From positions 1-64,000 of the forward strand of contig DAHUYQ010000028.1 in the NCBI GenBank assembly GCA_027315115.1: 64,000 nt of DNA, in the 5' to 3' direction. The translations under genes and the position numbers were made by a program. Source of the DNA: Solirubrobacterales bacterium (GTDB lineage: Bacteria; Actinomycetota; Thermoleophilia; Solirubrobacterales; Solirubrobacteraceae). Shown piece after piece: positions 1 through 64,000 of the stretch (its first letter is position 1; each line of letters starts with the position of its first letter). The notes beneath the pieces are model-generated. The model was not told the DNA's origin and did not search any database. It saw only the letters and a list, made by a program, of their open reading frames with translations.

Positions 1-1150
1 CGGCGAGCACCTTGCCGCCGGCCGCCCCGCCGCCGGCCGCCCCGCCGCCGGCCGCCCCGCCGCCGGCGGCGACCGCGAACTCGAAGGCGCCGCCGTCCGC
101 GAAGAGCGCGCCCTCGGGCGGCTCGGCCTGCCGCACGGCGATGCACAGCTCCTCGCCCTTCAGCTTCGCGACGTCCCGCAGCGAGCCCTCGACCAGCTTC
201 GCCTGCAGCTTCGCGGCCTCCGCCGCCGGCGCCTCCAGCGCGCCGTCGCCGAGCGCCTCCTCCAGCCTGCGCAGCGGGTCGCGCAGCTCGTGCCGGCGAA
301 ACATCTCCCGCACCCGCGAGCGATCCGGCTCGGCCGCCGCCTCCGAGGCCGGGTCGAAGTCCACCGGCACGTCTCGCTTGATCGTCGCAAGCTGCTTGGA
401 GACGATCGCGTCCTGGGTGTGCTCGCGCAGGTTCTCGCGCCGCTTGGCGCCACCGATCTCCTCGATGCTGGCCAGCACCTGCTCGAGGCTGCCGTAGCGC
501 TGGATCAGCTCGCTGGCGGTCTTCTCGCCGATCCCCGGCACGCCGGGGATGTTGTCGGAGGTGTCGCCCTTGAGCCCGTAGTAGTCGGGGATCAGCTCGG
601 GCGGCAGGCCGTAGCGGTCGATCACCGCCTGGCGGTTGTAGGTCTTGGTCTCGGTGATCCCCCGCGCCGTGGCCATCACCTCGACCAGCCCCTCCGGGTC
701 GATGAGCTGGAAGATGTCCCTGTCGCCTGTGACGATCGTGACGGGCACCCCCGCCTCCAGCGCGCGCTGCGTCAGCGTGGCGATCACGTCGTCGGCCTCA
801 TAGCCCTCCACCGTGACGTTGCGGTACCCCATCGCCTCCACCAGCGGCGCCATCTCCGGCCACTGCACCTTCAGCAGGTCCGGGCGAGAGCGGCGCTGCG
901 CCTTGTACTCCGGGTAGAGCTCGGTGCGACCTGAGGTGCCCGCGTCCCAGACGACCACCGTCGGGCGCACGCCGTGCTCGGTGATCAGCTTCACGAGCAT
1001 CGAGGCGAACCCGAAGATCGCGTTGGTCGGCTCGCCGGTCGAGGTCGCGATCGACTCCGGCAGCGCGAAGAACGCGCGGTAGACGAGGCTCGGACCGTCG
1101 ATCAGGACCAGCCGGCGCTGCGAATCGAGCGAGGTGGCACGCGGTGGCAT
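1..1150 (-). CDS. polA: DNA polymerase I, N-terminal part (runs off left edge)
   Basis: Replication and repair polymerase; about 383 codons of its 5' end are visible. They form the 5'-3' exonuclease (flap endonuclease) domain: LVLIDGPSL and YRAFFALP near the start, then the metal-binding acidic stretches VVVWDAG, GYEADDVIAT and TGDRDIFQL, and the helix-hairpin-helix GVPGIGEKTASEL. After about residue 290 comes the linker toward the (missing) proofreading and polymerase domains, ending in a Gly/Ala-rich tract encoded by a 15-bp tandem repeat. The ATG at 1150 fits the family start. The next gene diverges at 1281, so 1151-1280 should hold two promoters. Identity is secure; whether the proofreading exonuclease is active cannot be judged. 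Confidence 0.95.
   Translation of the reverse strand, partial: MPPRATSLDSQRRLVLIDGPSLVYRAFFALPESIATSTGEPTNAIFGFASMLVKLITEHGVRPTVVVWDAGTSGRTELYPEYKAQRRSRPDLLKVQWPEMAPLVEAMGYRNVTVEGYEADDVIATLTQRALEAGVPVTIVTGDRDIFQLIDPEGLVEVMATARGITETKTYNRQAVIDRYGLPPELIPDYYGLKGDTSDNIPGVPGIGEKTASELIQRYGSLEQVLASIEEIGGAKRRENLREHTQDAIVSKQLATIKRDVPVDFDPASEAAAEPDRSRVREMFRRHELRDPLRRLEEALGDGALEAPAAEAAKLQAKLVEGSLRDVAKLKGEELCIAVRQAEPPEGALFADGGAFEFAVAAGGGAAGGGAAGGGAAGGKVLA
14..67. repeat. 15-bp tandem repeat inside polA
   Basis: Three perfect copies of GCCGCCGGCCGCCCC (14-28, 29-43, 44-58) plus a partial fourth. Read on the minus strand they encode repeated Gly-Gly-Ala-Ala-Gly, a flexible insert in the linker of DNA polymerase I. 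Copy number is likely to vary between strains by slippage. Confidence 0.9.
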
Positions 1151-1280
1151 GGCCGCACTCTACGACCTGGCGAGCGCCGCGCGAGCACTGCCCCCGAGAA
1201 CGATCGCCGACCACCGCGGCTGCTCGCCACGGAGAAGCAAATAACATGCGGGCATCCGATCGACATAGGAGATTCCAGCA

Positions 1281-2792
1281 GTGAGCGCGACCCCCAGCGC
1301 CCAATACAGACTCACGATCCGCGTCAAGCTCGACGATGCCCAGGGCACGCTTGGCGAGGTGACGGCCACGATCGCCGCGACAGGCGGCATGGTCGGCGCG
1401 ATCGACCTGATCGAGAGCGGTCACGACGGCAGCGTTCGCGACATCGTCGTGGACGCCACCGGGCAGGACCACTGGGCCCAGATCATCGACGCGATCAACG
1501 CCCTTCCGGGCGTGCAGGTGATCGACACAACCGACCGGACGTTTTTGATGCACGTCGGCGGCAAGATCGAGCAGCACAACAAGCATCCCCTGAAGACCCG
1601 GGACGACCTCTCGATGGCCTACACGCCCGGCGTGGCGCGCGTCTGCCTGGCGATCGCCGAGGAGCCCGAAAGGGCCTTCCAGTACACGATCAAGCGCAAC
1701 ACCGTGGCGGTCGTCTCCGACGGCACGGCGGTGCTCGGCCTTGGCGACATCGGGCCCGCCGCCGCGATGCCCGTCATGGAGGGCAAGTGCTGCCTCTTCA
1801 AGGAGTTCGCGGGAGTGGACGCCTTCCCGATCTGCCTGGACACCAAGGACCCGGAGGAGATCATCCGCACCGTGGAGATGATCGCGCCGGCCTTCGGCGG
1901 CATCAACCTCGAGGACATCTCCGCGCCGCGCTGCTTCGAAATCGAGGACGAGCTCAAGCGTCGCCTGGACATCCCCGTCTTCCACGACGACCAGCACGGC
2001 ACCGCGGTCGTGGTGATGGCGGCGCTGATCAACGCGGCCAAGCTCACCGGCCGCACGATGGCGGACATCAAAGTGCTGGTGATCGGGCTGGGCGCCGCGG
2101 GCATCGCCGTCACGCGCATCCTGCGCCAGGCCGGGGTCACCGAGATCATCGGCGCCGACTCCAGGGGGGCGCTGCACGTGCGCCGCGAGGACTACCTCGA
2201 CGGCTCGATGGGCCCCGTGAAGCGCTGGTACGCGGAGGTCACCAACCCGGAGTGCCTCTCGGGCGCGCCGGCCGACGTGATCGACGGCGCCGATCTGCTG
2301 ATCGGGCTCTCCGGCGCCCGTGCCCTGCCGGCGGACGCGCTCTCGAAGATGAAATCGGACGCGATGGTCTTCGCGATGGCCAACCCCAACCCGGAGGTGC
2401 ATCCGGAGGAGGCGGCGCCATATGCGCGGATCGTCGCCACGGGCCGCTCGGACTACCCCAACCAGATCAACAACGTGCTCTGCTTCCCGGGCGTCTTTCG
2501 CGGAGCGCTGGACGTCAGAGCGCAGGCGATCACCGACTCGATGAAGATGGCGGCCGCCGAGGCGATCGCCGGCATCGTCGAGGACGACGAGCTGCGCGAG
2601 GACTACATCATCCCCTCGGTGTTCAACCGCGACGTGGCGCCCGCGGTGGCCGCGGCGGTCGCCGAGCAGGCCCGCGCGACGGACACCGCCAGAGCCGGCC
2701 AGGAGGTCGGCTTCGCCCACGGGGACACGCCGGTGGGCACCCCCTCCAGCTCCGGCGCCGGGAGCTCGGGGCGACTCTCGACCCCAAGCTGA
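1281..2792 (+). CDS. NAD(P)-dependent malic enzyme with N-terminal ACT domain
   Basis: Oxidative decarboxylation of malate to pyruvate in the cytosol. 503 residues: an ACT-type regulatory domain at about 8-85 (RLTIRVKLDD, GTLGEVTATI), the malic N-terminal domain (SMAYTPGVARVC, VFHDDQHGTAVV) and a Rossmann NAD-binding domain around VLVIGLGAAGIAV. The GTG start at 1281 is preceded by AGGAGA eight bases upstream. The ACT domain suggests allosteric control by an amino acid or other small ligand; which one cannot be read from sequence. NAD versus NADP preference is also undetermined. It is followed 33 bp later by the TIGR01777 gene, possibly in one transcript. Confidence 0.93.
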   Translation: MSATPSAQYRLTIRVKLDDAQGTLGEVTATIAATGGMVGAIDLIESGHDGSVRDIVVDATGQDHWAQIIDAINALPGVQVIDTTDRTFLMHVGGKIEQHNKHPLKTRDDLSMAYTPGVARVCLAIAEEPERAFQYTIKRNTVAVVSDGTAVLGLGDIGPAAAMPVMEGKCCLFKEFAGVDAFPICLDTKDPEEIIRTVEMIAPAFGGINLEDISAPRCFEIEDELKRRLDIPVFHDDQHGTAVVVMAALINAAKLTGRTMADIKVLVIGLGAAGIAVTRILRQAGVTEIIGADSRGALHVRREDYLDGSMGPVKRWYAEVTNPECLSGAPADVIDGADLLIGLSGARALPADALSKMKSDAMVFAMANPNPEVHPEEAAPYARIVATGRSDYPNQINNVLCFPGVFRGALDVRAQAITDSMKMAAAEAIAGIVEDDELREDYIIPSVFNRDVAPAVAAAVAEQARATDTARAGQEVGFAHGDTPVGTPSSSGAGSSGRLSTPS

Positions 2793-2825
2793 CAGCGGAC
2801 ACGGAGATCAGCGGGAGGCGGTTGC

Positions 2826-3737
2826 ATGAGAGTCACGATCACAGGAGCAACCGGCCTGATCGGCCCAGCCGTGATCGCAGAGCTGCGCAGGCGCGGGCCC
2901 GTGCAGATCACCGCGCTCTCGCGCGATGTGGAGCGCGCAAGCGCGAAGCTCGGCGGCGATGTGGAGGTGGCGCGCTGGTCGGCCCTGGAGGAAGCCGCGC
3001 CCGCGGACGCGCTGGCCGGTCGCGATGCGATCGTGCACCTTGCGGGAGAGCCGGTGGCGCAACGCTGGAGCCCGAGCGCCAAGCAGGCGATCACCGACAG
3101 CCGGGTGATCGGCACCCGCAACCTGGTGCAGGGCCTCGCCGAAGCGCAGCCGCGACCGAGCGTGCTCGTGAGCTCTTCGGCGATCGGCATCTACGGAGCC
3201 CGTCACGAAGAGCCGCTCGACGAGGAGGCGGCGCTCGGATACGGCTTCCTGGCGGAGACGTGCATCGCCTGGGAGCAGGAGGCCGGGCACGCGAGCGAGC
3301 TGGGGATGCGCGTGGTCAACATGCGCACCGGTGTCGTGCTCGACGCGCGCGGGGGCGCGCTGGCGAAGATGCTGCCTCCGTTTCGGATGGGCATCGGCGG
3401 GCCGGTCGCCGGAGGGGGCCAGTACGTCTCCTGGATCCATCTCGAGGATCTCGCCGCGATGATCGTCACGTCGATCGAGCAGGACTCCTGGAGCGGGCCC
3501 ATCAACGCGACCGCGCCGGAGCCCGTCACCAACAGGGAGCTCTCGCATGCGCTTGGCAGGGTGCTGCACCGCCCCGCCGTGCTGCCGGTGCCCGGCTTCG
3601 CCCTGGGCCTGCTCTACGGTGAGATGGCGGAGATCGTCACGACCGGGCAGCGGGTGCTGCCCGCGAAGGCGCTCGTGCATGGCTACCAGTTCCGCCATCC
3701 CCGGCTGGAGGAGGCCCTCCAGGCCGCGCTGGCCTAA
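2826..3737 (+). CDS. TIGR01777-family NAD(P)-binding epimerase-like protein
   Basis: 303-residue member of the extended SDR superfamily (SDR39U1/YfcH-like, TIGR01777). It begins with the nucleotide-binding motif TGATGLIGPAV and continues with VHLAGEPVAQRWSPSAKQ and SSSAIGIYGARH; the C-terminal part (LPVPGFALGLLYGEMAE) matches the family's DUF1731 region. Substrate and physiological role are not established for this family. The ATG at 2826 follows GGGAGGCGG. Codon use and base composition match the neighbours. Family assignment is secure, function unknown. Confidence 0.88.
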   Translation: MRVTITGATGLIGPAVIAELRRRGPVQITALSRDVERASAKLGGDVEVARWSALEEAAPADALAGRDAIVHLAGEPVAQRWSPSAKQAITDSRVIGTRNLVQGLAEAQPRPSVLVSSSAIGIYGARHEEPLDEEAALGYGFLAETCIAWEQEAGHASELGMRVVNMRTGVVLDARGGALAKMLPPFRMGIGGPVAGGGQYVSWIHLEDLAAMIVTSIEQDSWSGPINATAPEPVTNRELSHALGRVLHRPAVLPVPGFALGLLYGEMAEIVTTGQRVLPAKALVHGYQFRHPRLEEALQAALA

Positions 3738-3744
3738 GACGCCG

Positions 3745-3818
3745 GCCCGGCCTGCCACCGAGCCCGGCCTCTGCCACCGCGAGCCCGGCCCCCGGCCTGC
3801 CACCGAGCCCGGCCTGCC
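3745..3818. repeat. Degenerate GC-rich tandem repeat after a stop codon
   Basis: Between two convergent genes the sequence repeats a unit of about 17-24 bp built on GCCCGGCCTGCCACCGA, with copies that differ by small insertions. Similar short tandem arrays occur just after 21123 and at 29934. It could act as a structured 3' end; no clear intrinsic terminator is present. Confidence 0.6.
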
Positions 3819-3820
3819 CC

Positions 3821-5089
3821 TCAGGGGACGTGCTGGTAGTAGGGCGAGCCGTCGGTCACGTTCAGCTCGCGCCAGAACACGGGCGCTCCACCCGCGATGC
3901 GATCCACCCCGTAGCGGGTGATGGTCGTTTCGCCGTCGGGGAGCACCGCGTAGCGGCCGAGCACCGAGTCGAGCTCGTGGCCGGCGAAGGCGCCGGCGAG
4001 CACCGCGGCACGATCGTCGCCGTGCCTGCCGGCGCGCCTGATCGAGGAGAGCACGAGCTCCATCGCCGCGTATCCGTAGAGGTCGTATGGCGAAGGCGCA
4101 GCGTGGAAGCGCTTGGCGATCTCGTTGAAGACGCGCTTGGCGGCGGCGTCGTAGCTGGATAGCGAGAGGGCGGGCGATGTCAGATAGGTCTGGTGGGCGG
4201 CGGAGCCGATCGCCGAGGTGAACGAGGCGTTGGCCATCGTGTCGACGCCGAGCAGCAGCAGGCTCGGGTCGGCGGCGTGAAGCTGCTTCCACAGCGCGGC
4301 CGTGCCGGCGCCCGCGTCGCCGTTGACGAAGACGGCTTCGGCGCCGCTTTCCGCCACCTGTTCGACCTGGCCGGTGAACGTCGTTTCGGCGGTCGCCCGC
4401 GCCAGTTCGACGGTCTGTTCGCCATTGACCTGGATGCCGGCGCGCCTGGCATCGGAGGCGACGATGCTCGCAAGCGGGGCGCCGAATGGTTCCCCGTCGG
4501 CCAGCACGTAGAGGGAGCGGACGTGCAGTCTGAGCATCAGCGCGACCTGCGCGGCCGCCTGCACGGCGTCGCCCGGCAGCAGCCGGATGAAGGTGCGCTT
4601 GCCGGTCGGATAGAAGCGTTCGGGGTCGCCCTGGCCCGCTTCGAATGAGGAGGTGAGCCCGATGTAGGGGCTCATCGCGCTGACCTGCAGTATCCCCGCG
4701 ACGTTGTTGGCCGGCAGCGAGACGGCCGTGGCCCCGGAGTCGTAGTCGCCGATGTAAGCGATCGTCTTGGCGTCCTTGTCGGCGATCTTCGCGTCGGCGG
4801 CGGTGACGCTCGGTTCCCAGACTCCCGTCGGGCCGGCGTCGTCGAGCGGGATCAGTTCGATGCGAAAGCGCCCGACGCGATCGTGGGCGTCGGCGAGCGC
4901 CAGCCGCTCCCCATCGAGCACCGCCTGCGTCTGGGAGACGAGCGGGCCCTGCAGCGGCAGGCTGGTGTAGACCCTCAGGTGCTTGCCGATCGGGCTGGAC
5001 GCCTCAGAGCTCGAAGCGCCGCCGCAGCCAGCCAGCAGCAGCGGAGTCAGGCAGGCTGCAAGGAGTGGCAGCAGCCCGCGCGCACGCAC
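3821..5089 (-). CDS. ABC transporter substrate-binding lipoprotein (branched-chain amino acid type)
   Basis: Extracytoplasmic solute-binding protein, 422 residues. The N-terminus is a lipoprotein signal peptide with lipobox LLLAGC at about residues 17-22. The rest is a periplasmic-binding-protein type I fold (Peripla_BP_6/LivK-like) with typical stretches AYIGDYDSGATAVSLP and YLTSPALSLSSYDAAAKR. No permease or ATPase gene lies beside it, so it is an orphan in this window. The ligand is probably an amino acid or similar small molecule, but orphan members can also be sensors. It is the last sizeable gene on the minus strand before the convergent TIGR01777 gene. Confidence 0.87.
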   Translation of the reverse strand: MRARGLLPLLAACLTPLLLAGCGGASSSEASSPIGKHLRVYTSLPLQGPLVSQTQAVLDGERLALADAHDRVGRFRIELIPLDDAGPTGVWEPSVTAADAKIADKDAKTIAYIGDYDSGATAVSLPANNVAGILQVSAMSPYIGLTSSFEAGQGDPERFYPTGKRTFIRLLPGDAVQAAAQVALMLRLHVRSLYVLADGEPFGAPLASIVASDARRAGIQVNGEQTVELARATAETTFTGQVEQVAESGAEAVFVNGDAGAGTAALWKQLHAADPSLLLLGVDTMANASFTSAIGSAAHQTYLTSPALSLSSYDAAAKRVFNEIAKRFHAAPSPYDLYGYAAMELVLSSIRRAGRHGDDRAAVLAGAFAGHELDSVLGRYAVLPDGETTITRYGVDRIAGGAPVFWRELNVTDGSPYYQHVP

Positions 5090-5095
5090 CGACGC

Positions 5096-5257
5096 TTAGC
5101 TGCGTCGCCCTGGCAGGTAGCCGACCAGGAGGCGTGCGGTCGCGCCGATCACGATGATCGCGATCGCGAGCAACGCCGAGTCCAGGCCGGAGTAGCCGAG
5201 TGCCCAGATCACCAGCCAGATGACCAGGGCGCCCATGAGTGAGAGCAGGAATCCCAT
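5096..5257 (-). CDS. Small two-helix membrane protein
   Basis: 53 residues, almost entirely two hydrophobic segments (about 2-20 and 24-44) followed by the basic end GYLPGRRS. The ATG at 5257 lies 13 bp after the trpA stop and is preferred over an in-frame TTG at 5293 that would overlap trpA. No strong Shine-Dalgarno sequence is visible, so translation may depend on the trp operon transcript. No named family recognised; function unknown. Confidence 0.6.
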   Translation of the reverse strand: MGFLLSLMGALVIWLVIWALGYSGLDSALLAIAIIVIGATARLLVGYLPGRRS

Positions 5258-5270
5258 CGGGGCGTGAATC

Positions 5271-6086
5271 CTATACCGAGAGGGCGGCGGCAAGCTCCGC
5301 CACCAGCGCGCCCACCGCCTGAGCCGGGTCCTGCGCTTCGGCGGCGGCGCGCACCAGGCGCGTGCCGACGATCACTCCGTCAGCGCCCGCCTGCGCCGCC
5401 TGCAGCGCCTGCTCGGGCGTGGCGATCCCGAATCCGATCGCCACCGGCACCGAGGTGCTCCGCTTGGCGGCGGAGACGATCTCCCCGAAACGCTCCGAGA
5501 GCGCCGCCCGCTCACCCGTCGTGCCGACCACCGAGACGGTGTAGAGGAACCCGGAGGCCAGCGCGCCGATCGCGCGCATCCGCTCCGGGCTGCTTGTGGG
5601 CGCGACCAGCGGCACGAGCGCCAGCCCATGCCGCTCACACGCCTCGCGCACCGGCGCCGACTCCTCCAGCGGCAGGTCGGGCACGATCAGCCCGCTCGCG
5701 CCCGCCCGCGCAAGCCGCTCCACGAACGCCTCCGCGCCGGGCGCGAAGACCATGTTCGCGTAGCACATCAGCACCACCGGCAGGCGCTGCGAGGCGATCC
5801 TTGCGACCTCCAGCACGCCGGAGAGGCTCGCGCCGGCGGCCAGCGCCCTGGTCCCCGCATCGTGGATGACCGGGCCGTCGGCGAGCGGGTCGGAGTAGGG
5901 CACGCCCAGCTCGATCACGTCCGCGCCCGCGTCCGCGCAGGCCAGGGCGATGCGCGCCGACTCCTCCATGCTGGGAAAGCCGCCCATCAGATACGGCATC
6001 AGCGCCGCGCGGCGGCCGGGGCGCGCGAACGCCGCGGCGAGCCGCTGGGCGCCGTCGCGGCGCTCCCGGACGGCGGCTTCAGCCAC
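5271..6086 (-). CDS. trpA: Tryptophan synthase alpha chain
   Basis: Cleaves indole-3-glycerol phosphate to indole, which is channelled to the beta chain. 271 residues, normal length for the family. Catalytic Glu and Asp regions are visible as [18 protein letters not shown], and the phosphate-binding loops as GFGIATPEQ and GVIVGTRLV. The start overlaps the end of trpB by 8 nt, indicating translational coupling. Last biosynthetic gene of the trp operon. Confidence 0.97.
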
Positions 6087-7239
6087 GGGCCAGCACCTCC
6101 GCCAGGTCCTTGTCGCCGCGGCCCGAGAGACAGATCAGGTCGACCTCGCCATCCTGCTGGGCAAGCGTCCAGGCGATCGCGTGGGCGGTCTCCAGGGCGG
6201 GGATGATCCCCTCCATCCTGGTGAGCTCCTTGAAGGCCACCAGAGCCTGCTCGTCGGTGACCGCCACGTAGCGGGCGCGTCCGGTGTCGCGCAGGAACGC
6301 ATGCTGCGGGCCGGTGCCCGGATAGTCCAGGCCGGCCGAGATCGAATGCGCTTCCACGATCTGCCCCTCCTCGTCCTGCATCACCGCCGAGCGCGCACCG
6401 TGAAGGACGCCGGGGCGGCCGCCGACTGTCAGCGGCGCCCCGTGACGGGGCGTGTCGATCCCCTCTCCCCCGGCCTCCACGCCCACCAGCTCCACCTGCT
6501 CGTCAGCCAGGAACGCGGTGAAGATGCCCATCGCGTTGGAGCCGCCGCCGACGCAGGCGATCACGCGGCTGGGAAGCCTGCCCTCGCGCTCGATGATCTG
6601 CTGCCGCGCCTCGTCGCCGATCACCCTCTGCAGGTCTCTCACGAGCGCCGGGTATGGAGCCGGGCCGACTACCGATCCGATCACGTAGTGGGTGTCCTGC
6701 ACGTTGGTCACCCAGTCGCGGATCGCGGCCGAGGTCGCCTCCTTCAAGGTCATCGCGCCGGCGCTGACCGGCCGCACCTCGGCGCCCAGCAGCTCCATCC
6801 GCTGCACGTTGGGCCGCTGCCGGCGCGTGTCCTCCTGGCCCATGTAGACCACGCAGCGCAGGCCGAGCAGCGCGCAGGCGGTGGCGGTCGCCACGCCGTG
6901 CTGCCCGGCGCCGGTCTCGGCGATGATCCTGTCCTTGCCCATCCGGGTGGCCAGCAGCGCCTGCCCCAGCGCGTTGTTGAGCTTGTGCGAGCCGGTGTGG
7001 TTGAGGTCCTCGCGCTTGAGGTAGACCGGGCGCCCCAGACGCTCCGAGAGTTTGCGTGCCCTGTAGAGCGGCGTCGGCCGCCCGGCGAAGTCGCGCAGCA
7101 GCAGCCGCAGCTCATCCAGGTAGCCGGGGTCCTCGCGCGCGGCCAGCCACTCCTGTTCGAGCTCCGCCAGCGCCGGCATCAGCGTCTCTGGCACGAACTG
7201 GCCGCCGTACGGGCCGAAGTGATGCTCGACGGCGCTCAT
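6079..7239 (-). CDS. trpB: Tryptophan synthase beta chain
   Basis: PLP enzyme joining indole and serine to give tryptophan. 386 residues; the PLP lysine lies in [14 protein letters not shown] and the phosphate-binding glycine loop in [12 protein letters not shown]. The N-terminal [16 protein letters not shown] is diagnostic. It overlaps trpF by 4 nt (ATGA) upstream and trpA by 8 nt downstream, so the three genes form a tightly coupled unit. Confidence 0.97.
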
Positions 7240-7925
7240 GCGGGCACCCGCGCGCCGGCCGCTGCGACAGCGTCGAAGAAGGCCCGCATCTTCTGCTCGT
7301 CCTTTCGTCCCGGAGCGTCCTCGACTCCGCTTGCCACGTCCACCGCGAAGGGCCTGACCGTGTCGATCGCCTCCCCGACGTTCTCAGGGCCAAGGCCGCC
7401 GCTGAGGATCAGCGGCACGCTCGATCGCCGCTGCTCCAGCAGCGCCCAGTCGAACGTGTTCCCGGTGCCGCCGCGCAGGCCGCTGTCCGACTTGGCGTCC
7501 AGCAGGTGGAAGTCGACGTGGAAGCGCTCCAGATCCCGCACGTCGCCGGAGCCGGCCACCTGAGCGGCCTTGCAGACCTTGGCGCCCGTGCGGCGCGCGA
7601 CCTCCGCGCAGAAGGACGGCCCCTCGTCGCCGTGAAGCTGCACGATCGAGAGCTGGAGCTGCTCCGCCAGTCCGGCGATCCGCGGCAGCGGCTCGTTGAC
7701 GAACACGCCGACGAGCTCGACCTTGCGGCGCAGCGCCTGGGAGATGAGCTGCGCCTGCTCCAGCGAGCAGCGCCGCGGGCTGGGCTCGTAGAAGATCATG
7801 CCGATGGCCCACGCGCCCAGCGAGACGGCAAGCTCCGCGTCCTGCGGGCGTGTGATGCCGCAGACCTTCACGTTGGTGGGCGCGGGTGCGGGCTCGGTGG
7901 GCGCCGGGGCGGGCTCTGCTGACAT
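7236..7925 (-). CDS. trpF: Phosphoribosylanthranilate isomerase
   Basis: Third committed step of tryptophan synthesis, an Amadori rearrangement of PRA to CdRP. The core starts at [13 protein letters not shown] with the catalytic Cys and has the Asp in [20 protein letters not shown]. 229 residues, including an unusual N-terminal tail of repeated PAPTEPAP before the core. The ATG at 7925 is used here, but the GTG at the core (7871) is an alternative start. The gene lies 151 bp after htrA and overlaps trpB by 4 nt, so it may have its own promoter. Confidence 0.93.
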
Positions 7926-8076
7926 GCACGCAACGGTAGCGAGCGCGACGCGCGGCCGGCGGCCGGGCGCCGTGCCGGCGCACCGGTTACCTTGACGCGC
8001 GGCCTCACCGCGGTCGCGCGTCGGACCCGCCGCCTCGCCGCGCCCTGGCGCCGCGGCTTGCCGCGCTCGCGCGGCC

Positions 8077-9294
8077 TCAGCCTTCTTCGGGGCTGGAGCC
8101 GCTCGCGCTCGGGTTGGAGTTCGGGCGCTGGCTGAGCGTCGCTTCGACGGTCTTCTTTTCGTATTTGCCGTTTCCGCTCGGCCGCAACAGTTCGACCTTG
8201 ACTTTGTCGCTCGGTTTGTGGCTGCCGATCAGTTCGCCGAGCTGTTCGGCGTTCTTGACCTTCGTCCCGTCGATGCCGACGATGATGTCGCCGCCGAGCG
8301 GAACCGGGCCGGCCTGCGTAGTGGCTTCGACGTCGCCGCCGTGGATGCCGGCCTTGGCCGCCGCGGTCCCCTGCTGCACTTTGGTCACCAGCGCGCCTTC
8401 TTTGACTGGCAGGTTCAGGCTCGCGAGTTCGCCCGTGATCGGGATGGTTTCCACGCCGAGGTAGGCGCCGCTGACGGTGCCGCCTTTTTCGAGCTGCGGC
8501 AGCAGCTTCTTGGCGGTGTTGATCGGGACGGCGAAGCCGATGCCGATGTTCCCGTTGCTGGAGCCGCTGGTCTCGATCTGCGAGTTGATGCCGATCACTT
8601 CGCCCCTGCCGTTGAGCAGCGGGCCGCCCGAGTTGCCGGGGTTGATCGGCGCGTCGGTCTGGATCACGTTGGTGATCGTGAACCCGTTGGGCGAGGTGAT
8701 GTGGCGCTGGAGCGCCGAGACCAGGCCGTTCGTGAGCGTCTTCTCGAGGTTGAAGGGGTTGCCGATCGCCAGGACCGGGTCACCGACCTGAACCGCGCCG
8801 GAGTTGCCGAGCTTGAGCGGGTGCAGAGTCAGGCCGCTGGTCGGGACCTGCAACAGCGCCAGATCGTCGGAGGGGTCCTTGCCGACCACTTTCGCTTCGA
8901 CCGAAGGGCCGTTTTCCTTGAAGCTGACGGTGACCTTGACCGCGTTCTCGACCACGTGCCAGTTGGTGAGGATCAGGCCGCTTCCGCTGATCACGATCCC
9001 CGAGCCGCTGTCGACGCCCCGCTGCGTTTCGCCGAAGGGGTTGAACGGCGATTCGACCTTGCGCACCACCGAGGATGAGACGTAGACCACGCCGGGGGCG
9101 GCGTGTTCGTAGATCTCGTGCGGCGTAAGGGCCGTGCCCTGGTTGGAGGCGTTGGACGGCGCGACCGGCTGCTGGACTTCGGTCACCACCGTCTTGGTGC
9201 TTTTGCCGAGGTCGCCGGCGGCCGCGAGGATGCCGACCACCACGCCGGCGCCGATGATCGCGGAGAGCAGAGGTACGAAGAAGAGTCGCTTCAT
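8077..9294 (-). CDS. HtrA/DegP-like serine protease with PDZ domain
   Basis: Membrane-anchored extracytoplasmic quality-control protease. 405 residues: one N-terminal membrane segment (about 3-27), a trypsin-like domain with catalytic triad His113 (NWHVVE), Asp144 (PSDDLALLQV) and Ser222 (NPGNSGGPL), and one PDZ domain at about 275-385 (GAYLGVETI, GGDIIVGIDG). It lies between trpC and trpF on the same strand with gaps of 125 and 151 bp, so it is embedded in the trp operon and probably has its own promoter. No good SD precedes the ATG. Several stretches use AAA and other A/T-ending codons more than the trp genes do. Confidence 0.93.
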   Translation of the reverse strand: MKRLFFVPLLSAIIGAGVVVGILAAAGDLGKSTKTVVTEVQQPVAPSNASNQGTALTPHEIYEHAAPGVVYVSSSVVRKVESPFNPFGETQRGVDSGSGIVISGSGLILTNWHVVENAVKVTVSFKENGPSVEAKVVGKDPSDDLALLQVPTSGLTLHPLKLGNSGAVQVGDPVLAIGNPFNLEKTLTNGLVSALQRHITSPNGFTITNVIQTDAPINPGNSGGPLLNGRGEVIGINSQIETSGSSNGNIGIGFAVPINTAKKLLPQLEKGGTVSGAYLGVETIPITGELASLNLPVKEGALVTKVQQGTAAAKAGIHGGDVEATTQAGPVPLGGDIIVGIDGTKVKNAEQLGELIGSHKPSDKVKVELLRPSGNGKYEKKTVEATLSQRPNSNPSASGSSPEEG

Positions 9295-9419
9295 GTGGCA
9301 AGCAGCATGAGCGAGGGCGATGAAGGAGATCTAAAGCGGATCATCGGCAGTCCTAAAAGTTTGCGCGGCGATTCGTCTCCGACCCGCGCGGCGGGAACGA
9401 TAGTCGTGAGGGCGGCAAA

Positions 9420-10196
9420 TCAGGCTCCAAGCAGTCGCGCCAGCGCGACCCCGGGATCCTGCGCGCGCATCAGCGAGCCGCCCACGAGCACCGCGGCCAC
9501 ACCAGCCGCCCGCAACTGCTCCAACTGCTCCGGGGCGCCGATTCCCGACTCCGAGACGACGATCACGTCGTTCGGCATGTGCGGCAGCAGCGCGAAGGTG
9601 CGCTGCATGTCGACGGTGAAGTCGCGCAGGTCTCTGTTGTTGACGCCGACGATCCGAGCGCCGGCGTCGAGCGCGACGTCGAGCTCATCCCTGTCGTGCA
9701 CCTCCACCAGCGCGTCGAGACCGAGCGAATCGGCCTGCTGCCGCAGCTCGGCGAGCCGGCTCGGCGTCAACGCGGCGACGATCAGCAGGACGGCCGCCGC
9801 GCCGGCGGCAACCGCCTCGTGGAGCTGAAACTCGTCGACGACGAAATCCTTGCGCAGGATCGGCAGATCGCATGCGGCGGCGGCGGCACGCAGGTCATCC
9901 AGGCAGCCGCCGAAGTGCGGGCCCTCGGTGAGCACCGAGAGCGCGCTGGCCCCGCCACGCTCGTAGGCGGAGGCGATCGCCGGCACGTCAACCTCCGCGC
10001 GCAGCGACCCGGCGGAGGGAGAGCGGCGCTTGATCTCCGCGATCACGGCGATGCCGGGCTTTGAGAGCGCGTCGCGCAGCCGGCCGGCCGGAACGGTCGG
10101 CGCTTGCGCGGGAGGCGGCGGCGCGTTGCGCTTGCGCTCCTGCACTTCGGCGCGCGTGCTCTGCACGATCCTCTCCAGGATGTTCACCGCGCTCAC
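9420..10196 (-). CDS. trpC: Indole-3-glycerol phosphate synthase
   Basis: Ring closure of CdRP to indole-3-glycerol phosphate. 258 residues; the family signatures VIAEIKRRSPSAG, ILRKDFVVDEFQ and VGVNNRDLRDFTVD are all present, covering the catalytic lysines and glutamates. Its ATG overlaps the trpD stop by 4 nt (ATGA), so it is co-translated with trpD. Downstream, 125 bp separate it from htrA. Confidence 0.97.
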   Translation of the reverse strand: MSAVNILERIVQSTRAEVQERKRNAPPPPAQAPTVPAGRLRDALSKPGIAVIAEIKRRSPSAGSLRAEVDVPAIASAYERGGASALSVLTEGPHFGGCLDDLRAAAAACDLPILRKDFVVDEFQLHEAVAAGAAAVLLIVAALTPSRLAELRQQADSLGLDALVEVHDRDELDVALDAGARIVGVNNRDLRDFTVDMQRTFALLPHMPNDVIVVSESGIGAPEQLEQLRAAGVAAVLVGGSLMRAQDPGVALARLLGA

Positions 10197-11245
10197 CTCG
10201 CGCTCTCCGCGGGGGCATGGCGCCGGGTCGCCTCCACGTAACCCTGCAGCGCCTGCGCCGCCCGGCCGTCGGCGATCGCCTGCCTTGCGGCCTCCACGCC
10301 CTCGGCGATGCTCTCCACGACGCCCGCCACGTAGATGGCCGCGCCGGCGTTCAGAGCGGCGAAATCGGCTCGCGGCCCGCTCTCGCCTTCGAAGATCGCC
10401 AGCGCGATCTCCGCGTTGCGATCGGGATCGCCACCGGCGAGCTGATCCAGGTCGGCGCGATCGACCGGCGCCACCCCGACATCCTCGGGGCGCAGCACGA
10501 AGCGCCTGATCTCCTGGCCGTCGACCTCCACCACGTCGGTCGGGGCGAGCGTCGACACCTCGTCCACGCCGTCCTGGCCGCTTACGACCAGCGCCCGCTC
10601 GGTGCCGAGCATCGCCAGCGCGCCCGCGATCGTCTCCAGGAAGCTCGGGTCCGAGATCCCGATGAGCTGGCGCGGTGCGCCGGCCGGGTTGGTGAGCGGC
10701 CCCAGGAGGTTGAAGACGGTGCGCACCGCCAGCCCCGCGCGCACCGGGATCACGAACCTCGTGGCGGCATGGTGCGCCGGCGCGAACATGAAGCCGAAGC
10801 CAGCCTCCTGGATGCAGGCGGCGACTTCGTCGGGGCCGAGGTCGATGCGCGCGCCAAGCGCCTCCAGCAGGTCGGCCGAGCCCGAAAGCCCGGTGGCGGA
10901 GCGGTTGCCGTGCTTGGCCACCGCGCAGCCGGCGCCCGCCGCGATCAGCGCCGCGGTCGTCGAGACGTTGAACGTGCGGCGCCCGCCCCCCGTCCCGGCG
11001 GTGTCGAGCAGGTCGTCCCGCGCCACCGGCACCCCGGTGGCGAGCTCCCGCATCGTGCGCGCCAGGCCCGCGAGCTCCTCGACGGTCTCGCCCTTGGTGC
11101 GAAGCGCGATCAGAAAGCCGGCGATCTCGATCTCTGACGCCTGCCCGCGCATGATCTCGGCGAGCACCTCGGATGTCTGATCGGTGCTGAGATCGCGCCC
11201 CGAGGCGAGCGCGTCGATCGCGCTCGTGAGCACCTTGTTCGGCAT
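10193..11245 (-). CDS. trpD: Anthranilate phosphoribosyltransferase
   Basis: Transfers phosphoribose from PRPP to anthranilate. 350 residues, usual family length. The PRPP-binding motif DTAGTGGGRRTFNVST and the KHGNRSATGLSGSAD segment are clear. The reading frame stays open far upstream, but the true start is the ATG at 11245, which shares one base with the trpG stop (TGATG). This placement gives MPNKVLTSAIDALASG, a normal family N-terminus. Confidence 0.96.
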   Translation of the reverse strand: MPNKVLTSAIDALASGRDLSTDQTSEVLAEIMRGQASEIEIAGFLIALRTKGETVEELAGLARTMRELATGVPVARDDLLDTAGTGGGRRTFNVSTTAALIAAGAGCAVAKHGNRSATGLSGSADLLEALGARIDLGPDEVAACIQEAGFGFMFAPAHHAATRFVIPVRAGLAVRTVFNLLGPLTNPAGAPRQLIGISDPSFLETIAGALAMLGTERALVVSGQDGVDEVSTLAPTDVVEVDGQEIRRFVLRPEDVGVAPVDRADLDQLAGGDPDRNAEIALAIFEGESGPRADFAALNAGAAIYVAGVVESIAEGVEAARQAIADGRAAQALQGYVEATRRHAPAESAR

Positions 11246-11814
11246 CAGCGCCCGGCTCCGCTCAGGAAGTTGGCGAGCAGCTCGCGCCCGTGCTCGGTGA
11301 GCACGGACTCGGGATGGAACTGGACGCCCTCGGCCGGCAGCTCGCGGTGACGCAGCGCCATCAGCACGCCGCCGCCCGTCGCCGTGGATTCCAGGCAGTC
11401 GGGCAGCTTCTCGTCGACCACGATCGAGTGGTAGCGACCGACGGTCAGCGGACTGGGCAGGCCGGAGAACAGCGTGCGTCCGTCGTGCTGCACGGTGGTC
11501 GCCTTGCCGTGGATCGGCTCGTGCAGGCGCACGGCGCCACCGAACGCCTGCGCCATGGATTGATGTCCCAGGCACACCCCGAGCGTCGGAACGCCCGCTT
11601 GCGGCATCCTGCGCGCGGTCTCGATCGAGATCCCCGCCTTTTCGGGCGTGCACGGTCCGGGCGAGATCACGCAGCGGTCGAAGCCCTGCTCCAGCAGCTC
11701 ATCCACGGTGGCGCGGTCGTTGCGCACGGTGTGGACCTCCGCCCCAAGCTCCCCCAGGTACTGGACCAGGTTGTAGGTGAAGGAGTCGTAGTTGTCGATC
11801 ATCAAGACGCGCAT
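11245..11814 (-). CDS. trpG: Anthranilate synthase component II (glutamine amidotransferase)
   Basis: Supplies ammonia from glutamine to TrpE; also likely to serve para-aminobenzoate synthesis if no pabA exists elsewhere. The start MRVLMIDNYDSFTYNL is canonical. The nucleophile Cys lies in GVCLGHQSMAQAFGG and the His/Glu pair in GVQFHPESVLTEHG. 189 residues from the ATG at 11814; the frame is open another 30 bp upstream without support. It overlaps trpD by one base. It is separated from trpE by the inserted ATPase gene. Confidence 0.96.
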   Translation of the reverse strand: MRVLMIDNYDSFTYNLVQYLGELGAEVHTVRNDRATVDELLEQGFDRCVISPGPCTPEKAGISIETARRMPQAGVPTLGVCLGHQSMAQAFGGAVRLHEPIHGKATTVQHDGRTLFSGLPSPLTVGRYHSIVVDEKLPDCLESTATGGGVLMALRHRELPAEGVQFHPESVLTEHGRELLANFLSGAGR

Positions 11815-11887
11815 ATCTGCTCTTGGCCTCGCAGCGTAGCCCACGGCGGGTCAGCCGGTGAGGAACGGCGTCTGATGCACGCCTCCA

Positions 11888-13120
11888 TCACTCGTCCTCG
11901 GGAAGAGGCGAGTGGCGTCGCCTGAGGAAGTCACCGAACAGCGGCGCGGTGTAGGCGTACACGCCATGTTCATCGCGATAGATCAGATTGTCTGCAATGA
12001 GGCGGCTCAGGCTCACCGAGAGCGCCCCGGTTGACTTCGTCGTGGCCGCATCCAGGTCCGACTTCGCGAAAGACTCGCCGCCGAGGGAGGCTGCCAGCCG
12101 AAGCGTGCGCTGATCGCCTTTGCGGGCGTCGCGGTAGCGCGGCTCGAAGAACTCCTCGTCGAGGCTGCGCTGTATAGCCGGCCGCTCACGCTCATAGCGC
12201 TCGTGAGTGATGAGATCCGCCCCATCCAGGTCGGTCGCGTCCCACAGCGCCTCCCCGAACCACTGGATGAAGTACGGGTAGCCGCTCACGTCTCGGGCGA
12301 TGCGCTCGGCAACGCCGTCGGCGTAAGCGATCGTCTCGGCTGGCCGGACGAGTGCCTGGCCGGCCGCGCTCAAGGAGCCTTGCGACTCGGGGGTGAGAGA
12401 CAGGTTCCCGATCTCTCCTGCCCGGAAAAGGCGCTCGGCGTTGCTGCGTGCCGCATGGATGTTCGCGGTCAGCGGCTGCAAGCCGCACAGCACGAGCATC
12501 ACCGGCAGCGGCCGGTCGTCGTCGTCTTGGGCGGCGACGATTGCCGAGAGCAGCGCTCCCAGGGGGTATTGGCGCTGCCTTGGCCTGTCGTAGACACTGT
12601 GCGCCTCATCGAGCAGCAGCGCGACGCCTCTCCCTTGCTCGCGCGCGACCGACCCCACCTCGACCACGGCGCGGCGCAGGCGATCCTCCAGGGCCGACTT
12701 GGCCCGGCGCTCGCCGCCCGGGCCAACCGAGACGGTCACTTCATCGCCGATTTGCAACTGCACCTGACCGACGGCGTTCAATGCCGAGGAGACGCCTCGC
12801 TTGATCCTTACCTTGAGGCTCAGCGCTTCCACGGCCTCCCGCAGGTACTCGGAGATCGCAGTCGCGAAGTCGACCTCCTCGACCAGGCGTGGCCCGAGAT
12901 CGCGGCGCACGACAACCCAGTCCTGACGCCTGGCGATCCGCTCGTATTCCTTCAGCAGGACCGTCTTGCCCACGCCGCGCAGACCAGTGATCCGCAGGTT
13001 GCGCCGCTTCTCTGGATAGTCGGCCAGGATGCGTTCGAAGAGACGGATCTGGCCCTCGCGTCCCGCGAGAAACGGCGGGCGAGTGCCGACACCAGGGCTG
13101 TATGGATTCCTGGGCACCAC
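11888..13120 (-). CDS. AAA+ (AAA_16/ORC-like) ATPase inserted in the trp operon
   Basis: 410-residue P-loop ATPase, probably cytosolic. Walker A is GLRGVGKT (46-53) and Walker B VALLLDEAH (166-174). The start NPYSPGVGTRPPFLAGRE is typical of a family of ORC/Cdc6-like AAA_16 ATPases found in actinobacteria. The C-terminal part (SFAKSDLDAATTKSTGALSV, LIADNLIYRDEHGVYAY) looks like a winged helix, so DNA binding is plausible. Function is unknown. It splits trpE from trpG, which are adjacent in most trp operons. The GTG start at 13120 has no SD; a TATGAT box ends 5 nt upstream, suggesting a leaderless transcript controlled by the adjacent palindromic array. Confidence 0.85.
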   Translation of the reverse strand: MVPRNPYSPGVGTRPPFLAGREGQIRLFERILADYPEKRRNLRITGLRGVGKTVLLKEYERIARRQDWVVVRRDLGPRLVEEVDFATAISEYLREAVEALSLKVRIKRGVSSALNAVGQVQLQIGDEVTVSVGPGGERRAKSALEDRLRRAVVEVGSVAREQGRGVALLLDEAHSVYDRPRQRQYPLGALLSAIVAAQDDDDRPLPVMLVLCGLQPLTANIHAARSNAERLFRAGEIGNLSLTPESQGSLSAAGQALVRPAETIAYADGVAERIARDVSGYPYFIQWFGEALWDATDLDGADLITHERYERERPAIQRSLDEEFFEPRYRDARKGDQRTLRLAASLGGESFAKSDLDAATTKSTGALSVSLSRLIADNLIYRDEHGVYAYTAPLFGDFLRRRHSPLPEDE

Positions 13121-13130
13121 CCAGGATCAT

Positions 13131-13192
13131 ACCGAAACCTACCGATTGTTACCGGACCTTACAGATTCCTGTAAGGCACGGTAAGGTTCGGT
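13131..13192. promoter_or_regulatory. Symmetric 10-bp-phased operator array upstream of the ATPase
   Basis: The core CCTTACAGATTCCTGTAAGG (13157-13176) is an inverted repeat with 8-bp arms. Around the same axis, ACCG occurs at 13131, 13141 and 13151 and CGGT at 13179 and 13189, each one helical turn apart. The array lies between the trpE stop and the ATPase start and overlaps the likely ATPase promoter (TATGAT, minus strand, 13126-13131). It reads as a cooperative repressor or activator binding site; the binding protein is unknown, and the ATPase itself, with its winged-helix-like tail, is one candidate. Confidence 0.7.
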
Positions 13193-13196
13193 GACA

Positions 13197-14732
13197 TTAC
13201 GGCCAATCCGGCTGCTCGATCGCCAGTTCGATCGCTCGCAGCACGGCCTTGGACTTGGCGACCGACTCCTCGTACTCGTAGTCGGGCTTGGCTTCGGCCA
13301 CCGTGCCGCCGCCGGCCTGGATCGAGGCGATGCCGTCCTTGACGACGACCGTCCTGATGTGGATGCAGGTGTCGAGATCGCCGTTGTAGGAGAGGTAGCC
13401 GATCGCGCCGCCGTAGCCGCCGCGCTTGATCGGCTCCAGCTCGTCGATGATCTGCATCGCCCTCACCTTCGGCGCGCCGGAGAGCGTGCCGGCGGGCAGC
13501 ACCGAGCGCAGCGCATCCATCGCGCTGACGTCCTGCCGCAGCGTCCCGCTGACCGAGGAGACGATGTGCATCACGTGCGAGTAGGTCTCCACCGCCATCA
13601 GCGTGTCCACGTTGACGCTGCCCGCCTCGCAGACCCGGCCGAGGTCGTTGCGGCCGAGATCCACGAGCATCACGTGCTCGGCGCGCTCCTTGGGGTCTTC
13701 CATCAGCTCGCGAGCGATCCTCTCGTCCTGGGCCGCGTCGGCGCCGCGCGGCCGGGTGCCCGCGATCGGGCGCGTGCTCACGCGGCGACCGCTGACCGTC
13801 AGCAGCGGCTCCGGGCTCGCGCCGGCGACCTGGAAGTCCCCGAAGTCGAGGAAGTACATGTAAGGGCTGGGATTGACCGCGCGCAGCCCGCGGTAGATCG
13901 AGAACGCCTCCACCGGGGTGGGCGCGGAGAAGCGCTGCGAGGGAACCACCTGGAAGGCGTCGCCGGCGTAGATGTACTCCACGATCCGCTCGACCATGCC
14001 TTCGAACTGCTCGCGCGGCATGTTGGACTGGAACTCGGGCATCGCGCGCTGGGCCGATCCGGCCGGATGCTCAGGCGCCGGCACCGGCCCCGCCAGCGTC
14101 GCGCGGATCTCCGAGATCGTCTCGCAGGCAGCCTCGTAGGCGGCGTCGAGCGGCGGATCCGCGGTCAGGTCCACGTTTGCGAGGATCGTGATCGTGTGCT
14201 TGAGGTGATCGAAGATCACCAGCGCGTCGGAGAGCATCAGCGCCATGTCCGGCAGCCCGAGGAGATCCGGGCCCGGCTGCCCCAGCGGCTCGACCGTGCG
14301 AACCAGGTCGTAGCCGAAGAACCCGACCGCGCCACCCGCGAAGGGCGGGCGGGACGCTCCCGCCACCGAGCCACCGGCGTCGGCCACCTCGGCCTGCCGG
14401 AAGCGGCCGGCGGCCGCGGCCGCGATCGCGTAGGGATCGCCGCCGTCCTTCAGCGACCAGCGCAGCACCTCGCGGGGCCGCACGCCGATGAACGACCAGC
14501 GTCCGACGCTGCCGTGCTCGGCCGACTCCAGCAGGAAGGCGGGCCGATCCGGCGCCAGGGCGCGCAGCTTCAGGAACGCCGACACCGGGGTCTCGCAGTC
14601 GTCGATGAAGCTGTGGCAGAGCGGCACGAGGTTCGGCGCCTGCCGCTCCCCGGCCAGCAGCTCCTGCGTCTGCGGCAGCGAGGGAAAGACGCGCGGCGCG
14701 GGCGCCAGGCCCTCGGAGGCCACGGCGCTCAT
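13197..14732 (-). CDS. trpE: Anthranilate synthase component I
   Basis: Converts chorismate plus ammonia to anthranilate, with TrpG. 511 residues. Chorismate-binding motifs are present: RPIAGTRPRG, ELMEDPKERAEHVMLVDLGRND and GTLSGAPKVRAMQIIDELEP. The N-terminal region carries the LLES element (AFLLESAEHG) that forms the tryptophan feedback site in this family. It overlaps hisIE by 4 nt (ATGA), so it begins the trp section of a shared his/trp transcript. The ATPase gene follows directly. Confidence 0.97.
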   Translation of the reverse strand: MSAVASEGLAPAPRVFPSLPQTQELLAGERQAPNLVPLCHSFIDDCETPVSAFLKLRALAPDRPAFLLESAEHGSVGRWSFIGVRPREVLRWSLKDGGDPYAIAAAAAGRFRQAEVADAGGSVAGASRPPFAGGAVGFFGYDLVRTVEPLGQPGPDLLGLPDMALMLSDALVIFDHLKHTITILANVDLTADPPLDAAYEAACETISEIRATLAGPVPAPEHPAGSAQRAMPEFQSNMPREQFEGMVERIVEYIYAGDAFQVVPSQRFSAPTPVEAFSIYRGLRAVNPSPYMYFLDFGDFQVAGASPEPLLTVSGRRVSTRPIAGTRPRGADAAQDERIARELMEDPKERAEHVMLVDLGRNDLGRVCEAGSVNVDTLMAVETYSHVMHIVSSVSGTLRQDVSAMDALRSVLPAGTLSGAPKVRAMQIIDELEPIKRGGYGGAIGYLSYNGDLDTCIHIRTVVVKDGIASIQAGGGTVAEAKPDYEYEESVAKSKAVLRAIELAIEQPDWP

Positions 14733-15415
14733 CGCCGCGGCCCGCCGTCTCGCTCCATCAGCACCCGCAGCGCGTCGCCGAGGCGGCGACCGCGGCTGTG
14801 GAGCAGGACGAGCAGGTGGTAGAGGACGTCCGCCGCCTCTTCGTCGACTCGCAGGTCGCTCTCCTGCCGCGCGGCCCTTGCCACCTCCTCGGCCTCCTCC
14901 ATCACCTTCTCACCGATGAACGGCGGATCGTCGAGCAGGCGGACCGTGTAGGAGCCCTCGGGTCGCTCCGCGGCCCGGCTCTGCAGCGTGCGCTCCAGGG
15001 CGGGCAGCATCTCGGTGGGCTGGCGGCCCAGCCCGCGATCGCCCTCGCTCGACCGTGAGGCATCCGGCTCGGAGGCCGGCAGCTCGGTGTGAAAGCACGT
15101 GCGCTGCCCGGTGTGGCATGCGGGACCGGCCGGGGACACGAGCGCGAGCAGGCAGTCGCCGTCGCAGTCCAACCTCAGCGAGCGCACGCTCATGACGTTC
15201 CCGCTCGTTTCTCCCTTGCGCCACATCTGTTCGCGCGAGCGGCTCCAGAGATGCAGCTCGCGCGTGCTGCGCGTGAGTTCCAGCGCCTCCTGATTCATGT
15301 AGGCGAACATCAGCACCTCACCGGACTCGCAGTCCTGCACGATGCACGACAGCAGCCCGCGCTCGTCGAAGAGCGGGGCCGCTGCGGTCTGGTCCTCTGC
15401 GGGCACGATGGCCAT
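14729..15415 (-). CDS. hisIE: Bifunctional phosphoribosyl-AMP cyclohydrolase / phosphoribosyl-ATP pyrophosphatase
   Basis: Steps 2 and 3 of histidine synthesis in one 228-residue protein. The HisI domain (about 15-125) has the metal-binding sites LDCDGDCLLALV and ACHTGQRTCFH; the HisE domain (about 135-225) has GEKVMEEAEEVA and VDEEAADVLYHLLVLL. The open frame extends far upstream, but MAIVPAEDQ at 15415 is the family-like start. It is the first gene of the trp operon and overlaps trpE by 4 nt, which ties a histidine enzyme to tryptophan synthesis. Confidence 0.94.
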   Translation of the reverse strand: MAIVPAEDQTAAAPLFDERGLLSCIVQDCESGEVLMFAYMNQEALELTRSTRELHLWSRSREQMWRKGETSGNVMSVRSLRLDCDGDCLLALVSPAGPACHTGQRTCFHTELPASEPDASRSSEGDRGLGRQPTEMLPALERTLQSRAAERPEGSYTVRLLDDPPFIGEKVMEEAEEVARAARQESDLRVDEEAADVLYHLLVLLHSRGRRLGDALRVLMERDGGPRR

Positions 15416-15491
15416 TGCAGGATTGTAGGTAGTGGCGAGCCGGGCCTTCCTCGACGCGCCGGAGCATCCGCGACCTGTACGTTGCGCCTGC

Positions 15492-16448
15492 ATGCAAGGG
15501 CTGCTCGACCGCAAGCTGATAGTCGTCACCGGAAAGGGCGGGGTCGGCAAGACCACGATCGCGGGCGCGGTCGGCCTCGCGGCCGCCAGCCGCGGCGCAC
15601 GGACCCTGATCGTCGACCTGACCGGCGCCTCGGCGAGACTGCGCGGCATCTTCGCTTCGCAGACCGATCCGTCCCCACGGATAGCGCCGGCCGACGCGGA
15701 TGTCCCCGTGCGACTGGCCGAGAGCCTGTGGAGCGCCTCGATCGACCCCGACAAGGCGCTGCTGGAGTGGATGCAGTCGCTCGGCGGTCGCGTGCCGGCC
15801 AGGCTGCTGGCATCCAAGTCGAGCTTCCAGTACTTCGCCGCGGCGGCGCCCGGAGGCAAGGAGCTGGTCAGCATGGTGAAGGTCTGCGAGCTGGCTGGCC
15901 TGACGGGCGCCGGTCGCTTCGAGGTCGTCGTGCTCGACGCTCCCGCGACCGGTCACGCGCTGGCGATGCTCGCCGCGCCGAGCACCTTCGCCTCGATCGC
16001 CAAGGTGGGACCGATCGCGGCGGCCGCCCAGAACATCCAGGCGATCCTGCAAGACCCCGCGCTGACCGGATACCTCGCGGTCGCGCAGGCCAGCGAGATG
16101 TCGGTCAGCGAGACGCTCGAGCTGCAGCACGAGCTCTCCGAGCAGCTCGGCGTGGATCTGGCCGGCGTGGTGGTCAACGCGACGATGCACCGCCGCTTCA
16201 CCGGCGAGGAGCTGGAGCGCATCGCCAGCCTGCGCGGGCAGGAGCAGGTCTCGCCGCGCAGCCGGCTGGCTGCCGCGGCGGCCGCCGCCGCCCATGCGGC
16301 GCATGCGCGCACGCGCTTCCAGCACAACCAGGTGGCGCGGCTGCGCAGGCACGGGCTGAGCGTGGTCCAGGTGCCCTTCGTGTTTCAGAGCGACCTCGAC
16401 CTGCCGGCGCTGGAGAGGATCGCCGAGCGGCTCGGGCAGACGCTCTGA
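15492..16448 (+). CDS. ArsA/Get3-like anion-transporting ATPase family protein
   Basis: 318-residue SIMIBI-class ATPase with the deviant P-loop GKGGVGKTT at residues 14-22 and a second conserved region VVLDAPATGHALAML. Actinobacterial members of this family usually come as pairs of unknown function; only one is seen here, divergent from hisIE with 76 bp between starts. The ATG at 15492 gives MQGLLDRKLIVVTGKGG; an in-frame GTG at 15432 would add 20 residues. Neither has a clear SD. No ArsB or arsenic genes are nearby, so an arsenite role is not supported. Confidence 0.83.
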   Translation: MQGLLDRKLIVVTGKGGVGKTTIAGAVGLAAASRGARTLIVDLTGASARLRGIFASQTDPSPRIAPADADVPVRLAESLWSASIDPDKALLEWMQSLGGRVPARLLASKSSFQYFAAAAPGGKELVSMVKVCELAGLTGAGRFEVVVLDAPATGHALAMLAAPSTFASIAKVGPIAAAAQNIQAILQDPALTGYLAVAQASEMSVSETLELQHELSEQLGVDLAGVVVNATMHRRFTGEELERIASLRGQEQVSPRSRLAAAAAAAAHAAHARTRFQHNQVARLRRHGLSVVQVPFVFQSDLDLPALERIAERLGQTL

Positions 16449-16498
16449 GGGCGCGGGTCGGGGGCCGTGGGCCAGGCGGGTCCGGGGACCGCGCGGGG

Positions 16499-17380
16499 TC
16501 AGCCGATCCCGAGCTGGTCGAGCAGCCCGTCGTCCTCCCGCCAGTCGCGACGGACTCGCACGCCGAGCTGCAGGTGCACCTGGTGCCCGAGCGCCTTCTG
16601 GATCTCGCGCCGCGCCGCCATGCCGATCGCCTTGACCATCCGACCGCCCGCCCCCACGACGATCCGCTTCTGCGACTCGGTCTCGACCCAGATCGATGCG
16701 GCGACCCGCGTCAGGTCGTCCCGCAGCGGCTCGATTTCGGTGACCATCACCTCGACCGCGTGCGGCAGCTCCTGGAAGGTGCGCCTGATCACCGCCTCGC
16801 GGACCAGCTCGGCCAGCAGCAGCTCCCTCGTCTGGTCGGAGCGTTGGCCGGCCTCGAAGAGGAACGGCCCCTCCGGCATCAGGTCCAGCAGGTGCTCGGC
16901 CAGCGTCTGCACGCCCTCTGCCGTGCGGGCAGATATCGGGAAGACCTCGGCGCCAGGGTGCAGCTCGCTGGACGCCGCGAGCGCGGCCGCGGTGTCCGGC
17001 CTGCCGAGCCGGTCGATCTTGTTGACCGCGATGACCACCGGCAGCCCGGCTTGGCGGAGCTGCTCGGCGATGAAGCGGTCGCCCGGCCCCACCCCCTCCT
17101 GCGCATTGAGCACCAGCAGCGCGGCGTCGGCGCCGCCGAGCTCCTGCTCGACGCGGTGCGCCATCCTGCGCGTCAGGGGATCGCGGGGCCGCTGCACGCC
17201 TGGCAGGTCGACGAACACGACCTGCCGCTGATCTCGTGTGAGCACGCCGCGGATCGCGCGGCGCGTCGTCTGCGGGCGATCCGAGACGATCGCGACCTTC
17301 TCCCCGATGACGGCGTTCAGCAACGTCGACTTGCCGACGTTGGGACGCCCGGCGAGCGCGAGCAGGCCGGATCTGCTCAT
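16499..17380 (-). CDS. era: GTPase Era
   Basis: Ribosome-assembly GTPase binding 16S rRNA. 293 residues. G motifs: GRPNVGKS (G1), FVDLPGVQRP (G3) and AVNKIDRLG (G4). The C-terminal KH domain is recognisable from EIEPLRDDLTRVAASIWVE through GRMVKAIGMAARREIQKALG. Its ATG overlaps the ybeY stop by 4 nt, completing the yqeY-phoH-ybeY-era operon. Convergent with the ArsA-like gene. Confidence 0.96.
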   Translation of the reverse strand: MSRSGLLALAGRPNVGKSTLLNAVIGEKVAIVSDRPQTTRRAIRGVLTRDQRQVVFVDLPGVQRPRDPLTRRMAHRVEQELGGADAALLVLNAQEGVGPGDRFIAEQLRQAGLPVVIAVNKIDRLGRPDTAAALAASSELHPGAEVFPISARTAEGVQTLAEHLLDLMPEGPFLFEAGQRSDQTRELLLAELVREAVIRRTFQELPHAVEVMVTEIEPLRDDLTRVAASIWVETESQKRIVVGAGGRMVKAIGMAARREIQKALGHQVHLQLGVRVRRDWREDDGLLDQLGIG

Positions 17381-17790
17381 GTGGGGCCGCCGGCCCGCGC
17401 GCCGGCGAGGATCCTCGCCTGCAGCTCGAGCATCTCGCCGTCGTCGGTCTCGTGGTCCATGCCCAGCAGGTGCAGCACGCCGTGGACGATCGCCTCACGC
17501 AGGTCGGCGGTGTGCTCGGGGCAGATGATCACATCGCCGAGCTCCCGTTCGACGCCCTCCTGCTCCTCCAGTTCGTCGATCGGGAAGGAGAGCACGTCGG
17601 TGGGAGACGGCTTGCCGCGGTATCGGGCGTTCAGCTCGGCGATCCGCTGCGGCCCGACGAACTCGATCGCCAGATGACCGCTGTCGATCGCAGCGGAGGC
17701 CGCAGCGGCTTGGCAAAGGCGCCGGATCTCCTCTTCGCTCGGCGCATCCGAAGCGCCGCCGAGCACCTCGACCTCGATCCGCGGCGTCAA
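17377..17790 (-). CDS. ybeY: Endoribonuclease YbeY
   Basis: rRNA maturation and quality-control RNase. The zinc-binding signature HGVLHLLGMDH is intact, and DVLSFPID is also diagnostic. The frame is open far upstream inside phoH; the best start is the TTG at 17790, which forms a TTGA overlap with the phoH stop and gives 137 residues, slightly short for the family. Sits between phoH and era, the conserved order. Confidence 0.92.
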   Translation of the reverse strand: MTPRIEVEVLGGASDAPSEEEIRRLCQAAAASAAIDSGHLAIEFVGPQRIAELNARYRGKPSPTDVLSFPIDELEEQEGVERELGDVIICPEHTADLREAIVHGVLHLLGMDHETDDGEMLELQARILAGARAGGPT

Positions 17791-18779
17791 GCGCCCCGCC
17801 CGCCTCCGACGACGCCGCCGTTGCTGTGCGCATCGTGCGCGTCGCGCTCGGAGTGGGTGTCGTATGCCTCCACGATCCGCTGCACGAGCTTGTGGCGCAC
17901 GACGTCCTCGCCCCCGAAGCGCACGAACTCGATCGCCTCGATGCTGTCGAGCACCTCCGCGACGGCCACCAGCCCCGAGCGCTGCTCGCGTGGCAGGTCG
18001 ATCTGGGTCACGTCGCCGGTGACGACCATCTTCGAGCCGAACCCAAGTCTGGTCAAGAACATCTTCATCTGCTCGGGCGTGGTGTTCTGAGCCTCGTCGA
18101 GGATCACGAAGGAGTCGTTGATCGTCCGGCCGCGCATGAAGGCCAGCGGCGCGACCTCGATCACGCCGCGCTCCAGATGCTGGGAGACCTTCTCGGGGTC
18201 GATCATGTCGTGCAGCGCGTCGAACAGCGGCCGCAGGTAGGGATCGACCTTGGCCATCATGTCTCCAGGCAGGAAGCCCAGCCGCTCGCCGGCCTCCACC
18301 GCGGGACGGGTGAGGATGATCCTGTTGACCTCGTGCCTGGAGAGCGCCGCCGCCGCCATCGCGACCGCCAGGAACGTCTTGCCGGTGCCCGCGGGGCCGA
18401 TCCCGAAGGTGATCGTGTTGGAGCGGATCGAGTCGACGTATCGCTTCTGGTTGATCGTCTTGGGCGCCACGCGCAGGTTGCGGTTGCGCCAGACGACGTC
18501 CTCCAGCACCTTGGCGGGCGACTCGTGGTGGTCGAGCGCGCCGGTGACCGCGGCGATCGTGCCCGGTCCGATCTGATGGCCGCGCTCGATCAGCTCGGAG
18601 AGCTCGCTCACGACGCGCCGCCCGGTGCGCGTCTCGCGCTCCTCGCCGTCCAGGGTGAGGAGGTTCCCGCGCAGGAACACTCTGCATCGAAGATGCCCCT
18701 CCAGAGCACGCAGGACCGCGTCCTGAGAGCCCGCCAGCTCAGCGGCCACATCGTTGGGCAGCTCGATCTGCGTCCTCAT
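17787..18779 (-). CDS. phoH: PhoH-family ATPase
   Basis: 330-residue P-loop ATPase related to PhoH/YbeZ, which works with YbeY in RNA metabolism. Walker A is GPAGTGKTFLA; the helicase-like region FVILDEAQNTTPEQMKMFLTR holds Walker B; GDVTQIDLPR follows. The N-terminal part (about 1-100) has the KH-like region seen in YbeZ. Start ATG at 18779, 10 bp after the yqeY stop; co-transcribed with ybeY and era. Confidence 0.94.
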   Translation of the reverse strand: MRTQIELPNDVAAELAGSQDAVLRALEGHLRCRVFLRGNLLTLDGEERETRTGRRVVSELSELIERGHQIGPGTIAAVTGALDHHESPAKVLEDVVWRNRNLRVAPKTINQKRYVDSIRSNTITFGIGPAGTGKTFLAVAMAAAALSRHEVNRIILTRPAVEAGERLGFLPGDMMAKVDPYLRPLFDALHDMIDPEKVSQHLERGVIEVAPLAFMRGRTINDSFVILDEAQNTTPEQMKMFLTRLGFGSKMVVTGDVTQIDLPREQRSGLVAVAEVLDSIEAIEFVRFGGEDVVRHKLVQRIVEAYDTHSERDAHDAHSNGGVVGGGRGA

Positions 18780-18789
18780 TCGGCGGCGT

Positions 18790-19221
18790 TCACCGACTCA
18801 GGGTCTCCTTCACCATCTCCGACACCCGCTTGCCCTCCGCGCGACCGTCCACAGCCGCCATCGCGCTCTTCATCGCCAGGCCCATGTCCTTGACGCTCTG
18901 CGCGCCGCTGTCGCTGACCGCCTGCTCGACGATCTCGCGCAGCCTGCTCTCATCAAGCTGCGCCGGCAGGTAGGCGCCGATCAGCTCCGCCTCGGCGCGC
19001 TCCTTGGCCTCGAGGTCCGCGCGCCCCCCGTCGGCGAATGCCTGCGCGGCCTCCAGACGTCGCTTGCGCTCGCGGCGCAGCACCGCCAGCTCGTCGTCGT
19101 GGCCGTCCTTCTCAGCCTTCTGCAGCTCGGAGAGCAGCAGCCGCAACGCGGCCAGGCGCTCGCGCTGCCCGTCGCGCATCGCCTGCTTGACGTCTGCCTG
19201 GATCTGCTCGCGCAGCTTCAT
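18790..19221 (-). CDS. GatB/YqeY domain protein
   Basis: 143-residue stand-alone YqeY protein, related to the tail domain of the GatB/E tRNA amidotransferase subunits. The typical MKLREQIQADVKQAMRDGQ start, LIGAYLPAQLDESRLREIV and DMGLAMKSAM segments are present. The ATG at 19221 is chosen over an extension to 19314. First gene of the yqeY-phoH-ybeY-era operon. Biochemical role not established; tRNA binding is inferred from the GatB homology. Confidence 0.88.
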   Translation of the reverse strand: MKLREQIQADVKQAMRDGQRERLAALRLLLSELQKAEKDGHDDELAVLRRERKRRLEAAQAFADGGRADLEAKERAEAELIGAYLPAQLDESRLREIVEQAVSDSGAQSVKDMGLAMKSAMAAVDGRAEGKRVSEMVKETLSR

Positions 19222-19557
19222 GCGCGCCCGCCCAGGCGGAGCGCTTCTTGGCGTGGGCGCGATCCAAGCATGCTCATGGCACTCAGGATACGCCGCTTGC
19301 CGGCCGCGTTCCACATCCCCCGCGTCGCGCTGACCGGCCGGCGCCGGAAACGCATGTTTGTATTCTCACAAACAGCGGCTTGACAATAGCGCTCCCGGTC
19401 ATTTTCAACACTTTCCTGGCGGGTCATTGTGTCTTCAACGGCTCGTTGCCCCAAGACTCGACAGCGCAATCGAATGTCAGCAGAGCGTTCTCGGCCATCC
19501 CGCCAGGCGGGAAGGCACCTAAATTCAGAGTCCCTGGAGGAGGGGCACGGCGCACCG
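19222..19557. other. Intergenic region, divergent promoters
   Basis: 336 bp between the divergent yqeY and Crp-family genes. It is more A/T-rich than the flanking genes around 19350-19470 and holds the palindrome at 19355-19374 and a TTGACA box at 19380. A purine-rich GGAGGAGGGG lies 13-20 bp before the regulator's ATG. No protein-coding sequence recognised. Confidence 0.6.
19355..19374. promoter_or_regulatory. Candidate operator between yqeY and the Crp-family gene
   Basis: TGTTTGTATTCTCACAAACA: perfect 7-bp arms around a 6-bp spacer in a locally A/T-rich stretch. TTGACA, a good -35 hexamer, begins 6 bp downstream at 19380, although no good -10 follows at 17 bp. The outward TGT/ACA symmetry resembles Crp/Fnr-family sites in general form, and the adjacent gene encodes such a protein, so autoregulation is plausible. 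Confidence 0.55.
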
Positions 19558-20268
19558 ATGATCGCCGTCCTGGAAGTCGAACCGAGCCTTGGGTCCCATC
19601 TCGATCCGGCCAGTCTGGCTGCCGCCCGACGCGAGGCGTTCGCGCCTCTGCTCGAGCTCGGCCGCGGCCGCTGGCGCTGGGAGCAGTCGTCCATGCAAGC
19701 CGGCAACTCGCTCGGCATGCTCGTCCTCGACGGCATGCTGGCCAGACGTCAGGATGTCGGCCAGCTCTCCTACGTGGAGCTGCTCGGGGAAGGGGACCTG
19801 CTGCGGCCCTGGACCGCGGAAGAAAGCACGACGCTCGCCGGCGCCGCGAGCTGGCAGGTGCTCACTCCGACTCGAATCGCGATGCTCGACCGCGACTTCG
19901 CGCTTCGCACGCGTCACTGGCCGGAGATCGCGGCGGCGCTGCTCGAACGCTCCAGCCTGCGCTCACGCGCGCTGGTGATCACGCTGGCGATCCACGGCGC
20001 GGTGCGAGTGCGAGACAGGCTGCTGCTGATCCTCTGGCACCTGGCGGATCGCTGGGGCCACGTCACGCCACGCGGAACGGTGCTGCCGATCGCGCTGACG
20101 CACGAAAGCCTTGCGCAGCTCATAGGAGCACGCCGCTCGCCGGTCACGGTCGCGTTGGGCGAACTGCGGCGCGAGGGGCTCGTGCGACGCGAGCGCCGTG
20201 ACATGTGGCTGCTGAGCGGCGAGCCTCCGCTGGAGATCGCGCAGACCCGGCGCGGCGCGGACGGGTAG
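19558..20268 (+). CDS. Crp/Fnr-family transcriptional regulator
   Basis: 236 residues: an N-terminal cyclic-nucleotide-binding-like beta-barrel (about 25-135; SYVELLGEGDLLRPW) and a C-terminal Crp-type helix-turn-helix (IALTHESLAQLIGARRSPVT, LGELRREGLVRRE). No cysteines suggest an Fe-S cluster, so it is not an obvious oxygen sensor; the effector is unknown. ATG at 19558; upstream in-frame starts lack support. The SDR gene follows after about 10 bp, so the two are probably co-transcribed. Confidence 0.87.
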   Translation: MIAVLEVEPSLGSHLDPASLAAARREAFAPLLELGRGRWRWEQSSMQAGNSLGMLVLDGMLARRQDVGQLSYVELLGEGDLLRPWTAEESTTLAGAASWQVLTPTRIAMLDRDFALRTRHWPEIAAALLERSSLRSRALVITLAIHGAVRVRDRLLLILWHLADRWGHVTPRGTVLPIALTHESLAQLIGARRSPVTVALGELRREGLVRRERRDMWLLSGEPPLEIAQTRRGADG

Positions 20269-20277
20269 GCTGCCCGC

Positions 20278-21123
20278 ATTCCGGCAGACCGCCCCTTTCC
20301 GTTCTCAGATTCGCTGCTTGCCGACGAGGTCGCGATCGTCACCGGCGGCGGCTCGGGCCTCGGTCGCCAGACGGCGCTGACGCTCGCATCCTGCGGCGCT
20401 CGCGTGATCGTCTGCGGCCGGCGTGAGGAGCCGTTGCGCGAGACCGCGCAGCTCGATCCCCGCGGGTCGATAGAGACGCATGTGTGCGACATCCGCGAGG
20501 AGGACCAGGTCGATCGGATGGTCGAGACCGCGCTGGAGCGCCACGGGCAGATAGACCTGCTGGTCAACAACGCCGGCGGGCAGTTCCTGGCTCCGGCGGA
20601 GTCGATCACCCCCAAGGGGTTCAGGACCGTGATACGCCTGAACGTCGAGGGGACCTGGCTGGTCACTCACGCCGTTGCCACCAAGGCGATGATCCCCTCG
20701 GGCCGGGGCGGCAAGATCTTCAGCGTCACCATCTCCCCCCACAACGGAATGCCGGGGATGGCTCACTCGGGCGCGGCCAGAGCCGCCGTGGAGAACCTGA
20801 TGCGAACGCTGGCGGTGGAGTGGGCGCGCTTCGACATCCGGCTGCTGGCGATCGCGGCCGGCCAGTTCGCCACTCAGACGCTGCTGAGCAAGTACCCGCA
20901 GGCGATCGTGCGGCGACTCGCCGAGACGATCCCGGCGGGCCGCCTGGGCACCGAGCGGGAGTTCGCCTCTCTGGTCGCCTTCCTGGCCTCCGACGCCGCC
21001 AGCTTCATCACCGGCACGGTGATCACCACCGACGGAGCGCGTGACGACTGGCTGGGTCGCTGGCCCCCGGTCCAGGCCGCTGACGCCGAGGGCCGCCCGC
21101 TGAGCGAGGAGCGTCGCGACTGA
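20278..21123 (+). CDS. SDR oxidoreductase, trans-2-enoyl-CoA / 2,4-dienoyl-CoA reductase-like
   Basis: NAD(P)H-dependent reductase of the short-chain dehydrogenase superfamily. The cofactor loop VTGGGSGLGRQTA lies upstream of the first GTG (20404), so the gene must start earlier. Between the in-frame stop at 20266 and 20404 there is no ATG, GTG or TTG; the candidates are ATT at 20278 (used here, 281 residues) and CTG at 20314. NNAGGQFLAP is normal, but the usual YxxxK is replaced by MAHSGAARAAVENL, the form seen in peroxisomal enoyl-CoA and dienoyl-CoA reductases, which supports an acyl-CoA substrate. Probably in an operon with the Crp-family gene. Confidence 0.82.
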   Translation: MPADRPFPFSDSLLADEVAIVTGGGSGLGRQTALTLASCGARVIVCGRREEPLRETAQLDPRGSIETHVCDIREEDQVDRMVETALERHGQIDLLVNNAGGQFLAPAESITPKGFRTVIRLNVEGTWLVTHAVATKAMIPSGRGGKIFSVTISPHNGMPGMAHSGAARAAVENLMRTLAVEWARFDIRLLAIAAGQFATQTLLSKYPQAIVRRLAETIPAGRLGTEREFASLVAFLASDAASFITGTVITTDGARDDWLGRWPPVQAADAEGRPLSEERRD

Positions 21124-21191
21124 GCGGCCGCGGATGCCGCGCGGCCGCGGATGCCGCGCGGCCGCTGACGCCGTGCGGCCGCTGACGCCGT
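21124..21191. repeat. Four 17-bp tandem repeats directly after a stop codon
   Basis: Starting at the first base after the SDR stop: two copies of GCGGCCGCGGATGCCGC and two of GCGGCCGCTGACGCCGT. Each unit contains the palindrome GCGGCCGC (NotI site). It is one of three GC-rich tandem arrays that lie immediately after genes in this window. Confidence 0.85.
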
Positions 21192-21310
21192 GGTGCCGCG
21201 GCGCTGTTCCGGCGCGCGGCGCTCGCCGCCATCCCCGGCAGCCAATAACCTGAGGGCGTGAGGTTTCATCCCGCAGCTCTGCGTGTCGTGCTCGCCGGCG
21301 CGCTGGAACG

Positions 21311-22546
21311 ATGAGCGTGTCACCGAGCGAGCAGGCGGCGCTGCTGCGTTACGAGCAGGCGCTCGCGCCGTTCACACGGGACGCCGCTCGCCTGCGCCCG
21401 GCGGGCGCGGAAGTGATCGACGCGCACACGCATCTCGGCCTCGACGAGGATGGACGCTCGCTCGACCTCGAGGGCCTGCTCTCCATGCTCGACGCCGCAG
21501 AGGCGTCTCGTGCGTGTGTCTTCCCGCTGCACGATCCCGAGCGGCGCCCCTCCTACAGCCTGCCCAACGATCGCATTCTGCGATGGGCAGGCCACAGCGA
21601 CGGCAGGCTCATCCCGTTCTGCCGGCTCGATCCGGCCGAAGACCCGATCTCGGAGGGCGAGCGCTGCCTTCAGGCGGGCGCCCGAGGCATCAAGCTGCAT
21701 CCGCGCGCGCAGGCATTCGACTTCAGCAGCGGTCCGATGCGAGACATCTTCGCGCTGGCCGAAGAAGCGCGCGTGCCGATCCTGATCCACGCGGGCAGAG
21801 GGCTGCCGCCGCTGGCCGACGGGCTCGTGAGCCTGGCGCTCGCGCACCCGGGCGCCACGCTGATCCTGGCTCACGGCGCGATCTGCGACCAGGGCATCAT
21901 CACGACGCGGCTTGCGGATCACCCAGCCGTGCTCTACGACACCTCGTGCTTCTTTCCGGTCGACGTGATCGAGCTGCTGGCGCGCGTGCCCGCCGAGCGT
22001 GTCGTCTTCGCCTCCGATCCACCCTATGGGGCAACCGCATCCGGGCTGTATCTGGCTCTGCGAGTGGCGGCGCAGGCCGGTCTCGACGACCAGGCGTCGC
22101 GCGCGCTGCTCGGCGAGACGATGGCCGCGCTGATCGACGGCCAGGAGCTGCCGGCGCCGCGCGAGCCTCGCCGACCGGGAGCGATAGCCCTCTCCGGTCG
22201 CCTCGCGCGCATCTACGGCTATGCGAGCCTGGCCGGGCCCGCGCTGTTCGGCGGGGCCGTGGAGCAGGCGCTCGCGATGATCGAGATGGCGATCGCGGCG
22301 TGCCGGCTGCCGGAGGGCATCGAGGTGGAGATGCCGGAGCACGAGCGTGAGGCGCTGGACGCGATAGAGCCCGCGCTGGGCGCCTCCCTGGACCTCCTGC
22401 GCGGCGGCGATGGCTCGCAGGCGATCCTCAGAGCCTCGCTCGACCTACTGTTCCGGTCGATCGCGATGGCCGCGACGGCTCTGCCGGACTCCGAGGCGGT
22501 CGAGGTCTTCAGCTCCTACCCTCAGGCCAGCCCGGTCGAGGACTGA
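21311..22546 (+). CDS. Amidohydrolase-family protein (Amidohydro_2-like)
   Basis: 411 residues. TIM-barrel metal hydrolase signatures: VIDAHTHLGLDEDG near residue 37, GIKLHPRAQAF, ILIHAGRG, LILAHGAICD and VFASDPPYGA, giving the His/Asp metal-ligand set of the ACMSD/amidohydrolase-2 group. The last 100 residues form an added helical domain without a match I recognise. Substrate unknown; members act as hydrolases or decarboxylases. Its 3' end overlaps the convergent prmA by 25 bp. Confidence 0.82.
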   Translation: MSVSPSEQAALLRYEQALAPFTRDAARLRPAGAEVIDAHTHLGLDEDGRSLDLEGLLSMLDAAEASRACVFPLHDPERRPSYSLPNDRILRWAGHSDGRLIPFCRLDPAEDPISEGERCLQAGARGIKLHPRAQAFDFSSGPMRDIFALAEEARVPILIHAGRGLPPLADGLVSLALAHPGATLILAHGAICDQGIITTRLADHPAVLYDTSCFFPVDVIELLARVPAERVVFASDPPYGATASGLYLALRVAAQAGLDDQASRALLGETMAALIDGQELPAPREPRRPGAIALSGRLARIYGYASLAGPALFGGAVEQALAMIEMAIAACRLPEGIEVEMPEHEREALDAIEPALGASLDLLRGGDGSQAILRASLDLLFRSIAMAATALPDSEAVEVFSSYPQASPVED

Positions 22547-23421
22547 GCAGAGCCCGCCGCCGGCGCGTCGTCAGGCGCCGAGAGCCATACGGCGGCCCAT
22601 TCGCCCTCGTGCAGGCGGGAGCGCTCCTGCATCGCGCACCTGTCGACGAAGGCTCGTGCGACCTCGTCCGCCTCCCCGGCGAGCAGACCACTGATCACGA
22701 GCCGAGCGGGTGGCGTTGCGATCCGATCGGCCAGCTCGATCAGCAGCGGGCGCAACAGGTTGGCCATCACGGTCGCGCCCTGCATCTGCGGCAGTCCGTC
22801 CCTGCGCAGGTCGAAGCGCTCGACCTCGATCCGCACGTCGTTGGCAGTCGCGTTGGCCTCTGCGGCGCGCACGCTCTCGGGATCGTGGTCGAGGGCAAGC
22901 ACACGCCCGAACCGCAGCTTTGCCGCCGCGATCGCGAGCACCCCCGATCCGGTGCCGATGTCAACCAGCGGCCCGCTCTGCCCGCTGCCGGCGAGCTGGA
23001 GCAGCAGCGCCAGGCAGAGCTTCGTGGTCGCGTGGGCGCCGGTCCCGAACGCCTGGCCGGGATCGATCACGATCTCCTGCGCCTGCGCCGAGGCGAGGCT
23101 CGGCTCCCAGGGCGGCCGCACCCGCAGCGATGGCACCGTGGAGCCGGCTGGGGCGTCAACCAGCACCGGCTTGTGGAACTGCTTCCAGCGTTGCGCCCAG
23201 TCCTCGGCGACCTCGCTCGTGCTGACCTCCACGAGCGCGCCGCCGACGGTCGCCTGCAGCGCCGGCAGGTCCGGCAGCTCCCCCGGCGCGCCATAGACCG
23301 CGTACTCGACGGTCTGGTCGTCGTGCTCGATCTCCTCCACACCGCTCGGGGCCAGCTCGAGCAGGTCGGCCAGCGCGATCTCGGCCTGCTCGCGCCTGAC
23401 TCGCAGCGCCAGCCTGATCAC
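22522..23421 (-). CDS. prmA: Ribosomal protein L11 methyltransferase
   Basis: SAM-dependent methyltransferase that trimethylates ribosomal protein L11. 299 residues; the SAM loop is [17 protein letters not shown], preceded by [17 protein letters not shown], which is diagnostic for PrmA, and followed by [16 protein letters not shown]. The start is a GTG at 23421 that forms a GTGA overlap with the dnaJ stop; the frame is open upstream inside dnaJ but meaningless there. Last gene of hrcA-dnaJ-prmA. Confidence 0.94.
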
Positions 23422-24545
23422 GAATGCCCGCGCAGGGCGCGCCGCACCTTCGAGAGCACCGAATCCTCGGAGCGCAGGTTCTCCTCGGTCAGCGTCGCGT
23501 TCAGGCGCTCCATCAGCTCGCGCTGCTCCCCTGTCAGCCGGCGCGGCACGACCACGTCGAGCACCACCCGCAGATCGCCCCGGCGACCGCGTCGGAGCTG
23601 CGGCATCCCGTGCCCTTTCATCGTGATGATCTCGCCCGGCTGCGAGCCGGCCGGCACGTCGACGTCGAGCGGGCCGTCGAGCGTCGGCACCTGCATCACA
23701 CCTCCAAGCGCGGCCAGCGGCGCAGGCAGCGAGAGCGCGGTGATCAGATCGTCGCCTTCGCGCAGGAAGCGCTCGTCGGGCCGGACCCTGACGAGCACGT
23801 AGAGATCGCCGGCGCCCGCCCCGGCCTCGCCGGCGTGCCCCCTGCCCGCCAGCCTGATCCGCTGGCCGTCGGCGATGCCCGCCGGTATCTCGACTCCAAG
23901 CGTCTGCCTGGCGGCCCGGCGGCCGCGGCCGCGGCACTCGCGGCAGGGCTGGCTGGGCAGGCGCCCGTCGCCGTGGCAGGTGTCGCAGACGACCGTTCTG
24001 ACCATCTGGCCAAACGGGGTGCGGGTCACGCCCTGGAGCTGGCCCGATCCGCCGCAGCGCTTGCAGGTCTCGATCGGCGTGCCCGGCTCGGCGCCGTTGC
24101 CGCGACAGTGCTCGCAGACCTCCACGGCCTCATAGGACACCTCGACGTTCTTGCCTTCGGCGGCCTCCGCAAGCTCGATCTCGACCGAGACGGCCACATC
24201 CCCGCCAGGCGCAGGACCGGAGCGGGCGCCGAACTGCCCGCCGAAGAACGCGTCGAAGAGATCGCCGATCGACCCGAACGCGTCGAAGTTGGGTGAGAAG
24301 CCCCCGGAGCGCAGCCCTTCGTGCCCGTAGCGGTCATAGGTGGCGCGGCGATCCGCGTCGGAGAGGATCTCGTAGGCCTCCGCGGCCTCCTTGAACTTGT
24401 CCTCCGCCTGCGGGTCATGCGCGTTGACATCCGGGTGCAGTTCGCGTGCCAGGCGGCGAAAAGCCTTCTTGATCTCCTGCTCGGAGGCGTCGCGGCGGAC
24501 TCCGAGCACCTCATATGGGTCGCGTGGGGTGGATGTGGTGCTCAT
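23418..24545 (-). CDS. dnaJ: Chaperone DnaJ (Hsp40)
   Basis: Co-chaperone of DnaK. 375 residues: J domain with HPD ([10 protein letters not shown]) at the N-terminus, a Gly/Phe-rich region, four zinc-finger repeats ([32 protein letters not shown]) and the C-terminal substrate-binding domains. The ATG at 24545 is preferred to an in-frame TTG two codons upstream. It follows hrcA by 18 bp and is coupled to prmA. This is the DnaJ2-type arrangement found with hrcA, away from dnaK-grpE. Confidence 0.97.
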
Positions 24546-24563
24546 CGGCAAGGGCCTGAGACG

Positions 24564-25592
24564 CTAGCGGTCGGCGTAGGCGTCTTGCACTACCCGGGAG
24601 AGCTCGCGTGCGGCCTCCCTCACGGTAGCGATCGCGCCCGCGTAATCCATTCTCACCGGGCCGATCAGCGAGACGGCGCCGAGCTTGCGCTGCGCCAGCC
24701 CGTATCCGGCCGCCACGACGGAGAAGGGCCGCATCGCCGGAAGCTCGTTCTCCTCCCCTATCCGCACGTAGACGTCGGGAACGGCAAGCGCCGTGCGGAG
24801 CACGTTCAGAAGCGCCACACGACGCTCGAGCAGGCTCATCAGCTCGTTGATGTGGGCCACGTTCTCGAACTGCCCCGCGGAGAGCAGTTGGCTCGTGCCC
24901 TCCACGTAGAGCGCGGTCTCGCTCTCGGCCGGGGCCTCGTCCAGGAAGGCCGGCGCCAGCCGGCTCAGGAAGTCGCGCTCCACGTCTCCGAGCCCGTCGT
25001 CGATCAGGCGCGAGTGCAGGATCCGCGCGCCGACGCCGACCCCAGCGAGCCGCTCGTTCAGGTACTCCCCCGCCCAGTTGACCAGTCCGGGGTCCACGGG
25101 CGCCTCGAAGGTGAGGATCATCTTCGAGACGCCCCCCGTCGAGGTGATGATCACGACCGCGACCACCTGCGGCTGTAGCGCAAGCACCTCGACGTGGCGG
25201 ATCTTGGCCATGTCCAGCCGCGGCGCCGAGACGACCGCAAGCAGATTGCTGACCTGTGAGAGCGCCTCGGTGGTGAACCGGATCGCGTCCTCGACCTCCC
25301 TGCGGACCATGGAGATCCCGAGGCGCCTCGCGGGCTGCAGTCCGCTGCCCGACGCAAGCATCAGATCGACCACGTAGCGCCGGCCCGCGTCGGTCGGCAC
25401 GCGCCCGGCGGAGGTGTGCGGGTGCGTCAGCAGCCCCTGCTCCTCCAGCAGAGAAAGCTCGTTGCGCACCGTCGAGGGACCGCAGTCCAGTCTCGGATCG
25501 GCGGCGATCGCCCGTGAGGCGACCGGCTGCCCTGTCTGGACGTGGGCATCCACGACCGAGCAGAGGATCCTCTCCTGGCGGGGCGTCAACAT
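24564..25592 (-). CDS. hrcA: Heat-inducible transcription repressor HrcA
   Basis: Repressor of class I heat-shock genes. 342 residues, N-terminal winged helix (PVASRAIAADPRLDCGPSTVRNELSLLE region) and a C-terminal GAF-like domain. No CIRCE element (TTAGCACTC inverted repeat) is visible upstream of this operon, so autoregulation is not supported here. A TAAGAT box ends 6 nt before the ATG (minus strand, 25599-25604), which could give a leaderless mRNA. Co-transcribed with dnaJ and prmA. Confidence 0.95.
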   Translation of the reverse strand: MLTPRQERILCSVVDAHVQTGQPVASRAIAADPRLDCGPSTVRNELSLLEEQGLLTHPHTSAGRVPTDAGRRYVVDLMLASGSGLQPARRLGISMVRREVEDAIRFTTEALSQVSNLLAVVSAPRLDMAKIRHVEVLALQPQVVAVVIITSTGGVSKMILTFEAPVDPGLVNWAGEYLNERLAGVGVGARILHSRLIDDGLGDVERDFLSRLAPAFLDEAPAESETALYVEGTSQLLSAGQFENVAHINELMSLLERRVALLNVLRTALAVPDVYVRIGEENELPAMRPFSVVAAGYGLAQRKLGAVSLIGPVRMDYAGAIATVREAARELSRVVQDAYADR

Positions 25593-25619
25593 ACCTTGAT
25601 CTTAGGTCCTGCACCGGGC

Positions 25620-25694
25620 GGCGATGCGGGCTGGCGGCAGCCGCGGCCGGCCCGCTCGCCCCTGCCCGCATCGCCGGCCCGCCGCCTGCGGGCC
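25620..25694 (-). terminator. Hairpin cluster between hadB and hrcA
   Basis: Two inverted repeats: GGCGATGCGGGC at 25620-25631 pairs with 25664-25675 (12-bp arms), and GGCCCGC at 25676 pairs with GCGGGCC at 25688 (7-bp arms, 5-nt loop). No T-tract follows. It is a plausible GC-rich actinobacterial terminator for hadB, but unproven. Confidence 0.4.
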
Positions 25695-25713
25695 GGGGCC
25701 TCCAGACGCCCCC

Positions 25714-26103
25714 TCAGAGCTGCAGCTCGGCCTCGGCGTTGCGGATGATCTGCTTGCCCGCCTGCTCGGCGACCGTGTCCACGATCAGGCGGCCATCGGC
25801 GGCCTCTCGTACGGTCCCCGTCACGACGACCTCCTGCTCGGGCACGCCCATGCCTCGAAACTGCACGGAGAGGCGCTTGAGGTGCTGCGGTCCGCCGGCG
25901 GCGTCGGTCTGGGCCCTGGCGACCTGCGCCATGCTCCAGAGGCCGTGCAGGATCCGCCCCGGCAGGCCGACGGCTTTCGCGAACTCCTCGTCGATGTGGA
26001 TCGGATTGAAGTCACCGGATGCGCCCGCGTAGCGGACGGTCAGGTACTTGTCGGGCGTGACCTTCAGCTCGGGGATCTGCTCGCCCACGTTCAGGGTGGC
26101 CAT
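25714..26103 (-). CDS. MaoC-like (R)-hydroxyacyl dehydratase, HadB-type subunit
   Basis: 129-residue hot-dog fold protein. The hydratase catalytic motif is intact: YAGASGDFNPIHIDEEFA holds the Asp and His of the MaoC family. With the preceding HadA-like gene it forms the two-subunit 3-hydroxyacyl-ACP/CoA dehydratase known from FAS-II of mycobacteria. The ATG at 26103 lies 6 bp after the HadA stop; the long upstream frame overlaps hadA and is not real. In an organism without mycolic acids the substrate may be ordinary fatty acyl chains. Confidence 0.88.
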   Translation of the reverse strand: MATLNVGEQIPELKVTPDKYLTVRYAGASGDFNPIHIDEEFAKAVGLPGRILHGLWSMAQVARAQTDAAGGPQHLKRLSVQFRGMGVPEQEVVVTGTVREAADGRLIVDTVAEQAGKQIIRNAEAELQL

Positions 26104-26108
26104 TGCGC

Positions 26109-26549
26109 TCACACTCCTCGCACGATGTTGGTCCAGGTGCCGCGAGCGACCTCCTCGCCACGCTGGTTGGTGGACACGGACTCGAAGACGTAATAGCCGC
26201 GACCGTCCTCTTCGCGAATCTCCTTCACGCTGGCGACCGTCGATATCTCGTCGCCGGCGACGACGAGGGGGCCCCACTTGAACTCCTGCCCGCCGTGGAC
26301 CATGAGGGCGAAGTTGAGCTCGACCTCGGGATCGAACAGGACCGGACCGACGGCCGGCGCGCTGTAGACGACCGCGAACATCGGTGGGGCGACGACATCG
26401 GCATACCCCGCCTGGCGAGCGGCCTGCACATCCAGGTGGATCGGGTTTGTCTCGCCGACGGCGAGCGCGTACTCCTTGATCTTCTCGCGACCGACCGCAT
26501 AGTGCGTGGGCGCGTAAGCCTTCCCTACGGCTTTGGTGTTGACTGGCAC
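26109..26549 (-). CDS. MaoC-like dehydratase partner, HadA-type subunit
   Basis: 146-residue hot-dog protein of the FAS1_DH_region/HadA type. It has VGREKIKEYALAVGETNPIHLD but lacks the catalytic His-Asp pair in the usual place, as is normal for the structural subunit. The GTG at 26549 is chosen because AAGGAG lies 9 nt upstream; an ATG at 26603 would add 18 basic residues. Followed by hadB after 5 bp. Confidence 0.87.
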   Translation of the reverse strand: MPVNTKAVGKAYAPTHYAVGREKIKEYALAVGETNPIHLDVQAARQAGYADVVAPPMFAVVYSAPAVGPVLFDPEVELNFALMVHGGQEFKWGPLVVAGDEISTVASVKEIREEDGRGYYVFESVSTNQRGEEVARGTWTNIVRGV

Positions 26550-26634
26550 CGCGATGGACTCCTTGCGCGTTGGACGCTTCCTCGGACTGCGACGACCGTG
26601 CATGGCACGTGATGATCGCCGCGGCGGCGGAGTT

Positions 26635-26667
26635 TACGCGGCCGGCCTCCAAGGGGCCGGCCGCGTA
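26635..26667 (-). terminator. Strong hairpin after ssb
   Basis: 13-bp perfect stem (ACGCGGCCGGCC plus one flanking A-T pair) around a 7-nt loop, 32 bp downstream of the ssb stop. Followed by AAAC rather than a U-tract, so at best a GC-type terminator. It marks the boundary between the transfer-like block and hadA. Confidence 0.55.
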
Positions 26668-26699
26668 GAGTTGCTTCTCTGCGCCGAAGGCCAGTCCTC

Positions 26700-27134
26700 C
26701 TAGAAGACGACCTCGGCGCCCGCGCCGACGCCGAGCAGGTCCGCGTCGTCAGCGCCGGGCTCCTGTCCGTCGGGCTCCCACTCCTGCCCCTCGCCTCCGG
26801 GCCCGTCGAGGAACTCGACCGAGTCGGCCACGATGCTCACCGCCTGGCGGCGCTGCTGGTCATCCGTCTCCCATTCGCGCCATTCCAGACGGCCGTCGAT
26901 CGCCACCTTGGAGCCCTTGCTGATGTAGCGCTGGACGTTCTCACCCTGCGGGCCGAACACGCTGACGTCGAAGAAGTTCGGCCTCTCGCTGTAGACGCCG
27001 TCCTCTTCCTTTCTGATCCCGTTGCACGCGACGCGCAGGCTGCACACCGTGCGCCCGGACGGGATGGCCCTCGTCTCCGGGTCGCGTGTGAGGCGCCCGA
27101 CGAGCACGACGCGGTTGATGTTCGAGTGGGCCAT
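26700..27134 (-). CDS. ssb: Single-stranded DNA-binding protein
   Basis: OB-fold protein of 144 residues; INRVVLVGRLTRDPETR and FFDVSVFGPQGENVQRYISKG are typical of bacterial Ssb. AAGGAGA lies just upstream of the ATG at 27134. It is not between rpsF and rpsR as the housekeeping ssb usually is, and it lies directly after the replication-relaxation gene. The tail is acidic but ends GAEVVF instead of the DDDIPF-type tip that recruits partners, so it may be an accessory Ssb serving transfer or plasmid-style replication. Confidence 0.93.
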   Translation of the reverse strand: MAHSNINRVVLVGRLTRDPETRAIPSGRTVCSLRVACNGIRKEEDGVYSERPNFFDVSVFGPQGENVQRYISKGSKVAIDGRLEWREWETDDQQRRQAVSIVADSVEFLDGPGGEGQEWEPDGQEPGADDADLLGVGAGAEVVF

Positions 27135-27172
27135 GGCTGTTCTCCTTGTCTCTTGGACCCCCCACGCGGACT

Positions 27173-27928
27173 CTAGGCATCGTTTGGGATGGCATTGCCC
27201 GCAGGCCCGGGAACGCAGCCCAACGGCACCGCCATAACCCGCTCCTGCGCGCCCGCCTTGCGGATCGCGCGATCGAGGGGGCGCTCCACCTCCGGCGCCG
27301 CCACGTAGATGACGCCGGCGACCCGATCGCAACGCGCCCACGCCCTGCAGATCCCCTCCAGCCGACGCGCGGCCTTCACCGTCAGCTCGACCTCGACCGC
27401 CACGGGCCGCGATCCGGGGCGCGTCGATCTGCGCCAGAGCACCAGGTCGGGCCGGTGCAGCAGCGGCTCGCCTGCCGCGCCGCGTCCCACGATCGCGCTG
27501 GCCAAACTGCCGCCGTGCTCGGCCTCCTGCTGCCTGAGCATGCGCTCGCCGCTGACCGTGTGTTCCGGGTAGCACCTCTCCAGGCCGGCGGCCACAGCCG
27601 CGCAGAGCATCAGGTGGGAGGCGGCGCCTGCGCTCACCCGGCACGGCTGCAGGGGACAGTCGACCGCCCGCATGCCGGAGCGCGTGGCGGTGTAGAGAGT
27701 CGGCCCGCCGTGTAGGGGCCTGCAGGACTGGAGCCAACCCGCCCTGAGGGCGCCTTGCAGCCGACCGCGGGCTGCGGCGAGCGAGACGTCGAGGCGGTAG
27801 GCGAGCGCGTCCGCCGTCACGGCGCCAAGGTCTGCGGTCCAGCGCACGATCGAGAGCCGCTCTTGGCTTCGGCTCCGGGCGGGTGCGGCGCGCCCGGGTG
27901 TGGATGTGGCACGAGACTCGTCTTGCAT
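27173..27928 (-). CDS. Replication-relaxation family protein (small, stand-alone)
   Basis: 251 residues. The N-terminal part (about 25-90; LSIVRWTADLGAVTADALAYRL) is a winged-helix-like domain. The C-terminal part contains the Replic_Relax (PF13814-like) signature VAVEVELTVKAARRLEGICRAW followed by VAGVIYVAAPEVERPL. Such proteins come from actinobacterial plasmids and conjugative elements and are thought to act in plasmid replication or relaxation; activity is not well characterised. The ATG at 27928 has AAAGGAAG upstream. It precedes ssb by 38 bp. Confidence 0.78.
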   Translation of the reverse strand: MQDESRATSTPGRAAPARSRSQERLSIVRWTADLGAVTADALAYRLDVSLAAARGRLQGALRAGWLQSCRPLHGGPTLYTATRSGMRAVDCPLQPCRVSAGAASHLMLCAAVAAGLERCYPEHTVSGERMLRQQEAEHGGSLASAIVGRGAAGEPLLHRPDLVLWRRSTRPGSRPVAVEVELTVKAARRLEGICRAWARCDRVAGVIYVAAPEVERPLDRAIRKAGAQERVMAVPLGCVPGPAGNAIPNDA

Positions 27929-27947
27929 GTGCTTCCTTTCGCTTGAA

Positions 27948-27978
27948 GGCGTGCCGACGCGAGTCGCGCCGGCACGCC
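27948..27978. promoter_or_regulatory. Hairpin upstream of the replication-relaxation gene
   Basis: GGCGTGCCG (27948-27956) and CGGCACGCC (27970-27978), perfect 9-bp arms with a 13-nt loop, about 8 bp before the SD of the 27173-27928 gene. The arm sequence GCGTGCCG recurs in the hairpin at 29871-29896 in front of the coupling-ATPase gene, so the two may bind the same protein. Confidence 0.55.
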
Positions 27979-28030
27979 GGTTGGACATTGGGGCGCCGGC
28001 GCCCGGACGCCGGCATCCGCTGGGTTGGAT

Positions 28031-28065
28031 GGGACGCGGGCGCCCCCGAGGGACGCGGGCGCCCC
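28031..28065. repeat. 16-bp direct repeat after the coupling-ATPase stop
   Basis: GGGACGCGGGCGCCCC at 28031-28046 and 28050-28065, a 19-bp period, beginning 3 bp past the TAG of the coupling ATPase. Each copy contains the palindrome GGGCGCCC, so each can also fold on itself. Confidence 0.8.
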
Positions 28066-28068
28066 GCG

Positions 28069-29679
28069 CTATCGACGCCGCGGCACCGCGAGCATCCGCA
28101 CGACCCGCACGCACCTGGTGGGGCCGTCGTGGACGATCACGACCGCCTGGCCCGGCGCCAGCGAGGTCACGCGCTCGGGAGCGACCCGCGGCATCTGTGT
28201 GGGCCTGTAGGTGCGCGTGCCGGTGCTGGCGATGCTCGCGCTCCAGGACCGCCGGCTGCCGGCGAGCCGAGACACCCATTCGGCGGACTCGGGATTGACC
28301 TGCCGGTGGGAGATCGTCGATGTGAGGTTGCCGACGACCTGCCTGAGCAGGTTCTCGCGACCCCGGAGCTGCAGGTCGGAGATCTCCTGCGTGCCGAGAA
28401 CGAGGCTCATACCCGCGCCCCTGGCTCTGCCGAAGAGACCGCCGACATTTTGCGCCGCGAGCGCCGCGAACTCGTCGATCACGGCGATCGACGGCACGGG
28501 CGCACGCTGCAACGCAGACGCCGCCGTGAGCAGATCGAGCACGATCGCCCCCGCGAGCATCTGCATCATCAGAGGACGGCTGTCGGCGCGCAGCCTGAAC
28601 AGCACGACCGACCCGGACTGCAGAGCTTCGAGAAGTCCGAAGCTCCGCGCGGCCTGGTTGCTCGGATCGAGCCAGCGGCCGACGTCGGACTCCGCCAGAA
28701 TCGCCAGCCGGTCCCTGACCCCCGAGAGGTCGCTGCGCTGGCGCGCGGTGAGAGAGTCGAGGTAGGCGTAATCGTCGGCGACCTCTGCCTCCGGCAGCCC
28801 GCGCAGGACGAGCTCCAGCCGATCGGGGTCCAGATGCTCGGCCAGCGATTGGACGCTGAGCGCGATTCCTGCCCTGCGCAGCACCCGGACCTCTCGCCCG
28901 AGAAAGCGCTGCGCCTGGCGCAGGTAATGCGGCTCGGTGAACTGCTCGCCCGCCAGCGCCTTGTCGGCCACCTCGCCGTCGCTGCCGGCGGCGTAGGGGT
29001 TGTAGGCGCATGGCCCATCCGGCGACCATTCGAAGAGCTGCTTGCCCGCTTTGCGTGCCGCAGCGCCGACGCTCGCAGCCAGATCCGGGTCGTCCTTCGG
29101 GTCGATGACGATGGCCGGCATGCCCGCCTCGATGGCACGCACCACGAGCCAGGTCAGCGTGACGGTCTTCCCCGAGCCGGCGGCGCCGGTCACCAGCGTG
29201 TTCGCCCCGCCGGCTCCGCCTTGGACGGGCACTTCGGCAGTGCGCATCTCGGCGTCATAGCCCACAAGCAACGCGTTGCCCGTGAACCAGCGACCGCTGT
29301 AGGCGCGCCAGTACCGCACCGCGATGCGAACCGAGAGCATCGCGACCGCCACGGGGCCGCGCGGCTGCGTGCCGCCGTGATCCGCCTCGGCCAGGTCCTC
29401 GTGCTCGCGCCCGACGCCGGCTCTTGTGGCCAGCACCCCGGCGATCCCGACGGGCCATGCAAACGTGCCGAGCACGCCCGGCGTCAGCAGCGCGAGCACG
29501 CTCGCGAACGGCCCCCAGGTCCAGCGCAGCCGCAGCGCACGCATCGCGCGGAGCCCAAGCCATCCGAGCAGCAGCCCGATCGCGAGGTGCTCCCCGGCGC
29601 CGAGCAGCCATTGCAGCACGGACTCCAACTGAGCCCGCGATTCCGTTCCCGTTGCCGGGAAACCAGTCGACGATCGCAT
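28069..29679 (-). CDS. VirD4/TraG-like coupling ATPase (type IV secretion/conjugation type)
   Basis: 536 residues. Hydrophobic segments at about 22-44 and 56-88 anchor it to the membrane. The P-loop is GAAGSGKT (165-172), followed by AIVIDPKDDPDL, a form common in TraG/TraD proteins; Walker B is SIAVIDEFAAL (397-407). SLVLGTQEISDL is the typical sensor region. Its role is inferred: pumping or delivering DNA-protein complexes for transfer. Start ATG 29679 with AAAGGAG five bases upstream. No mating-pore genes (VirB6/VirB8/VirB9) are visible in the window. Neighbours are a replication-relaxation protein and ssb downstream. Confidence 0.85.
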   Translation of the reverse strand: MRSSTGFPATGTESRAQLESVLQWLLGAGEHLAIGLLLGWLGLRAMRALRLRWTWGPFASVLALLTPGVLGTFAWPVGIAGVLATRAGVGREHEDLAEADHGGTQPRGPVAVAMLSVRIAVRYWRAYSGRWFTGNALLVGYDAEMRTAEVPVQGGAGGANTLVTGAAGSGKTVTLTWLVVRAIEAGMPAIVIDPKDDPDLAASVGAAARKAGKQLFEWSPDGPCAYNPYAAGSDGEVADKALAGEQFTEPHYLRQAQRFLGREVRVLRRAGIALSVQSLAEHLDPDRLELVLRGLPEAEVADDYAYLDSLTARQRSDLSGVRDRLAILAESDVGRWLDPSNQAARSFGLLEALQSGSVVLFRLRADSRPLMMQMLAGAIVLDLLTAASALQRAPVPSIAVIDEFAALAAQNVGGLFGRARGAGMSLVLGTQEISDLQLRGRENLLRQVVGNLTSTISHRQVNPESAEWVSRLAGSRRSWSASIASTGTRTYRPTQMPRVAPERVTSLAPGQAVVIVHDGPTRCVRVVRMLAVPRRR

Positions 29680-29694
29680 CGTCGCTCCTTTCCC

Positions 29695-29734
29695 GCGGAC
29701 GGCGAGAGCCGTCCGCGCCTTTAGGGCGGACGGC
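29695..29734 (-). promoter_or_regulatory. Mutually exclusive hairpins before the coupling-ATPase SD
   Basis: GCGGACGGC occurs at 29695-29703 and again at 29726-29734, with its exact complement GCCGTCCGC at 29708-29716 between them. The middle strand can pair with either copy (4-nt or 9-nt loop). On the minus-strand RNA the second hairpin ends 4 nt before the AAAGGAG ribosome site of the 28069-29679 gene, so pairing choice could expose or crowd the SD. Confidence 0.65.
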
Positions 29735-29933
29735 GGCCAGCGCCGCCGCCCGATCGTACGGCGGGCTGGAAAGCCCACCCTCGACCAGCCAGCGGCATGC
29801 CGCAGGCCAGAGCAAGATTTCAGGACCCGGCCGGAAGCCCGGGTCCGTCAGGAAGCCTCAGGCTGCTCGCGCCGGCACGCATGTGGGCGTGCCGGCGATG
29901 GGGAGCAGCATTCAGAGAACGGCGTGGGGAGCC

Positions 29934-29989
29934 GCGCCGACATGGCGCGGACGCGGACGTGGCGCCGACATGGCGCGGACGCGGACGTG
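29934..29989. repeat. 28-bp perfect tandem repeat (two copies)
   Basis: Copies at 29934-29961 and 29962-29989, each starting GCGCCGACATGG and ending GCGGACGTG, 20 bp beyond the stop of the response-regulator gene. Followed by shorter GCGCGG repeats. Confidence 0.88.
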
Positions 29990-30009
29990 GCGCGGGCGCG
30001 GGCGCTGGT

Positions 30010-30828
30010 CTACATCAGCCTGTAGCCGACCCCGCGGACGTTGACGATCCAATGTCGCCCGTCGACGGACGCCAGCTTGCGCCGCAGGCGACAGGCGTGG
30101 CTGTCGAGCGTGCGAGTGCTGCAGCCGGATCGATAGCCCCAGATGCGCAGCAGCAGATCCTGCTTGAGGAACACCCGATCGGGTGCGCCTGCGAGCTCCA
30201 CCAGCAGCTCGTACTCCATCCGACGAAGCTGCAGACGATCTCCGCGCAGCCGTGCCACACGCGCCTCGCGGTCGATCACCAGCCCCGCGAGCTGCACGCT
30301 GACGCAGGTGATGGCCGCGGTGGCGGACCTGCGCAGCAGGGCTTGCACGCGAGCACGCAGCTCCAGCAGCCGCGGAGGTCGGTGCAGGAAGTCGTCGGCA
30401 CCCGCCTCGAAGGCTCGCAGCATGTCGAGCTCTTGTGCGGCCGACCCGAGCACGATCACGGGCAGGCTGGGAGCCGCGGAATCGCTTCGGGATGGCGTGC
30501 CCGCAAGCAGGCGAACCTGCTCCACCAGATCGAAGGCCGCTCGCTCGCTCTCCAGCGCGCCAAAGATCGCCAGTGCCGGCCGGCGCATCTCGGCAAGCGC
30601 GCATGCGTGCTGGGAGCTGCGCGCCATGACGGGCTCGTATCCGTCTGCGCGCAGTTGCGCGGCGATCGATCCCGCGATGTCTGGATCAAGCTCGGCGACC
30701 AGGATCTGGATCGCTCCCGGCGTCGGCGCCTCGGCAGCGAGACCGACGCGGCCGCCCGATGCCGCCAGCGAGAGCGCCGTGCCCTGTTCTTGCGGCAGGC
30801 GTTGCCTGCTCAGTTGCAGACCGCTCAT
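30010..30828 (-). CDS. OmpR/PhoB-type response regulator with degenerate receiver
   Basis: 272 residues. Receiver-like domain at about 41-165 (IQILVAELDPDIAGSIAAQL, VIVLGSAAQELDMLRAFEAGADDFL) and a winged-helix effector at 175-272 ending WIVNVRGVGYRL, diagnostic for OmpR. The phospho-acceptor Asp is missing (PALAIFGALES where PDLILLDxMLP is expected) and the conserved Lys is Arg (LHRPP for TKPF), so it is probably not controlled by phosphorylation. No histidine kinase is nearby. It overlaps the upstream 30825-31802 gene by 4 nt, so the two proteins are made together. Confidence 0.86.
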   Translation of the reverse strand: MSGLQLSRQRLPQEQGTALSLAASGGRVGLAAEAPTPGAIQILVAELDPDIAGSIAAQLRADGYEPVMARSSQHACALAEMRRPALAIFGALESERAAFDLVEQVRLLAGTPSRSDSAAPSLPVIVLGSAAQELDMLRAFEAGADDFLHRPPRLLELRARVQALLRRSATAAITCVSVQLAGLVIDREARVARLRGDRLQLRRMEYELLVELAGAPDRVFLKQDLLLRIWGYRSGCSTRTLDSHACRLRRKLASVDGRHWIVNVRGVGYRLM

Positions 30829-31802
30829 GCGATCTCGGCCTCACGAGGCGGTATCCCAAGGCCCTCGCGAGCGATGAGGGCAAGCACCTCGGAGTGCACC
30901 CACGGCGAGGGCAGCGCAGCGCCACCCTCGCACACGAGTCCGAGTCGCCGTGCAAGCCATGTGGTTTCGCCGCTGAAGAAGCCACGGCGGTCACGCTTGA
31001 CGCGCCCGCAACGCAGCGCGATCTCGCTCATGCTGAGATCCGAGGTCTCCACCGCCCGCAGTGCGGCTTCGCGCAGCCCACGGTTGAGCACCGTCGGGCT
31101 GGCGTTGAGGCGATGCAGCTCCAGACAGAGCGTGGCGACCGACATGCGACGGCCGCGACGATGACGCTGGATCGCCGCGGCTGTCAATCGCCTCACGGGC
31201 TCATAGCTTTCGATCGCGCCGACGACGTCACGGACGCTGACCGGCTCGTGCGGCAGGTCGGCCCCGATGCTTTGCCCGCACCATCTGAGCTCCTGCGTAG
31301 ATGCCCGTCCGGGCACCATCGCGAGCAGGTAGCGAACGCCACGTGCCTCGCAGAGATCGTGCTCGGCGGCGCCCCCGTTGGTCGCGGCCAGCACCTGTCC
31401 CTGCAGCTCTGTGGGCAGTGGGCTGCGCAGATCAGAGCTCACGACACACCTGCACCTGCTGCGCTCGCTGCCGCCCAGGTACAGGTCGCATATGAGCTTG
31501 GCGTTCTCGATCGGCTCGTCCGAGGCCAGGTGGGCAAGCAGCCGTCGGTCGCCACGGGTCAGTCGATCTCGATCGATGACCAGGCGGCTGCCGGAGACGC
31601 CTTGGCAGCAGATGATCTCTCGCGGTCGGCCCGTGGCGGCCAGATAGCCGGCGAGCAGCTCGACGTCCAGCTCGGCGTCGGGCGCGTGCAGGTCGGCTGC
31701 GCGGGTGCTCTTGCGAGCGTCGACGTGACGACGTCCCTGGCATGAGGACGCCGGTGCGGCTGCCGTCGCGGATCGGCGCGTGCGCGGGTGCGTGGTGCTC
31801 AT
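30825..31802 (-). CDS. Unknown protein with C-terminal HTH-like region
   Basis: 325 residues, no family recognised. The middle has a Cys-rich stretch (LICDLYLGGSERSRCRCVV) and no membrane segments. The C-terminal third (LSMSEIALRCGRVKRDRRGFFSGETTWLARRLG region) looks like a helix-turn-helix, so DNA binding is possible. AGGAG lies upstream of the ATG at 31802. Co-translated with the degenerate response regulator; together they may regulate the transfer-like block. A 24-bp perfect palindrome lies 107 bp upstream of its start. Confidence 0.65.
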   Translation of the reverse strand: MSTTHPRTRRSATAAAPASSCQGRRHVDARKSTRAADLHAPDAELDVELLAGYLAATGRPREIICCQGVSGSRLVIDRDRLTRGDRRLLAHLASDEPIENAKLICDLYLGGSERSRCRCVVSSDLRSPLPTELQGQVLAATNGGAAEHDLCEARGVRYLLAMVPGRASTQELRWCGQSIGADLPHEPVSVRDVVGAIESYEPVRRLTAAAIQRHRRGRRMSVATLCLELHRLNASPTVLNRGLREAALRAVETSDLSMSEIALRCGRVKRDRRGFFSGETTWLARRLGLVCEGGAALPSPWVHSEVLALIAREGLGIPPREAEIA

Positions 31803-31908
31803 GGTGTCTCCTGAGGTCGCTGGGTGACGGACGGGATCGCTCTTCTAAGCACTCGCCTGGGACGTCAGAGATGGGTCGAGAGCCGGCGGTGCGACTGCGC
31901 GCATGATC

Positions 31909-31932
31909 CGAGACCCCCTTAAGGGGGTCTCG
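31909..31932. promoter_or_regulatory. 24-bp perfect palindrome
   Basis: The left half is CGAGACCCCCTT; the right half is its exact complement with no spacer. It lies upstream of the 30825-31802 gene, in its likely promoter region. No T-tract follows on either strand, so an operator or recombination/replication site is more likely than a terminator. Confidence 0.7.
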
Positions 31933-32293
31933 ACAGCCGCTCCGATGGTCGAGGCGAAGGTCGAAGCTGGCGCGAAATGGTCCGCGCGTCTGCGCGCCGG
32001 CAGGGCCGGATCACGGAGATGTGAGGTGGATGGTGAGGCGGCCGGATGGCCTGAGAGCTGGTGAGCTGAAGCGAAGGAGACGCTCAAGCTAGCGGCTTGC
32101 CCCAGACGGCAGGCTCGTTCGGCGGTGCAGGATCGAGGACGAGCCGGGCAACTGCGCGTCCATCGTGGCGCTTTGGCCGTGTCTCCCGCCCGGAAGCCGC
32201 AGTTGCCTGCCACCAGGGCGCCTGCCCAGCCGCACCTGTGGAGGCGCCACGACACGGGCGACTGCGTCTTTGGCCCAGGCGACTGCGTTGGGC

Positions 32294-32317
32294 GCGGGGC
32301 CAAAGGCGAGGCCCCGC
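32294..32317 (-). terminator. Hairpin after the 1238-residue gene
   Basis: GCGGGGCC pairs with GGCCCCGC around an 8-nt loop, beginning 28 bp past the stop of the fusion ATPase gene. No U-tract; a weak terminator candidate. Confidence 0.35.
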
Positions 32318-32345
32318 TCACGCCAGGATCGGCGGGGATTCGCAT

Positions 32346-35300
32346 CTACGGCGTCTCACCCGAATCGCAGCCGAGCAGCGTCGCGATGCACCGGGTCTCG
32401 AGGACCCGCTCATGAGAGCCGGCGGCCACGGCCACGGCCGCCAGATGGGGCGGGATGCTCGGAACCGCATAGCCTCCGAGGAGGCCCTCGTGCACGTCGC
32501 GCTCGGCGACGAAGAGGATGCGTTGCCGGCCTGTGTACTCCCAGCGCTCCGGCTGCTCGCCGGCGTATGCGCGGCTGGCCAGCAACTGGCGGTCGGCCTG
32601 GCGAGCGCACTCCCTGGCACGCGAGCGGTCGCGGCAGATGAACACGACGGCCGGGATCACGCCCTGGCTCCCGTAGCGGCGGGTGTGGAGCGACCAGCCG
32701 GCGAGAAAGTGCTCGTAGCGAGCCAGCTTCGCCTGCCAGGCATGCGCAGCGCAGCGGTCGTCGAGCTCCACGAGCAGGTCGCCGCCCTCGCTCCCGGAGG
32801 CGGATCGGGCGCCGGCCAGCTCCAATCTCACGCATGGACGCACGGTCTCGAAACGCTCGACTTCGACGAGGCTCCCGTCAGGCTCTGCACGCAGAAAGTT
32901 GTGCGGCGCCCGGCCGTCGGGCAGACGCAGCCCCGCCGGGCCGATCGGCGCGGCCGACTCGCCGCGAGTCGCACGCGGGGGGCTCAACGCGGCGCCATCC
33001 GCACCGACCCACCGCAGCGGCCCGCCGCCGAGCGCGCGCTCGAGCGCCAGCGCCCACCCCGCGACGCGCAGCTCGCGCCGAACGGCGCTGAGCGTGGTGC
33101 TCGCATCCTCGGAGCCGGACAGACGCAGCGACGCCTCCTGGATCCGGTCCTGCGGCAGTCGAGCCGCAAGCGCCTCGCGCCCGGCCTGCGTGATCGAGCA
33201 GCACATCGGCGCGCCGCCGCCGTCGCGCGCGTGGAACTGCACGCGCTCGATCAGGCCGCCGTCCGCGAGCTTCTTCAGACGCCGCTGCGTGCCCGTCAGC
33301 GCGTTGCTGCCCGCGTGCCTGCGGTGCAGTTGGGTGCTGAGCACGTGCCTGAAGATCGCAAGGGTCACGAGCAGTTGCAGGTCCTTGACGTCGAGCTTGC
33401 CGGGCGCTGGAACCCTCGCATCGGCAGCGGCGCGCGCCACGCGTCGGACGCTCGAGGATCTGTCGAGCAGCGCCAGCTCGCGATAGCTGGCGGCAGCGGT
33501 CTCAGGCAACGGCGGCAGGGCGGTACGGCGCGCGGCGGGCCCGGTGGCAGGCTCACGCCCAGGGGGCCGGCTCGCCTCCCCGGACCGCTCGGACCGCTCG
33601 GACCGTGTCTTGCCGGCGTCAGTCTCGGCCTGGCGGCTTGGTGCGCGTTCGGCCACACCGTGCGGCTCCTGCGAAGCGTCCGCGGGAACGGCATCGGCGT
33701 GGACGGCAGCAGCCCAATGCCTGCTGCTGAGATCGCTCAGGTACTGCCCACCTCGCTGCCGCTGGCGCTCGGCGTGCCACGCGATCCGCTCGGGGTCGAC
33801 GCTCAGGGGCAGCGTCTGCGCCACGAACGGCGGCTGGCGACCGGAGGGGGTGCTCCAGCTCGCTATCGCATGGTGCTTTGGCAGATGCAGACGTGCGTCC
33901 GGGTGCCCGAGCGCTGAGATCCGTTCGATCCGCGGGCGCACCACATCCGAGAACTGAGCCATCATCAAGCTCGCCGAGTCGCGTGCGTCCTTGACCGACG
34001 CGGTCGCAAAGTAGACGCGGTGCGCGAAGAGCGCGTCGAGCTGGTCGCGAACCTCACGCTCGACCCACTGAGCGTTGACCTGCCAGCAGGCCACGGTCTC
34101 CAAGCCGGCCGAGCGCTTGAGGGCCATCGTCTCGGCGAAGCCGCGGTTGAGCACGAGCGGCGCCTCGTCGACCTTCAAGGCGACTGTCGCCCTGTGCTGT
34201 GGATCGAGGTGGTCCTGTTGGCGGGCCAGCGCCGCGTCAAGCATCCCGACCAGGAGCTGCATCAGGACGGTCGTGTTGCCGGCGCCCATGCTGCCGAGAG
34301 CGCCCTTGACGACCAGCACGTGCTGTTCCTGGATCACCTGCTCGAAGTCCACCCGCAGCGAGTCGTTGAGCAGCACGCGCTTGATCGACGGAGAGTTCAA
34401 CAGCCGCGCGAGCTTGTTGACCGGCGCGTCGAGCTTGGCCGTAGTGGTGCTGCGAGCGTCGGCGAGCTGGGCGCTCAGCTCGGCCGTGAAGAAGTCGGAG
34501 ATCTCCTTCAGCTCCGGCATCTCGCGCACCCGTGCGCCGACGCGAGCGCGGTAGGCATATCCATCGGGCCCGACCGACAGCAGACGGGCGGCGTCCCACA
34601 GCGTCGAGTCGCGGTCGTATGCGAGCACCGCGATGATGGCGTTGCGCAGGTAGCGGTCCGACGATGCGCGGATGTCCGCGTCGCTGAAGAGGGTCTTCAG
34701 AGCGGCCACGACGTAGTCGGCGATCACGTCCGCGGGCGCGTCGACGGCCAGCGGGTTGAAGCCGCAGGTGGGGTGCGCGAAGTCGAGCAGCGTGCAGATG
34801 CGCTGCTCGGGAACGTTGCTGAGCGCCGCCTCCGCCGCGTCTCCCTTCGGATCCAGCAGGATCACCGCGCAGTTGCTCCGCGCGAGGTCCTCGATCATCG
34901 ATGCGACCAGGTAGCTCGTCTTGCCCTGCTCCACGGTGCCGACCACGGCCGTGTTCTGGCGACGCAGCGCCGGGTGTATCGACACCGGCCCCTGGGAGTC
35001 CCTGAGCGTCCCGACGCCGTCTGCCGGCCGCATGATCGCCGCCGGCGCCGGGGCCACCGGGATGGGGCTGCGAGAGAGAGGCACGCTCAGGAAGTCCAGC
35101 GAGGGCAGATGCCACATCGCGGCGAGCTCGGTGGACGCGAACACTCCTTTGCGCGTGTCGCGCAGCGGGTTGCCCTCGCCACGCATCACACGCTCGCTGT
35201 ACATGCCCAGCAGGCCGTGGCGGATCGTCGTCCCGCGCTCGACGAGCCGGTTCTCGGCCACTTCGGCGCGCAACGTGGAGGCGATCCGCTCACAGCTCGC

Positions 35301-36062
35301 GCGGTCGCCGGCGATCACGCGCACGTCGACGAAGAACAGCGGGCGGTGCTGGACGCTGAGACCGCCGCGAAGCTCGACGTCCTGGACCATCGACCTGTCG
35401 AGCCTGGGCTCCATCACGCCCTCTCCACGCTCACGCGAGACGAGGCGCTCACGATGTCTGTAGAGACGCCTGGCGTGCCGCTCGAACCCGATCGATGCGG
35501 GCGTCATCGCAAGCTGCACGAATGCCGGCCCGCCGCTTGCCGCGAGGGTGCGCAGCAGACGGTTCATGAACGGCTCTCGCTCGTGCTCGAAGCGGTCGAT
35601 CGCCTTCACCCTGTTGATGAAGAGCTGCTCCTTCTTCAGGCGCAGGACCGCCGGCGGCGGGCCGACCCGTGCGACGGAGGACTGCAGGCGGCAGTTGGGG
35701 TAGGCGGCGCGAAGGGCCGCGAGCACCATCTTCTGGGAGCCCACCGGGCAGCAGACCGCAAGCCATGCCTGATCGGCGATGTGAGCCTCCAGCGCGATCG
35801 AGGGCTGGCCCCTGAGCAGGCGCCTCCACCAGCGCGCCAGCATCCGCTTGTGCAGCATCTCGAATGCCGCGACGATCGCCTCCGCGCTTGCATCCTCGCC
35901 GCGATAGGGGACGACGCGGAGCCGCACGTACCGCCGGCCCCGCCTACGCAGCGCGCGACCGCAGAGCACCGCGAGGCCGAGCCCCAGCACGCTCACAGCC
36001 GCCGGGAGCAGCATCCACTGCACTCGCGACAGCCCAGACAGCGATGCTCCGGCGGGAATCAC
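32346..36062 (-). CDS. Fusion: conjugative ATPase (TraG/VirB4-like) plus replication-relaxation domain
   Basis: 1238 residues. A membrane segment at about 14-36; an unassigned domain (about 45-330); an ATPase with P-loop GTVEQGKT (375-382), the TraG-like VILLDPKGD (400-408) and Walker B TVALKVDEAP (626-635); an Arg/Pro-rich linker (about 770-880); then a winged-helix (LDVKDLQLLVTLAIFRHVLS, 890-945) and a replication-relaxation-like domain (about 1060-1235; GSLVEVERFE, CAAHAWQAKLARYEHFLAGW). Separate ATPase and relaxation proteins also exist nearby, so this looks like both partners in one chain. Role in DNA mobilisation is inferred. GTG start at 36062, without SD; an internal ATG at 36014 is an alternative. 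Confidence 0.8.
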   Translation of the reverse strand: MIPAGASLSGLSRVQWMLLPAAVSVLGLGLAVLCGRALRRRGRRYVRLRVVPYRGEDASAEAIVAAFEMLHKRMLARWWRRLLRGQPSIALEAHIADQAWLAVCCPVGSQKMVLAALRAAYPNCRLQSSVARVGPPPAVLRLKKEQLFINRVKAIDRFEHEREPFMNRLLRTLAASGGPAFVQLAMTPASIGFERHARRLYRHRERLVSRERGEGVMEPRLDRSMVQDVELRGGLSVQHRPLFFVDVRVIAGDRASCERIASTLRAEVAENRLVERGTTIRHGLLGMYSERVMRGEGNPLRDTRKGVFASTELAAMWHLPSLDFLSVPLSRSPIPVAPAPAAIMRPADGVGTLRDSQGPVSIHPALRRQNTAVVGTVEQGKTSYLVASMIEDLARSNCAVILLDPKGDAAEAALSNVPEQRICTLLDFAHPTCGFNPLAVDAPADVIADYVVAALKTLFSDADIRASSDRYLRNAIIAVLAYDRDSTLWDAARLLSVGPDGYAYRARVGARVREMPELKEISDFFTAELSAQLADARSTTTAKLDAPVNKLARLLNSPSIKRVLLNDSLRVDFEQVIQEQHVLVVKGALGSMGAGNTTVLMQLLVGMLDAALARQQDHLDPQHRATVALKVDEAPLVLNRGFAETMALKRSAGLETVACWQVNAQWVEREVRDQLDALFAHRVYFATASVKDARDSASLMMAQFSDVVRPRIERISALGHPDARLHLPKHHAIASWSTPSGRQPPFVAQTLPLSVDPERIAWHAERQRQRGGQYLSDLSSRHWAAAVHADAVPADASQEPHGVAERAPSRQAETDAGKTRSERSERSGEASRPPGREPATGPAARRTALPPLPETAAASYRELALLDRSSSVRRVARAAADARVPAPGKLDVKDLQLLVTLAIFRHVLSTQLHRRHAGSNALTGTQRRLKKLADGGLIERVQFHARDGGGAPMCCSITQAGREALAARLPQDRIQEASLRLSGSEDASTTLSAVRRELRVAGWALALERALGGGPLRWVGADGAALSPPRATRGESAAPIGPAGLRLPDGRAPHNFLRAEPDGSLVEVERFETVRPCVRLELAGARSASGSEGGDLLVELDDRCAAHAWQAKLARYEHFLAGWSLHTRRYGSQGVIPAVVFICRDRSRARECARQADRQLLASRAYAGEQPERWEYTGRQRILFVAERDVHEGLLGGYAVPSIPPHLAAVAVAAGSHERVLETRCIATLLGCDSGETP

Positions 36063-36174
36063 GCTGGCAAATCCGACCGGGGACGCCCAAACGGGACGAT
36101 GAAGACGCCCGTCTGCCGCCCAACGGCTACCGCGGGGCTACGCCTAGCGGCCGCGCTCGACCGTCAGCGCGCTC

Positions 36175-37167
36175 TCAGAGCGGGCGCGCGGCCCGCTCCA
36201 CAGCGCGGCCGCGATCGGTGAGGTGCCATTCGTTGCAGGCGCCGTGGCGCTGCCCGGCGCCTGTGTTGCCGAGCAGCTCGAGGCGCTCCAGGCGAGCCAG
36301 CAGCTTGGACATCTGGCCCTGGTCGGCGATCCCGGCCCCATCCGCCACCTCACGGTTGCTCGCGCCGGGATGCTCGCCGACGAAGGAGAGCACGCGCATC
36401 GTCCTGTACGTCAGGCGCATGTCGATGCCGCCGAGCGGGTCCTTGCGCGACTGCGGCTTGCGCCGGCGTCCTTTGGGCCCCGGCCGGGAGAGCTCTTCGC
36501 CGGCGGCTCTGCTGCCCTTGTAGGGCAGGACGATCAAGCTCATCAGAGGACCGAGCAGGTTGACCAGTGGAGCATGGCTGCGTTCCAGCAGTCGCGTGTG
36601 GAGCACCGTCAGAGCTGCGCCTACGACGCCTTCGACGGCGATATCGCCGGCCTGCCCCTTTCGGGACCGCGAGCCCCGCTGTGCCGCCGGCTCCCCGTCT
36701 GCCACGACTCGCTTGAGCCGCTCGATCACCCTCGCGCGGCTTTCGAGCACCCGCGGCCCCGCGCCGAGCGCGTCCACGATGCATATGCGTGCCAACGCGG
36801 GCTGATCGTCCATGAAGCTCAGGATCGCGAGCAGGCCCGCGCGCACTGCGTCGCGCCAGTTCGACTGCTCCGCGTAGGCCTCGCTCGCCAGGGCGCCGAT
36901 CCGCTCTACGGCCTCGTCGAAGACGGCCAGGAAGCAGTCTTCGCGGTCCTCGAAGAGGTCGTAGAAGGTCTTGCGCGAGACCTTCGCCCTGGTGATCACC
37001 TGCGCCACGGTGAGATGCGAGTACCCGACTTCCTCGACCACGTCGACGGTCGCACCGAGCAGGCGTCCTCGCTGGATCTCCGCCACCTGGACGCGCGGCA
37101 TCGTCCGCGGGCCAGGCCGCAGCCGCTGCACCGCCCCGGTCCTGCCGGTCTGCGCTATCGAAGCCAT
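36175..37167 (-). CDS. TetR-family regulator with C-terminal winged helix
   Basis: 330 residues with two DNA-binding modules. The TetR helix-turn-helix is at about 45-70 (LTVAQVITRAKVSRKTFYDLFEDRED), with the usual ligand domain to about 225. The last 90 residues are a MarR-like winged helix (GASNREVADGAGIADQGQMS, LLARLERLELLGNTG). The ligand is unknown. It starts the minus-strand block that ends at ssb and may control it. A 21-bp inverted repeat upstream (37217-37237) is a natural autoregulatory operator. ATG at 37167. Confidence 0.85.
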   Translation of the reverse strand: MASIAQTGRTGAVQRLRPGPRTMPRVQVAEIQRGRLLGATVDVVEEVGYSHLTVAQVITRAKVSRKTFYDLFEDREDCFLAVFDEAVERIGALASEAYAEQSNWRDAVRAGLLAILSFMDDQPALARICIVDALGAGPRVLESRARVIERLKRVVADGEPAAQRGSRSRKGQAGDIAVEGVVGAALTVLHTRLLERSHAPLVNLLGPLMSLIVLPYKGSRAAGEELSRPGPKGRRRKPQSRKDPLGGIDMRLTYRTMRVLSFVGEHPGASNREVADGAGIADQGQMSKLLARLERLELLGNTGAGQRHGACNEWHLTDRGRAVERAARPL

Positions 37168-37657
37168 CTGAGTCGCTCTGCCTTCTCGCCTTGTGTGTGG
37201 TTTTGGGTTTCAGATCTCAGGGAAGTTCATTCCCTGACCATGTTGCATAGCTCGGCACAGCAGACGCCGAGCATGTTGCGTGCTCTTGCATAGCTTTGCC
37301 GGTCAAGCGCTCCGAGTCGAGTCGTGTCTCCAACTCAGGGGGCAGGCGTACCGGCTTTTGGCTCTCTAGAGCGCGAAAATGGCTTGACTGCAAGCAACCG
37401 TCGGCATGGCGCGCGCGGTGGAGGGCTCACTCTGCTCGTCGACTGCGAGCAGCAGTTGACCTTTCAACCAGTGAACTTACCGAAAGGACAATGTCACTTT
37501 TCCAGCCAGAGGACCGCGGGCGTGACGAACCGCGGGCGTGTGGCGGTGACGCGCGAGGCGGTGGTCGAAGGACGAAGCGGCCTCGCCGAAGCAGCCGCGG
37601 CGCAGGGCCACAGCGCGGCTGCCGAGCCACGCTGCGGCCGCGCCCGGCATCAGTCAA
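37168..37657. other. Intergenic region between TetR gene and tRNA-Glu
   Basis: 490 bp with no convincing gene and lower G+C than the flanks. It carries the TetR-type operator, the direct repeat TTGCATAGCT (37243-37252 and 37286-37295), CTCGGC/GCCGAG inverted arms between those copies, and two copies of ACCGCGGGCGTG (37513 and 37529, 16-bp period). These could be control or recombination sites at the edge of the accessory block. Confidence 0.45.
37217..37237. promoter_or_regulatory. TetR-type operator
   Basis: TCAGGGAA, spacer GTTCA, TTCCCTGA: perfect 8-bp arms, 50 bp upstream of the TetR-wHTH start. Size and position fit TetR autoregulation. Confidence 0.65.
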
Positions 37658-37730
37658 TACCGCCAACGGGATTCGAACCCGTGTTACCGCCGTGAGAGGG
37701 CGGCGTCCTAGTCCCCTAGACGATGGCGGC
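37658..37730 (-). tRNA. tRNA-Glu(CTC)
   Basis: 73-nt cloverleaf on the minus strand: acceptor GCCGCCA/TGGCGGT (with a G-U first pair typical of tRNA-Glu), anticodon stem CCGCC/GGCGG with loop CTCTCAC giving anticodon CTC, T-arm ACGGGTTCGAATCCCGT, discriminator A. No encoded CCA. Its 3' end faces the accessory block. Confidence 0.96.
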
Positions 37731-37866
37731 GCGCAGTCCGACCACTGAGGCTATCAAAGCGCGCCGGCAGGACCCTCTCCCGAGGGTCGGCGGCGGCGAG
37801 CTGCGGGCAGGGTCTCACGAGCAGGGAGTCGCGGCGCTTCCCGTGCGATACTGTCGAGCCCAGCCA

Positions 37867-38362
<496 letters not shown>

Positions 38363-39226
38363 ATGCAGCTTCATAGGTACAAGACCCCTGCAGCCAGCAC
38401 CGAGGAGACGAGAGGCACGCGTGTGCTTGGCCGCGGATGGCGGCGAGCGACGATACTGACCGCGACCGCTCTGACGGTCGCGGCGGCCCCCGTGGCCATC
38501 GCCGCGGGCGCCCACGCCAATCACGACGCTCATGCCGCCAGCCTGGGCGACAAAGCGCCGCTGAGGGGCGCGATCCACAATCCGGCAGCCGGCGCCTTCT
38601 TCCGGACGACCGGGATCTTCGCCAACTTCAATAGCTGGACCATGCGCGTCCAGAACGTCGGCAGCGGCGGGGCGGCCGTCTTCGGCTGCAAAGCGGGCAG
38701 CAACGGCTCGGCGTGCCTGACCGCCGAAAACAACAACGGCGGGCTTGCGTTCTCCTTCGCCGGCAACGGCAGCAGCGGCGGCAAGATCCTGCTGACCAAC
38801 TCGACCGCATCACCGTTCACGACCAACGCGCACGGCGAAGCGACCGGCCTGAACGCCAACTACCTGCAGGGCAAGACGGCCAGCGATTTCCTCCCGGCCA
38901 CCGGGACCGCGGCCAATTCGACCCAGCTCGGCGGCAAGCCGGCAACCGAATACGCGACCAATGGCCAGCTCCTCTACGCCGACGTCGCGGGCGGCAAGAT
39001 CGTCAACGACCGCGGCGCCAGCACGGTCACGCCATCGGGCGAAGACTTCATCGTCGCCTTCAACGCCACCGATGTGAGCAAGTGCGCCTACACGGTCTCC
39101 CCGACCGGCGCGGCGCTCACCAGCGAACAGCTCGCCGTGGAACCGACCGCGGGCCACACCAACGAGGTGACCGTGAACGTGCCCAAAGGCTTCACAGCCG
39201 GGTTCGATCTGCAGGTGATCTGCTGA
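38363..39226 (+). CDS. Secreted protein of unknown function
   Basis: 287 residues. The N-terminus has a basic region (RGWRRA) and a hydrophobic signal peptide (about 25-46) ending AIAAGAHA. The mature part is Gly/Asn/Ser-rich and likely all-beta (GGAAVFGCKAGSNGSACLTAE). Two copies of a short motif, NANYLQGKTASDFL and NSTQLGGKPATEY, occur at about 175-215; related NAxxLxGKxAxxF repeats occur in secreted actinobacterial proteins. Start set by AGGAGG 7 nt before the ATG at 38363. No enzymatic motif seen. Confidence 0.72.
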   Translation: MQLHRYKTPAASTEETRGTRVLGRGWRRATILTATALTVAAAPVAIAAGAHANHDAHAASLGDKAPLRGAIHNPAAGAFFRTTGIFANFNSWTMRVQNVGSGGAAVFGCKAGSNGSACLTAENNNGGLAFSFAGNGSSGGKILLTNSTASPFTTNAHGEATGLNANYLQGKTASDFLPATGTAANSTQLGGKPATEYATNGQLLYADVAGGKIVNDRGASTVTPSGEDFIVAFNATDVSKCAYTVSPTGAALTSEQLAVEPTAGHTNEVTVNVPKGFTAGFDLQVIC

Positions 39227-39303
39227 GCGCGTGAAGGCCAGCGGGTGGGCCGCCGTGCGGCGACGCCCACCCGCTCCGCCGCGGTCTGCAAGGATGCGCC
39301 CGC

Positions 39304-40896
39304 GTGTCGGGCAAAGGGGATCGCACCGGGGATGACGTCGGCTTGCGCGAGGACCTCGCGGAGCTGCTCAGACGCCGTGAGCTGACCGAGGACGCCGCCC
39401 GCACCGCCGCTGTGCAGCAGCGCCACGCGAGCGGCTCCCGGACCACGCGCGAGAACATCGCCGCGCTCGTGGACCCGGGCTCCTTCGTCGAGTACGGACG
39501 CTTCGCGATCGCCGCCCAGCGGCTGCGACGCGACGTCGACGAGCTGATCGAGCGCACGCCCGCCGACGGCCTGATCGCCGGCACCGCGACGATCAACGAG
39601 GATCTGTTCGGACGGCGGAGCGCCTGCGCCGTGCTCGCCTACGACTACACGGTGCTCGCGGGCACCCAGGGCGCGCTCGGCCACCGCAAGAAGGACCGGC
39701 TCTTCGAGCTGATCGAGCGGCTGCGACTGCCGACGGTGTTCTTCGCGGAGGGCGGCGGCGGACGCCCGGGCGACAGCGACTTCCCCGTCGTCTCCGCGCT
39801 GGACGTGCGTGCCTTCGCGCTGTGGGCGGGCCTCTCCGGGGTGGTGCCGCGGATCGCGGTCGTCAATGGCCGCTGCTTCGCGGGGAACGCGATGATCGCC
39901 GGCTGCTCGGACCTGATCATCGCGACCGAGAGCTCCTCGATAGGGATGGGAGGCCCGGCGATGATCGCCGGCGGCGGCCTTGGCGACGTCGAGCCGGACC
40001 AGGTCGGCCCGGTGAGCATCCAGGCCCCAAACGGCGTCATCGACCTGCTGGTCAAGGACGAGCACGAGGCGACCCTCGCGGCCAGGAAGCTGGTCGGCTA
40101 CTTCCAGGGCGAGCTGGCAGGCGCACGCGCCGGCGACCAGGACGCTCTGCGCGATGCGGTGCCCGAGCGCGACCGCCGCGCCTACGACGTCAGGCCGATC
40201 GTGCGCACGCTCTGCGACGAGGACAGCATCACCTTGCTGCGCGAGCGCTTCGCGCCGGAGATGGTGACCGCGCTCGGTCGCCTGGAGGGCCGGCCGGTCG
40301 GGGTGATCGCCAACAACACCACCCACATGGCGGGCGCGATCACCAGCGACGCCGCGGACAAGGCCGCGCGGTTCCTGCAGCTCTGCGATGCCTTCGAGCT
40401 GCCGGTGATCTCGCTGATAGACACACCCGGGATCATGGTCGGCCCGAAGGCCGAGGAGACCGCGCTCGTGCGTCACGCCTCGCGGCTGATGATCGCGGGG
40501 GCGTCGCTGCGCGTGCCGCTGGTCGCCGTGATCCTGCGCCGCGCCTACGGGCTCGGCGCGCAGGCGATGGCCGGCGGCGGCATGCACGAGCCGCTGCTGA
40601 GCCTCGCCTGGCCCGGGGCCCACCTCGGCCCGATGGGCCTGGAGGGCGCAGTCCGGCTGGCGCTGCGCAAGGAGCTGGCGCAGATTGCCGACGAGCAGGA
40701 GCGCGAGCGGCGCGTCCAGGAGCTGACCGCGGCTGCGCAGGGCAACGCCAAGGCCTTGAACGCCGCCAGCCTGTTCGAGATCGACGACGTCGTCGATCCT
40801 GCTCAGACGCGGGGGATCCTCGCCGCCACCCTGTCCGCGGCCGCGGCCCATCCTCGACCGCGCGATCCGAGGCCGCGCATCGTGGACAGTTGGTGA
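39304..40896 (+). CDS. Acyl-CoA carboxylase beta subunit-like carboxyltransferase
   Basis: 530 residues, biotin-dependent carboxyltransferase with both crotonase-fold halves. N-terminal half: RENIAALVDPGSFVEYG and a CoA-binding region to about 260; C-terminal half: PVGVIANNTTHMAGAI, LIDTPGIMVGPKAEE and RRAYGLGAQAMAGGG. The usual family has acetyl-, propionyl- or geranyl-CoA substrates; which applies cannot be told, and the divergent sequence leaves the substrate open. No biotin carboxylase or biotin carrier gene is adjacent. GTG start at 39304 with AAGGA upstream. Confidence 0.88.
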   Translation: MSGKGDRTGDDVGLREDLAELLRRRELTEDAARTAAVQQRHASGSRTTRENIAALVDPGSFVEYGRFAIAAQRLRRDVDELIERTPADGLIAGTATINEDLFGRRSACAVLAYDYTVLAGTQGALGHRKKDRLFELIERLRLPTVFFAEGGGGRPGDSDFPVVSALDVRAFALWAGLSGVVPRIAVVNGRCFAGNAMIAGCSDLIIATESSSIGMGGPAMIAGGGLGDVEPDQVGPVSIQAPNGVIDLLVKDEHEATLAARKLVGYFQGELAGARAGDQDALRDAVPERDRRAYDVRPIVRTLCDEDSITLLRERFAPEMVTALGRLEGRPVGVIANNTTHMAGAITSDAADKAARFLQLCDAFELPVISLIDTPGIMVGPKAEETALVRHASRLMIAGASLRVPLVAVILRRAYGLGAQAMAGGGMHEPLLSLAWPGAHLGPMGLEGAVRLALRKELAQIADEQERERRVQELTAAAQGNAKALNAASLFEIDDVVDPAQTRGILAATLSAAAAHPRPRDPRPRIVDSW

Positions 40897-41049
40897 GCGG
40901 CGCCGCCACGCCCTGACAGGCTTTCTGCGCCGGCCCCGTGCGTGTCACCGCACGAACCTACACTTCGATGCAGATTGCGGCCGTCGATGAGACAGAGGCT
41001 CGGTTGGAAAGGCGGCGCTCGCAGAGCGCGCTGGCGCCGAGCGGCGGCC

Positions 41050-41802
41050 GTGATCGAGCCGCCGACCGCGCATCGGCTGGACGAACCCAGGATCGAGTGG
41101 CGCAGGCTGTTCGCCGAGGCTTTCGGAACCTTCCTGCTGGTGCTGGCTGCCGCGGGACCGGTCGTCGTCGAACACGTCAGCGGCGGCGCGATCGGTCGAG
41201 TGGCCGCCGTCACCGCGCCCGGTCTGATGGTGATGGCGATCATCCTCTTCATGGGCGGGGTCTCGGGCGCTCACCTGAACCCGATCGTGACGATCGGGTT
41301 CACGCTGCGAGCCGACTTCCCCTGGCGCCGGGTGCCCGGCTACCTGGTCATGCAGCTACTGGGAGCCACGCTCGCATGCCTCTTCCTGCGCGGCGTCTTC
41401 GGCGACGTGGCGCAGCTCGGGGCGACGTCACCCGGCAAGGGCATCGCCGGCTGGCAGGCGATGTTGATCGAGCTGGTGCTGAGCGCCGGCCTGGTCAGCA
41501 CGATCCTCGGCACCTCTTCCAGAGCGCAGAACATCGGAGCGCTCTCCGCGATCGCCATCGGCGGCTACATCGCCCTCGCGGGCCTGTGGTCGAGCCCGAT
41601 CAGCGGCGCGTCGATGAACCCGGCGCGCTCGTTTGGCCCCGACCTCGCCCGCGCGGACTTCTCGAGCTTCTGGATCTATCTCGCCGGCCCGCTGGCCGGG
41701 ATGCTCGTCGCGGTCGGCGCCGCCTGGATCCTGCGCGGGCCGGGCGGCGGCGCGGCCGCGGCGGCGAGGGGAAGGCTGCAAGAACGGCTGCGCGAGATTT
41801 GA
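41050..41802 (+). CDS. MIP-family channel (aquaporin/glycerol facilitator)
   Basis: About 250 residues with six membrane helices. The two pore half-helices carry SGAHLNPIVTIGF (NPI instead of NPA/NPV) and SGASMNPARSFGPDL (NPA followed by the aquaporin-type Arg). The small Arg-containing filter suggests water rather than glycerol, but the altered first NPA makes this uncertain. The frame is open to 40942; the GTG at 41050 puts the start just ahead of the first helix (LFAEAFGTFLLVLA), while an ATG at 40987 is also possible. No good SD for either. Confidence 0.85.
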   Translation: MIEPPTAHRLDEPRIEWRRLFAEAFGTFLLVLAAAGPVVVEHVSGGAIGRVAAVTAPGLMVMAIILFMGGVSGAHLNPIVTIGFTLRADFPWRRVPGYLVMQLLGATLACLFLRGVFGDVAQLGATSPGKGIAGWQAMLIELVLSAGLVSTILGTSSRAQNIGALSAIAIGGYIALAGLWSSPISGASMNPARSFGPDLARADFSSFWIYLAGPLAGMLVAVGAAWILRGPGGGAAAAARGRLQERLREI

Positions 41803-41866
41803 GCGGCTGCGCGAGCGGCATGCGCCCGCGCGAAACGGCAGGTGGCCCCAACGCGGCGAGCCGAGA

Positions 41867-41900
41867 CAAAAGAGACCGCCGGCCTGAAGCCGGCGGTCTC
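41867..41900 (-). terminator. Intrinsic terminator of the LPFTG-protein gene
   Basis: Perfect 12-bp stem GAGACCGCCGGC (41872-41883) with GCCGGCGGTCTC (41889-41900) and a 5-nt loop; on the minus strand it is followed by TTTTGTC. It lies 29 bp after the stop of the LPFTG gene and may also stop the convergent aquaporin transcript. Confidence 0.85.
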
Positions 41901-41929
41901 GGGCACGACGTCGCTTCGGTGCTGCGCAG

Positions 41930-42376
41930 CTAGCGGCCGATGCCGTGACGCTCGCGCCGACGGACGGCGCGCAGCGAGATGCCGCCGCCGATGATCAGCA
42001 GCATGCCCATGCCCACCACCCAGCGGAGGTCGAGGCCCGTGAAGGGCAGTTTCGCCGCGGCCGCCGGAGCGGTGACGGCTTCGTTGGCCGGTTCAGTTTC
42101 TGCTTTGGGAGTCGTTTCTTCTTTGGCCGGGGCTACTTCTTTTTCTTCTTTAGAAGGAGCGACCTTTTTTTCTTCTTTGGGCTTTTCCGGTTTCTGGCTG
42201 TAGCCGGTTTCGGTGCTGCTCGTCGTCGTGGCCGTCGTTTCGGCGGCCAGCACTGGCATCGCCGAGAACGCGATCACGGCGAGCGAGAGCGACAGGGCCG
42301 CGATGAGGAAGCGCAGCCCTCGGCGTGCGCCGCCACGCCTTGGCCTGTCGAGGGGCCTGACTTCGTTCGAGGTCAT
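41930..42376 (-). CDS. Small LPXTG-type cell-surface protein (LPFTG sorting signal)
   Basis: 148 residues. Signal peptide at about 20-44 (ending MPVLAAE), a Thr/Ser-rich stretch, a charged Lys/Glu/Pro/Ala-rich repeat (KEEKKVAPSKEEKEVAPAKE), then the sorting motif LPFTG, a membrane helix (WVVGMGMLLIIGGGISL) and a basic tail RAVRRRERHGIGR: a complete sortase substrate. No sortase gene is in the window. The Lys/Glu tract is written with AAA and GAA codons, unlike the surrounding GC-rich genes. GGGAGGT precedes the ATG at 42376. Function probably structural or cell-wall spacing; unknown. Confidence 0.82.
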   Translation of the reverse strand: MTSNEVRPLDRPRRGGARRGLRFLIAALSLSLAVIAFSAMPVLAAETTATTTSSTETGYSQKPEKPKEEKKVAPSKEEKEVAPAKEETTPKAETEPANEAVTAPAAAAKLPFTGLDLRWVVGMGMLLIIGGGISLRAVRRRERHGIGR

Positions 42377-42504
42377 GTACTACCTCCCACAGTGTCGGGT
42401 TGGTGCCGATGATCGAAGGCCCGAGCGGGCCCTCCTCATGCGAACCTGCTCATTGCGCAGCAAAGTGTACGCGGAAACTCATACGGAAGTTCGTTGCGGG
42501 CCGC

Positions 42505-44178
42505 TCATACCCTGCCCTCGCTCCCAACCTGGACGCGTCCCTGCAGCGTGTCCTCGCTGAGCCTGGCGCGCAGCACCTTCTTGTCGAACTTGCCGACGCT
42601 GGTCTTGGGGACCTCCTCGATGAAGGCGAACTCGTCGGGCAGCCACCACTTCGCCACGCGCGGGCGCAGGTGCTCGACGAGCTGCTGGGCGCTCACCGTC
42701 GAGCCTTCGCGCAAGACCACGCAGCAAAGCGGTCGCTCGGCCCACTTCTGATCCGGCTTGGCGATCACCGCCGCCTCGATCACGTCGGGGTGCGCCATCA
42801 CCTGGTTCTCCAGCTCCACGGAGGAGATCCACTCGCCCCCGGACTTGATCACGTCCTTGGCCCTGTCGGTGATCTGCAGGGAGGCACGCTCGTCGGCGCA
42901 GGCGATGTCGCCGGTGGCAAGCCAGCCGCCGTCGAACTTCTCCGCGCCGGTGGGGTCGTTGTAGTAGGCGGCCGCGATCCAGGGGCCGCGCACCTCGATC
43001 TCGCCGGTGGAGAGGCCATCGAAGGGCATCTGCTGTCCGTTGTCGCCGACCAGTCGCATCTGCACCCAGGGCAGCGGCGTCCCCTGCCTGGCCCGCGCGT
43101 CCCAGTAGTCATCCTGGGCCTGGGCCTCCGCGTCCTCGGGGGGCGCGGGCGGACGCGAGTAGGTCGCGACTGGGCTGGTCTCGGTCATGCCCCAGGCCTG
43201 GTAGATGCGCACGCCGTGGCGCTGCTGGAAGTCCTTCATGAGCTGCCGGGGCACCGCCGAGCCGCCGCAGGCGCAGTTGGTCAGCGAGCTGAGGTCGACA
43301 TCGTTCTGATCGGCGTAGCGCAGCAGGTCGGCGAAGATCGTGGGAACGCAGCCCATGATCGTGGGACGCTCGCTCTCGATCAGCTTTGCCAGCGGCTGAG
43401 CCTGCAGAAACCGGTCGGGCATCACCAGGTCGGCGCCGCAGAGGCTCGCCGCATGCGGAATGCCCCACGCGTTGGCGTGGAACATCGGCACCACCACCAG
43501 CGCGCGATCGGTGCTGCTCAGGCCCAGCGCGTCGCTCATCAGCGACGCCGTGGAGTGCAGGCAGACCGAGCGGTGCGAGTAGAGCACCCCCTTCGGGTTG
43601 CCGGTCGTGCCGCTCGTGTAGCAGAGCGCGGCCGCCTGGCGCTCGTCCACCGACGGATACTCGAAGGGCCCCTCCCCCGCCTGCTCCAGCAGATGCTCGT
43701 AGGAGAGCGCTCCGGGCAGCTTGGCCAGCGTCTGCGGATCGATCTCGCCGTCGCCCATCACCACGTAGTTGCGCACGCACGAGACCTGCGCGGCGATCGG
43801 CGCCAGCACGTCCACCAGCGAGTCGTCGACGAAGATCACCCTGTCCTGCGCGTGGCCGATGATGTAGACGAGCTGCTCGGCGAACAGCCGCACGTTGAGG
43901 GTGTGCAGCACCGCGCCCACGCACGGCACCGCCATGTAGAGCTCGAAGTGACGCTGGTTGTTCCACGCGAAGGTGCCGACCCTGTCCGCATCGGCAACCC
44001 CGAGAGCACGCAGCGCCCGCGCGAGGCGGTCGACTCGCTCGCAGATCTCTCCGAAGCTCGCGGTCCGCGTGCCCTGCGCGGTGAGCGTCGTCAGCTTGGA
44101 GTCGGGATGCACGTCTCGCATGCGATGCAGCATGTGGTGCAGGGTCAGCGGATAGTCCTGCATCAGCCCTTCGAGCAT
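42505..44178 (-). CDS. Long-chain acyl-CoA synthetase (AMP-forming)
   Basis: 557 residues of the ANL superfamily. The AMP-binding P-loop is YTSGTTGNPKG; GMTETSP, GWLATGDIA and DRAKDVIKSGGEWIS (with hinge) follow, and the catalytic Lys is in VGKFDKKVLR. The long-chain synthetase type is supported by FHANAWGIPH and the overall FadD-like order. ATG at 44178 with GGGGAT upstream. Substrate chain length is not determined by sequence. It stands alone, between the LPFTG gene and the glycosyltransferase. Confidence 0.92.
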   Translation of the reverse strand: MLEGLMQDYPLTLHHMLHRMRDVHPDSKLTTLTAQGTRTASFGEICERVDRLARALRALGVADADRVGTFAWNNQRHFELYMAVPCVGAVLHTLNVRLFAEQLVYIIGHAQDRVIFVDDSLVDVLAPIAAQVSCVRNYVVMGDGEIDPQTLAKLPGALSYEHLLEQAGEGPFEYPSVDERQAAALCYTSGTTGNPKGVLYSHRSVCLHSTASLMSDALGLSSTDRALVVVPMFHANAWGIPHAASLCGADLVMPDRFLQAQPLAKLIESERPTIMGCVPTIFADLLRYADQNDVDLSSLTNCACGGSAVPRQLMKDFQQRHGVRIYQAWGMTETSPVATYSRPPAPPEDAEAQAQDDYWDARARQGTPLPWVQMRLVGDNGQQMPFDGLSTGEIEVRGPWIAAAYYNDPTGAEKFDGGWLATGDIACADERASLQITDRAKDVIKSGGEWISSVELENQVMAHPDVIEAAVIAKPDQKWAERPLCCVVLREGSTVSAQQLVEHLRPRVAKWWLPDEFAFIEEVPKTSVGKFDKKVLRARLSEDTLQGRVQVGSEGRV

Positions 44179-44267
44179 CTTGAAATCCCCTTCGTCTCCT
44201 CGTGGATGACCTGTCCCTCGGCGTTCGAGGGTACATCCATCCGCACCCGACCCTCAAGGAGCACAGG

Positions 44268-45515
44268 TCAGCGCCGGCGGGCGCGCTGCGGCGAGCGGGT
44301 CAGACGGCGCTGCTGGCGTGTCGGCCGCTCTTCGCGCTCGCGCGGCCGCAGGCCGCGATAGACGCCGAGCGTCCTGGCGGCCACGTCGCTCCAGTCGAAG
44401 CGCAGCACGTGCTCGGATGCCTCGGCGACCAGCCGGTCGCGCAGCGCCTGGTCGACCAGCAGCCTTTCGATCATGACCCCGAGGTGCTGCGGGTCGCCGC
44501 CGTTGAAGCGCAGCCCGACACGCTCGCCGGCCGGCACCACCTCGCGCAGCCCACCGGTGTCGGCGACGATGCACGGGCATCCGGACGCCATCGCCTCCAG
44601 GGCCACCAGGCCAAAGGGCTCGTAGATAGAAGGGACGACGCAGAGGTCCGCGATCCGGTAGAGCGAGTGCAGGGCGTCGTCGCCGATCCAGCCGAGGAAC
44701 GTGCCGTGCGCGTCCAGCCCCAGCTTCTCTGCCTGGGCCTTCAGCTCGGCCTCGTGTGTGCCGCTTCCGGCGACGACGAACCGGACTCCGGGGACTTTGC
44801 CGATCACCTCCGGCAGCGCGTCGAGGGCGTGCTGGAATCCCTTCTCGTAGACCAGGCGGCCCACCAGCAGCACGAGTCGCTGCTCCGGCTCGGCGAACTT
44901 CAGCCGCAGCGCATCCAGGTCGTCCACCGGTCGCAGCTCGCTGGGGTCGATCCCGTTCGGGATCACCGCCACGCGGCTCTCGTCGATGTCGAAGACGTCG
45001 GCGACGTGGCCGCGCATGTAGTGCGAGCAGACGATCACGGCGTCGGCGTGCCCGGCCATCCAGCGCTCCACGCCGTGTATGTGCGACTGCGGCGGTTTGT
45101 CCACCCAGCCCTGATGGCGGCCGTGCTCGGTGGCGTGAATGGTCGTGACGAAGGGGACCGAGAGCGCGTCCGCGAGCTTCGCAGAGACGTGCGCGACCAG
45201 CCAGTCGTGGCCGTGGACGATGTCGTAGGAGTGCTCTGCCGCGAGCTGCATGCCGGCCGCGAGCATGTCCTCGTTCATCTGCTCGACCCACGCCACGAAC
45301 CGGTCCAGGTCGCGCGGCCACTCCGGCTCGCAGACGCGATGGACGTTGACGCCGCCACGGCATTCGCGATCGGGCGAGCGCTCCTTGCCCCTCGTGAGGA
45401 CGTCGACCTCCACGCCCTGGCGCACGAGCTCCTCCGCGAGCTTGCGCACGTGCCTGGCCAAACCGCCCTCGATCACGGGCGGATACTCCCAGCAGATGAT
45501 CAGCGCTCGGCTGGT
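44268..45515 (-). CDS. Glycosyltransferase family 4 (GT-B fold)
   Basis: About 415 residues. It opens with ICWEYPPVIEGGLARHVRKL, the N-terminal glycine loop of GT4 enzymes, and ends with PSIYEPFGLVALEAMASGCP, the nucleotide-sugar-binding EX7E motif. Similar to archaeal-type glycogen synthase/starch synthase-like and MshA-like proteins; donor and acceptor unknown. The GTG at 45515 has GGAGATAGGG before it; a GTG at 45563 sharing one base with the MFS stop is the alternative. Downstream of the MFS gene on the same strand. Confidence 0.88.
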   Translation of the reverse strand, partial: TSRALIICWEYPPVIEGGLARHVRKLAEELVRQGVEVDVLTRGKERSPDRECRGGVNVHRVCEPEWPRDLDRFVAWVEQMNEDMLAAGMQLAAEHSYDIVHGHDWLVAHVSAKLADALSVPFVTTIHATEHGRHQGWVDKPPQSHIHGVERWMAGHADAVIVCSHYMRGHVADVFDIDESRVAVIPNGIDPSELRPVDDLDALRLKFAEPEQRLVLLVGRLVYEKGFQHALDALPEVIGKVPGVRFVVAGSGTHEAELKAQAEKLGLDAHGTFLGWIGDDALHSLYRIADLCVVPSIYEPFGLVALEAMASGCPCIVADTGGLREVVPAGERVGLRFNGGDPQHLGVMIERLLVDQALRDRLVAEASEHVLRFDWSDVAARTLGVYRGLRPREREERPTRQQRRLTRSPQRARRR

Positions 45516-45562
45516 CACGCGCGAGACCCTATCTCCCCGGCCGCGGGAACGCGTAGCGGTCA

Positions 45563-46924
45563 CTATCTGGAAGGCTCCACGCTCGCCTGCTCCGCTGCGA
45601 TGCCGGGCAGGAGGATGGGGACGCCGGCCAGCCCCGTGGCAGCATCCTCAGGCCGGATCGCGCCTTCGCGCGCCCGCGCGATCGCGGTGGCAGCCTGCGC
45701 GATGCGGCCCATCCGGCCGGCAAGCGGCAGGCCGGCGACGATCACCGCCGCGAGCGCCAGGAAGGCGGCAAGCGGATCGTGGACGAGCGCCTGCACGATC
45801 AGAGCGACGACGAGCCCGCCGAGGTTTCCGGCCAGCCACACGACCGCTCCGGCGGTCCCCGCGGCCGGTCCGGCGATCCGCTCGGCCAGCGTCAGGATCA
45901 CGGGCAGCGCCGGGAGCAGGAAGACGCCCATCGCCACGAGCGCCGCCGCGCGGGCGCCGAGCGCCGGCAGCACGCCGAGCGCGACGCTGCCGAGCGCGCC
46001 GACGATCACCACCGCGCGCGTGAAGCCGCGCTCGGCATGCGCACGCTCGACCAGCGGCGGGATCAGCGCGCAGCCGGCGACCCCGGCCAGGATCATGCCC
46101 ACCAGCAGGACGCCGGCCAGCGTTTCCGAGACGCCGTCGGGATGCAGCAGCGTCTGCAGCCACGTGGACAGGGCGACGAACGCGCCGAAGCCGAGAAAGG
46201 CCAGCATGCAGAGCGTCCTGATCTCGCTCGCCCGCCAGAGAGCGCGGGCCGCGCCGCCCTCGATCGCGACGCGCTCGGTGGCCGGCGCTCCCGGCCTGCG
46301 CAGGGCGAGCGCCATCCACAGCGCCGCCACCACGGCGGCCGCGGCCTCGATCGAGAGCAGCAGCATCAGGTGCGCGCCGCCGAGCGCGGGGCCGAGCAGC
46401 AGCGCTATCAGCATGCCGACGAAGCCCGCCGCGGAGGCGACCGCGATCCCCGCGGGGCGATCCTTTGCCGGCAGGTGCTCTCCCGCGAGCTTGCTGACCG
46501 CGCTCATCACGACCGGCTGAGCGAGGGCCACCAGGCTCTGGCCGGCAAGCGCCCAGGCGAAGCTCTCTCCACCCAGCCGCAGCAGCCCGCCGATCGCCAC
46601 CACGCCGCCGGCCGCCGCCAGCGAGGGGGCAAACCAGCGATCGAGCAGCGCGCCGGCCGGGATCGCGAGCAGCACGTAGAGGAGCGGGAAGATCTCCGCG
46701 AGCCAGCCGACCGCCGAGACCGAGACGCCGTAGCGATGAGCGGCTTCGGTGGTGATCGGCGCATAGGTCAGCCAGAGAGTCTGCGTGACCGCGGCGACCG
46801 CGCCGTAGGCGGCGACGACGCCCCAGCCGCCGCCCCGCCGCGCGCCGGCGACCGCGCTCGCGAGCACAGGCGGCTGCGCGTGCTCGCTCTCGGCGGCCGT
46901 TGCTGGACCCTGCGCCCCCTCCAT
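45563..46924 (-). CDS. Major facilitator superfamily transporter
   Basis: 453 residues with about 12 hydrophobic helices and the connecting loop PAKDRPAGIAVASAAG. The N-terminal helix pattern (TQTLWLTYAPITTEAAHRYG) is that of the FLVCR/DIRC2-like and related MFS groups. Substrate unknown. Follows the sulfotransferase gene by 9 bp and abuts the glycosyltransferase, so the three probably share one transcript. Confidence 0.86.
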   Translation of the reverse strand: MEGAQGPATAAESEHAQPPVLASAVAGARRGGGWGVVAAYGAVAAVTQTLWLTYAPITTEAAHRYGVSVSAVGWLAEIFPLLYVLLAIPAGALLDRWFAPSLAAAGGVVAIGGLLRLGGESFAWALAGQSLVALAQPVVMSAVSKLAGEHLPAKDRPAGIAVASAAGFVGMLIALLLGPALGGAHLMLLLSIEAAAAVVAALWMALALRRPGAPATERVAIEGGAARALWRASEIRTLCMLAFLGFGAFVALSTWLQTLLHPDGVSETLAGVLLVGMILAGVAGCALIPPLVERAHAERGFTRAVVIVGALGSVALGVLPALGARAAALVAMGVFLLPALPVILTLAERIAGPAAGTAGAVVWLAGNLGGLVVALIVQALVHDPLAAFLALAAVIVAGLPLAGRMGRIAQAATAIARAREGAIRPEDAATGLAGVPILLPGIAAEQASVEPSR

Positions 46925-46933
46925 GGCAGGGGA

Positions 46934-47671
46934 TTATCGCGAGGTCGCGCCGTGCAGGCCTTCCTCGGGACGCTCACGCCGATCCCACCACTGGTTGACC
47001 TGGGCGATGGCGCCGCCGATGATGCCCTCCTGGAATGCGGAGGTGTCGTTGGTGCGCGGCACAGGGCCCTCCGGCACCGGCACTTCCAGGAAGTCGCAGA
47101 GCGGCTCCCAGCCTTCGCTCGGCTCCCAGACGATGAGCTGGTCAGCCGGCACCTCGCGCTTGACGCGCTCGTTCCAGCGCTCCATCGCCGCCATCATGCC
47201 CTCTTCGGTGAAGGTGTCCTCCGCGGGCGCCAGCGCCCCGTTCTCAGGGCTCCAGGTGAACCACGTCAGCACGTCGATGTAGCGGCGCCAGAGCGGATCG
47301 ACCCGCTCGCGCACCGCGCAGAGATGGCGCAGGATCGACTCGCCGAAGTACACGGCCCAGACGGTCTCGCGCATGCTCTTGGCCCACCCCTCGGCGCCGC
47401 GCACGTTCAACATGACCTTCGCGTCGGGATAGACTTCCAGCAGCTCTTTATAGAAGCGGGAGGCCGGCCAGTCCGCCGTGGACTGCGATTTGCCGACGAT
47501 CGCCTCCCAGTCCGGTTTGCCTTCCATCACGGCCTCCCAGAGCGGAAGCTGCCCCTCCATGTCGCCGAGCAGGTCGCGCATGTGGTAGCAGTGGCCGAAG
47601 CCGAGCGTTTCGAGGGCGATCATCTGCGTGGTCGTGGCCGCGCGTGGAAGGCCTGCTCCTAGGACTCTCAT
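46934..47671 (-). CDS. Sulfotransferase-family protein (Sulfotransfer_4-like)
   Basis: 245 residues. The N-terminal LGAGLPRAATTTQMIALETLG is the 5'-phosphosulfate-binding loop region of the P-loop-like sulfotransferases, and YPDAKVMLNVRGAEGWAKSM gives the 3'-phosphate-binding Arg/Ser region. ATG at 47671 with GGGAGAAAG upstream; the longer frame to 47923 overlaps the M48 gene. Acceptor unknown. Members of this group occur in actinobacteria and eukaryotes. Probably co-transcribed with the MFS gene. Confidence 0.85.
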   Translation of the reverse strand: MRVLGAGLPRAATTTQMIALETLGFGHCYHMRDLLGDMEGQLPLWEAVMEGKPDWEAIVGKSQSTADWPASRFYKELLEVYPDAKVMLNVRGAEGWAKSMRETVWAVYFGESILRHLCAVRERVDPLWRRYIDVLTWFTWSPENGALAPAEDTFTEEGMMAAMERWNERVKREVPADQLIVWEPSEGWEPLCDFLEVPVPEGPVPRTNDTSAFQEGIIGGAIAQVNQWWDRRERPEEGLHGATSR

Positions 47672-47717
47672 CTTTCTCCCTGTCTCCGAATGCGGTCTCC
47701 GAAACTGTGACTTTGTA

Positions 47718-48704
47718 TCAAAGCTCACCTTCTTCGCCGGTGGCCCTGCGCTTGAGCCACTCGCCAAGCTGGTCCATCGCCTGCTGTGCAGACTCGCCCG
47801 CATCCTTGAAGAAGCCCGCGAAGCGCTCACCATAGTGCTGGGCCGCGTCGCCCGCCTGCGCGCGCGGGTCGACCGGTTCGCCGCGGCGCAGGTACTCCCC
47901 ACCGACGATGCGGTCGTACTCACCGCCGCGCACCCACTCCATCAGCTCGTGCATCCGTCGCACCGGCATGCCATGGGTGAGGTTCATGTCGAGCGAGAGG
48001 CGCGTGAGACGGTCCAGAAAGCTGCCGTTCTCGCGATACTCGGTCGCCTGGCGCATGAAGGCGTCGAGGTCGAGATGCTCGGTGGCCGCACCGCCGGCCA
48101 GCGCCATCAGCGCTCGACACAGCGCGAGCGGATTCCGTGTGGCCAGCGCCGCCGCCCGATCGCAGCTCAGCTCGCTGGCGCGGTGCCACTCCAGAAGCGC
48201 GGCCCGCACGGGCATCAGCCCGATCGGCAGCTTGGCCATGCCGCCGACCATCAGCAGGATCAGCAGAGCCGTGCGGTAGAGGACGTGATCGGAGAGCACG
48301 TGGCCGGCCTCGTGCGCGAGCACAGCGGCGTGGCCCTCCTCATCCAGCAGGGCGACGAGGCCGGACTGCATAACCACCATCGGGCGCCCTGCGCCGATCG
48401 TCATCGCGTTCGGGTAGGGAGCCGTCGTGAGGTAGAGGTCTGGCACCGGGTCGATGTCGAGCGTCCTGTAGGCGCGCAGGTGCGCGAGCCATAGCTCGGG
48501 CACCTGGTCATCGCTCAGCCGCACGCTGGCGCCCAGCAGGCTCTGGCGCAGCGCGCGCTCGTAGCCGAGCTCGATCAGCTTGCGCACGACCGTGTCCATG
48601 TGCGGGATCGCAGCCAGCGCCGCCGTCGCGGCGCGGTCGGCCGGATGCTCGTAGGCCTTCGGTGAGATGCCCTCCAGACGATAGCCCTCTGCCAACTGAC
48701 CCAT
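47718..48704 (-). CDS. M48-family metalloprotease
   Basis: 328 residues. The zinc site is HEAGH at 131-135 with a third ligand Glu in RASELSCDRAA, the M48 (HtpX/Ste24-like) arrangement. Hydrophobic stretches around 115 and 145-165 (ALLILLMVGGMAKLPIGLM) suggest membrane association. AGGAGG lies 6 nt before the ATG at 48704. A role in membrane-protein or stress quality control is inferred from the family. Divergent from the helicase gene with 82 bp between starts. Confidence 0.88.
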   Translation of the reverse strand: MGQLAEGYRLEGISPKAYEHPADRAATAALAAIPHMDTVVRKLIELGYERALRQSLLGASVRLSDDQVPELWLAHLRAYRTLDIDPVPDLYLTTAPYPNAMTIGAGRPMVVMQSGLVALLDEEGHAAVLAHEAGHVLSDHVLYRTALLILLMVGGMAKLPIGLMPVRAALLEWHRASELSCDRAAALATRNPLALCRALMALAGGAATEHLDLDAFMRQATEYRENGSFLDRLTRLSLDMNLTHGMPVRRMHELMEWVRGGEYDRIVGGEYLRRGEPVDPRAQAGDAAQHYGERFAGFFKDAGESAQQAMDQLGEWLKRRATGEEGEL

Positions 48705-48786
48705 TCGTGCCTCCTGCGCCGCGGGATGGATTTGCGCTGCCACGGATGATCGCGCACTCGGGCGATAGTGCGCATCGGCACCTGAC

Positions 48787-50424
48787 ATGTCCGTCCGTGG
48801 CGTGTTGCACCATCCGACCCCTTTGGCGAGAGGATTGACATCACTGCGCGCCTGGCAGGAGCAGGCCCTGGCCATGCTCGAGCGCTGGCAGGAGGGGCCG
48901 TTCCTGCTCTCGGCGGCCCCCGGCGCCGGGAAGACGCGGCCGGCGCTGGAGCTTGCGCGGCGCCTGCTCTCCGCGCGAGCCATCGACAGCGTGGCGGTGC
49001 TCTGCCCGACCGCCCCGCTGACCCGCCAGTGGGCCTCGGCCGGAGCGGCTCTCGGAGTCCAGCTTCAGCCAGACAGCAACGGCGCGCGGCCGCCGCGGGA
49101 CTTTCACGGGGTCTCGGTCACATACGCGCGCGTGGCCTCCGACCCGGCGGCATGGGCCCGGGACGTCTCGGCGCGGACGCTCGTGGTCGCCGACGAGGCT
49201 CATCACCTCGGCGAGGAGCTTGCCTGGGGAGTGGCGTTCCAGGCGGCTTTCGCGGCGGCGCCGCGCTGGCTGTTGCTCTCCGGCACGCCCTTTCGCTCCG
49301 ACGCGACGCCGATTCCGGGCGTGCGCTACGACGCCGAAGGGCTTGCCGAGCCCGACTTCTCCTACACCTACGCTCAGGCCGCCGCGGATGGGATCTGCCG
49401 GCCCGTGGCCTTCGTGACCTTCGACGGCAGCCTCTCCTGGCGCAGCGGAGAGGACGTGATCGAATCCTCCTTCGACACGGTGCTTAGCACGCGCGAGGCG
49501 GGCCGCCGCTACCGCACCGCGATCTCCACCGAGCTCCCCGACGGGCTGCCGCGCATCCTGCGCGAGGCGGACGAGCGGCTGCGAGCGCTGCGCGCGGAGG
49601 GACATCGCGACGCCGGCGCGCTCGCGGTGGCCGCGGACGCGGCCCATGCGCGCGAGATCTCCAAGCTGATCTCGCAGGCGACAGGTCGCTCGCCGGTGCT
49701 GGTGCTGCACACCGACGCGCGCGCCTCACAGAAGCTGGAGGCGTTTCGCGCCTCGCGCGAGGCGTGGATCGTGGCGGTCAACATGGTCTCCGAGGGCGTC
49801 GACATTCCCCGGCTGCGCGTGGGCGTGTACGCGAGCGCCGCCAAGACGCCGCTGATCTTCCGGCAGATCGTCGGACGCTTCGTGCGCACCGTGCACGGGC
49901 GGCCGCCGGAGCCGAGCTACGTCTACCTACCCGCCGACCCCGTGCTGCGCGTCCATGCCTCCGAGGTCGAGGGCGAGCTGCGGCACGTGCTGCGACGCGC
50001 CGACGAGGCGGAGGAGATCTTCGACGAGCCCGAAGAGCGGCGTCAGACCGAGCGCTCGCCGAGCATGGACTTCGAGCCGCTGAGCGCCGAGTTCGCGCCG
50101 CAGATGACCCTGTTTGGTCCCGCCCCGCCCGCCCCCGCCGCGCCGAAGCGCGCCTCTGCGCCACCGCCCATTGCCGATCCAGAGCCGGCCACGCCCGCGC
50201 GGGCCGCCTTCGAGCGCCGCGAGAGCCTGCGTCAGGAGCGCAGCCGCCTGGTCGCCGACCTGCAGCGCCGCGACGGGCGCAGCCATCGTGAGATCAACGC
50301 CTGGCTCAACCAGGCGGTCGGCATCGCTCGCGTGGAGTCGGCCTCGATCGAGCAGCTCGAGCGCTCCGTGCAGACGCTGGTGAAGGAGCTCACCCGCGTC
50401 AGCCGGGCAGGACGCTCTCGCTGA
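48787..50424 (+). CDS. Superfamily 2 DNA/RNA helicase (DEAD/DEAH type)
   Basis: 545 residues. Helicase motifs: Walker A APGAGKT, VADEAHH (DEAH box), LLSGTPFRSD (motif III), and motifs V/VI in NMVSEGVDIPRLRVGVY and RQIVGRFVRT. It resembles COG1061-type helicases of repair, phage and restriction systems. The tail (from about 400) is Pro/Ala-rich and then coiled-coil-like. ATG at 48787 without SD; a TTG at 48835 preceded by GAGAGGA is an alternative. No restriction or methylase genes are nearby. Confidence 0.86.
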   Translation: MSVRGVLHHPTPLARGLTSLRAWQEQALAMLERWQEGPFLLSAAPGAGKTRPALELARRLLSARAIDSVAVLCPTAPLTRQWASAGAALGVQLQPDSNGARPPRDFHGVSVTYARVASDPAAWARDVSARTLVVADEAHHLGEELAWGVAFQAAFAAAPRWLLLSGTPFRSDATPIPGVRYDAEGLAEPDFSYTYAQAAADGICRPVAFVTFDGSLSWRSGEDVIESSFDTVLSTREAGRRYRTAISTELPDGLPRILREADERLRALRAEGHRDAGALAVAADAAHAREISKLISQATGRSPVLVLHTDARASQKLEAFRASREAWIVAVNMVSEGVDIPRLRVGVYASAAKTPLIFRQIVGRFVRTVHGRPPEPSYVYLPADPVLRVHASEVEGELRHVLRRADEAEEIFDEPEERRQTERSPSMDFEPLSAEFAPQMTLFGPAPPAPAAPKRASAPPPIADPEPATPARAAFERRESLRQERSRLVADLQRRDGRSHREINAWLNQAVGIARVESASIEQLERSVQTLVKELTRVSRAGRSR

Positions 50425-50663
50425 CGCTCAAGCAGTGGCCGATAGCTGGCGGCGTTCTCGCGCAGGTTGCGGGCGGCGCGCCCGCACCGCTCGCGCCGCT
50501 CGCGCTCGCCGCGACGTGCCAGCGCAACGACCTGTCGGGCGACGGCGGCCCGGCTCAGCCGAGGCGAGAGCGCCGCTTGCGGCGCCACTGCTGGAAGATT
50601 CGCCACATGCGTCGCAGAAGCATTGCCTGCGCAACTTAGCGGGTCTGCGAAGCGGCTGCGCGC

Positions 50664-51599
50664 TCAGTCGCGCAGCGCCGGCCTCGCGCGCAGCGCATAG
50701 GCAGCCCCACCGAGGGCGAGGCACGCCGCGCCGCCCATCAGCACGCCCGCGAGCAAGAGCTGCGATGTGACGATCGAGCTGTGGATCCCTGGCGGGCTGT
50801 CGCTCAGCGCCCCCGGCGCCACGCGCGCCAGGGCGCCCCACCAGACCCCGGTGGCGAGCGTCGCGCAGAGCATGCCAAGCGCGGCCAGAGCGGCAAGCTC
50901 GGTCTCGATCCACAGCAGCGAGGAGCGCAGCTCGATCTTGCGAGCCGCCTTCACCGCGAGCGCCGTCCAGGAGGCCAGGCAGGCGATCGCGGCGACGCCC
51001 CACAGCACGAAGCCGAGCGCGTAGGCGAAATCGTGCCCGTTGCGCTGCGCGCTATCGAGCTGATGCGACCAGATCAGCAGCGCGACGCTCGCGACGATCG
51101 CAAGCGCGGTCGCCTCGACCGCCCGTGCGGCCGGCCCGCGCAGCTCGTGACCACCTCCGCCGCGCAGCAGCCGCGTCAGGCTCGGGATCGCGAGCGCGAT
51201 GCCGACGATCACGGCGAGGCCGGCGATCGCCGCGGCGACGATCAGCGCGTCGTAGGCGACGGCGGGCAGCCCTCGATGGACCGCCGGCGTCACCTTTTTC
51301 CAGTTCTCCGAGAAGCGCTGCAGCACGCCTCCGCCGACGAGCATCACAGCCCAGGCACAGAGCACGAGCAGCACGCCGGCGCGTGCCCGGCGCTCGGGCG
51401 GGATGCCGACCCCTCCGAGGCCGAAGCTGCGCAGGCGCTCGCGCGCCCCGCCAAGCACCAGGTCGAGACGCACGCGCCAGGGCAGCGGCCCCGGCCCGTT
51501 GCTGGCGAGGATCAGGTGCCGCAGCTCCTCTCCGTAGCGCTCGCGCCAGGCCGGCGGGTAGCAGCGCAGCCAGACGCCGGTGTCCGCGGAGCCCTTCAT
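50664..51599 (-). CDS. Multi-pass membrane protein coupled to a PadR regulator
   Basis: 311 residues with about seven hydrophobic segments after an N-terminal cytosolic part (LRCYPPAWRERYGEELRHLI, a motif seen in actinobacterial proteins encoded next to PadR regulators). Function unknown. It overlaps the PadR gene by 4 nt, which strongly suggests joint regulation. The convergent helicase ends 239 bp away; 50425-50663 holds no gene I can support. Confidence 0.75.
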   Translation of the reverse strand: MKGSADTGVWLRCYPPAWRERYGEELRHLILASNGPGPLPWRVRLDLVLGGARERLRSFGLGGVGIPPERRARAGVLLVLCAWAVMLVGGGVLQRFSENWKKVTPAVHRGLPAVAYDALIVAAAIAGLAVIVGIALAIPSLTRLLRGGGGHELRGPAARAVEATALAIVASVALLIWSHQLDSAQRNGHDFAYALGFVLWGVAAIACLASWTALAVKAARKIELRSSLLWIETELAALAALGMLCATLATGVWWGALARVAPGALSDSPPGIHSSIVTSQLLLAGVLMGGAACLALGGAAYALRARPALRD

Positions 51600-51964
51600 G
51601 CGGGCCTTGCCTTCGCGGTCAGGCGCGGCCCGAGAGCCAGCCGCGCCGTACCCTCGTCGAGCAGCCGGCGCATCTCTGCGAGCGTCTCCTGCAGGGCTAG
51701 CTGGCCGGCCGCGGTGAGCCGGTAGGGGCGCGTGCGCCCCTCTGGCTCCAGGCCCTCGATCAGGCCGCGCTCCTCCAGCCGGGAGATCGCGCCGTAGAGG
51801 GTGCCCGGGCCAAGCCGCTGACCGGCGAAGGACTCGATGTCCTGGAAGAGGCCGTAGCCGTGCTTCGGCCCCGAGGCGAGGCTCGTCATGATCAGCAGCG
51901 ACGGGTCGTTGCCGCTCGGCGCTCGCCGGCGCGCGGCCTTGCTTGGGTTGCTGGATTGGCTCAT
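51596..51964 (-). CDS. PadR-family transcriptional regulator
   Basis: 122 residues from the ATG at 51964 (a GTG three codons upstream is possible). The winged helix is typical: LLIMTSLASGPKHGYGLFQDI, LGPGTLYGAISRLEERGLIEG and RPYRLTAAGQLALQ. PadR proteins usually repress transporter or membrane-protein genes and respond to small molecules; the target is presumably the co-translated membrane protein. Two phased operators lie directly upstream. Confidence 0.93.
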   Translation of the reverse strand: MSQSSNPSKAARRRAPSGNDPSLLIMTSLASGPKHGYGLFQDIESFAGQRLGPGTLYGAISRLEERGLIEGLEPEGRTRPYRLTAAGQLALQETLAEMRRLLDEGTARLALGPRLTAKARPA

Positions 51965-51975
51965 GTCGCCCACCC

Positions 51976-52011
51976 TACTACGTCTTGCGTAGTAATGCTA
52001 CGTGGCGCGTA
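51976..52011. promoter_or_regulatory. Two phased operators upstream of the PadR gene
   Basis: TACTACG-N5-CGTAGTA (51976-51994) and TACG-N5-CGTA (51999-52011, a weaker copy preceded by GC) have the same half-site and spacer, with centres 20 bp apart (two helical turns). They start 12 bp upstream of the PadR ATG, as expected for autorepression. Confidence 0.75.
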
Positions 52012-52143
52012 ATATCATCGCCACGGATGTCCAGGAGGCCGGGCGGCGATCTTGTGCGCCGGTCCATACCGCGGGCCTTTCGTCGCTGACAGCCTTGCCG
52101 CAGGCTGCTCCTCCTCTGACCTCGAGGCACTGGACCCACAGAC

Positions 52144-52911
52144 ATGCGGTTGCGCACACCTCAGATCCTTGCCCTTGGCGGCGGCGGCTTCTCGATGGAG
52201 AAGGACAGCTCGCTGCTGGACGACTACGCGCTCTCGCTGACCGGCAAGCGGCATCCGCGCGTCTGCTTCCTGCCGACCGCATCGGGCGACGCAGACCACT
52301 ACGTCGTGCGCTTCTACCGCCGCTTCGCGAGGTGCTGCGAGGCCTCTCACATCTCCCTGTTTCGTCGCGACCAGGGCACCGGCGGCGTGGAGGACGACCT
52401 CGGCTCCCACCTGCTCAGGCAGGACCTGGTCTACGTCGGGGGCGGCAACGTCGTCAGCATGCTCGGAGCCTGGCGCGCTCACGGTCTGGATGAGGTGCTG
52501 CGTCAGGCGTGGCAGCAGGGAGTGGTCATGTGCGGGCCCTCCGCCGGATCGCTCTGCTGGTTCGCCGAATCGGTCAGTGCGTTCCACGGCGCGAGCTCCC
52601 GGCGGGTGCGGGGGCTCGGCCTGCTGCCATGCTCCAACTGCGTCCACTACGACGCCGAGCCGGTGCGGCGCACCGACTACCACCGCTACGTGGGCGAAGG
52701 CATGCAGCCCGGATATGCGGCCGAGGACGGGGTGGCGCTGCACTTCCAGGGAACGAGCCTGGACAGGGTCCTCAGCTCGCGTCCCGATGGTCGCGCGTAT
52801 CGCGTCGAGCAGGAGGCAGGCGAGGTGGTCGAGCGGCCGCTGCAGGTCTCCTTTCTCGGCGGCGGGGCGATCGAATCGTGCTCCGGGGCGCCTGACGCGA
52901 TCGCGGCGTGA
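52144..52911 (+). CDS. Peptidase S51 (peptidase E/cyanophycinase-like) 1
   Basis: 255-residue cytosolic serine hydrolase. The nucleophile Ser133 is in the elbow GPSAGSLCWF; ILALGGGGFSMEKD, VCFLPTASGD and LVYVGGGNVVSM are family marks. S51 peptidase E hydrolyses Asp-X dipeptides; the Trp after the elbow and the tail differ from cyanophycinase. A second S51 gene overlaps it by 4 nt (GTGA), so both are made together. Confidence 0.9.
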   Translation: MRLRTPQILALGGGGFSMEKDSSLLDDYALSLTGKRHPRVCFLPTASGDADHYVVRFYRRFARCCEASHISLFRRDQGTGGVEDDLGSHLLRQDLVYVGGGNVVSMLGAWRAHGLDEVLRQAWQQGVVMCGPSAGSLCWFAESVSAFHGASSRRVRGLGLLPCSNCVHYDAEPVRRTDYHRYVGEGMQPGYAAEDGVALHFQGTSLDRVLSSRPDGRAYRVEQEAGEVVERPLQVSFLGGGAIESCSGAPDAIAA

Positions 52912-53756
52912 GCGTGAGCCGCGCACGCGCCCCAGAGCAGCCGGTGCGGACCATATTCGCGATGGGTGGAGGCGGCTTCACGATGGAGCCGGACAATCCG
53001 CTGCTCGACGACTTCGTGCTGAGCCTGTCCCCCGCGCGCGAGCCGCGGGTGCTGTTCCTTCCCACCGCGGCCGGTGACACCACGGGGTTGATCAACGCCT
53101 TCCACGCGCGCTTCGGCGACCGGGCCTGCACGCCGACCCACCTCTCGCTGTTTCGCCTGGCGGAGGTGAAGAGTCCGCTGCGCGAGATCGTGCTCGAACA
53201 GGACATCGTCTACGTCGGCGGCGGCTCGATGCGAAACCTGCTCGCGATCTGGAACGCGCACGGCCTGGACGAGGTGTTGAGCACCGCCTGGAAGCAGGGC
53301 ATCGTGCTGGCGGGGCTGAGCGCGGGGGCGATGTGCTGGTTCCAAGGGGGCGTGAGCCGCTCCGCCGGCTCGCAGCCCGCGCCGATCGAGGGGTTGGGCC
53401 TGCTGCCCGGCTCGCTGACCGTGCACGCGGACGGCGAGCCCGAGCGACTGCCGGTGTGGCTTTCGAGCGTTCGCGACGGCACTCTGCCGGGCGGCTGGGC
53501 GCTCGACGACGGCGTCGGGCTTCAGTTTGCCGGCACGCGGGCGGTGCGCGCCGTGAGCTCGCGTCCGGGCGCCGGCGGCCAGCGCGTGGACGCGATCGCC
53601 GGGCAGCTCCTGCGCAAGCCCCTGCACTGCGATCTGCTGGGCCTCGATGCCCGGCCCGTTTCTCCCGCCCCGGACGACGACATCCAGGAGATGCGTCGCG
53701 TGCAGCGCCTGCGCAGCCGGATGAGCGGCCACAGGGGCCGGATCGGCGGAGCCTAG
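52908..53756 (+). CDS. Peptidase S51 (peptidase E-like) 2
   Basis: 282 residues, a paralogue of the preceding gene (shared AMGGGGFTMEPDNPLLDDF, VYVGGGSMRNLLAIWNAHGLDEVL). The nucleophile Ser138 lies in AGLSAGAMCWF. Overlapping GTG start. The C-terminal 40 residues (DDDIQEMRRVQRLRSRMSGH) are an extra basic tail. The pair is a tandem duplication with divergent elbows, so substrates may differ. Confidence 0.88.
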   Translation: MSVSRARAPEQPVRTIFAMGGGGFTMEPDNPLLDDFVLSLSPAREPRVLFLPTAAGDTTGLINAFHARFGDRACTPTHLSLFRLAEVKSPLREIVLEQDIVYVGGGSMRNLLAIWNAHGLDEVLSTAWKQGIVLAGLSAGAMCWFQGGVSRSAGSQPAPIEGLGLLPGSLTVHADGEPERLPVWLSSVRDGTLPGGWALDDGVGLQFAGTRAVRAVSSRPGAGGQRVDAIAGQLLRKPLHCDLLGLDARPVSPAPDDDIQEMRRVQRLRSRMSGHRGRIGGA

Positions 53757-53772
53757 GGACGGGCCTTCAGCC

Positions 53773-54078
53773 TCAGGCGGGGCGCCGCGCCGGGTGCTGC
53801 TTGGCCCACTGGGCGATCTTGGAGGAGCCGGCGATCACCTCGCCGTCATCGAGCAGGAGGATCGGGACCGCCTGCTGGCCGCTCAGCCGCTTCACCTCGG
53901 CACGATCCTTTGCCCGGCTTGGCCAGGTCCAGAACATCGCCAACCCGCCTTTGACCTTCTTGACCTCGTAGCGGTGCCCCGCGTCGTCCAGCGCGTTTGC
54001 CGCGCGACCGCAGGGATGCGCAAGCGGCCCCGGCGCCGATCCGAACGACGTGCCGTGCGGGCAGGTGTAGAGGACCAT
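53773..54078 (-). CDS. Glutaredoxin/GST N-terminal-domain-like thioredoxin-fold protein
   Basis: 101 residues of thioredoxin fold: VLYTCPHGTS at the N-terminus (a single Cys followed by His rather than CxxC) and QQAVPILLLDDGEVIAGSSKIAQWAK, the cis-Pro and GST-type Ser-Ser motif. It resembles the N-terminal domain of a glutathione transferase standing alone. Actinobacteria mostly use mycothiol, so the thiol partner is uncertain. ATG at 54078. Confidence 0.78.
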   Translation of the reverse strand: MVLYTCPHGTSFGSAPGPLAHPCGRAANALDDAGHRYEVKKVKGGLAMFWTWPSRAKDRAEVKRLSGQQAVPILLLDDGEVIAGSSKIAQWAKQHPARRPA

Positions 54079-54103
54079 GCTCCGATGCTACAGCTACGAC
54101 GGG

Positions 54104-54634
54104 TCAGTCCAGGAAGTGGACGACGCCCTCGACCGGGTCGCGCTGCGGCGCCTGCCGTGGCTGGCGCAGGCCGCCGAGGTGCAGCAGGCCGATCGGCGCC
54201 TCCCGCTCGGGGATTCCGAGCGCCGCACGTCCTGCCGGCGTATCGATCGCCGGGACCGTGCGCCAGTAGCCCGCCAGCCCGCGCGCATGTGCGGCGAGCA
54301 GCACTATGTAGCTCGCGGCCGCGGCGGCAAGCAGATCCTCGCGCCGGCGGGCCTCATCTCCATCCTGGCGCACGGTTGCGCAGATCAGCGTGGGGGCCCG
54401 GTCGAGCTTGGCGCCCGAGCCGGGCTGGGACTGCTCGGCGGCGAGCTTCAGACGCTGCCTGGCCTGCGGACCGAGCACCCGGAAGCGCCAGGGATTGGTG
54501 AGCTTGTGGTTGGGCGCCCAGCGCGCGAGCTCCAGGATCTCCGCGATCGTCTCGGGCGCCAGCGGCTGCTGGTCGAAGACCTTGTGGGTGCGGCGACTGC
54601 GAATCGCCTCGTCGATGAGCGCGTGGTCGGGCAC
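54104..54634 (-). CDS. Nitroreductase-family protein
   Basis: About 176 residues, FMN-dependent nitroreductase fold: RSRRTHKVFDQQPL, WAPNHKLTNPWRFRVL and the C-terminal GYWRTVPAIDTPAGRAALGIPE region with the substrate and cofactor loop. Shortest of the usual family forms (YdjA-like). GTG at 54634 has TAGGGTG upstream; a GTG at 54658 is also possible. Substrate unknown; reduction of nitro, quinone or similar compounds inferred. Confidence 0.88.
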   Translation of the reverse strand: MPDHALIDEAIRSRRTHKVFDQQPLAPETIAEILELARWAPNHKLTNPWRFRVLGPQARQRLKLAAEQSQPGSGAKLDRAPTLICATVRQDGDEARRREDLLAAAAASYIVLLAAHARGLAGYWRTVPAIDTPAGRAALGIPEREAPIGLLHLGGLRQPRQAPQRDPVEGVVHFLD

Positions 54635-54702
54635 GAGCGGACACCCTAGCGAGGCCACTGCCCGTCCGAGATCCGCCGGCGCTCACCAGACGGGCAATTC
54701 AC

Positions 54703-55113
54703 TCATTCCACCGTGGGAGGCCGTCTGGAGCTCTTGCGCTCGCTGGCCTGCCGCTTCTCCTGCAGCCGCCGCTCGCGCGCAGCCCGACTCGGCCGCGTGG
54801 CATGCCGTCGCGGCGGGCGCGCCAGCGCGTCACGCAGCCGCCTGGCCAGCCGCTCGGTCGCGATCTCACGGTTGCGCAACTGGCTGCGCTCGTCCTGGGC
54901 GATCGCGATGGCATTCCGACCCAGCCGCTCCATCAGGCGCTCCCGCGCCCACTCGGGCAGGCTCGGAGATCCCGCGATGTCGAAGCTCACCTCCACGCGG
55001 GACTCGGTGACGTTGGCGTGCTGGCCGCCGGAGCCGCTGGACCGGCTGGTGCGGATCAGAAGCTCCGCGGCCGGGATCTCGATCTCCTCGCTCAGACGCA
55101 GCGGCACCGCCAT
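54703..55113 (-). CDS. arfB: Alternative ribosome-rescue factor ArfB / peptidyl-tRNA hydrolase
   Basis: 136 residues. Contains the release-factor catalytic motif GGQ in SSGSGGQHANVTESRVEV and a basic C-terminal tail (RAARERRLQEKRQASERKS) that reads the empty mRNA channel of stalled ribosomes. This is the single-domain ICT1/YaeJ form without a codon-recognition domain. ATG at 55113 with GAGGAG overlapping the preceding carboxypeptidase stop; the two genes are therefore coupled. Confidence 0.93.
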   Translation of the reverse strand: MAVPLRLSEEIEIPAAELLIRTSRSSGSGGQHANVTESRVEVSFDIAGSPSLPEWARERLMERLGRNAIAIAQDERSQLRNREIATERLARRLRDALARPPRRHATRPSRAARERRLQEKRQASERKSSRRPPTVE

Positions 55114-55122
55114 CGCCACTCC

Positions 55123-56574
55123 TCAGCCGCCGGCGAGCGGCGCCACGTAGCGTAGGAACGGCTCGACCGTCAGGCCGGCGCCGGTCGCCTGCTCCACCAG
55201 CGGGATCGTGTCGAGGCGACGGCCGAAGCGGTGGACGTGCTCGGCCAGCCATCGCTGGATCTCCCCCACCTCTCCCCGGCTGAGGTCATCCGCGCGCGAT
55301 CCGATCTGCGCCTCCATCGCCTCCCAAAGCTGCGCGGCGATCAGACAGCCGAGCGCGTAGCTCGGGAAGTAGCCGAAGCTGCCGGCGCCCCAATGGATGT
55401 CCTGCAGGCAGCCGAGCGCGTCCGAAGGCACCTCGAGCCCGAGCAGCCGCTTGACCGCTTCCCTCCATGCGACCGGAAGATCCTCCACCGCCAGATCGCC
55501 TTCGATCAGCGCGTGCTCCAGCTCGAAGCGCAGCACGATGTGCAGCGGATAGGTGAGTGGATCGGCCGACACGCGGATCAGCGAGGGCTGCACGCCGACC
55601 AGCGTGGCGTGCAGGTCCTTGGCGGTGACCGCGAAGCCGGCGACGGTGAGCTCCGCGGCCAGCACCTCGGCAAAGGCCGGGCTGCGCGCGACGTGGTTCT
55701 CCCACAGCTTGCTCTGCGACTCGTGCACCGACATCGAGGTGCCGGTGCCCAGGTTGGTGCGCTCCAGCGCCGGGTCGACCTGTCGCTCGTAGAGCGCATG
55801 GCCGTACTCGTGCAGCGAGCTCAGCAGCGACTCGACGTCGCCATCGCTGTATCGCGTGGTGATGCGGGTGTCCCTGCGACCGGTCCACGTGGTGAAGGGA
55901 TGTGCCGAGACGTCCACGCGCCAGCTCGAGGGCTCCACGCCGAGCTTGGCCAGAAGGCTCTGCACGGCGGCTTTCTGAGCCTGCGCCGGCACCGCCATCG
56001 GACGCGCCGGGGAATGCACGGCGGCCTGCTCCATCAACGCCGGCAGAGCCTCTGTGAGCGCGTCGAAGAGGGGACGCAGGTCGGCGCTGGAGAGACCGTG
56101 GTCGTAGTCGAAGAGCAGCGCGTCGTAGGGGCGCTGGCCCGGCGCGGCGACGCACTGGCCCTGCGCGCGTGCCAGCTCTACGTTGCGCCGCAACGCGGGG
56201 ACGAAGGACCCGAAGTCGTCGTCTGCGCGCGCCCGCTGCCAGGCCTCCTGCCCCTCCGCCGCGGCGCGCGCGAGTTCGACGGCGAGATCGTCGGGGATCG
56301 TGCGAGCGCGCTCGTAGTCACGCCGGGCGATCCTGACGATGTCAGCGTCCAGCTCGTCCAGCGCGGCTCCCTGCAGCTCCTGCAGCCACGCCCCGATCTG
56401 CTCGTCGGTGGCGCGCTCGTGAGACAGGTGCGCAAGCGTGCCGAGCTGCTGCGCGCGACCGGCGGCCGCCTGCGAGGGCATCATCACAAGCTGATCCCAC
56501 TCCGCAAGCATCTGCACGCTTGCGAGATCGGCCAGCTCGGCCAGCCGCGCTCGGAGAAGATCGATCGCGCTCAC
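55123..56574 (-). CDS. M32-family carboxypeptidase (thermostable carboxypeptidase Taq-like)
   Basis: 483 residues. The metal site is HEYGHALYE (His255 and His259 from the GTG start), followed by the family segments ESQSKLWENHVARS and LRFELEHALIEGDL and the C-terminal GSFGYFPSYALGCLIAAQ. Cytosolic removal of C-terminal residues from peptides. The GTG at 56574 is chosen over a TTG at 56583. It follows the DsbA gene by 13 bp and is coupled to arfB. Confidence 0.94.
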   Translation of the reverse strand: MSAIDLLRARLAELADLASVQMLAEWDQLVMMPSQAAAGRAQQLGTLAHLSHERATDEQIGAWLQELQGAALDELDADIVRIARRDYERARTIPDDLAVELARAAAEGQEAWQRARADDDFGSFVPALRRNVELARAQGQCVAAPGQRPYDALLFDYDHGLSSADLRPLFDALTEALPALMEQAAVHSPARPMAVPAQAQKAAVQSLLAKLGVEPSSWRVDVSAHPFTTWTGRRDTRITTRYSDGDVESLLSSLHEYGHALYERQVDPALERTNLGTGTSMSVHESQSKLWENHVARSPAFAEVLAAELTVAGFAVTAKDLHATLVGVQPSLIRVSADPLTYPLHIVLRFELEHALIEGDLAVEDLPVAWREAVKRLLGLEVPSDALGCLQDIHWGAGSFGYFPSYALGCLIAAQLWEAMEAQIGSRADDLSRGEVGEIQRWLAEHVHRFGRRLDTIPLVEQATGAGLTVEPFLRYVAPLAGG

Positions 56575-56587
56575 GGGTGGCAACGCC

Positions 56588-57283
56588 TCACCGGCAACGC
56601 CCGTCGGGGCCGCAGGTCTGGCCTTCGGCGCTGGCCAGCGAGATCTGCGGCCGGCTCTCGAAGCCCTGGCGCAGCAGTTGCAGCAGCGCCTCCGGCGGAT
56701 GAGCGCCGGAGACGCCGAGCGACCGGTCGATCACGAACGTCGGCACTGCGCTGATCCCCATCTGATGGGCTGTCTGCTCGTCCTCTCGCACCTGATCGGC
56801 GAAGCCCCCGTCGGCGAGCGTCTGGCGCACGTCGTCCTCGGGCAGCCCCACCTCGACGGCGAGCCGCAACAGCGTCTCTTGGTCGCCGACCAGCTCGCCC
56901 TCGCTGAAGTAGGCGCGCAGCAGCCGCTCCTTCATCTGGTCCTGCAGGCCGTGCGTGGCGGCCAGGTGCACGAGCCTGTGCCCGTCGAAGGTGGACCCGC
57001 TGCGCGCGATGTCGAAGCGCATCCGCAGGCCGTCTGTGGCCGCGACCTCGGTCAGATGCGCCTCCATCTCGCGCGCCCGCTCCGGGGTGATGCCGTACTT
57101 CTCGGCAAGCCTCTGCGCGCGGTCTCCCTCACGCTCGCGGGGCGCGTCGGGATCGAGCTCGAAGCTGCGCCAGGTTACTTTCACCTCGTCGCGGTGCTCG
57201 AACTCCGCCAGCGCCGCTTCGAACCTGCGCTTGCCGACGTAGCACCAGGGGCAGGCGATGTCAGACCAGATCTCGACGTCCAT
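56588..57283 (-). CDS. DsbA-family oxidoreductase (FrnE-like)
   Basis: 231 residues, thioredoxin fold. The redox site is CPWC at residues 11-14 in IWSDIACPWCYVGKRRFE, the FrnE/2-hydroxychromene-2-carboxylate-isomerase-like arrangement, with cis-Pro in GISAVPTFVID. No signal peptide, so a cytosolic enzyme. Start ATG at 57283 with AAAGGT upstream; the extension to 57385 is not supported. First gene of a probable dsbA-like/M32/arfB operon. Confidence 0.9.
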   Translation of the reverse strand: MDVEIWSDIACPWCYVGKRRFEAALAEFEHRDEVKVTWRSFELDPDAPREREGDRAQRLAEKYGITPERAREMEAHLTEVAATDGLRMRFDIARSGSTFDGHRLVHLAATHGLQDQMKERLLRAYFSEGELVGDQETLLRLAVEVGLPEDDVRQTLADGGFADQVREDEQTAHQMGISAVPTFVIDRSLGVSGAHPPEALLQLLRQGFESRPQISLASAEGQTCGPDGRCR

Positions 57284-57470
57284 CGGGCGACCTTTCGTTG
57301 ATCGAACAACTATCGAGTCTACCCGCCGGAGCCAGATAGAGGGCAACGACGTAGAGCGGCAGTGCGGCGAAAGCCAGCAGCGCAATCATCAACGAGTTGA
57401 TGTCGTCGCCGAAACCCATGACGCTCGCACCGGGCATGCCCGGCCTTGCAGGAAGGCAGGCGCGGGGCGG

Positions 57471-59573
57471 ATGACGGCTGAGGCGTCCGGCCCGCTCGCG
57501 GAGATGCCGGGGTTCGTGGCGCCGATGCTCGCGCGTCTCTCCACGATGCCCGCCGATCAGTCGCGCTGGGCCTTCGAGGCCAAGTGGGACGGCGTGCGCG
57601 CGATCGCGCGCTGCCGGGCCGGCCGGGTGCAGCTACTGACTCGCAACGGCAACGACGTGAGCGCCGCATATCCCGAGTTGCGCGGGCTCGCCGCCGCGCT
57701 CGGCTCACGCGAAGCGATTCTGGACGGCGAGATCGTCGCCCTCGACCGGCAGGGCCGGCCGAGCTTCCAGGGCCTGCAGGAGCGGATGCACCTCCGCAGC
57801 GCTGCGGCGGTGCGCCGTCGCGCGGCCGCCGATCCCGTCACCTATCTGATCTTCGACCTGCTGTGGCTCGACGGCCGCTCGCTGATGGAGATGCCCTACG
57901 AGCAGCGACGCGAGCGCCTTCTGGAGATGAAGCTGGAGGCGAAGCGGTGGCGCACGCCCGCACACCACGTCGGACAGGGGGACGCGCTGCTGGCCGCCAC
58001 GCGCGAGCACGAGCTGGAGGGCGTGGTCGCCAAGAGGCTCGACTCTCCCTACCGGCCCGGCCGGCGTGACGGAAGCTGGCTGAAGATCAAGAACCACCAG
58101 CGTCAGGAGCTCGTGATCGGCGGCTGGACCGAGGGCAAGGGCTCACGTGCCGCCCGCTTCGGCGCGCTCGAGCTCGGCGTCTACGACGATCGGGGCGAGC
58201 TTCGCTATGCCGGCAAGGTGGGCACCGGGTTCGACGAGCACGAGATCGACCGCCTGATGGCCCTGCTCGCGCCACTGGCTCAGCCGCGATCGCCCTTCAC
58301 CGGGCACCAGCCGGCGCGGGACACGCACTTCGTGGCGCCGGAGCTGGTGTGCGAGGTCGAGTTCAGCGAATGGACCAGGGACGGCCGGCTGCGTCAGGCC
58401 TCCTATCAGGGCCTGCGCGAGGACAAGCCGGCCGTCGCGGTCGTGCGCGAGCGGGTTCAGCCGCCGCCGGAGGCGGCGGGGTCGCCGGAGCCGTCCGGGG
58501 GGCCGTCGGCGCTCCCCGGGCCGCCGGAGGCGGCGGGGTCGCCGGAGCCGTCCGGGCCGCCGGAGCCGGCGGAGCCCGCGGAGCCCGCAAGCGAGCCCGC
58601 TCCGAGCGCTGGCGGCCTGGCCGCTCTGGTGCAGGCGGGCCGCGGCGTCCGCGGAGGGGCGGAGGTCGAGCTCGAAGGCAGGACGTTGAAGCTCACCAAC
58701 CTGGAGAAGGCGCTCTACCCGGCGATCGGCTTCACGAAGGGTCAGTTGATCGACTGGCAGATCGCGATCGCCCCCGTGCTGCTGCCCCACCTGCGCGACC
58801 GCCCGCTGACGCTCAAGCGCTATCCCGACGGGGTCGACGGCAAGCACTTCTACGAGAAGCAGTCCCCGCGACACCGTCCCGAGTGGGTGCAGACGGTCGG
58901 TCTGCCCAGCGAGCGAAGCGGGCGCGAGATCCAGTACACGCTCTGCCAGGACCTGCCCACGCTGCTCTGGCTGGCCAACCTCGCCGACATTGAGCTGCAC
59001 CCGTCGCTCTCGAAGGCCGAGGCGATCGACTGCCCGACCGCGCTCGTATTCGACCTGGACCCGGGCGCGCCGGCCGGACTGCTCGACTGCTGCCAGGTCG
59101 CTCTCTGGCTGCGCGAGCTCTTCGACCAGCTCGGGCTGCGGGCGTTCGCGAAGACCTCCGGCCTGAAGGGCATACAGGTCTACGTGCCGCTGAACGACGC
59201 GGAGACCACCTACGAGCAGACCAAGCCCTTCGCCCACGCGGTGGCCAACCTGTTGCACACCCGGCATCCGAACGAGGTGATCGCGGTGATCGGGAAGGCG
59301 GAGCGCCGGGGCAAGGTGCTGATCGACTGGAGCCAGAACGACGAGCACAAGACGACCGTCTCGGTCTACTCGCTGCGCGCGACCGCCCGGCCGACGGTCT
59401 CGACTCCCGTCCGCTGGGAGGAGGTGCAAACCTGCCTGCGCAGGGGCGAGGAGAGTCTCCTGCGCTTCGAGACCCGGGAGGCGCTGGCGCGTGTGGCCGC
59501 AAACGGCGACCTGTTCTCCGAGGTGCTGAGCCTTCGTCAGTCTCTGCCACGGCTGGATCCAGGGGACGGCTGA
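57471..59573 (+). CDS. ligD: LigD: ATP-dependent DNA ligase plus primase/polymerase domain
   Basis: Non-homologous end-joining enzyme, 700 residues. Ligase domain first (about 12-325): nucleotidyl Lys38 in FEAKWDGVRA, GEIVALDRQGRPSF and EGVVAKRLDSPYRPGRR. Then a Pro/Ala/Glu-rich linker (about 330-385) with a 12-residue repeat PPEAAGSPEPSG twice. Then the polymerase domain (about 395-700): metal site VFDLDPG (DLD at 528-530), FAKTSGLKGIQVYVPL. No phosphoesterase domain, and the ligase-polymerase order is reversed relative to Mycobacterium. No ku gene is in the window. ATG at 57471 without a strong SD. Confidence 0.95.
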   Translation: MTAEASGPLAEMPGFVAPMLARLSTMPADQSRWAFEAKWDGVRAIARCRAGRVQLLTRNGNDVSAAYPELRGLAAALGSREAILDGEIVALDRQGRPSFQGLQERMHLRSAAAVRRRAAADPVTYLIFDLLWLDGRSLMEMPYEQRRERLLEMKLEAKRWRTPAHHVGQGDALLAATREHELEGVVAKRLDSPYRPGRRDGSWLKIKNHQRQELVIGGWTEGKGSRAARFGALELGVYDDRGELRYAGKVGTGFDEHEIDRLMALLAPLAQPRSPFTGHQPARDTHFVAPELVCEVEFSEWTRDGRLRQASYQGLREDKPAVAVVRERVQPPPEAAGSPEPSGGPSALPGPPEAAGSPEPSGPPEPAEPAEPASEPAPSAGGLAALVQAGRGVRGGAEVELEGRTLKLTNLEKALYPAIGFTKGQLIDWQIAIAPVLLPHLRDRPLTLKRYPDGVDGKHFYEKQSPRHRPEWVQTVGLPSERSGREIQYTLCQDLPTLLWLANLADIELHPSLSKAEAIDCPTALVFDLDPGAPAGLLDCCQVALWLRELFDQLGLRAFAKTSGLKGIQVYVPLNDAETTYEQTKPFAHAVANLLHTRHPNEVIAVIGKAERRGKVLIDWSQNDEHKTTVSVYSLRATARPTVSTPVRWEEVQTCLRRGEESLLRFETREALARVAANGDLFSEVLSLRQSLPRLDPGDG

Positions 59574-60433
59574 GCCTCCGCTGCGGCAGCGGCGGAGGTC
59601 GCCTGTCCCTGACCCGCCAGCGGGCGGGACAGCAGCGCAGCGCCCGCGATCACGCAGGCGAACGCCACCACCCGCGCCGCTCCAAGCGGGCCCGATGGCA
59701 CCGGCTCTTCCAGCACGACCGTTCCCGCTGCGATCGGCAGCACGTTTGTCAGCAGCGTCGCCAGCCCCGCGACCGTCAGCGCGGCGCCGGACTGATAGCC
59801 GAGCTGCAGCAGCGTCGTGCCGACCAGGTAGCCGACGATGATCGTCGCCACAAACGCGCTCCTCGGCCCCCATTCGGTTGCGAGCTTGGTGGAGATGTCG
59901 CCGATCGAGAAGAACAGGCCGCCGGCGATGCCGTTGGACACCGCGACGCCAATCAGGGCAGGCCCGAGCAGCAGCACCGCCGCCGCGGCGAGCCCGGTGC
60001 AGCCGAGCCAGAGCAGGATCAGCGGGATCGAGCCGGCATGGCCCGCCAGCTTCCCGCCGCCCGCCAGCGAGATCGAGAGCGCGAGCAGCCCTACCACGGA
60101 AAGCACGATCCCGGCGACCGCCCGCCGCCCGAAGCGCTGGCGAGTGATGCGTCGCGAGAAGAAGGCGAGCAGGCCGATGCCGCCCGCGGCCACGCTCTGC
60201 ACGAGAGCCAGCGGAGCGAGCGCGAGCGCGGCCGCGTAGAGCAGGAAGCCGCTGCTCTCCATGCCGAAGCCGATCATCCACCCGCGGCTCTCGACCAGCA
60301 GCTTCAGCGAGCGCAGCGGTCGCCATACCGACAGCTCCGGCAGCGCGGCGGCAGCCGCATGCTCGCGGATGTAGGCGAGATTGGTGAGAGTCGTGGACAG
60401 GAACGCGATGACGAGTGCGATTGCGATGCTCAC
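59537..60433 (-). CDS. DMT-superfamily (EamA-like) permease
   Basis: 298 residues, about ten membrane helices arranged as two EamA-like halves. It resembles the NIPA/DUF803-type DMT proteins (SRGWMIGFGMESSGFLLYAAALALAPLALVQ region). Substrate unknown, possibly Mg2+ or small metabolites. Overlaps the 3' end of ligD by 37 bp on the opposite strand. Confidence 0.78.
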   Translation of the reverse strand: MSIAIALVIAFLSTTLTNLAYIREHAAAAALPELSVWRPLRSLKLLVESRGWMIGFGMESSGFLLYAAALALAPLALVQSVAAGGIGLLAFFSRRITRQRFGRRAVAGIVLSVVGLLALSISLAGGGKLAGHAGSIPLILLWLGCTGLAAAAVLLLGPALIGVAVSNGIAGGLFFSIGDISTKLATEWGPRSAFVATIIVGYLVGTTLLQLGYQSGAALTVAGLATLLTNVLPIAAGTVVLEEPVPSGPLGAARVVAFACVIAGAALLSRPLAGQGQATSAAAAAEAQPSPGSSRGRD

Positions 60434-60544
60434 GCTGATCTCCCTCGGCGGCCGACTCTAACGCGCCGGGGAGCGGCTCCCGCGACCGCCGCCGCGAAGA
60501 GGCCCTCGAGCCGACCGGCCGGTCGGCCGGTCGGACAGGCGCGC

Positions 60545-61126
60545 TCAGGCCGGGCTTGCGCTGGTGGCGCGCAGCGGCCGCAGCGTCGCCTCCAGAGAGG
60601 CGAGCTCGTCGAGCATCGCACTCGCGGCCTGCTCCATCGTCTCATTGGGCCGCAGAACGCCTTCGTCGTCGACGAACTGGGCGACGAAGGGGATGGAGAC
60701 CGCCTCCGGCAGCGGGAACATCTTCACAGTCGTCACCACCTGCTTGATCATCTGCGCCGCGCGCAGGCCAGCCGAGACCCCACCGTAGGAGACCAGGCCG
60801 ACCGGCTTGTAGTGCCACTCGTGATGCAGGTAGTCGATCGCGTTCTTCAGCGGCGCGGTGAAGCCGAAGTTGTACTCCGGCATCACGAACGCGAACGCGT
60901 CCGCGGCGGCCGCCTTGGCGCTCCAGTCGCGCGTGTGCTGCTTGGTGTATTGGCGCAGGCGCGGGTGGTTGGGCTCGTCCATGAACGGCAGGCCCATCTC
61001 GGCGAGATCGACTATCTCCACCTCGAAGGCGCCGTGCTCGCGGGCCGCCTGGGCAAACCATCGACCGACCGGCAGGCCGACGCGACCGGGTCTCGTGCTT
61101 GCGATCACTACGTGCAGGGCGGGCAT
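60545..61126 (-). CDS. NADPH-dependent FMN reductase
   Basis: 193-residue flavodoxin-like reductase. The FMN-phosphate loop is VVIASTRPGRVGLPVGRW, and PEYNFGFTAPLKNAIDYLHHEW is the diagnostic family motif. Reduces FMN or quinones using NADPH; electron acceptor unknown. Diverges from the fluoride operon; its promoter shares the 61127-61192 stretch with that of the riboswitch. Confidence 0.92.
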   Translation of the reverse strand: MPALHVVIASTRPGRVGLPVGRWFAQAAREHGAFEVEIVDLAEMGLPFMDEPNHPRLRQYTKQHTRDWSAKAAAADAFAFVMPEYNFGFTAPLKNAIDYLHHEWHYKPVGLVSYGGVSAGLRAAQMIKQVVTTVKMFPLPEAVSIPFVAQFVDDEGVLRPNETMEQAASAMLDELASLEATLRPLRATSASPA

Positions 61127-61192
61127 GGCGGGCGCAGTATAGGCAGGGCGATGAGGCGAATACAGGTCGGTGAGCTGCGATATCCTGCGCCA

Positions 61193-61308
61193 CCTCAGAT
61201 GGAGCCCTGAGGCGAGGGTGCTCAGCTTGCCCCTCCGAACCGCCCACTGAAAAGGGCTGATGGCCCCTTTCGCGAAGAACCACCCACTTCCCGCGAGAGG
61301 AGCCGTCG
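61193..61308 (+). promoter_or_regulatory. Fluoride riboswitch (crcB motif)
   Basis: The aptamer is clear: CCTCA (61193)/TGAGG (61208) form P1 around GATGGAGCC; GAGGG (61214)/CCCTC (61231) is an extra stem; GAACCGCCC, then CTGAAAAGGGCTGATGG (61247-61263), is nearly identical to known aptamers. GGAGCC (61201) and GGCCCC (61262) form the pseudoknot. For the output, CCCCTTTCGCG (61264-61274) can pair with CGCGAGAGGAG (61292-61302), which contains the fluC SD (10 of 11 pairs), so without fluoride the SD would be hidden; fluoride would hold the CCCC strand in the aptamer. The platform is my inference; the aptamer is secure. Confidence 0.93.
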
Positions 61309-61767
61309 ATGTCGATCAACCAGGGGCTGACCGTCGAGAGCGCACAGGCGCCTGAGCAGGCGACCGGAGCAGGGCGCAGACTCGACACACGCGAGCTTGC
61401 AGCGATCTTCGCCGGCGGGATGGCCGGCGCGCTGCTGCGCGTCTGGCTTGGCCTGGAATTCGCGGCCACCAACGGGCAGTGGCCGTGGGCGACCTTCGCA
61501 GCCAACATCAGCGGCGCCCTCCTGCTGGGCTACCTGGCCACGCGCCTGCAGGAGCGGCTGCCGCAGTCCACCTACCGCCGCCCGCTGCTCGGGACAGGCT
61601 TCTGCGGCGCCTACACGACCTTCTCCACGCTGCAGGTGGAGGCGCTCTCCATGCTCGAACACGGTCACGACGGCCTGGCCATCGGCTACGTGGCGGCCAG
61701 CGTCTGCGCCGGCTACCTGGCGGTGTGGACCGCCACCGCGATGGTGCGGCGCGCGAGGCGGATCTGA
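61309..61767 (+). CDS. fluC: Fluoride channel FluC/CrcB, subunit 1
   Basis: 152 residues with four membrane helices; exports fluoride. The conserved ANISGALLLGYL (pore Asn) and GFCGAYTTFST (Phe box and Thr-Ser track) are intact. An N-terminal extension of about 25 residues precedes the first helix. SD GAGAGGAG is inside the riboswitch expression platform. Its stop shares one base with the start of the second subunit; two different subunits probably form a heterodimer, as in other Gram-positive pairs. Confidence 0.95.
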   Translation: MSINQGLTVESAQAPEQATGAGRRLDTRELAAIFAGGMAGALLRVWLGLEFAATNGQWPWATFAANISGALLLGYLATRLQERLPQSTYRRPLLGTGFCGAYTTFSTLQVEALSMLEHGHDGLAIGYVAASVCAGYLAVWTATAMVRRARRI

Positions 61768-62132
61768 TGAGCGTCTGGGCCTGGATCGGCGTGGCGCTGC
61801 TGGGCGGCTGCGGCGCGATCGCACGCTTCCTGCTCGACGGCGCGATCGGCCAGCGCGTCAGAAGCGACTTCCCGGCGGGGACGTTCGCGATCAACGTCAG
61901 CGGCGCGCTGCTGCTCGGGCTGCTTGCGGGCATCGCGCTCAGCGGCACCGCGCTCGTGCTGGCCGGAACCGCGACGCTCGGCTCCTACACCACCTTCTCC
62001 ACCTGGATGCTGGAGTCCCACAGGCTCACCGAGGACGCGGACGTCAGGGGCGCTGCGCTCAACGTGGCGCTCAGCGTCCTTGTCGGCATCGGCGCCGCGG
62101 CGCTCGGACACGCGATCGGAGCCCAGCTTTGA
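61767..62132 (+). CDS. fluC: Fluoride channel FluC/CrcB, subunit 2
   Basis: 121 residues, four membrane helices, the compact form of the family. Key motifs INVSGALLLGLL and GTATLGSYTTFSTWMLE are present. ATG at 61767 overlaps the first stop (TGATG); the longer frame to 61479 is a shadow of subunit 1. The stop overlaps the TTG of the DUF190 gene by 4 nt (TTGA), so all three are translationally coupled behind one riboswitch. Confidence 0.95.
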   Translation: MSVWAWIGVALLGGCGAIARFLLDGAIGQRVRSDFPAGTFAINVSGALLLGLLAGIALSGTALVLAGTATLGSYTTFSTWMLESHRLTEDADVRGAALNVALSVLVGIGAAALGHAIGAQL

Positions 62133-63205
62133 ACGAGGACTGCCTGAAGCTGACCACCTACTTCGGCGAGCGCGACCGCACCCGGGATGGCCTGCTCGCC
62201 GACGAGCTGCTGGACGTCTACGGCGGCCACCGCCTGCAGGCCAGCGTTCTGCTGCGCGGCTGCGAGGGCTTCGGCGCCCGCCAGCACACGCGCACCGACC
62301 GGCTGCTGAGCCTCTCCGAAGACCTGCCGGTCGTCTCGATCGCCGTCGATCGCCGCGAACGCATCGAAGCGATGCTCGAGCCGGTCCTGCAGATCAAGCG
62401 CCGCGGGCTGATCACGCTCGAGCACGCACGGATGCTGAGCGGCGAGACCGACACGTCCGGGATGCCGGCGCAGCCGGGCGAGCAGTGCAAGCTCACGGCC
62501 TACCTCGGGCGTCACGAGCGCACCGGCGGCGTGCCCACCTACGTGGCGATCGTCGACCTGCTGCGCAGGCACGGGGTCGCCGGCGCGAGCGTGCTGCTGG
62601 GCGTCGACGGCACCCGCGGCGGCCGCCGCTTCCGCGCGCGGTTCTTCGGCCGCAACGCCGAGGTGCCGGCGATGGTGATCGCGGTGGGAGACGCCGCCGG
62701 GATCGCGCAGGCGCTGCCGGAGCTCGGTCGGATGGTGCGCGAGCCGCTGATGACGCTGGAGCGCGTCCGCGTCTGCAAGGCCGACGGCGTGCTGCTGGCG
62801 CGCCCGCACGAGCTGCCCGGCACAGACGAGCGGGGCCGCCCCCTGTGGCAGAAGCTCACCGTCTACGCCTCGCAGAGCGCCACCTATGAAGGGCACCCGC
62901 TGAACCTGCAGATCATCCGCCGCCTGCGCGAAGCCGGCGCGGCCGGCGCCACGAGCCTGCGCGGAGTCTGGGGCTTCCACGGCGACCACGCCCCGCACGG
63001 CGACCGCTTCCTGCAGCTACGGCGGCGCGTGCCGGTGATCACCACCGTGATCGACACCCCGCAGCAGATCGCCAGGTCCTTCGAGATCATCGACCGGCTG
63101 ACCGCCAGGGAGGGACTGCTCACGAGCGAGATGGTCCCGGGGCTCAGCGAGATCGGCCGCGACGAGCCCCCCGGCGGCGCCGAGCTGGCGAGCTTCGACT
63201 ACTGA
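62129..63205 (+). CDS. Triple DUF190 protein (PII-like fold), fluoride operon
   Basis: 358 residues made of three tandem DUF190 units at about 4-104 (CLKLTTYFGERDRTRDGLLA), 118-217 (CKLTAYLGRHERTGGVPTYV) and 238-338 (QKLTVYASQSATYEGHPLNL). DUF190 is normally about 110 residues and occurs next to crcB; structures show a PII-like ferredoxin fold that often trimerises. Three units in one chain may form a trimer within one molecule. TTG start at 62129 overlapping the fluC2 stop. A regulatory role on the channel, perhaps by nucleotide or ion binding, is inferred and untested. Confidence 0.86.
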   Translation: MNEDCLKLTTYFGERDRTRDGLLADELLDVYGGHRLQASVLLRGCEGFGARQHTRTDRLLSLSEDLPVVSIAVDRRERIEAMLEPVLQIKRRGLITLEHARMLSGETDTSGMPAQPGEQCKLTAYLGRHERTGGVPTYVAIVDLLRRHGVAGASVLLGVDGTRGGRRFRARFFGRNAEVPAMVIAVGDAAGIAQALPELGRMVREPLMTLERVRVCKADGVLLARPHELPGTDERGRPLWQKLTVYASQSATYEGHPLNLQIIRRLREAGAAGATSLRGVWGFHGDHAPHGDRFLQLRRRVPVITTVIDTPQQIARSFEIIDRLTAREGLLTSEMVPGLSEIGRDEPPGGAELASFDY

Positions 63206-63273
63206 GCGGGCGGTGCCGCATCCCGGCAGCGGCGGGCTGTCCGCCTCGCCGCGGTCTGACCGCTTAGAGCCTC

Positions 63274-63648
63274 TCAGGAGATCTCGATCGAATCCACCCG
63301 GTCGGGATAGAAGGCGACCCGATCCTTGATCTCGGCGACTGCGTCATGTGGCGCCTGGTACTCCCAGACGGCGTTGGCGGCGCGATCGCCGCCGATCGGG
63401 ATGCTGTAGTAGCTGCACTGCCCCTTATACGGACAGTAGGTGGCGTGATCGGTGCGCTCCAGCAGAGTCGTGTCGACGTCCGCCAGCGGGATGTACGGCA
63501 CCGGCGGATAGTCGGCCTCGCGGAGCATCACCGCGTCCCGCGTGTCGGCCACCGCCTTTCCGGCGACTGTCACGATGATCCGCCGCCCCGCGGGCTCGAT
63601 CGTGATCGGGTGATCCGGGCCCGGCTGCAGGATCGGCTTCGGGGTCAT
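63274..63648 (-). CDS. DUF427-family protein
   Basis: 124 residues, all-beta DUF427 domain: GKAVADTRDAVMLREADYPPVPYIP and TYCPYKGQCSYYSI are characteristic. Function unknown; widespread in actinobacteria. AGGAGG lies 7 nt before the ATG at 63648. Single-gene transcript between the fluoride operon and tRNA-Arg. Confidence 0.9.
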   Translation of the reverse strand: MTPKPILQPGPDHPITIEPAGRRIIVTVAGKAVADTRDAVMLREADYPPVPYIPLADVDTTLLERTDHATYCPYKGQCSYYSIPIGGDRAANAVWEYQAPHDAVAEIKDRVAFYPDRVDSIEIS

Positions 63649-63733
63649 CGGTGTGCCTCCTGATCTCGTGGTCTATCACGACATCATGCCTGGCAAACTG
63701 TGCCGACCGGGCGTCATCATCGATCCCCGCCGT

Positions 63734-63807
63734 GCCCCCGTAGCTCAGCTGGATAGAGCGCCGGACTTCTAATCCGATGGTCGCAGGTTCGAATCCTGCC
63801 GGGGGCG
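63734..63807 (+). tRNA. tRNA-Arg(TCT)
   Basis: 74-nt cloverleaf: acceptor GCCCCCG/CGGGGGC, D-arm GCTCAGCTGGATAGAGC, anticodon stem CCGGA/TCCGA with loop CTTCTAA giving anticodon TCT, T-arm GCAGGTTCGAATCCTGC, discriminator G. No encoded CCA. The first anticodon-stem pair is C-A, a tolerated mismatch. Confidence 0.97.
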
Positions 63808-63981
63808 CTCGACGCAGCCGTCACCATATGTTGTTTCCAGGCGCCGAGGATGCCCTCTCGGCCCCCTGGCTGAGCGAAAAGCCTCGCAGGACGGCCAAAT
63901 CGCTGATTGCGGCGGCGGGCAGGGCGAGCCGCGGGACTTGCGCTTAGACAATCTTGAGCGGAACCTTGTAATAGTTGCGGC

Positions 63982-64000
63982 ATGACACCCAGCGATCCCG
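63982..64000 (+). CDS. Possible gene start at the right edge (fragment)
   Basis: An ATG at 63982 opens MTPSDP before the window ends, after a stretch (63920-63975) that relaxes in G+C and carries GGAACC. Too short to identify; listed only because 63808-63981 otherwise holds nothing recognisable. Confidence 0.25.

Follow-up and report, generated by a model that had tools for sequence, protein, structure and literature searches.

Conjugative coupling proteins carry relaxosomes to the channels of type IV secretion systems (T4SSs; PMC12857230), and the way in which they capture the relaxosome is largely unresolved structurally. Relaxases of the MOBC type are PD-(D/E)xK-type enzymes, whose prototype TraX possesses an N-terminal winged helix (PMC12857230), and the Pfam family Replic_Relax (PF13814) is listed as the MOBC relaxase family or superfamily (PMC5357655). 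Searches of the available open-access literature turned up no description of a fusion between a coupling protein and a relaxase; a covalent fusion of pump and relaxase would amount to a frozen version of their contact, one that is testable in a single polypeptide. For T4SSs that belong to the chromosome, the nearest precedents are the archaeal Ced and Ted systems (PMC9905601) and the T4SSs of Patescibacteria (PMC12102498).

The locus described here lies in a 64,000-nucleotide stretch of DNA (the window) from a Solirubrobacterales (Actinomycetota, Thermoleophilia) assembly of 3.3 Mb in 65 contigs (G000); the genomes of the genus appear to be metagenome-assembled. A preliminary description, made from the sequence of the window, had proposed that a conjugative ATPase and a replication-relaxation domain are joined in one 1238-residue chain, and the architecture that it outlined was borne out. 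The open reading frame occupies positions 32346–36062 of the minus strand, with a GTG start at 36062, a stop at 32346, no internal stop codon and a GC3 of coding type over its full length. From the N-terminus it encodes a transmembrane helix, repeated beta-alpha elements, a P-loop ATPase, a linker, a winged helix and a MOBC/Replic_Relax half, so that an ATPase of probable coupling-protein type and a MOBC-like domain are united in one chain. The helix is predicted at residues 17–35 (35958–36014; hydropathy 2.19), and N-terminal hydropathy peaks, two of them in most cases, are found in all 17 aligned homologues, which derive from 16 genomes of the genus (this one included) and one of another genus. 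The P-loop falls exactly at the residues first assigned to it, 375–382 (GTVEQGKT; 34917–34940), with G375, G380 and K381 present in 17/17 homologues and residue 382 either Ser or Thr; DPKGD, also conserved in 17/17, follows at 404–408 and the Walker B motif ALKVDE at 628–633 (34164–34181), its D632 and E633 likewise in 17/17. In the homologue alignment, the Arg/Pro-rich linker is a variable segment of about residues 775–885 (33408–33740). Since the protein is a single reading frame in all 17 homologues while the linker varies in length, a sequencing artefact is very unlikely. The idea that the C-terminal part is also made as a protein of its own, by initiation inside the gene, was considered and rejected: a GTG at codon 803 is preceded by an SD-like sequence (5/6 match), and four such sites occur over the 17 homologues where 3.0 are expected.

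The motor had been described at first as TraG/VirB4-style. Its conjugative character was upheld, although a VirD4/TrwB-type coupling protein is the more likely identity. In a fold search that used an N-terminal model of modest to poor quality (pLDDT 67.8), the fused ATPase matched TrwB (Z 18.3, rmsd 5.0 over 345 residues), DndH-C (18.1) and VirB4 (17.8), which are effectively tied, followed by DotL (17.1) and HerA (14.9). The Walker A and B motifs are intact inside a TrwB-like nucleotide-binding domain, and the fused protein matches the SXT_TraD profile (E 1e-7); its match to the Pfam TrwB profile (13.5 bits) is under the cut-off of 20.5, which is exceeded in the close relatives L107, L113 and L027. 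It is this TraD-type match, together with the TrwB matches in relatives and the presence of a separate VirB4 in the operons, as also in this genome, that favours a coupling protein over VirB4.

The C-terminal half was recognized by the Replic_Relax profile, as the preliminary description had anticipated. PF13814 matches the whole protein with 32 bits (E 1.3e-8; cut-off 25.3) and the isolated C-terminus with 35.6 bits over profile positions 4–177 of 191, and all 17 homologues match. In a profile-profile comparison (hhalign), the C-terminus aligned with stand-alone Replic_Relax proteins of mobile elements at 99.2% probability (E 1.9e-19, 309 columns). The winged helix expected from the initial reading is clear at residues 886–976 (33135–33407) in an AF2 model of the C-terminus (pLDDT 84.6), where it is of the MarR-type wHTH class with fold matches of Z up to 9.6, so that the MOBC layout of a winged helix followed by a Replic_Relax domain is present. 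The part beyond it has a strand and helix order compatible with PD-(D/E)xK enzymes; PDB matches spanned the wHTH only, because this filled the match list, and their absence from the nuclease half is not evidence of a new fold. A profile-based PDB sequence search returned nothing useful.

The motif columns of this half read RP[D]...E-x-D...K. The Arg and Pro of the first motif are invariant in the 17 homologues, D1101 is found in 17/17 and E1099 in 15/17 (these two residues, as E1099-x-D1101, make up the latter half of a PD-(D/E)xK-like motif; 32760–32768). The first catalytic Asp is kept in 10/17 and missing in seven, among them the present protein, in which residues 1075–1077 (32832–32840) read RPC, the Asp being replaced by a Cys (TGC codon). 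Outside this set, the Asp is found in 9/11 fusions and in 5/5 stand-alone proteins. The full restriction-endonuclease-type catalytic set (PD ... ExD/E) is thus incomplete in the fused domain, and on account of the change from RPD to RPC the domain is classed here as MOBC-like rather than as a relaxase. The earlier designation as a DNA-processing domain holds for the family to which it belongs, whereas this fused version is probably no longer catalytic. Judging from these motif columns, the domain in this genus probably still binds DNA but does not cleave it; a Cys in place of the first catalytic Asp here, and the variability of that position across the genus, favour docking of DNA over nicking.

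The fusion is not confined to the genus. It occupies a single frame at another 11 loci as well, including one in the isolate Conexibacter sp. CPCC 205762, and all 12 fusion loci beyond the 16 genus genomes are from Solirubrobacterales. The two halves also exist as adjacent separate genes, as had been thought worth looking for in related genomes, in four loci of mobile type (L027, L033, L034 and L108), and overlap by four bases in L033 and L034. A third arrangement is seen in L107 and L113, where a break before the P-loop leaves the N-terminal domain separate and the ATPase joined to the MOBC domain. These three arrangements (two separate genes, an ATPase-MOBC protein whose N-terminal domain is encoded apart, and the complete fusion) provide natural evidence of linkage. 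A tree built from the ATPase domains places the fused proteins to the same side of a single, weakly supported branch (57/94, 60% of bootstrap trees), and a single fusion event for all of them is possible on this phylogeny.

Within the window, the fusion gene is preceded by a TetR plus MarR-like regulator gene upstream (36175–37167) and followed, in order, by genes for a conserved, syntenic protein of unknown family, perhaps an HTH protein (30825–31802), a PhoB-like response regulator without an adjacent kinase (30010–30828), a second TraD-like ATPase (28069–29778), a small wHTH protein (27173–27928), one of the three single-strand DNA-binding proteins of the genome (ssb; 26700–27134), maoC, hrcA and dnaJ, all of those with coordinates given being on the minus strand. 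Many genomes of the genus keep most of this order, as do two further genera of the same family; the fusion gene itself has moved away from the locus in some genomes. tRNA genes are found near the locus, and no integrase was seen beside it. No oriT was identified, and a search for oriT-like repeats gave only short ones such as chance would produce. LexA-type control was considered and set aside, since a GAAC-N4-GTTC site is absent within the window.

The second coupling ATPase, whose existence as a separate gene had been noted from the outset, is an unfused protein of 569 residues of the TraD/VirD4 family; it matches PF10412 and PF12696 above their cut-offs, and 12/12 homologues match both. In the genus, 18 genomes have both it and the fusion, three have neither and three are mixed (Fisher p 0.018). 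It also matches the PADLOC profile mad8 (E 1e-15), which, with the tie between DndH-C and TrwB in the fold search, might point to a module for anti-phage defence with HerA/TraD-like ATPases at its core. We regard such a module as very improbable, given that the fused protein has a weak HerA match (0.006), that none was obtained for the other four proteins tested, and that relatives show a T4SS context. The small wHTH protein had been put forward as a separate Replic_Relax protein, a proposal that finds weak support: PF13814 gave no match, whereas NCBIfam MobC_subf matched 11/12 homologues far under its cut-off (best 2.8e-5), and hhalign aligned the protein with the fused domain at E 1.3e-4 (54% probability) and with mobile Replic_Relax proteins at E 0.039 (1.3%). 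By these profile comparisons it is a weak Replic_Relax/MobC candidate. Its R159-P160-D161, E179, E181 and K185 are invariant in 12/12 homologues, leaving the D-E-E-K set intact, and hence it could be an active nickase.

In Conexibacter (L072) and other Solirubrobacterales the fusion is the last gene of an operon for type IV secretion. In L072 it directly follows genes for VirB4 (AAA_10, 3e-30), a VirB6-like protein and an SLT/peptidase protein, and it is close to virB4 in L102, L104, L107, L111, L113 and L114. Orthologues of the Conexibacter VirB4 are found in 19/24 genomes of the genus, including the present assembly, where the gene is on a contig (C26) other than that of the fusion. The VirB4 operon of the genus (L120/L123) encodes TcpC (5e-11), TcpE (4e-4; seen in L123 with a score under its Pfam cut-off), a VirB6-like protein assigned from synteny and length rather than by profile, and SLT proteins, so that VirB4, TcpC, TcpE, VirB6-like protein and cell-wall hydrolase, the MPF_FA (Tcp) gene set, occur together. 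Of the 12 VirB4 loci retrieved, 11 adjoin lon and 10 an FAD reductase gene. The genus thus carries a Tcp-type T4SS in its chromosome, usually beside lon, and, at another chromosomal site, the coupling locus near hrcA-dnaJ. A VirB4 belonging to another ICE clade, matched in 3/31 genomes, had at first suggested that the genus lacks a T4SS, an idea ruled out by the 19/24 genomes with Conexibacter VirB4 orthologues.

In a set of 121 genomes from the order, 10 have both the fusion and Conexibacter-type VirB4, against 3.1 expected (Fisher p 4e-5), and the association persists when the genus is left out (p 0.013); inside the genus it is not significant (p 0.27). G016 (92% complete) has the T4SS and no fusion, while G024 (93% complete, of another genus) has the coupling locus and no VirB4 match at E<=1e-60. 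The latter, a locus without detectable VirB4, would suit a T4SS-independent DNA-processing or repair pump acting on chromosomal DNA, like HerA-NurA or Thermus TdtA-NurA, as would the linked ssb and second ATPase genes, the HerA fold match and the precedent of Thermus transjugation, in which a HerA-like pump and a nuclease operate with no T4SS (PMC5365140). Such a pump is nevertheless improbable, because the same fusion directly follows virB4 and virB6 genes in relatives, its N-terminus is transmembrane, and the Asp of the fused domain is kept in only 10/17.

The distances of the fusion, VirB4, the second ATPase (TraD2) and Lon co-diverge (rho 0.57–0.81, Mantel p 0.001–0.007), as expected for vertical inheritance; those of DnaJ did not track the fusion (six species). 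Measured by the criteria for Ced-like domestication, fixed loci and co-divergence support a chromosomal, vertically inherited state. They also bear on the alternative of an ordinary ICE or its remnant, that is, a conjugation module stranded in the chromosome, in which the fusion would be the coupling protein of an element family and have no host function. The T4SS modules of several other Solirubrobacterales carry the same fusion, mobile relatives have integrases, and the regulators and two coupling ATPases, which resemble ICE cargo, and the nearby tRNA genes would all fit. We nonetheless consider it unlikely in view of the lack of any integrase seen beside the locus, the housekeeping neighbours (ssb, maoC, hrcA, dnaJ), whose order is shared by three genera of the family, the invariant ATPase motifs, sequence distances that track Lon, and retention of the locus in 19/24 genomes of the genus.

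The locus is best read as belonging to a conjugation apparatus of the chromosome that carries its own DNA dock. The fused protein would be a membrane-anchored DNA pump of VirD4/TrwB type that carries its own relaxosome-docking wHTH and MOBC-like domain and couples DNA to an MPF_FA/Tcp-like T4SS channel, an interpretation to which we assign a probability of about 0.62. The architecture, the conservation of the ATPase motifs, the distribution, the operon context and the motif loss are observed; the docking of DNA, the identity of the nicking protein, the direction of transport, which may be export or import, and the union of the coupling locus and the separate T4SS operon in one machine are inferred. 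A transfer origin would be nicked, and the more likely agent is a catalytically active partner, for instance the small MobC-like protein or a different relaxase, since the first catalytic Asp is missing from the fused domain of 7/17 homologues, this protein included. The nicked DNA would then be held at the pump, hexameric by analogy, by the fused wHTH/MOBC-like domain, and the strand fed by ATP hydrolysis into the VirB4/VirB6/TcpC/TcpE channel. With a domain of relaxase origin built into it, the pump would keep DNA permanently tethered, and strand handling would be coupled to transport through the fusion itself.

ComEC (PF03772) was not detected in 24 genomes (control 10/14), a result on which transjugation into competent recipients was rejected and which leaves the T4SS route as the only DNA-exchange machine detected in a non-exhaustive search for other routes. 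Chromosomal DNA exchange is a plausible, if putative, role of this apparatus. That a genus without detectable ComEC domesticated a conjugation-type T4SS to exchange DNA of its own chromosome, the pump using a catalytically retired relaxase as a DNA dock, is a tentative extension that may well prove wrong. If true, uncultured soil actinobacteria may use conjugation as a DNA-exchange machine of their own, with the fusion and channel genes at fixed chromosomal positions and no obvious plasmid or transposon. The components are known; the open literature available yielded no account of the fusion of a coupling protein to a MOBC domain, of its recurrence throughout an order or of a bacterial T4SS, fixed in the chromosome, that includes it.

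Compared with MOBC relaxases of the CloDF13/pAD1 type, the fused protein shares the wHTH and PF13814 domains, and a coupling gene lies beside a relaxase-like gene in the four loci with separate halves; here, however, the two form one chain, the first catalytic Asp is lost in this protein and in 6/16 others, and no oriT is known. TrwB, VirD4 and TraD resemble it in the TrwB-like nucleotide-binding fold, the Walker motifs, the transmembrane anchor and, in relatives, the T4SS context, but the fusion has additional N-terminal domains and a C-terminal MOBC-like domain, and the P-loop of the genus reads G(T/A)VEQGK(S/T). With Tcp/Tn916-type systems (MPF_FA) the genus has in common an operon for TcpC, TcpE, VirB4, a VirB6-like protein and SLT/CHAP proteins, although here the system is chromosomally fixed, the coupling gene is at another locus and DNA processing is MOBC-like rather than of MOBT or MOBM type. 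Thermus transjugation by TdtA/NurA likewise pairs a HerA-superfamily pump with a nuclease partner in the donation of chromosomal DNA, and has neither a T4SS nor a fusion. The T4SSs of Patescibacteria are also of monoderm type and chromosomally conserved, yet mostly without a relaxase, whereas the pump of the present system has a relaxase-like domain fused to it. Archaeal Ced and Ted, finally, have a similarly lineage-conserved chromosomal T4SS core with no evident mobile element, while the present system is bacterial and retains a coupling protein and relaxase-like domains.

Directly upstream of the fusion gene, which joins a coupling-type ATPase to a MOBC/Replic_Relax-like domain, lies a minus-strand gene (36175-37167) for a regulator that combines an N-terminal TetR-type HTH and a C-terminal MarR-like winged helix in a single protein and is kept across the genus. 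Just past this gene, at the edge of the locus, are tRNA-Glu (37658-37730, minus strand) and tRNA-Leu (37867-37950, plus strand) genes. A PhoB-like response regulator (30010-30828, minus strand), the receiver domain of which scores slightly under the Pfam cut-off, is encoded without a neighbouring histidine kinase. Also travelling with the locus is a conserved protein of no known family (30825-31802, minus strand), whose C-terminal end (LNRxLRE...SGETSWLARR...PWIHSDVLALIAR) shows strong conservation.

A variant arrangement, in which the ATPase-MOBC ORF starts just ahead of the P-loop, is found at three loci of other Solirubrobacterales, L107 (9719-13872), L113 (4093-9362), and L114 (10331-13621); a separate gene, overlapping the ATPase-MOBC ORF, encodes the N-terminal domain in L107 and L113.

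A short way upstream of the chromosomal T4SS operon is a gene (13831-14409 in L120, and counterparts) whose conserved product is similar to a sigma factor. The genome holding the window carries a second, different ICE-like T4SS (L043, contig C45) encoding VirB4, VirB6-like, and CHAP proteins, and this contig also holds an ssb gene; in the L043 stretch examined, no coupling protein was detected. Solo Replic_Relax genes that adjoin tyrosine integrase genes, without a coupling ATPase, occur in L109, L110, and L115, and these pairs may represent small mobilizable elements.

Three tandem GC-rich repeats of 28 nt each (29934-30006) are located upstream of the second coupling ATPase gene (28069-29778, minus strand), the product of which scores E 1e-15 against mad8, a defence model of PADLOC, a similarity that probably reflects common TraD ancestry.
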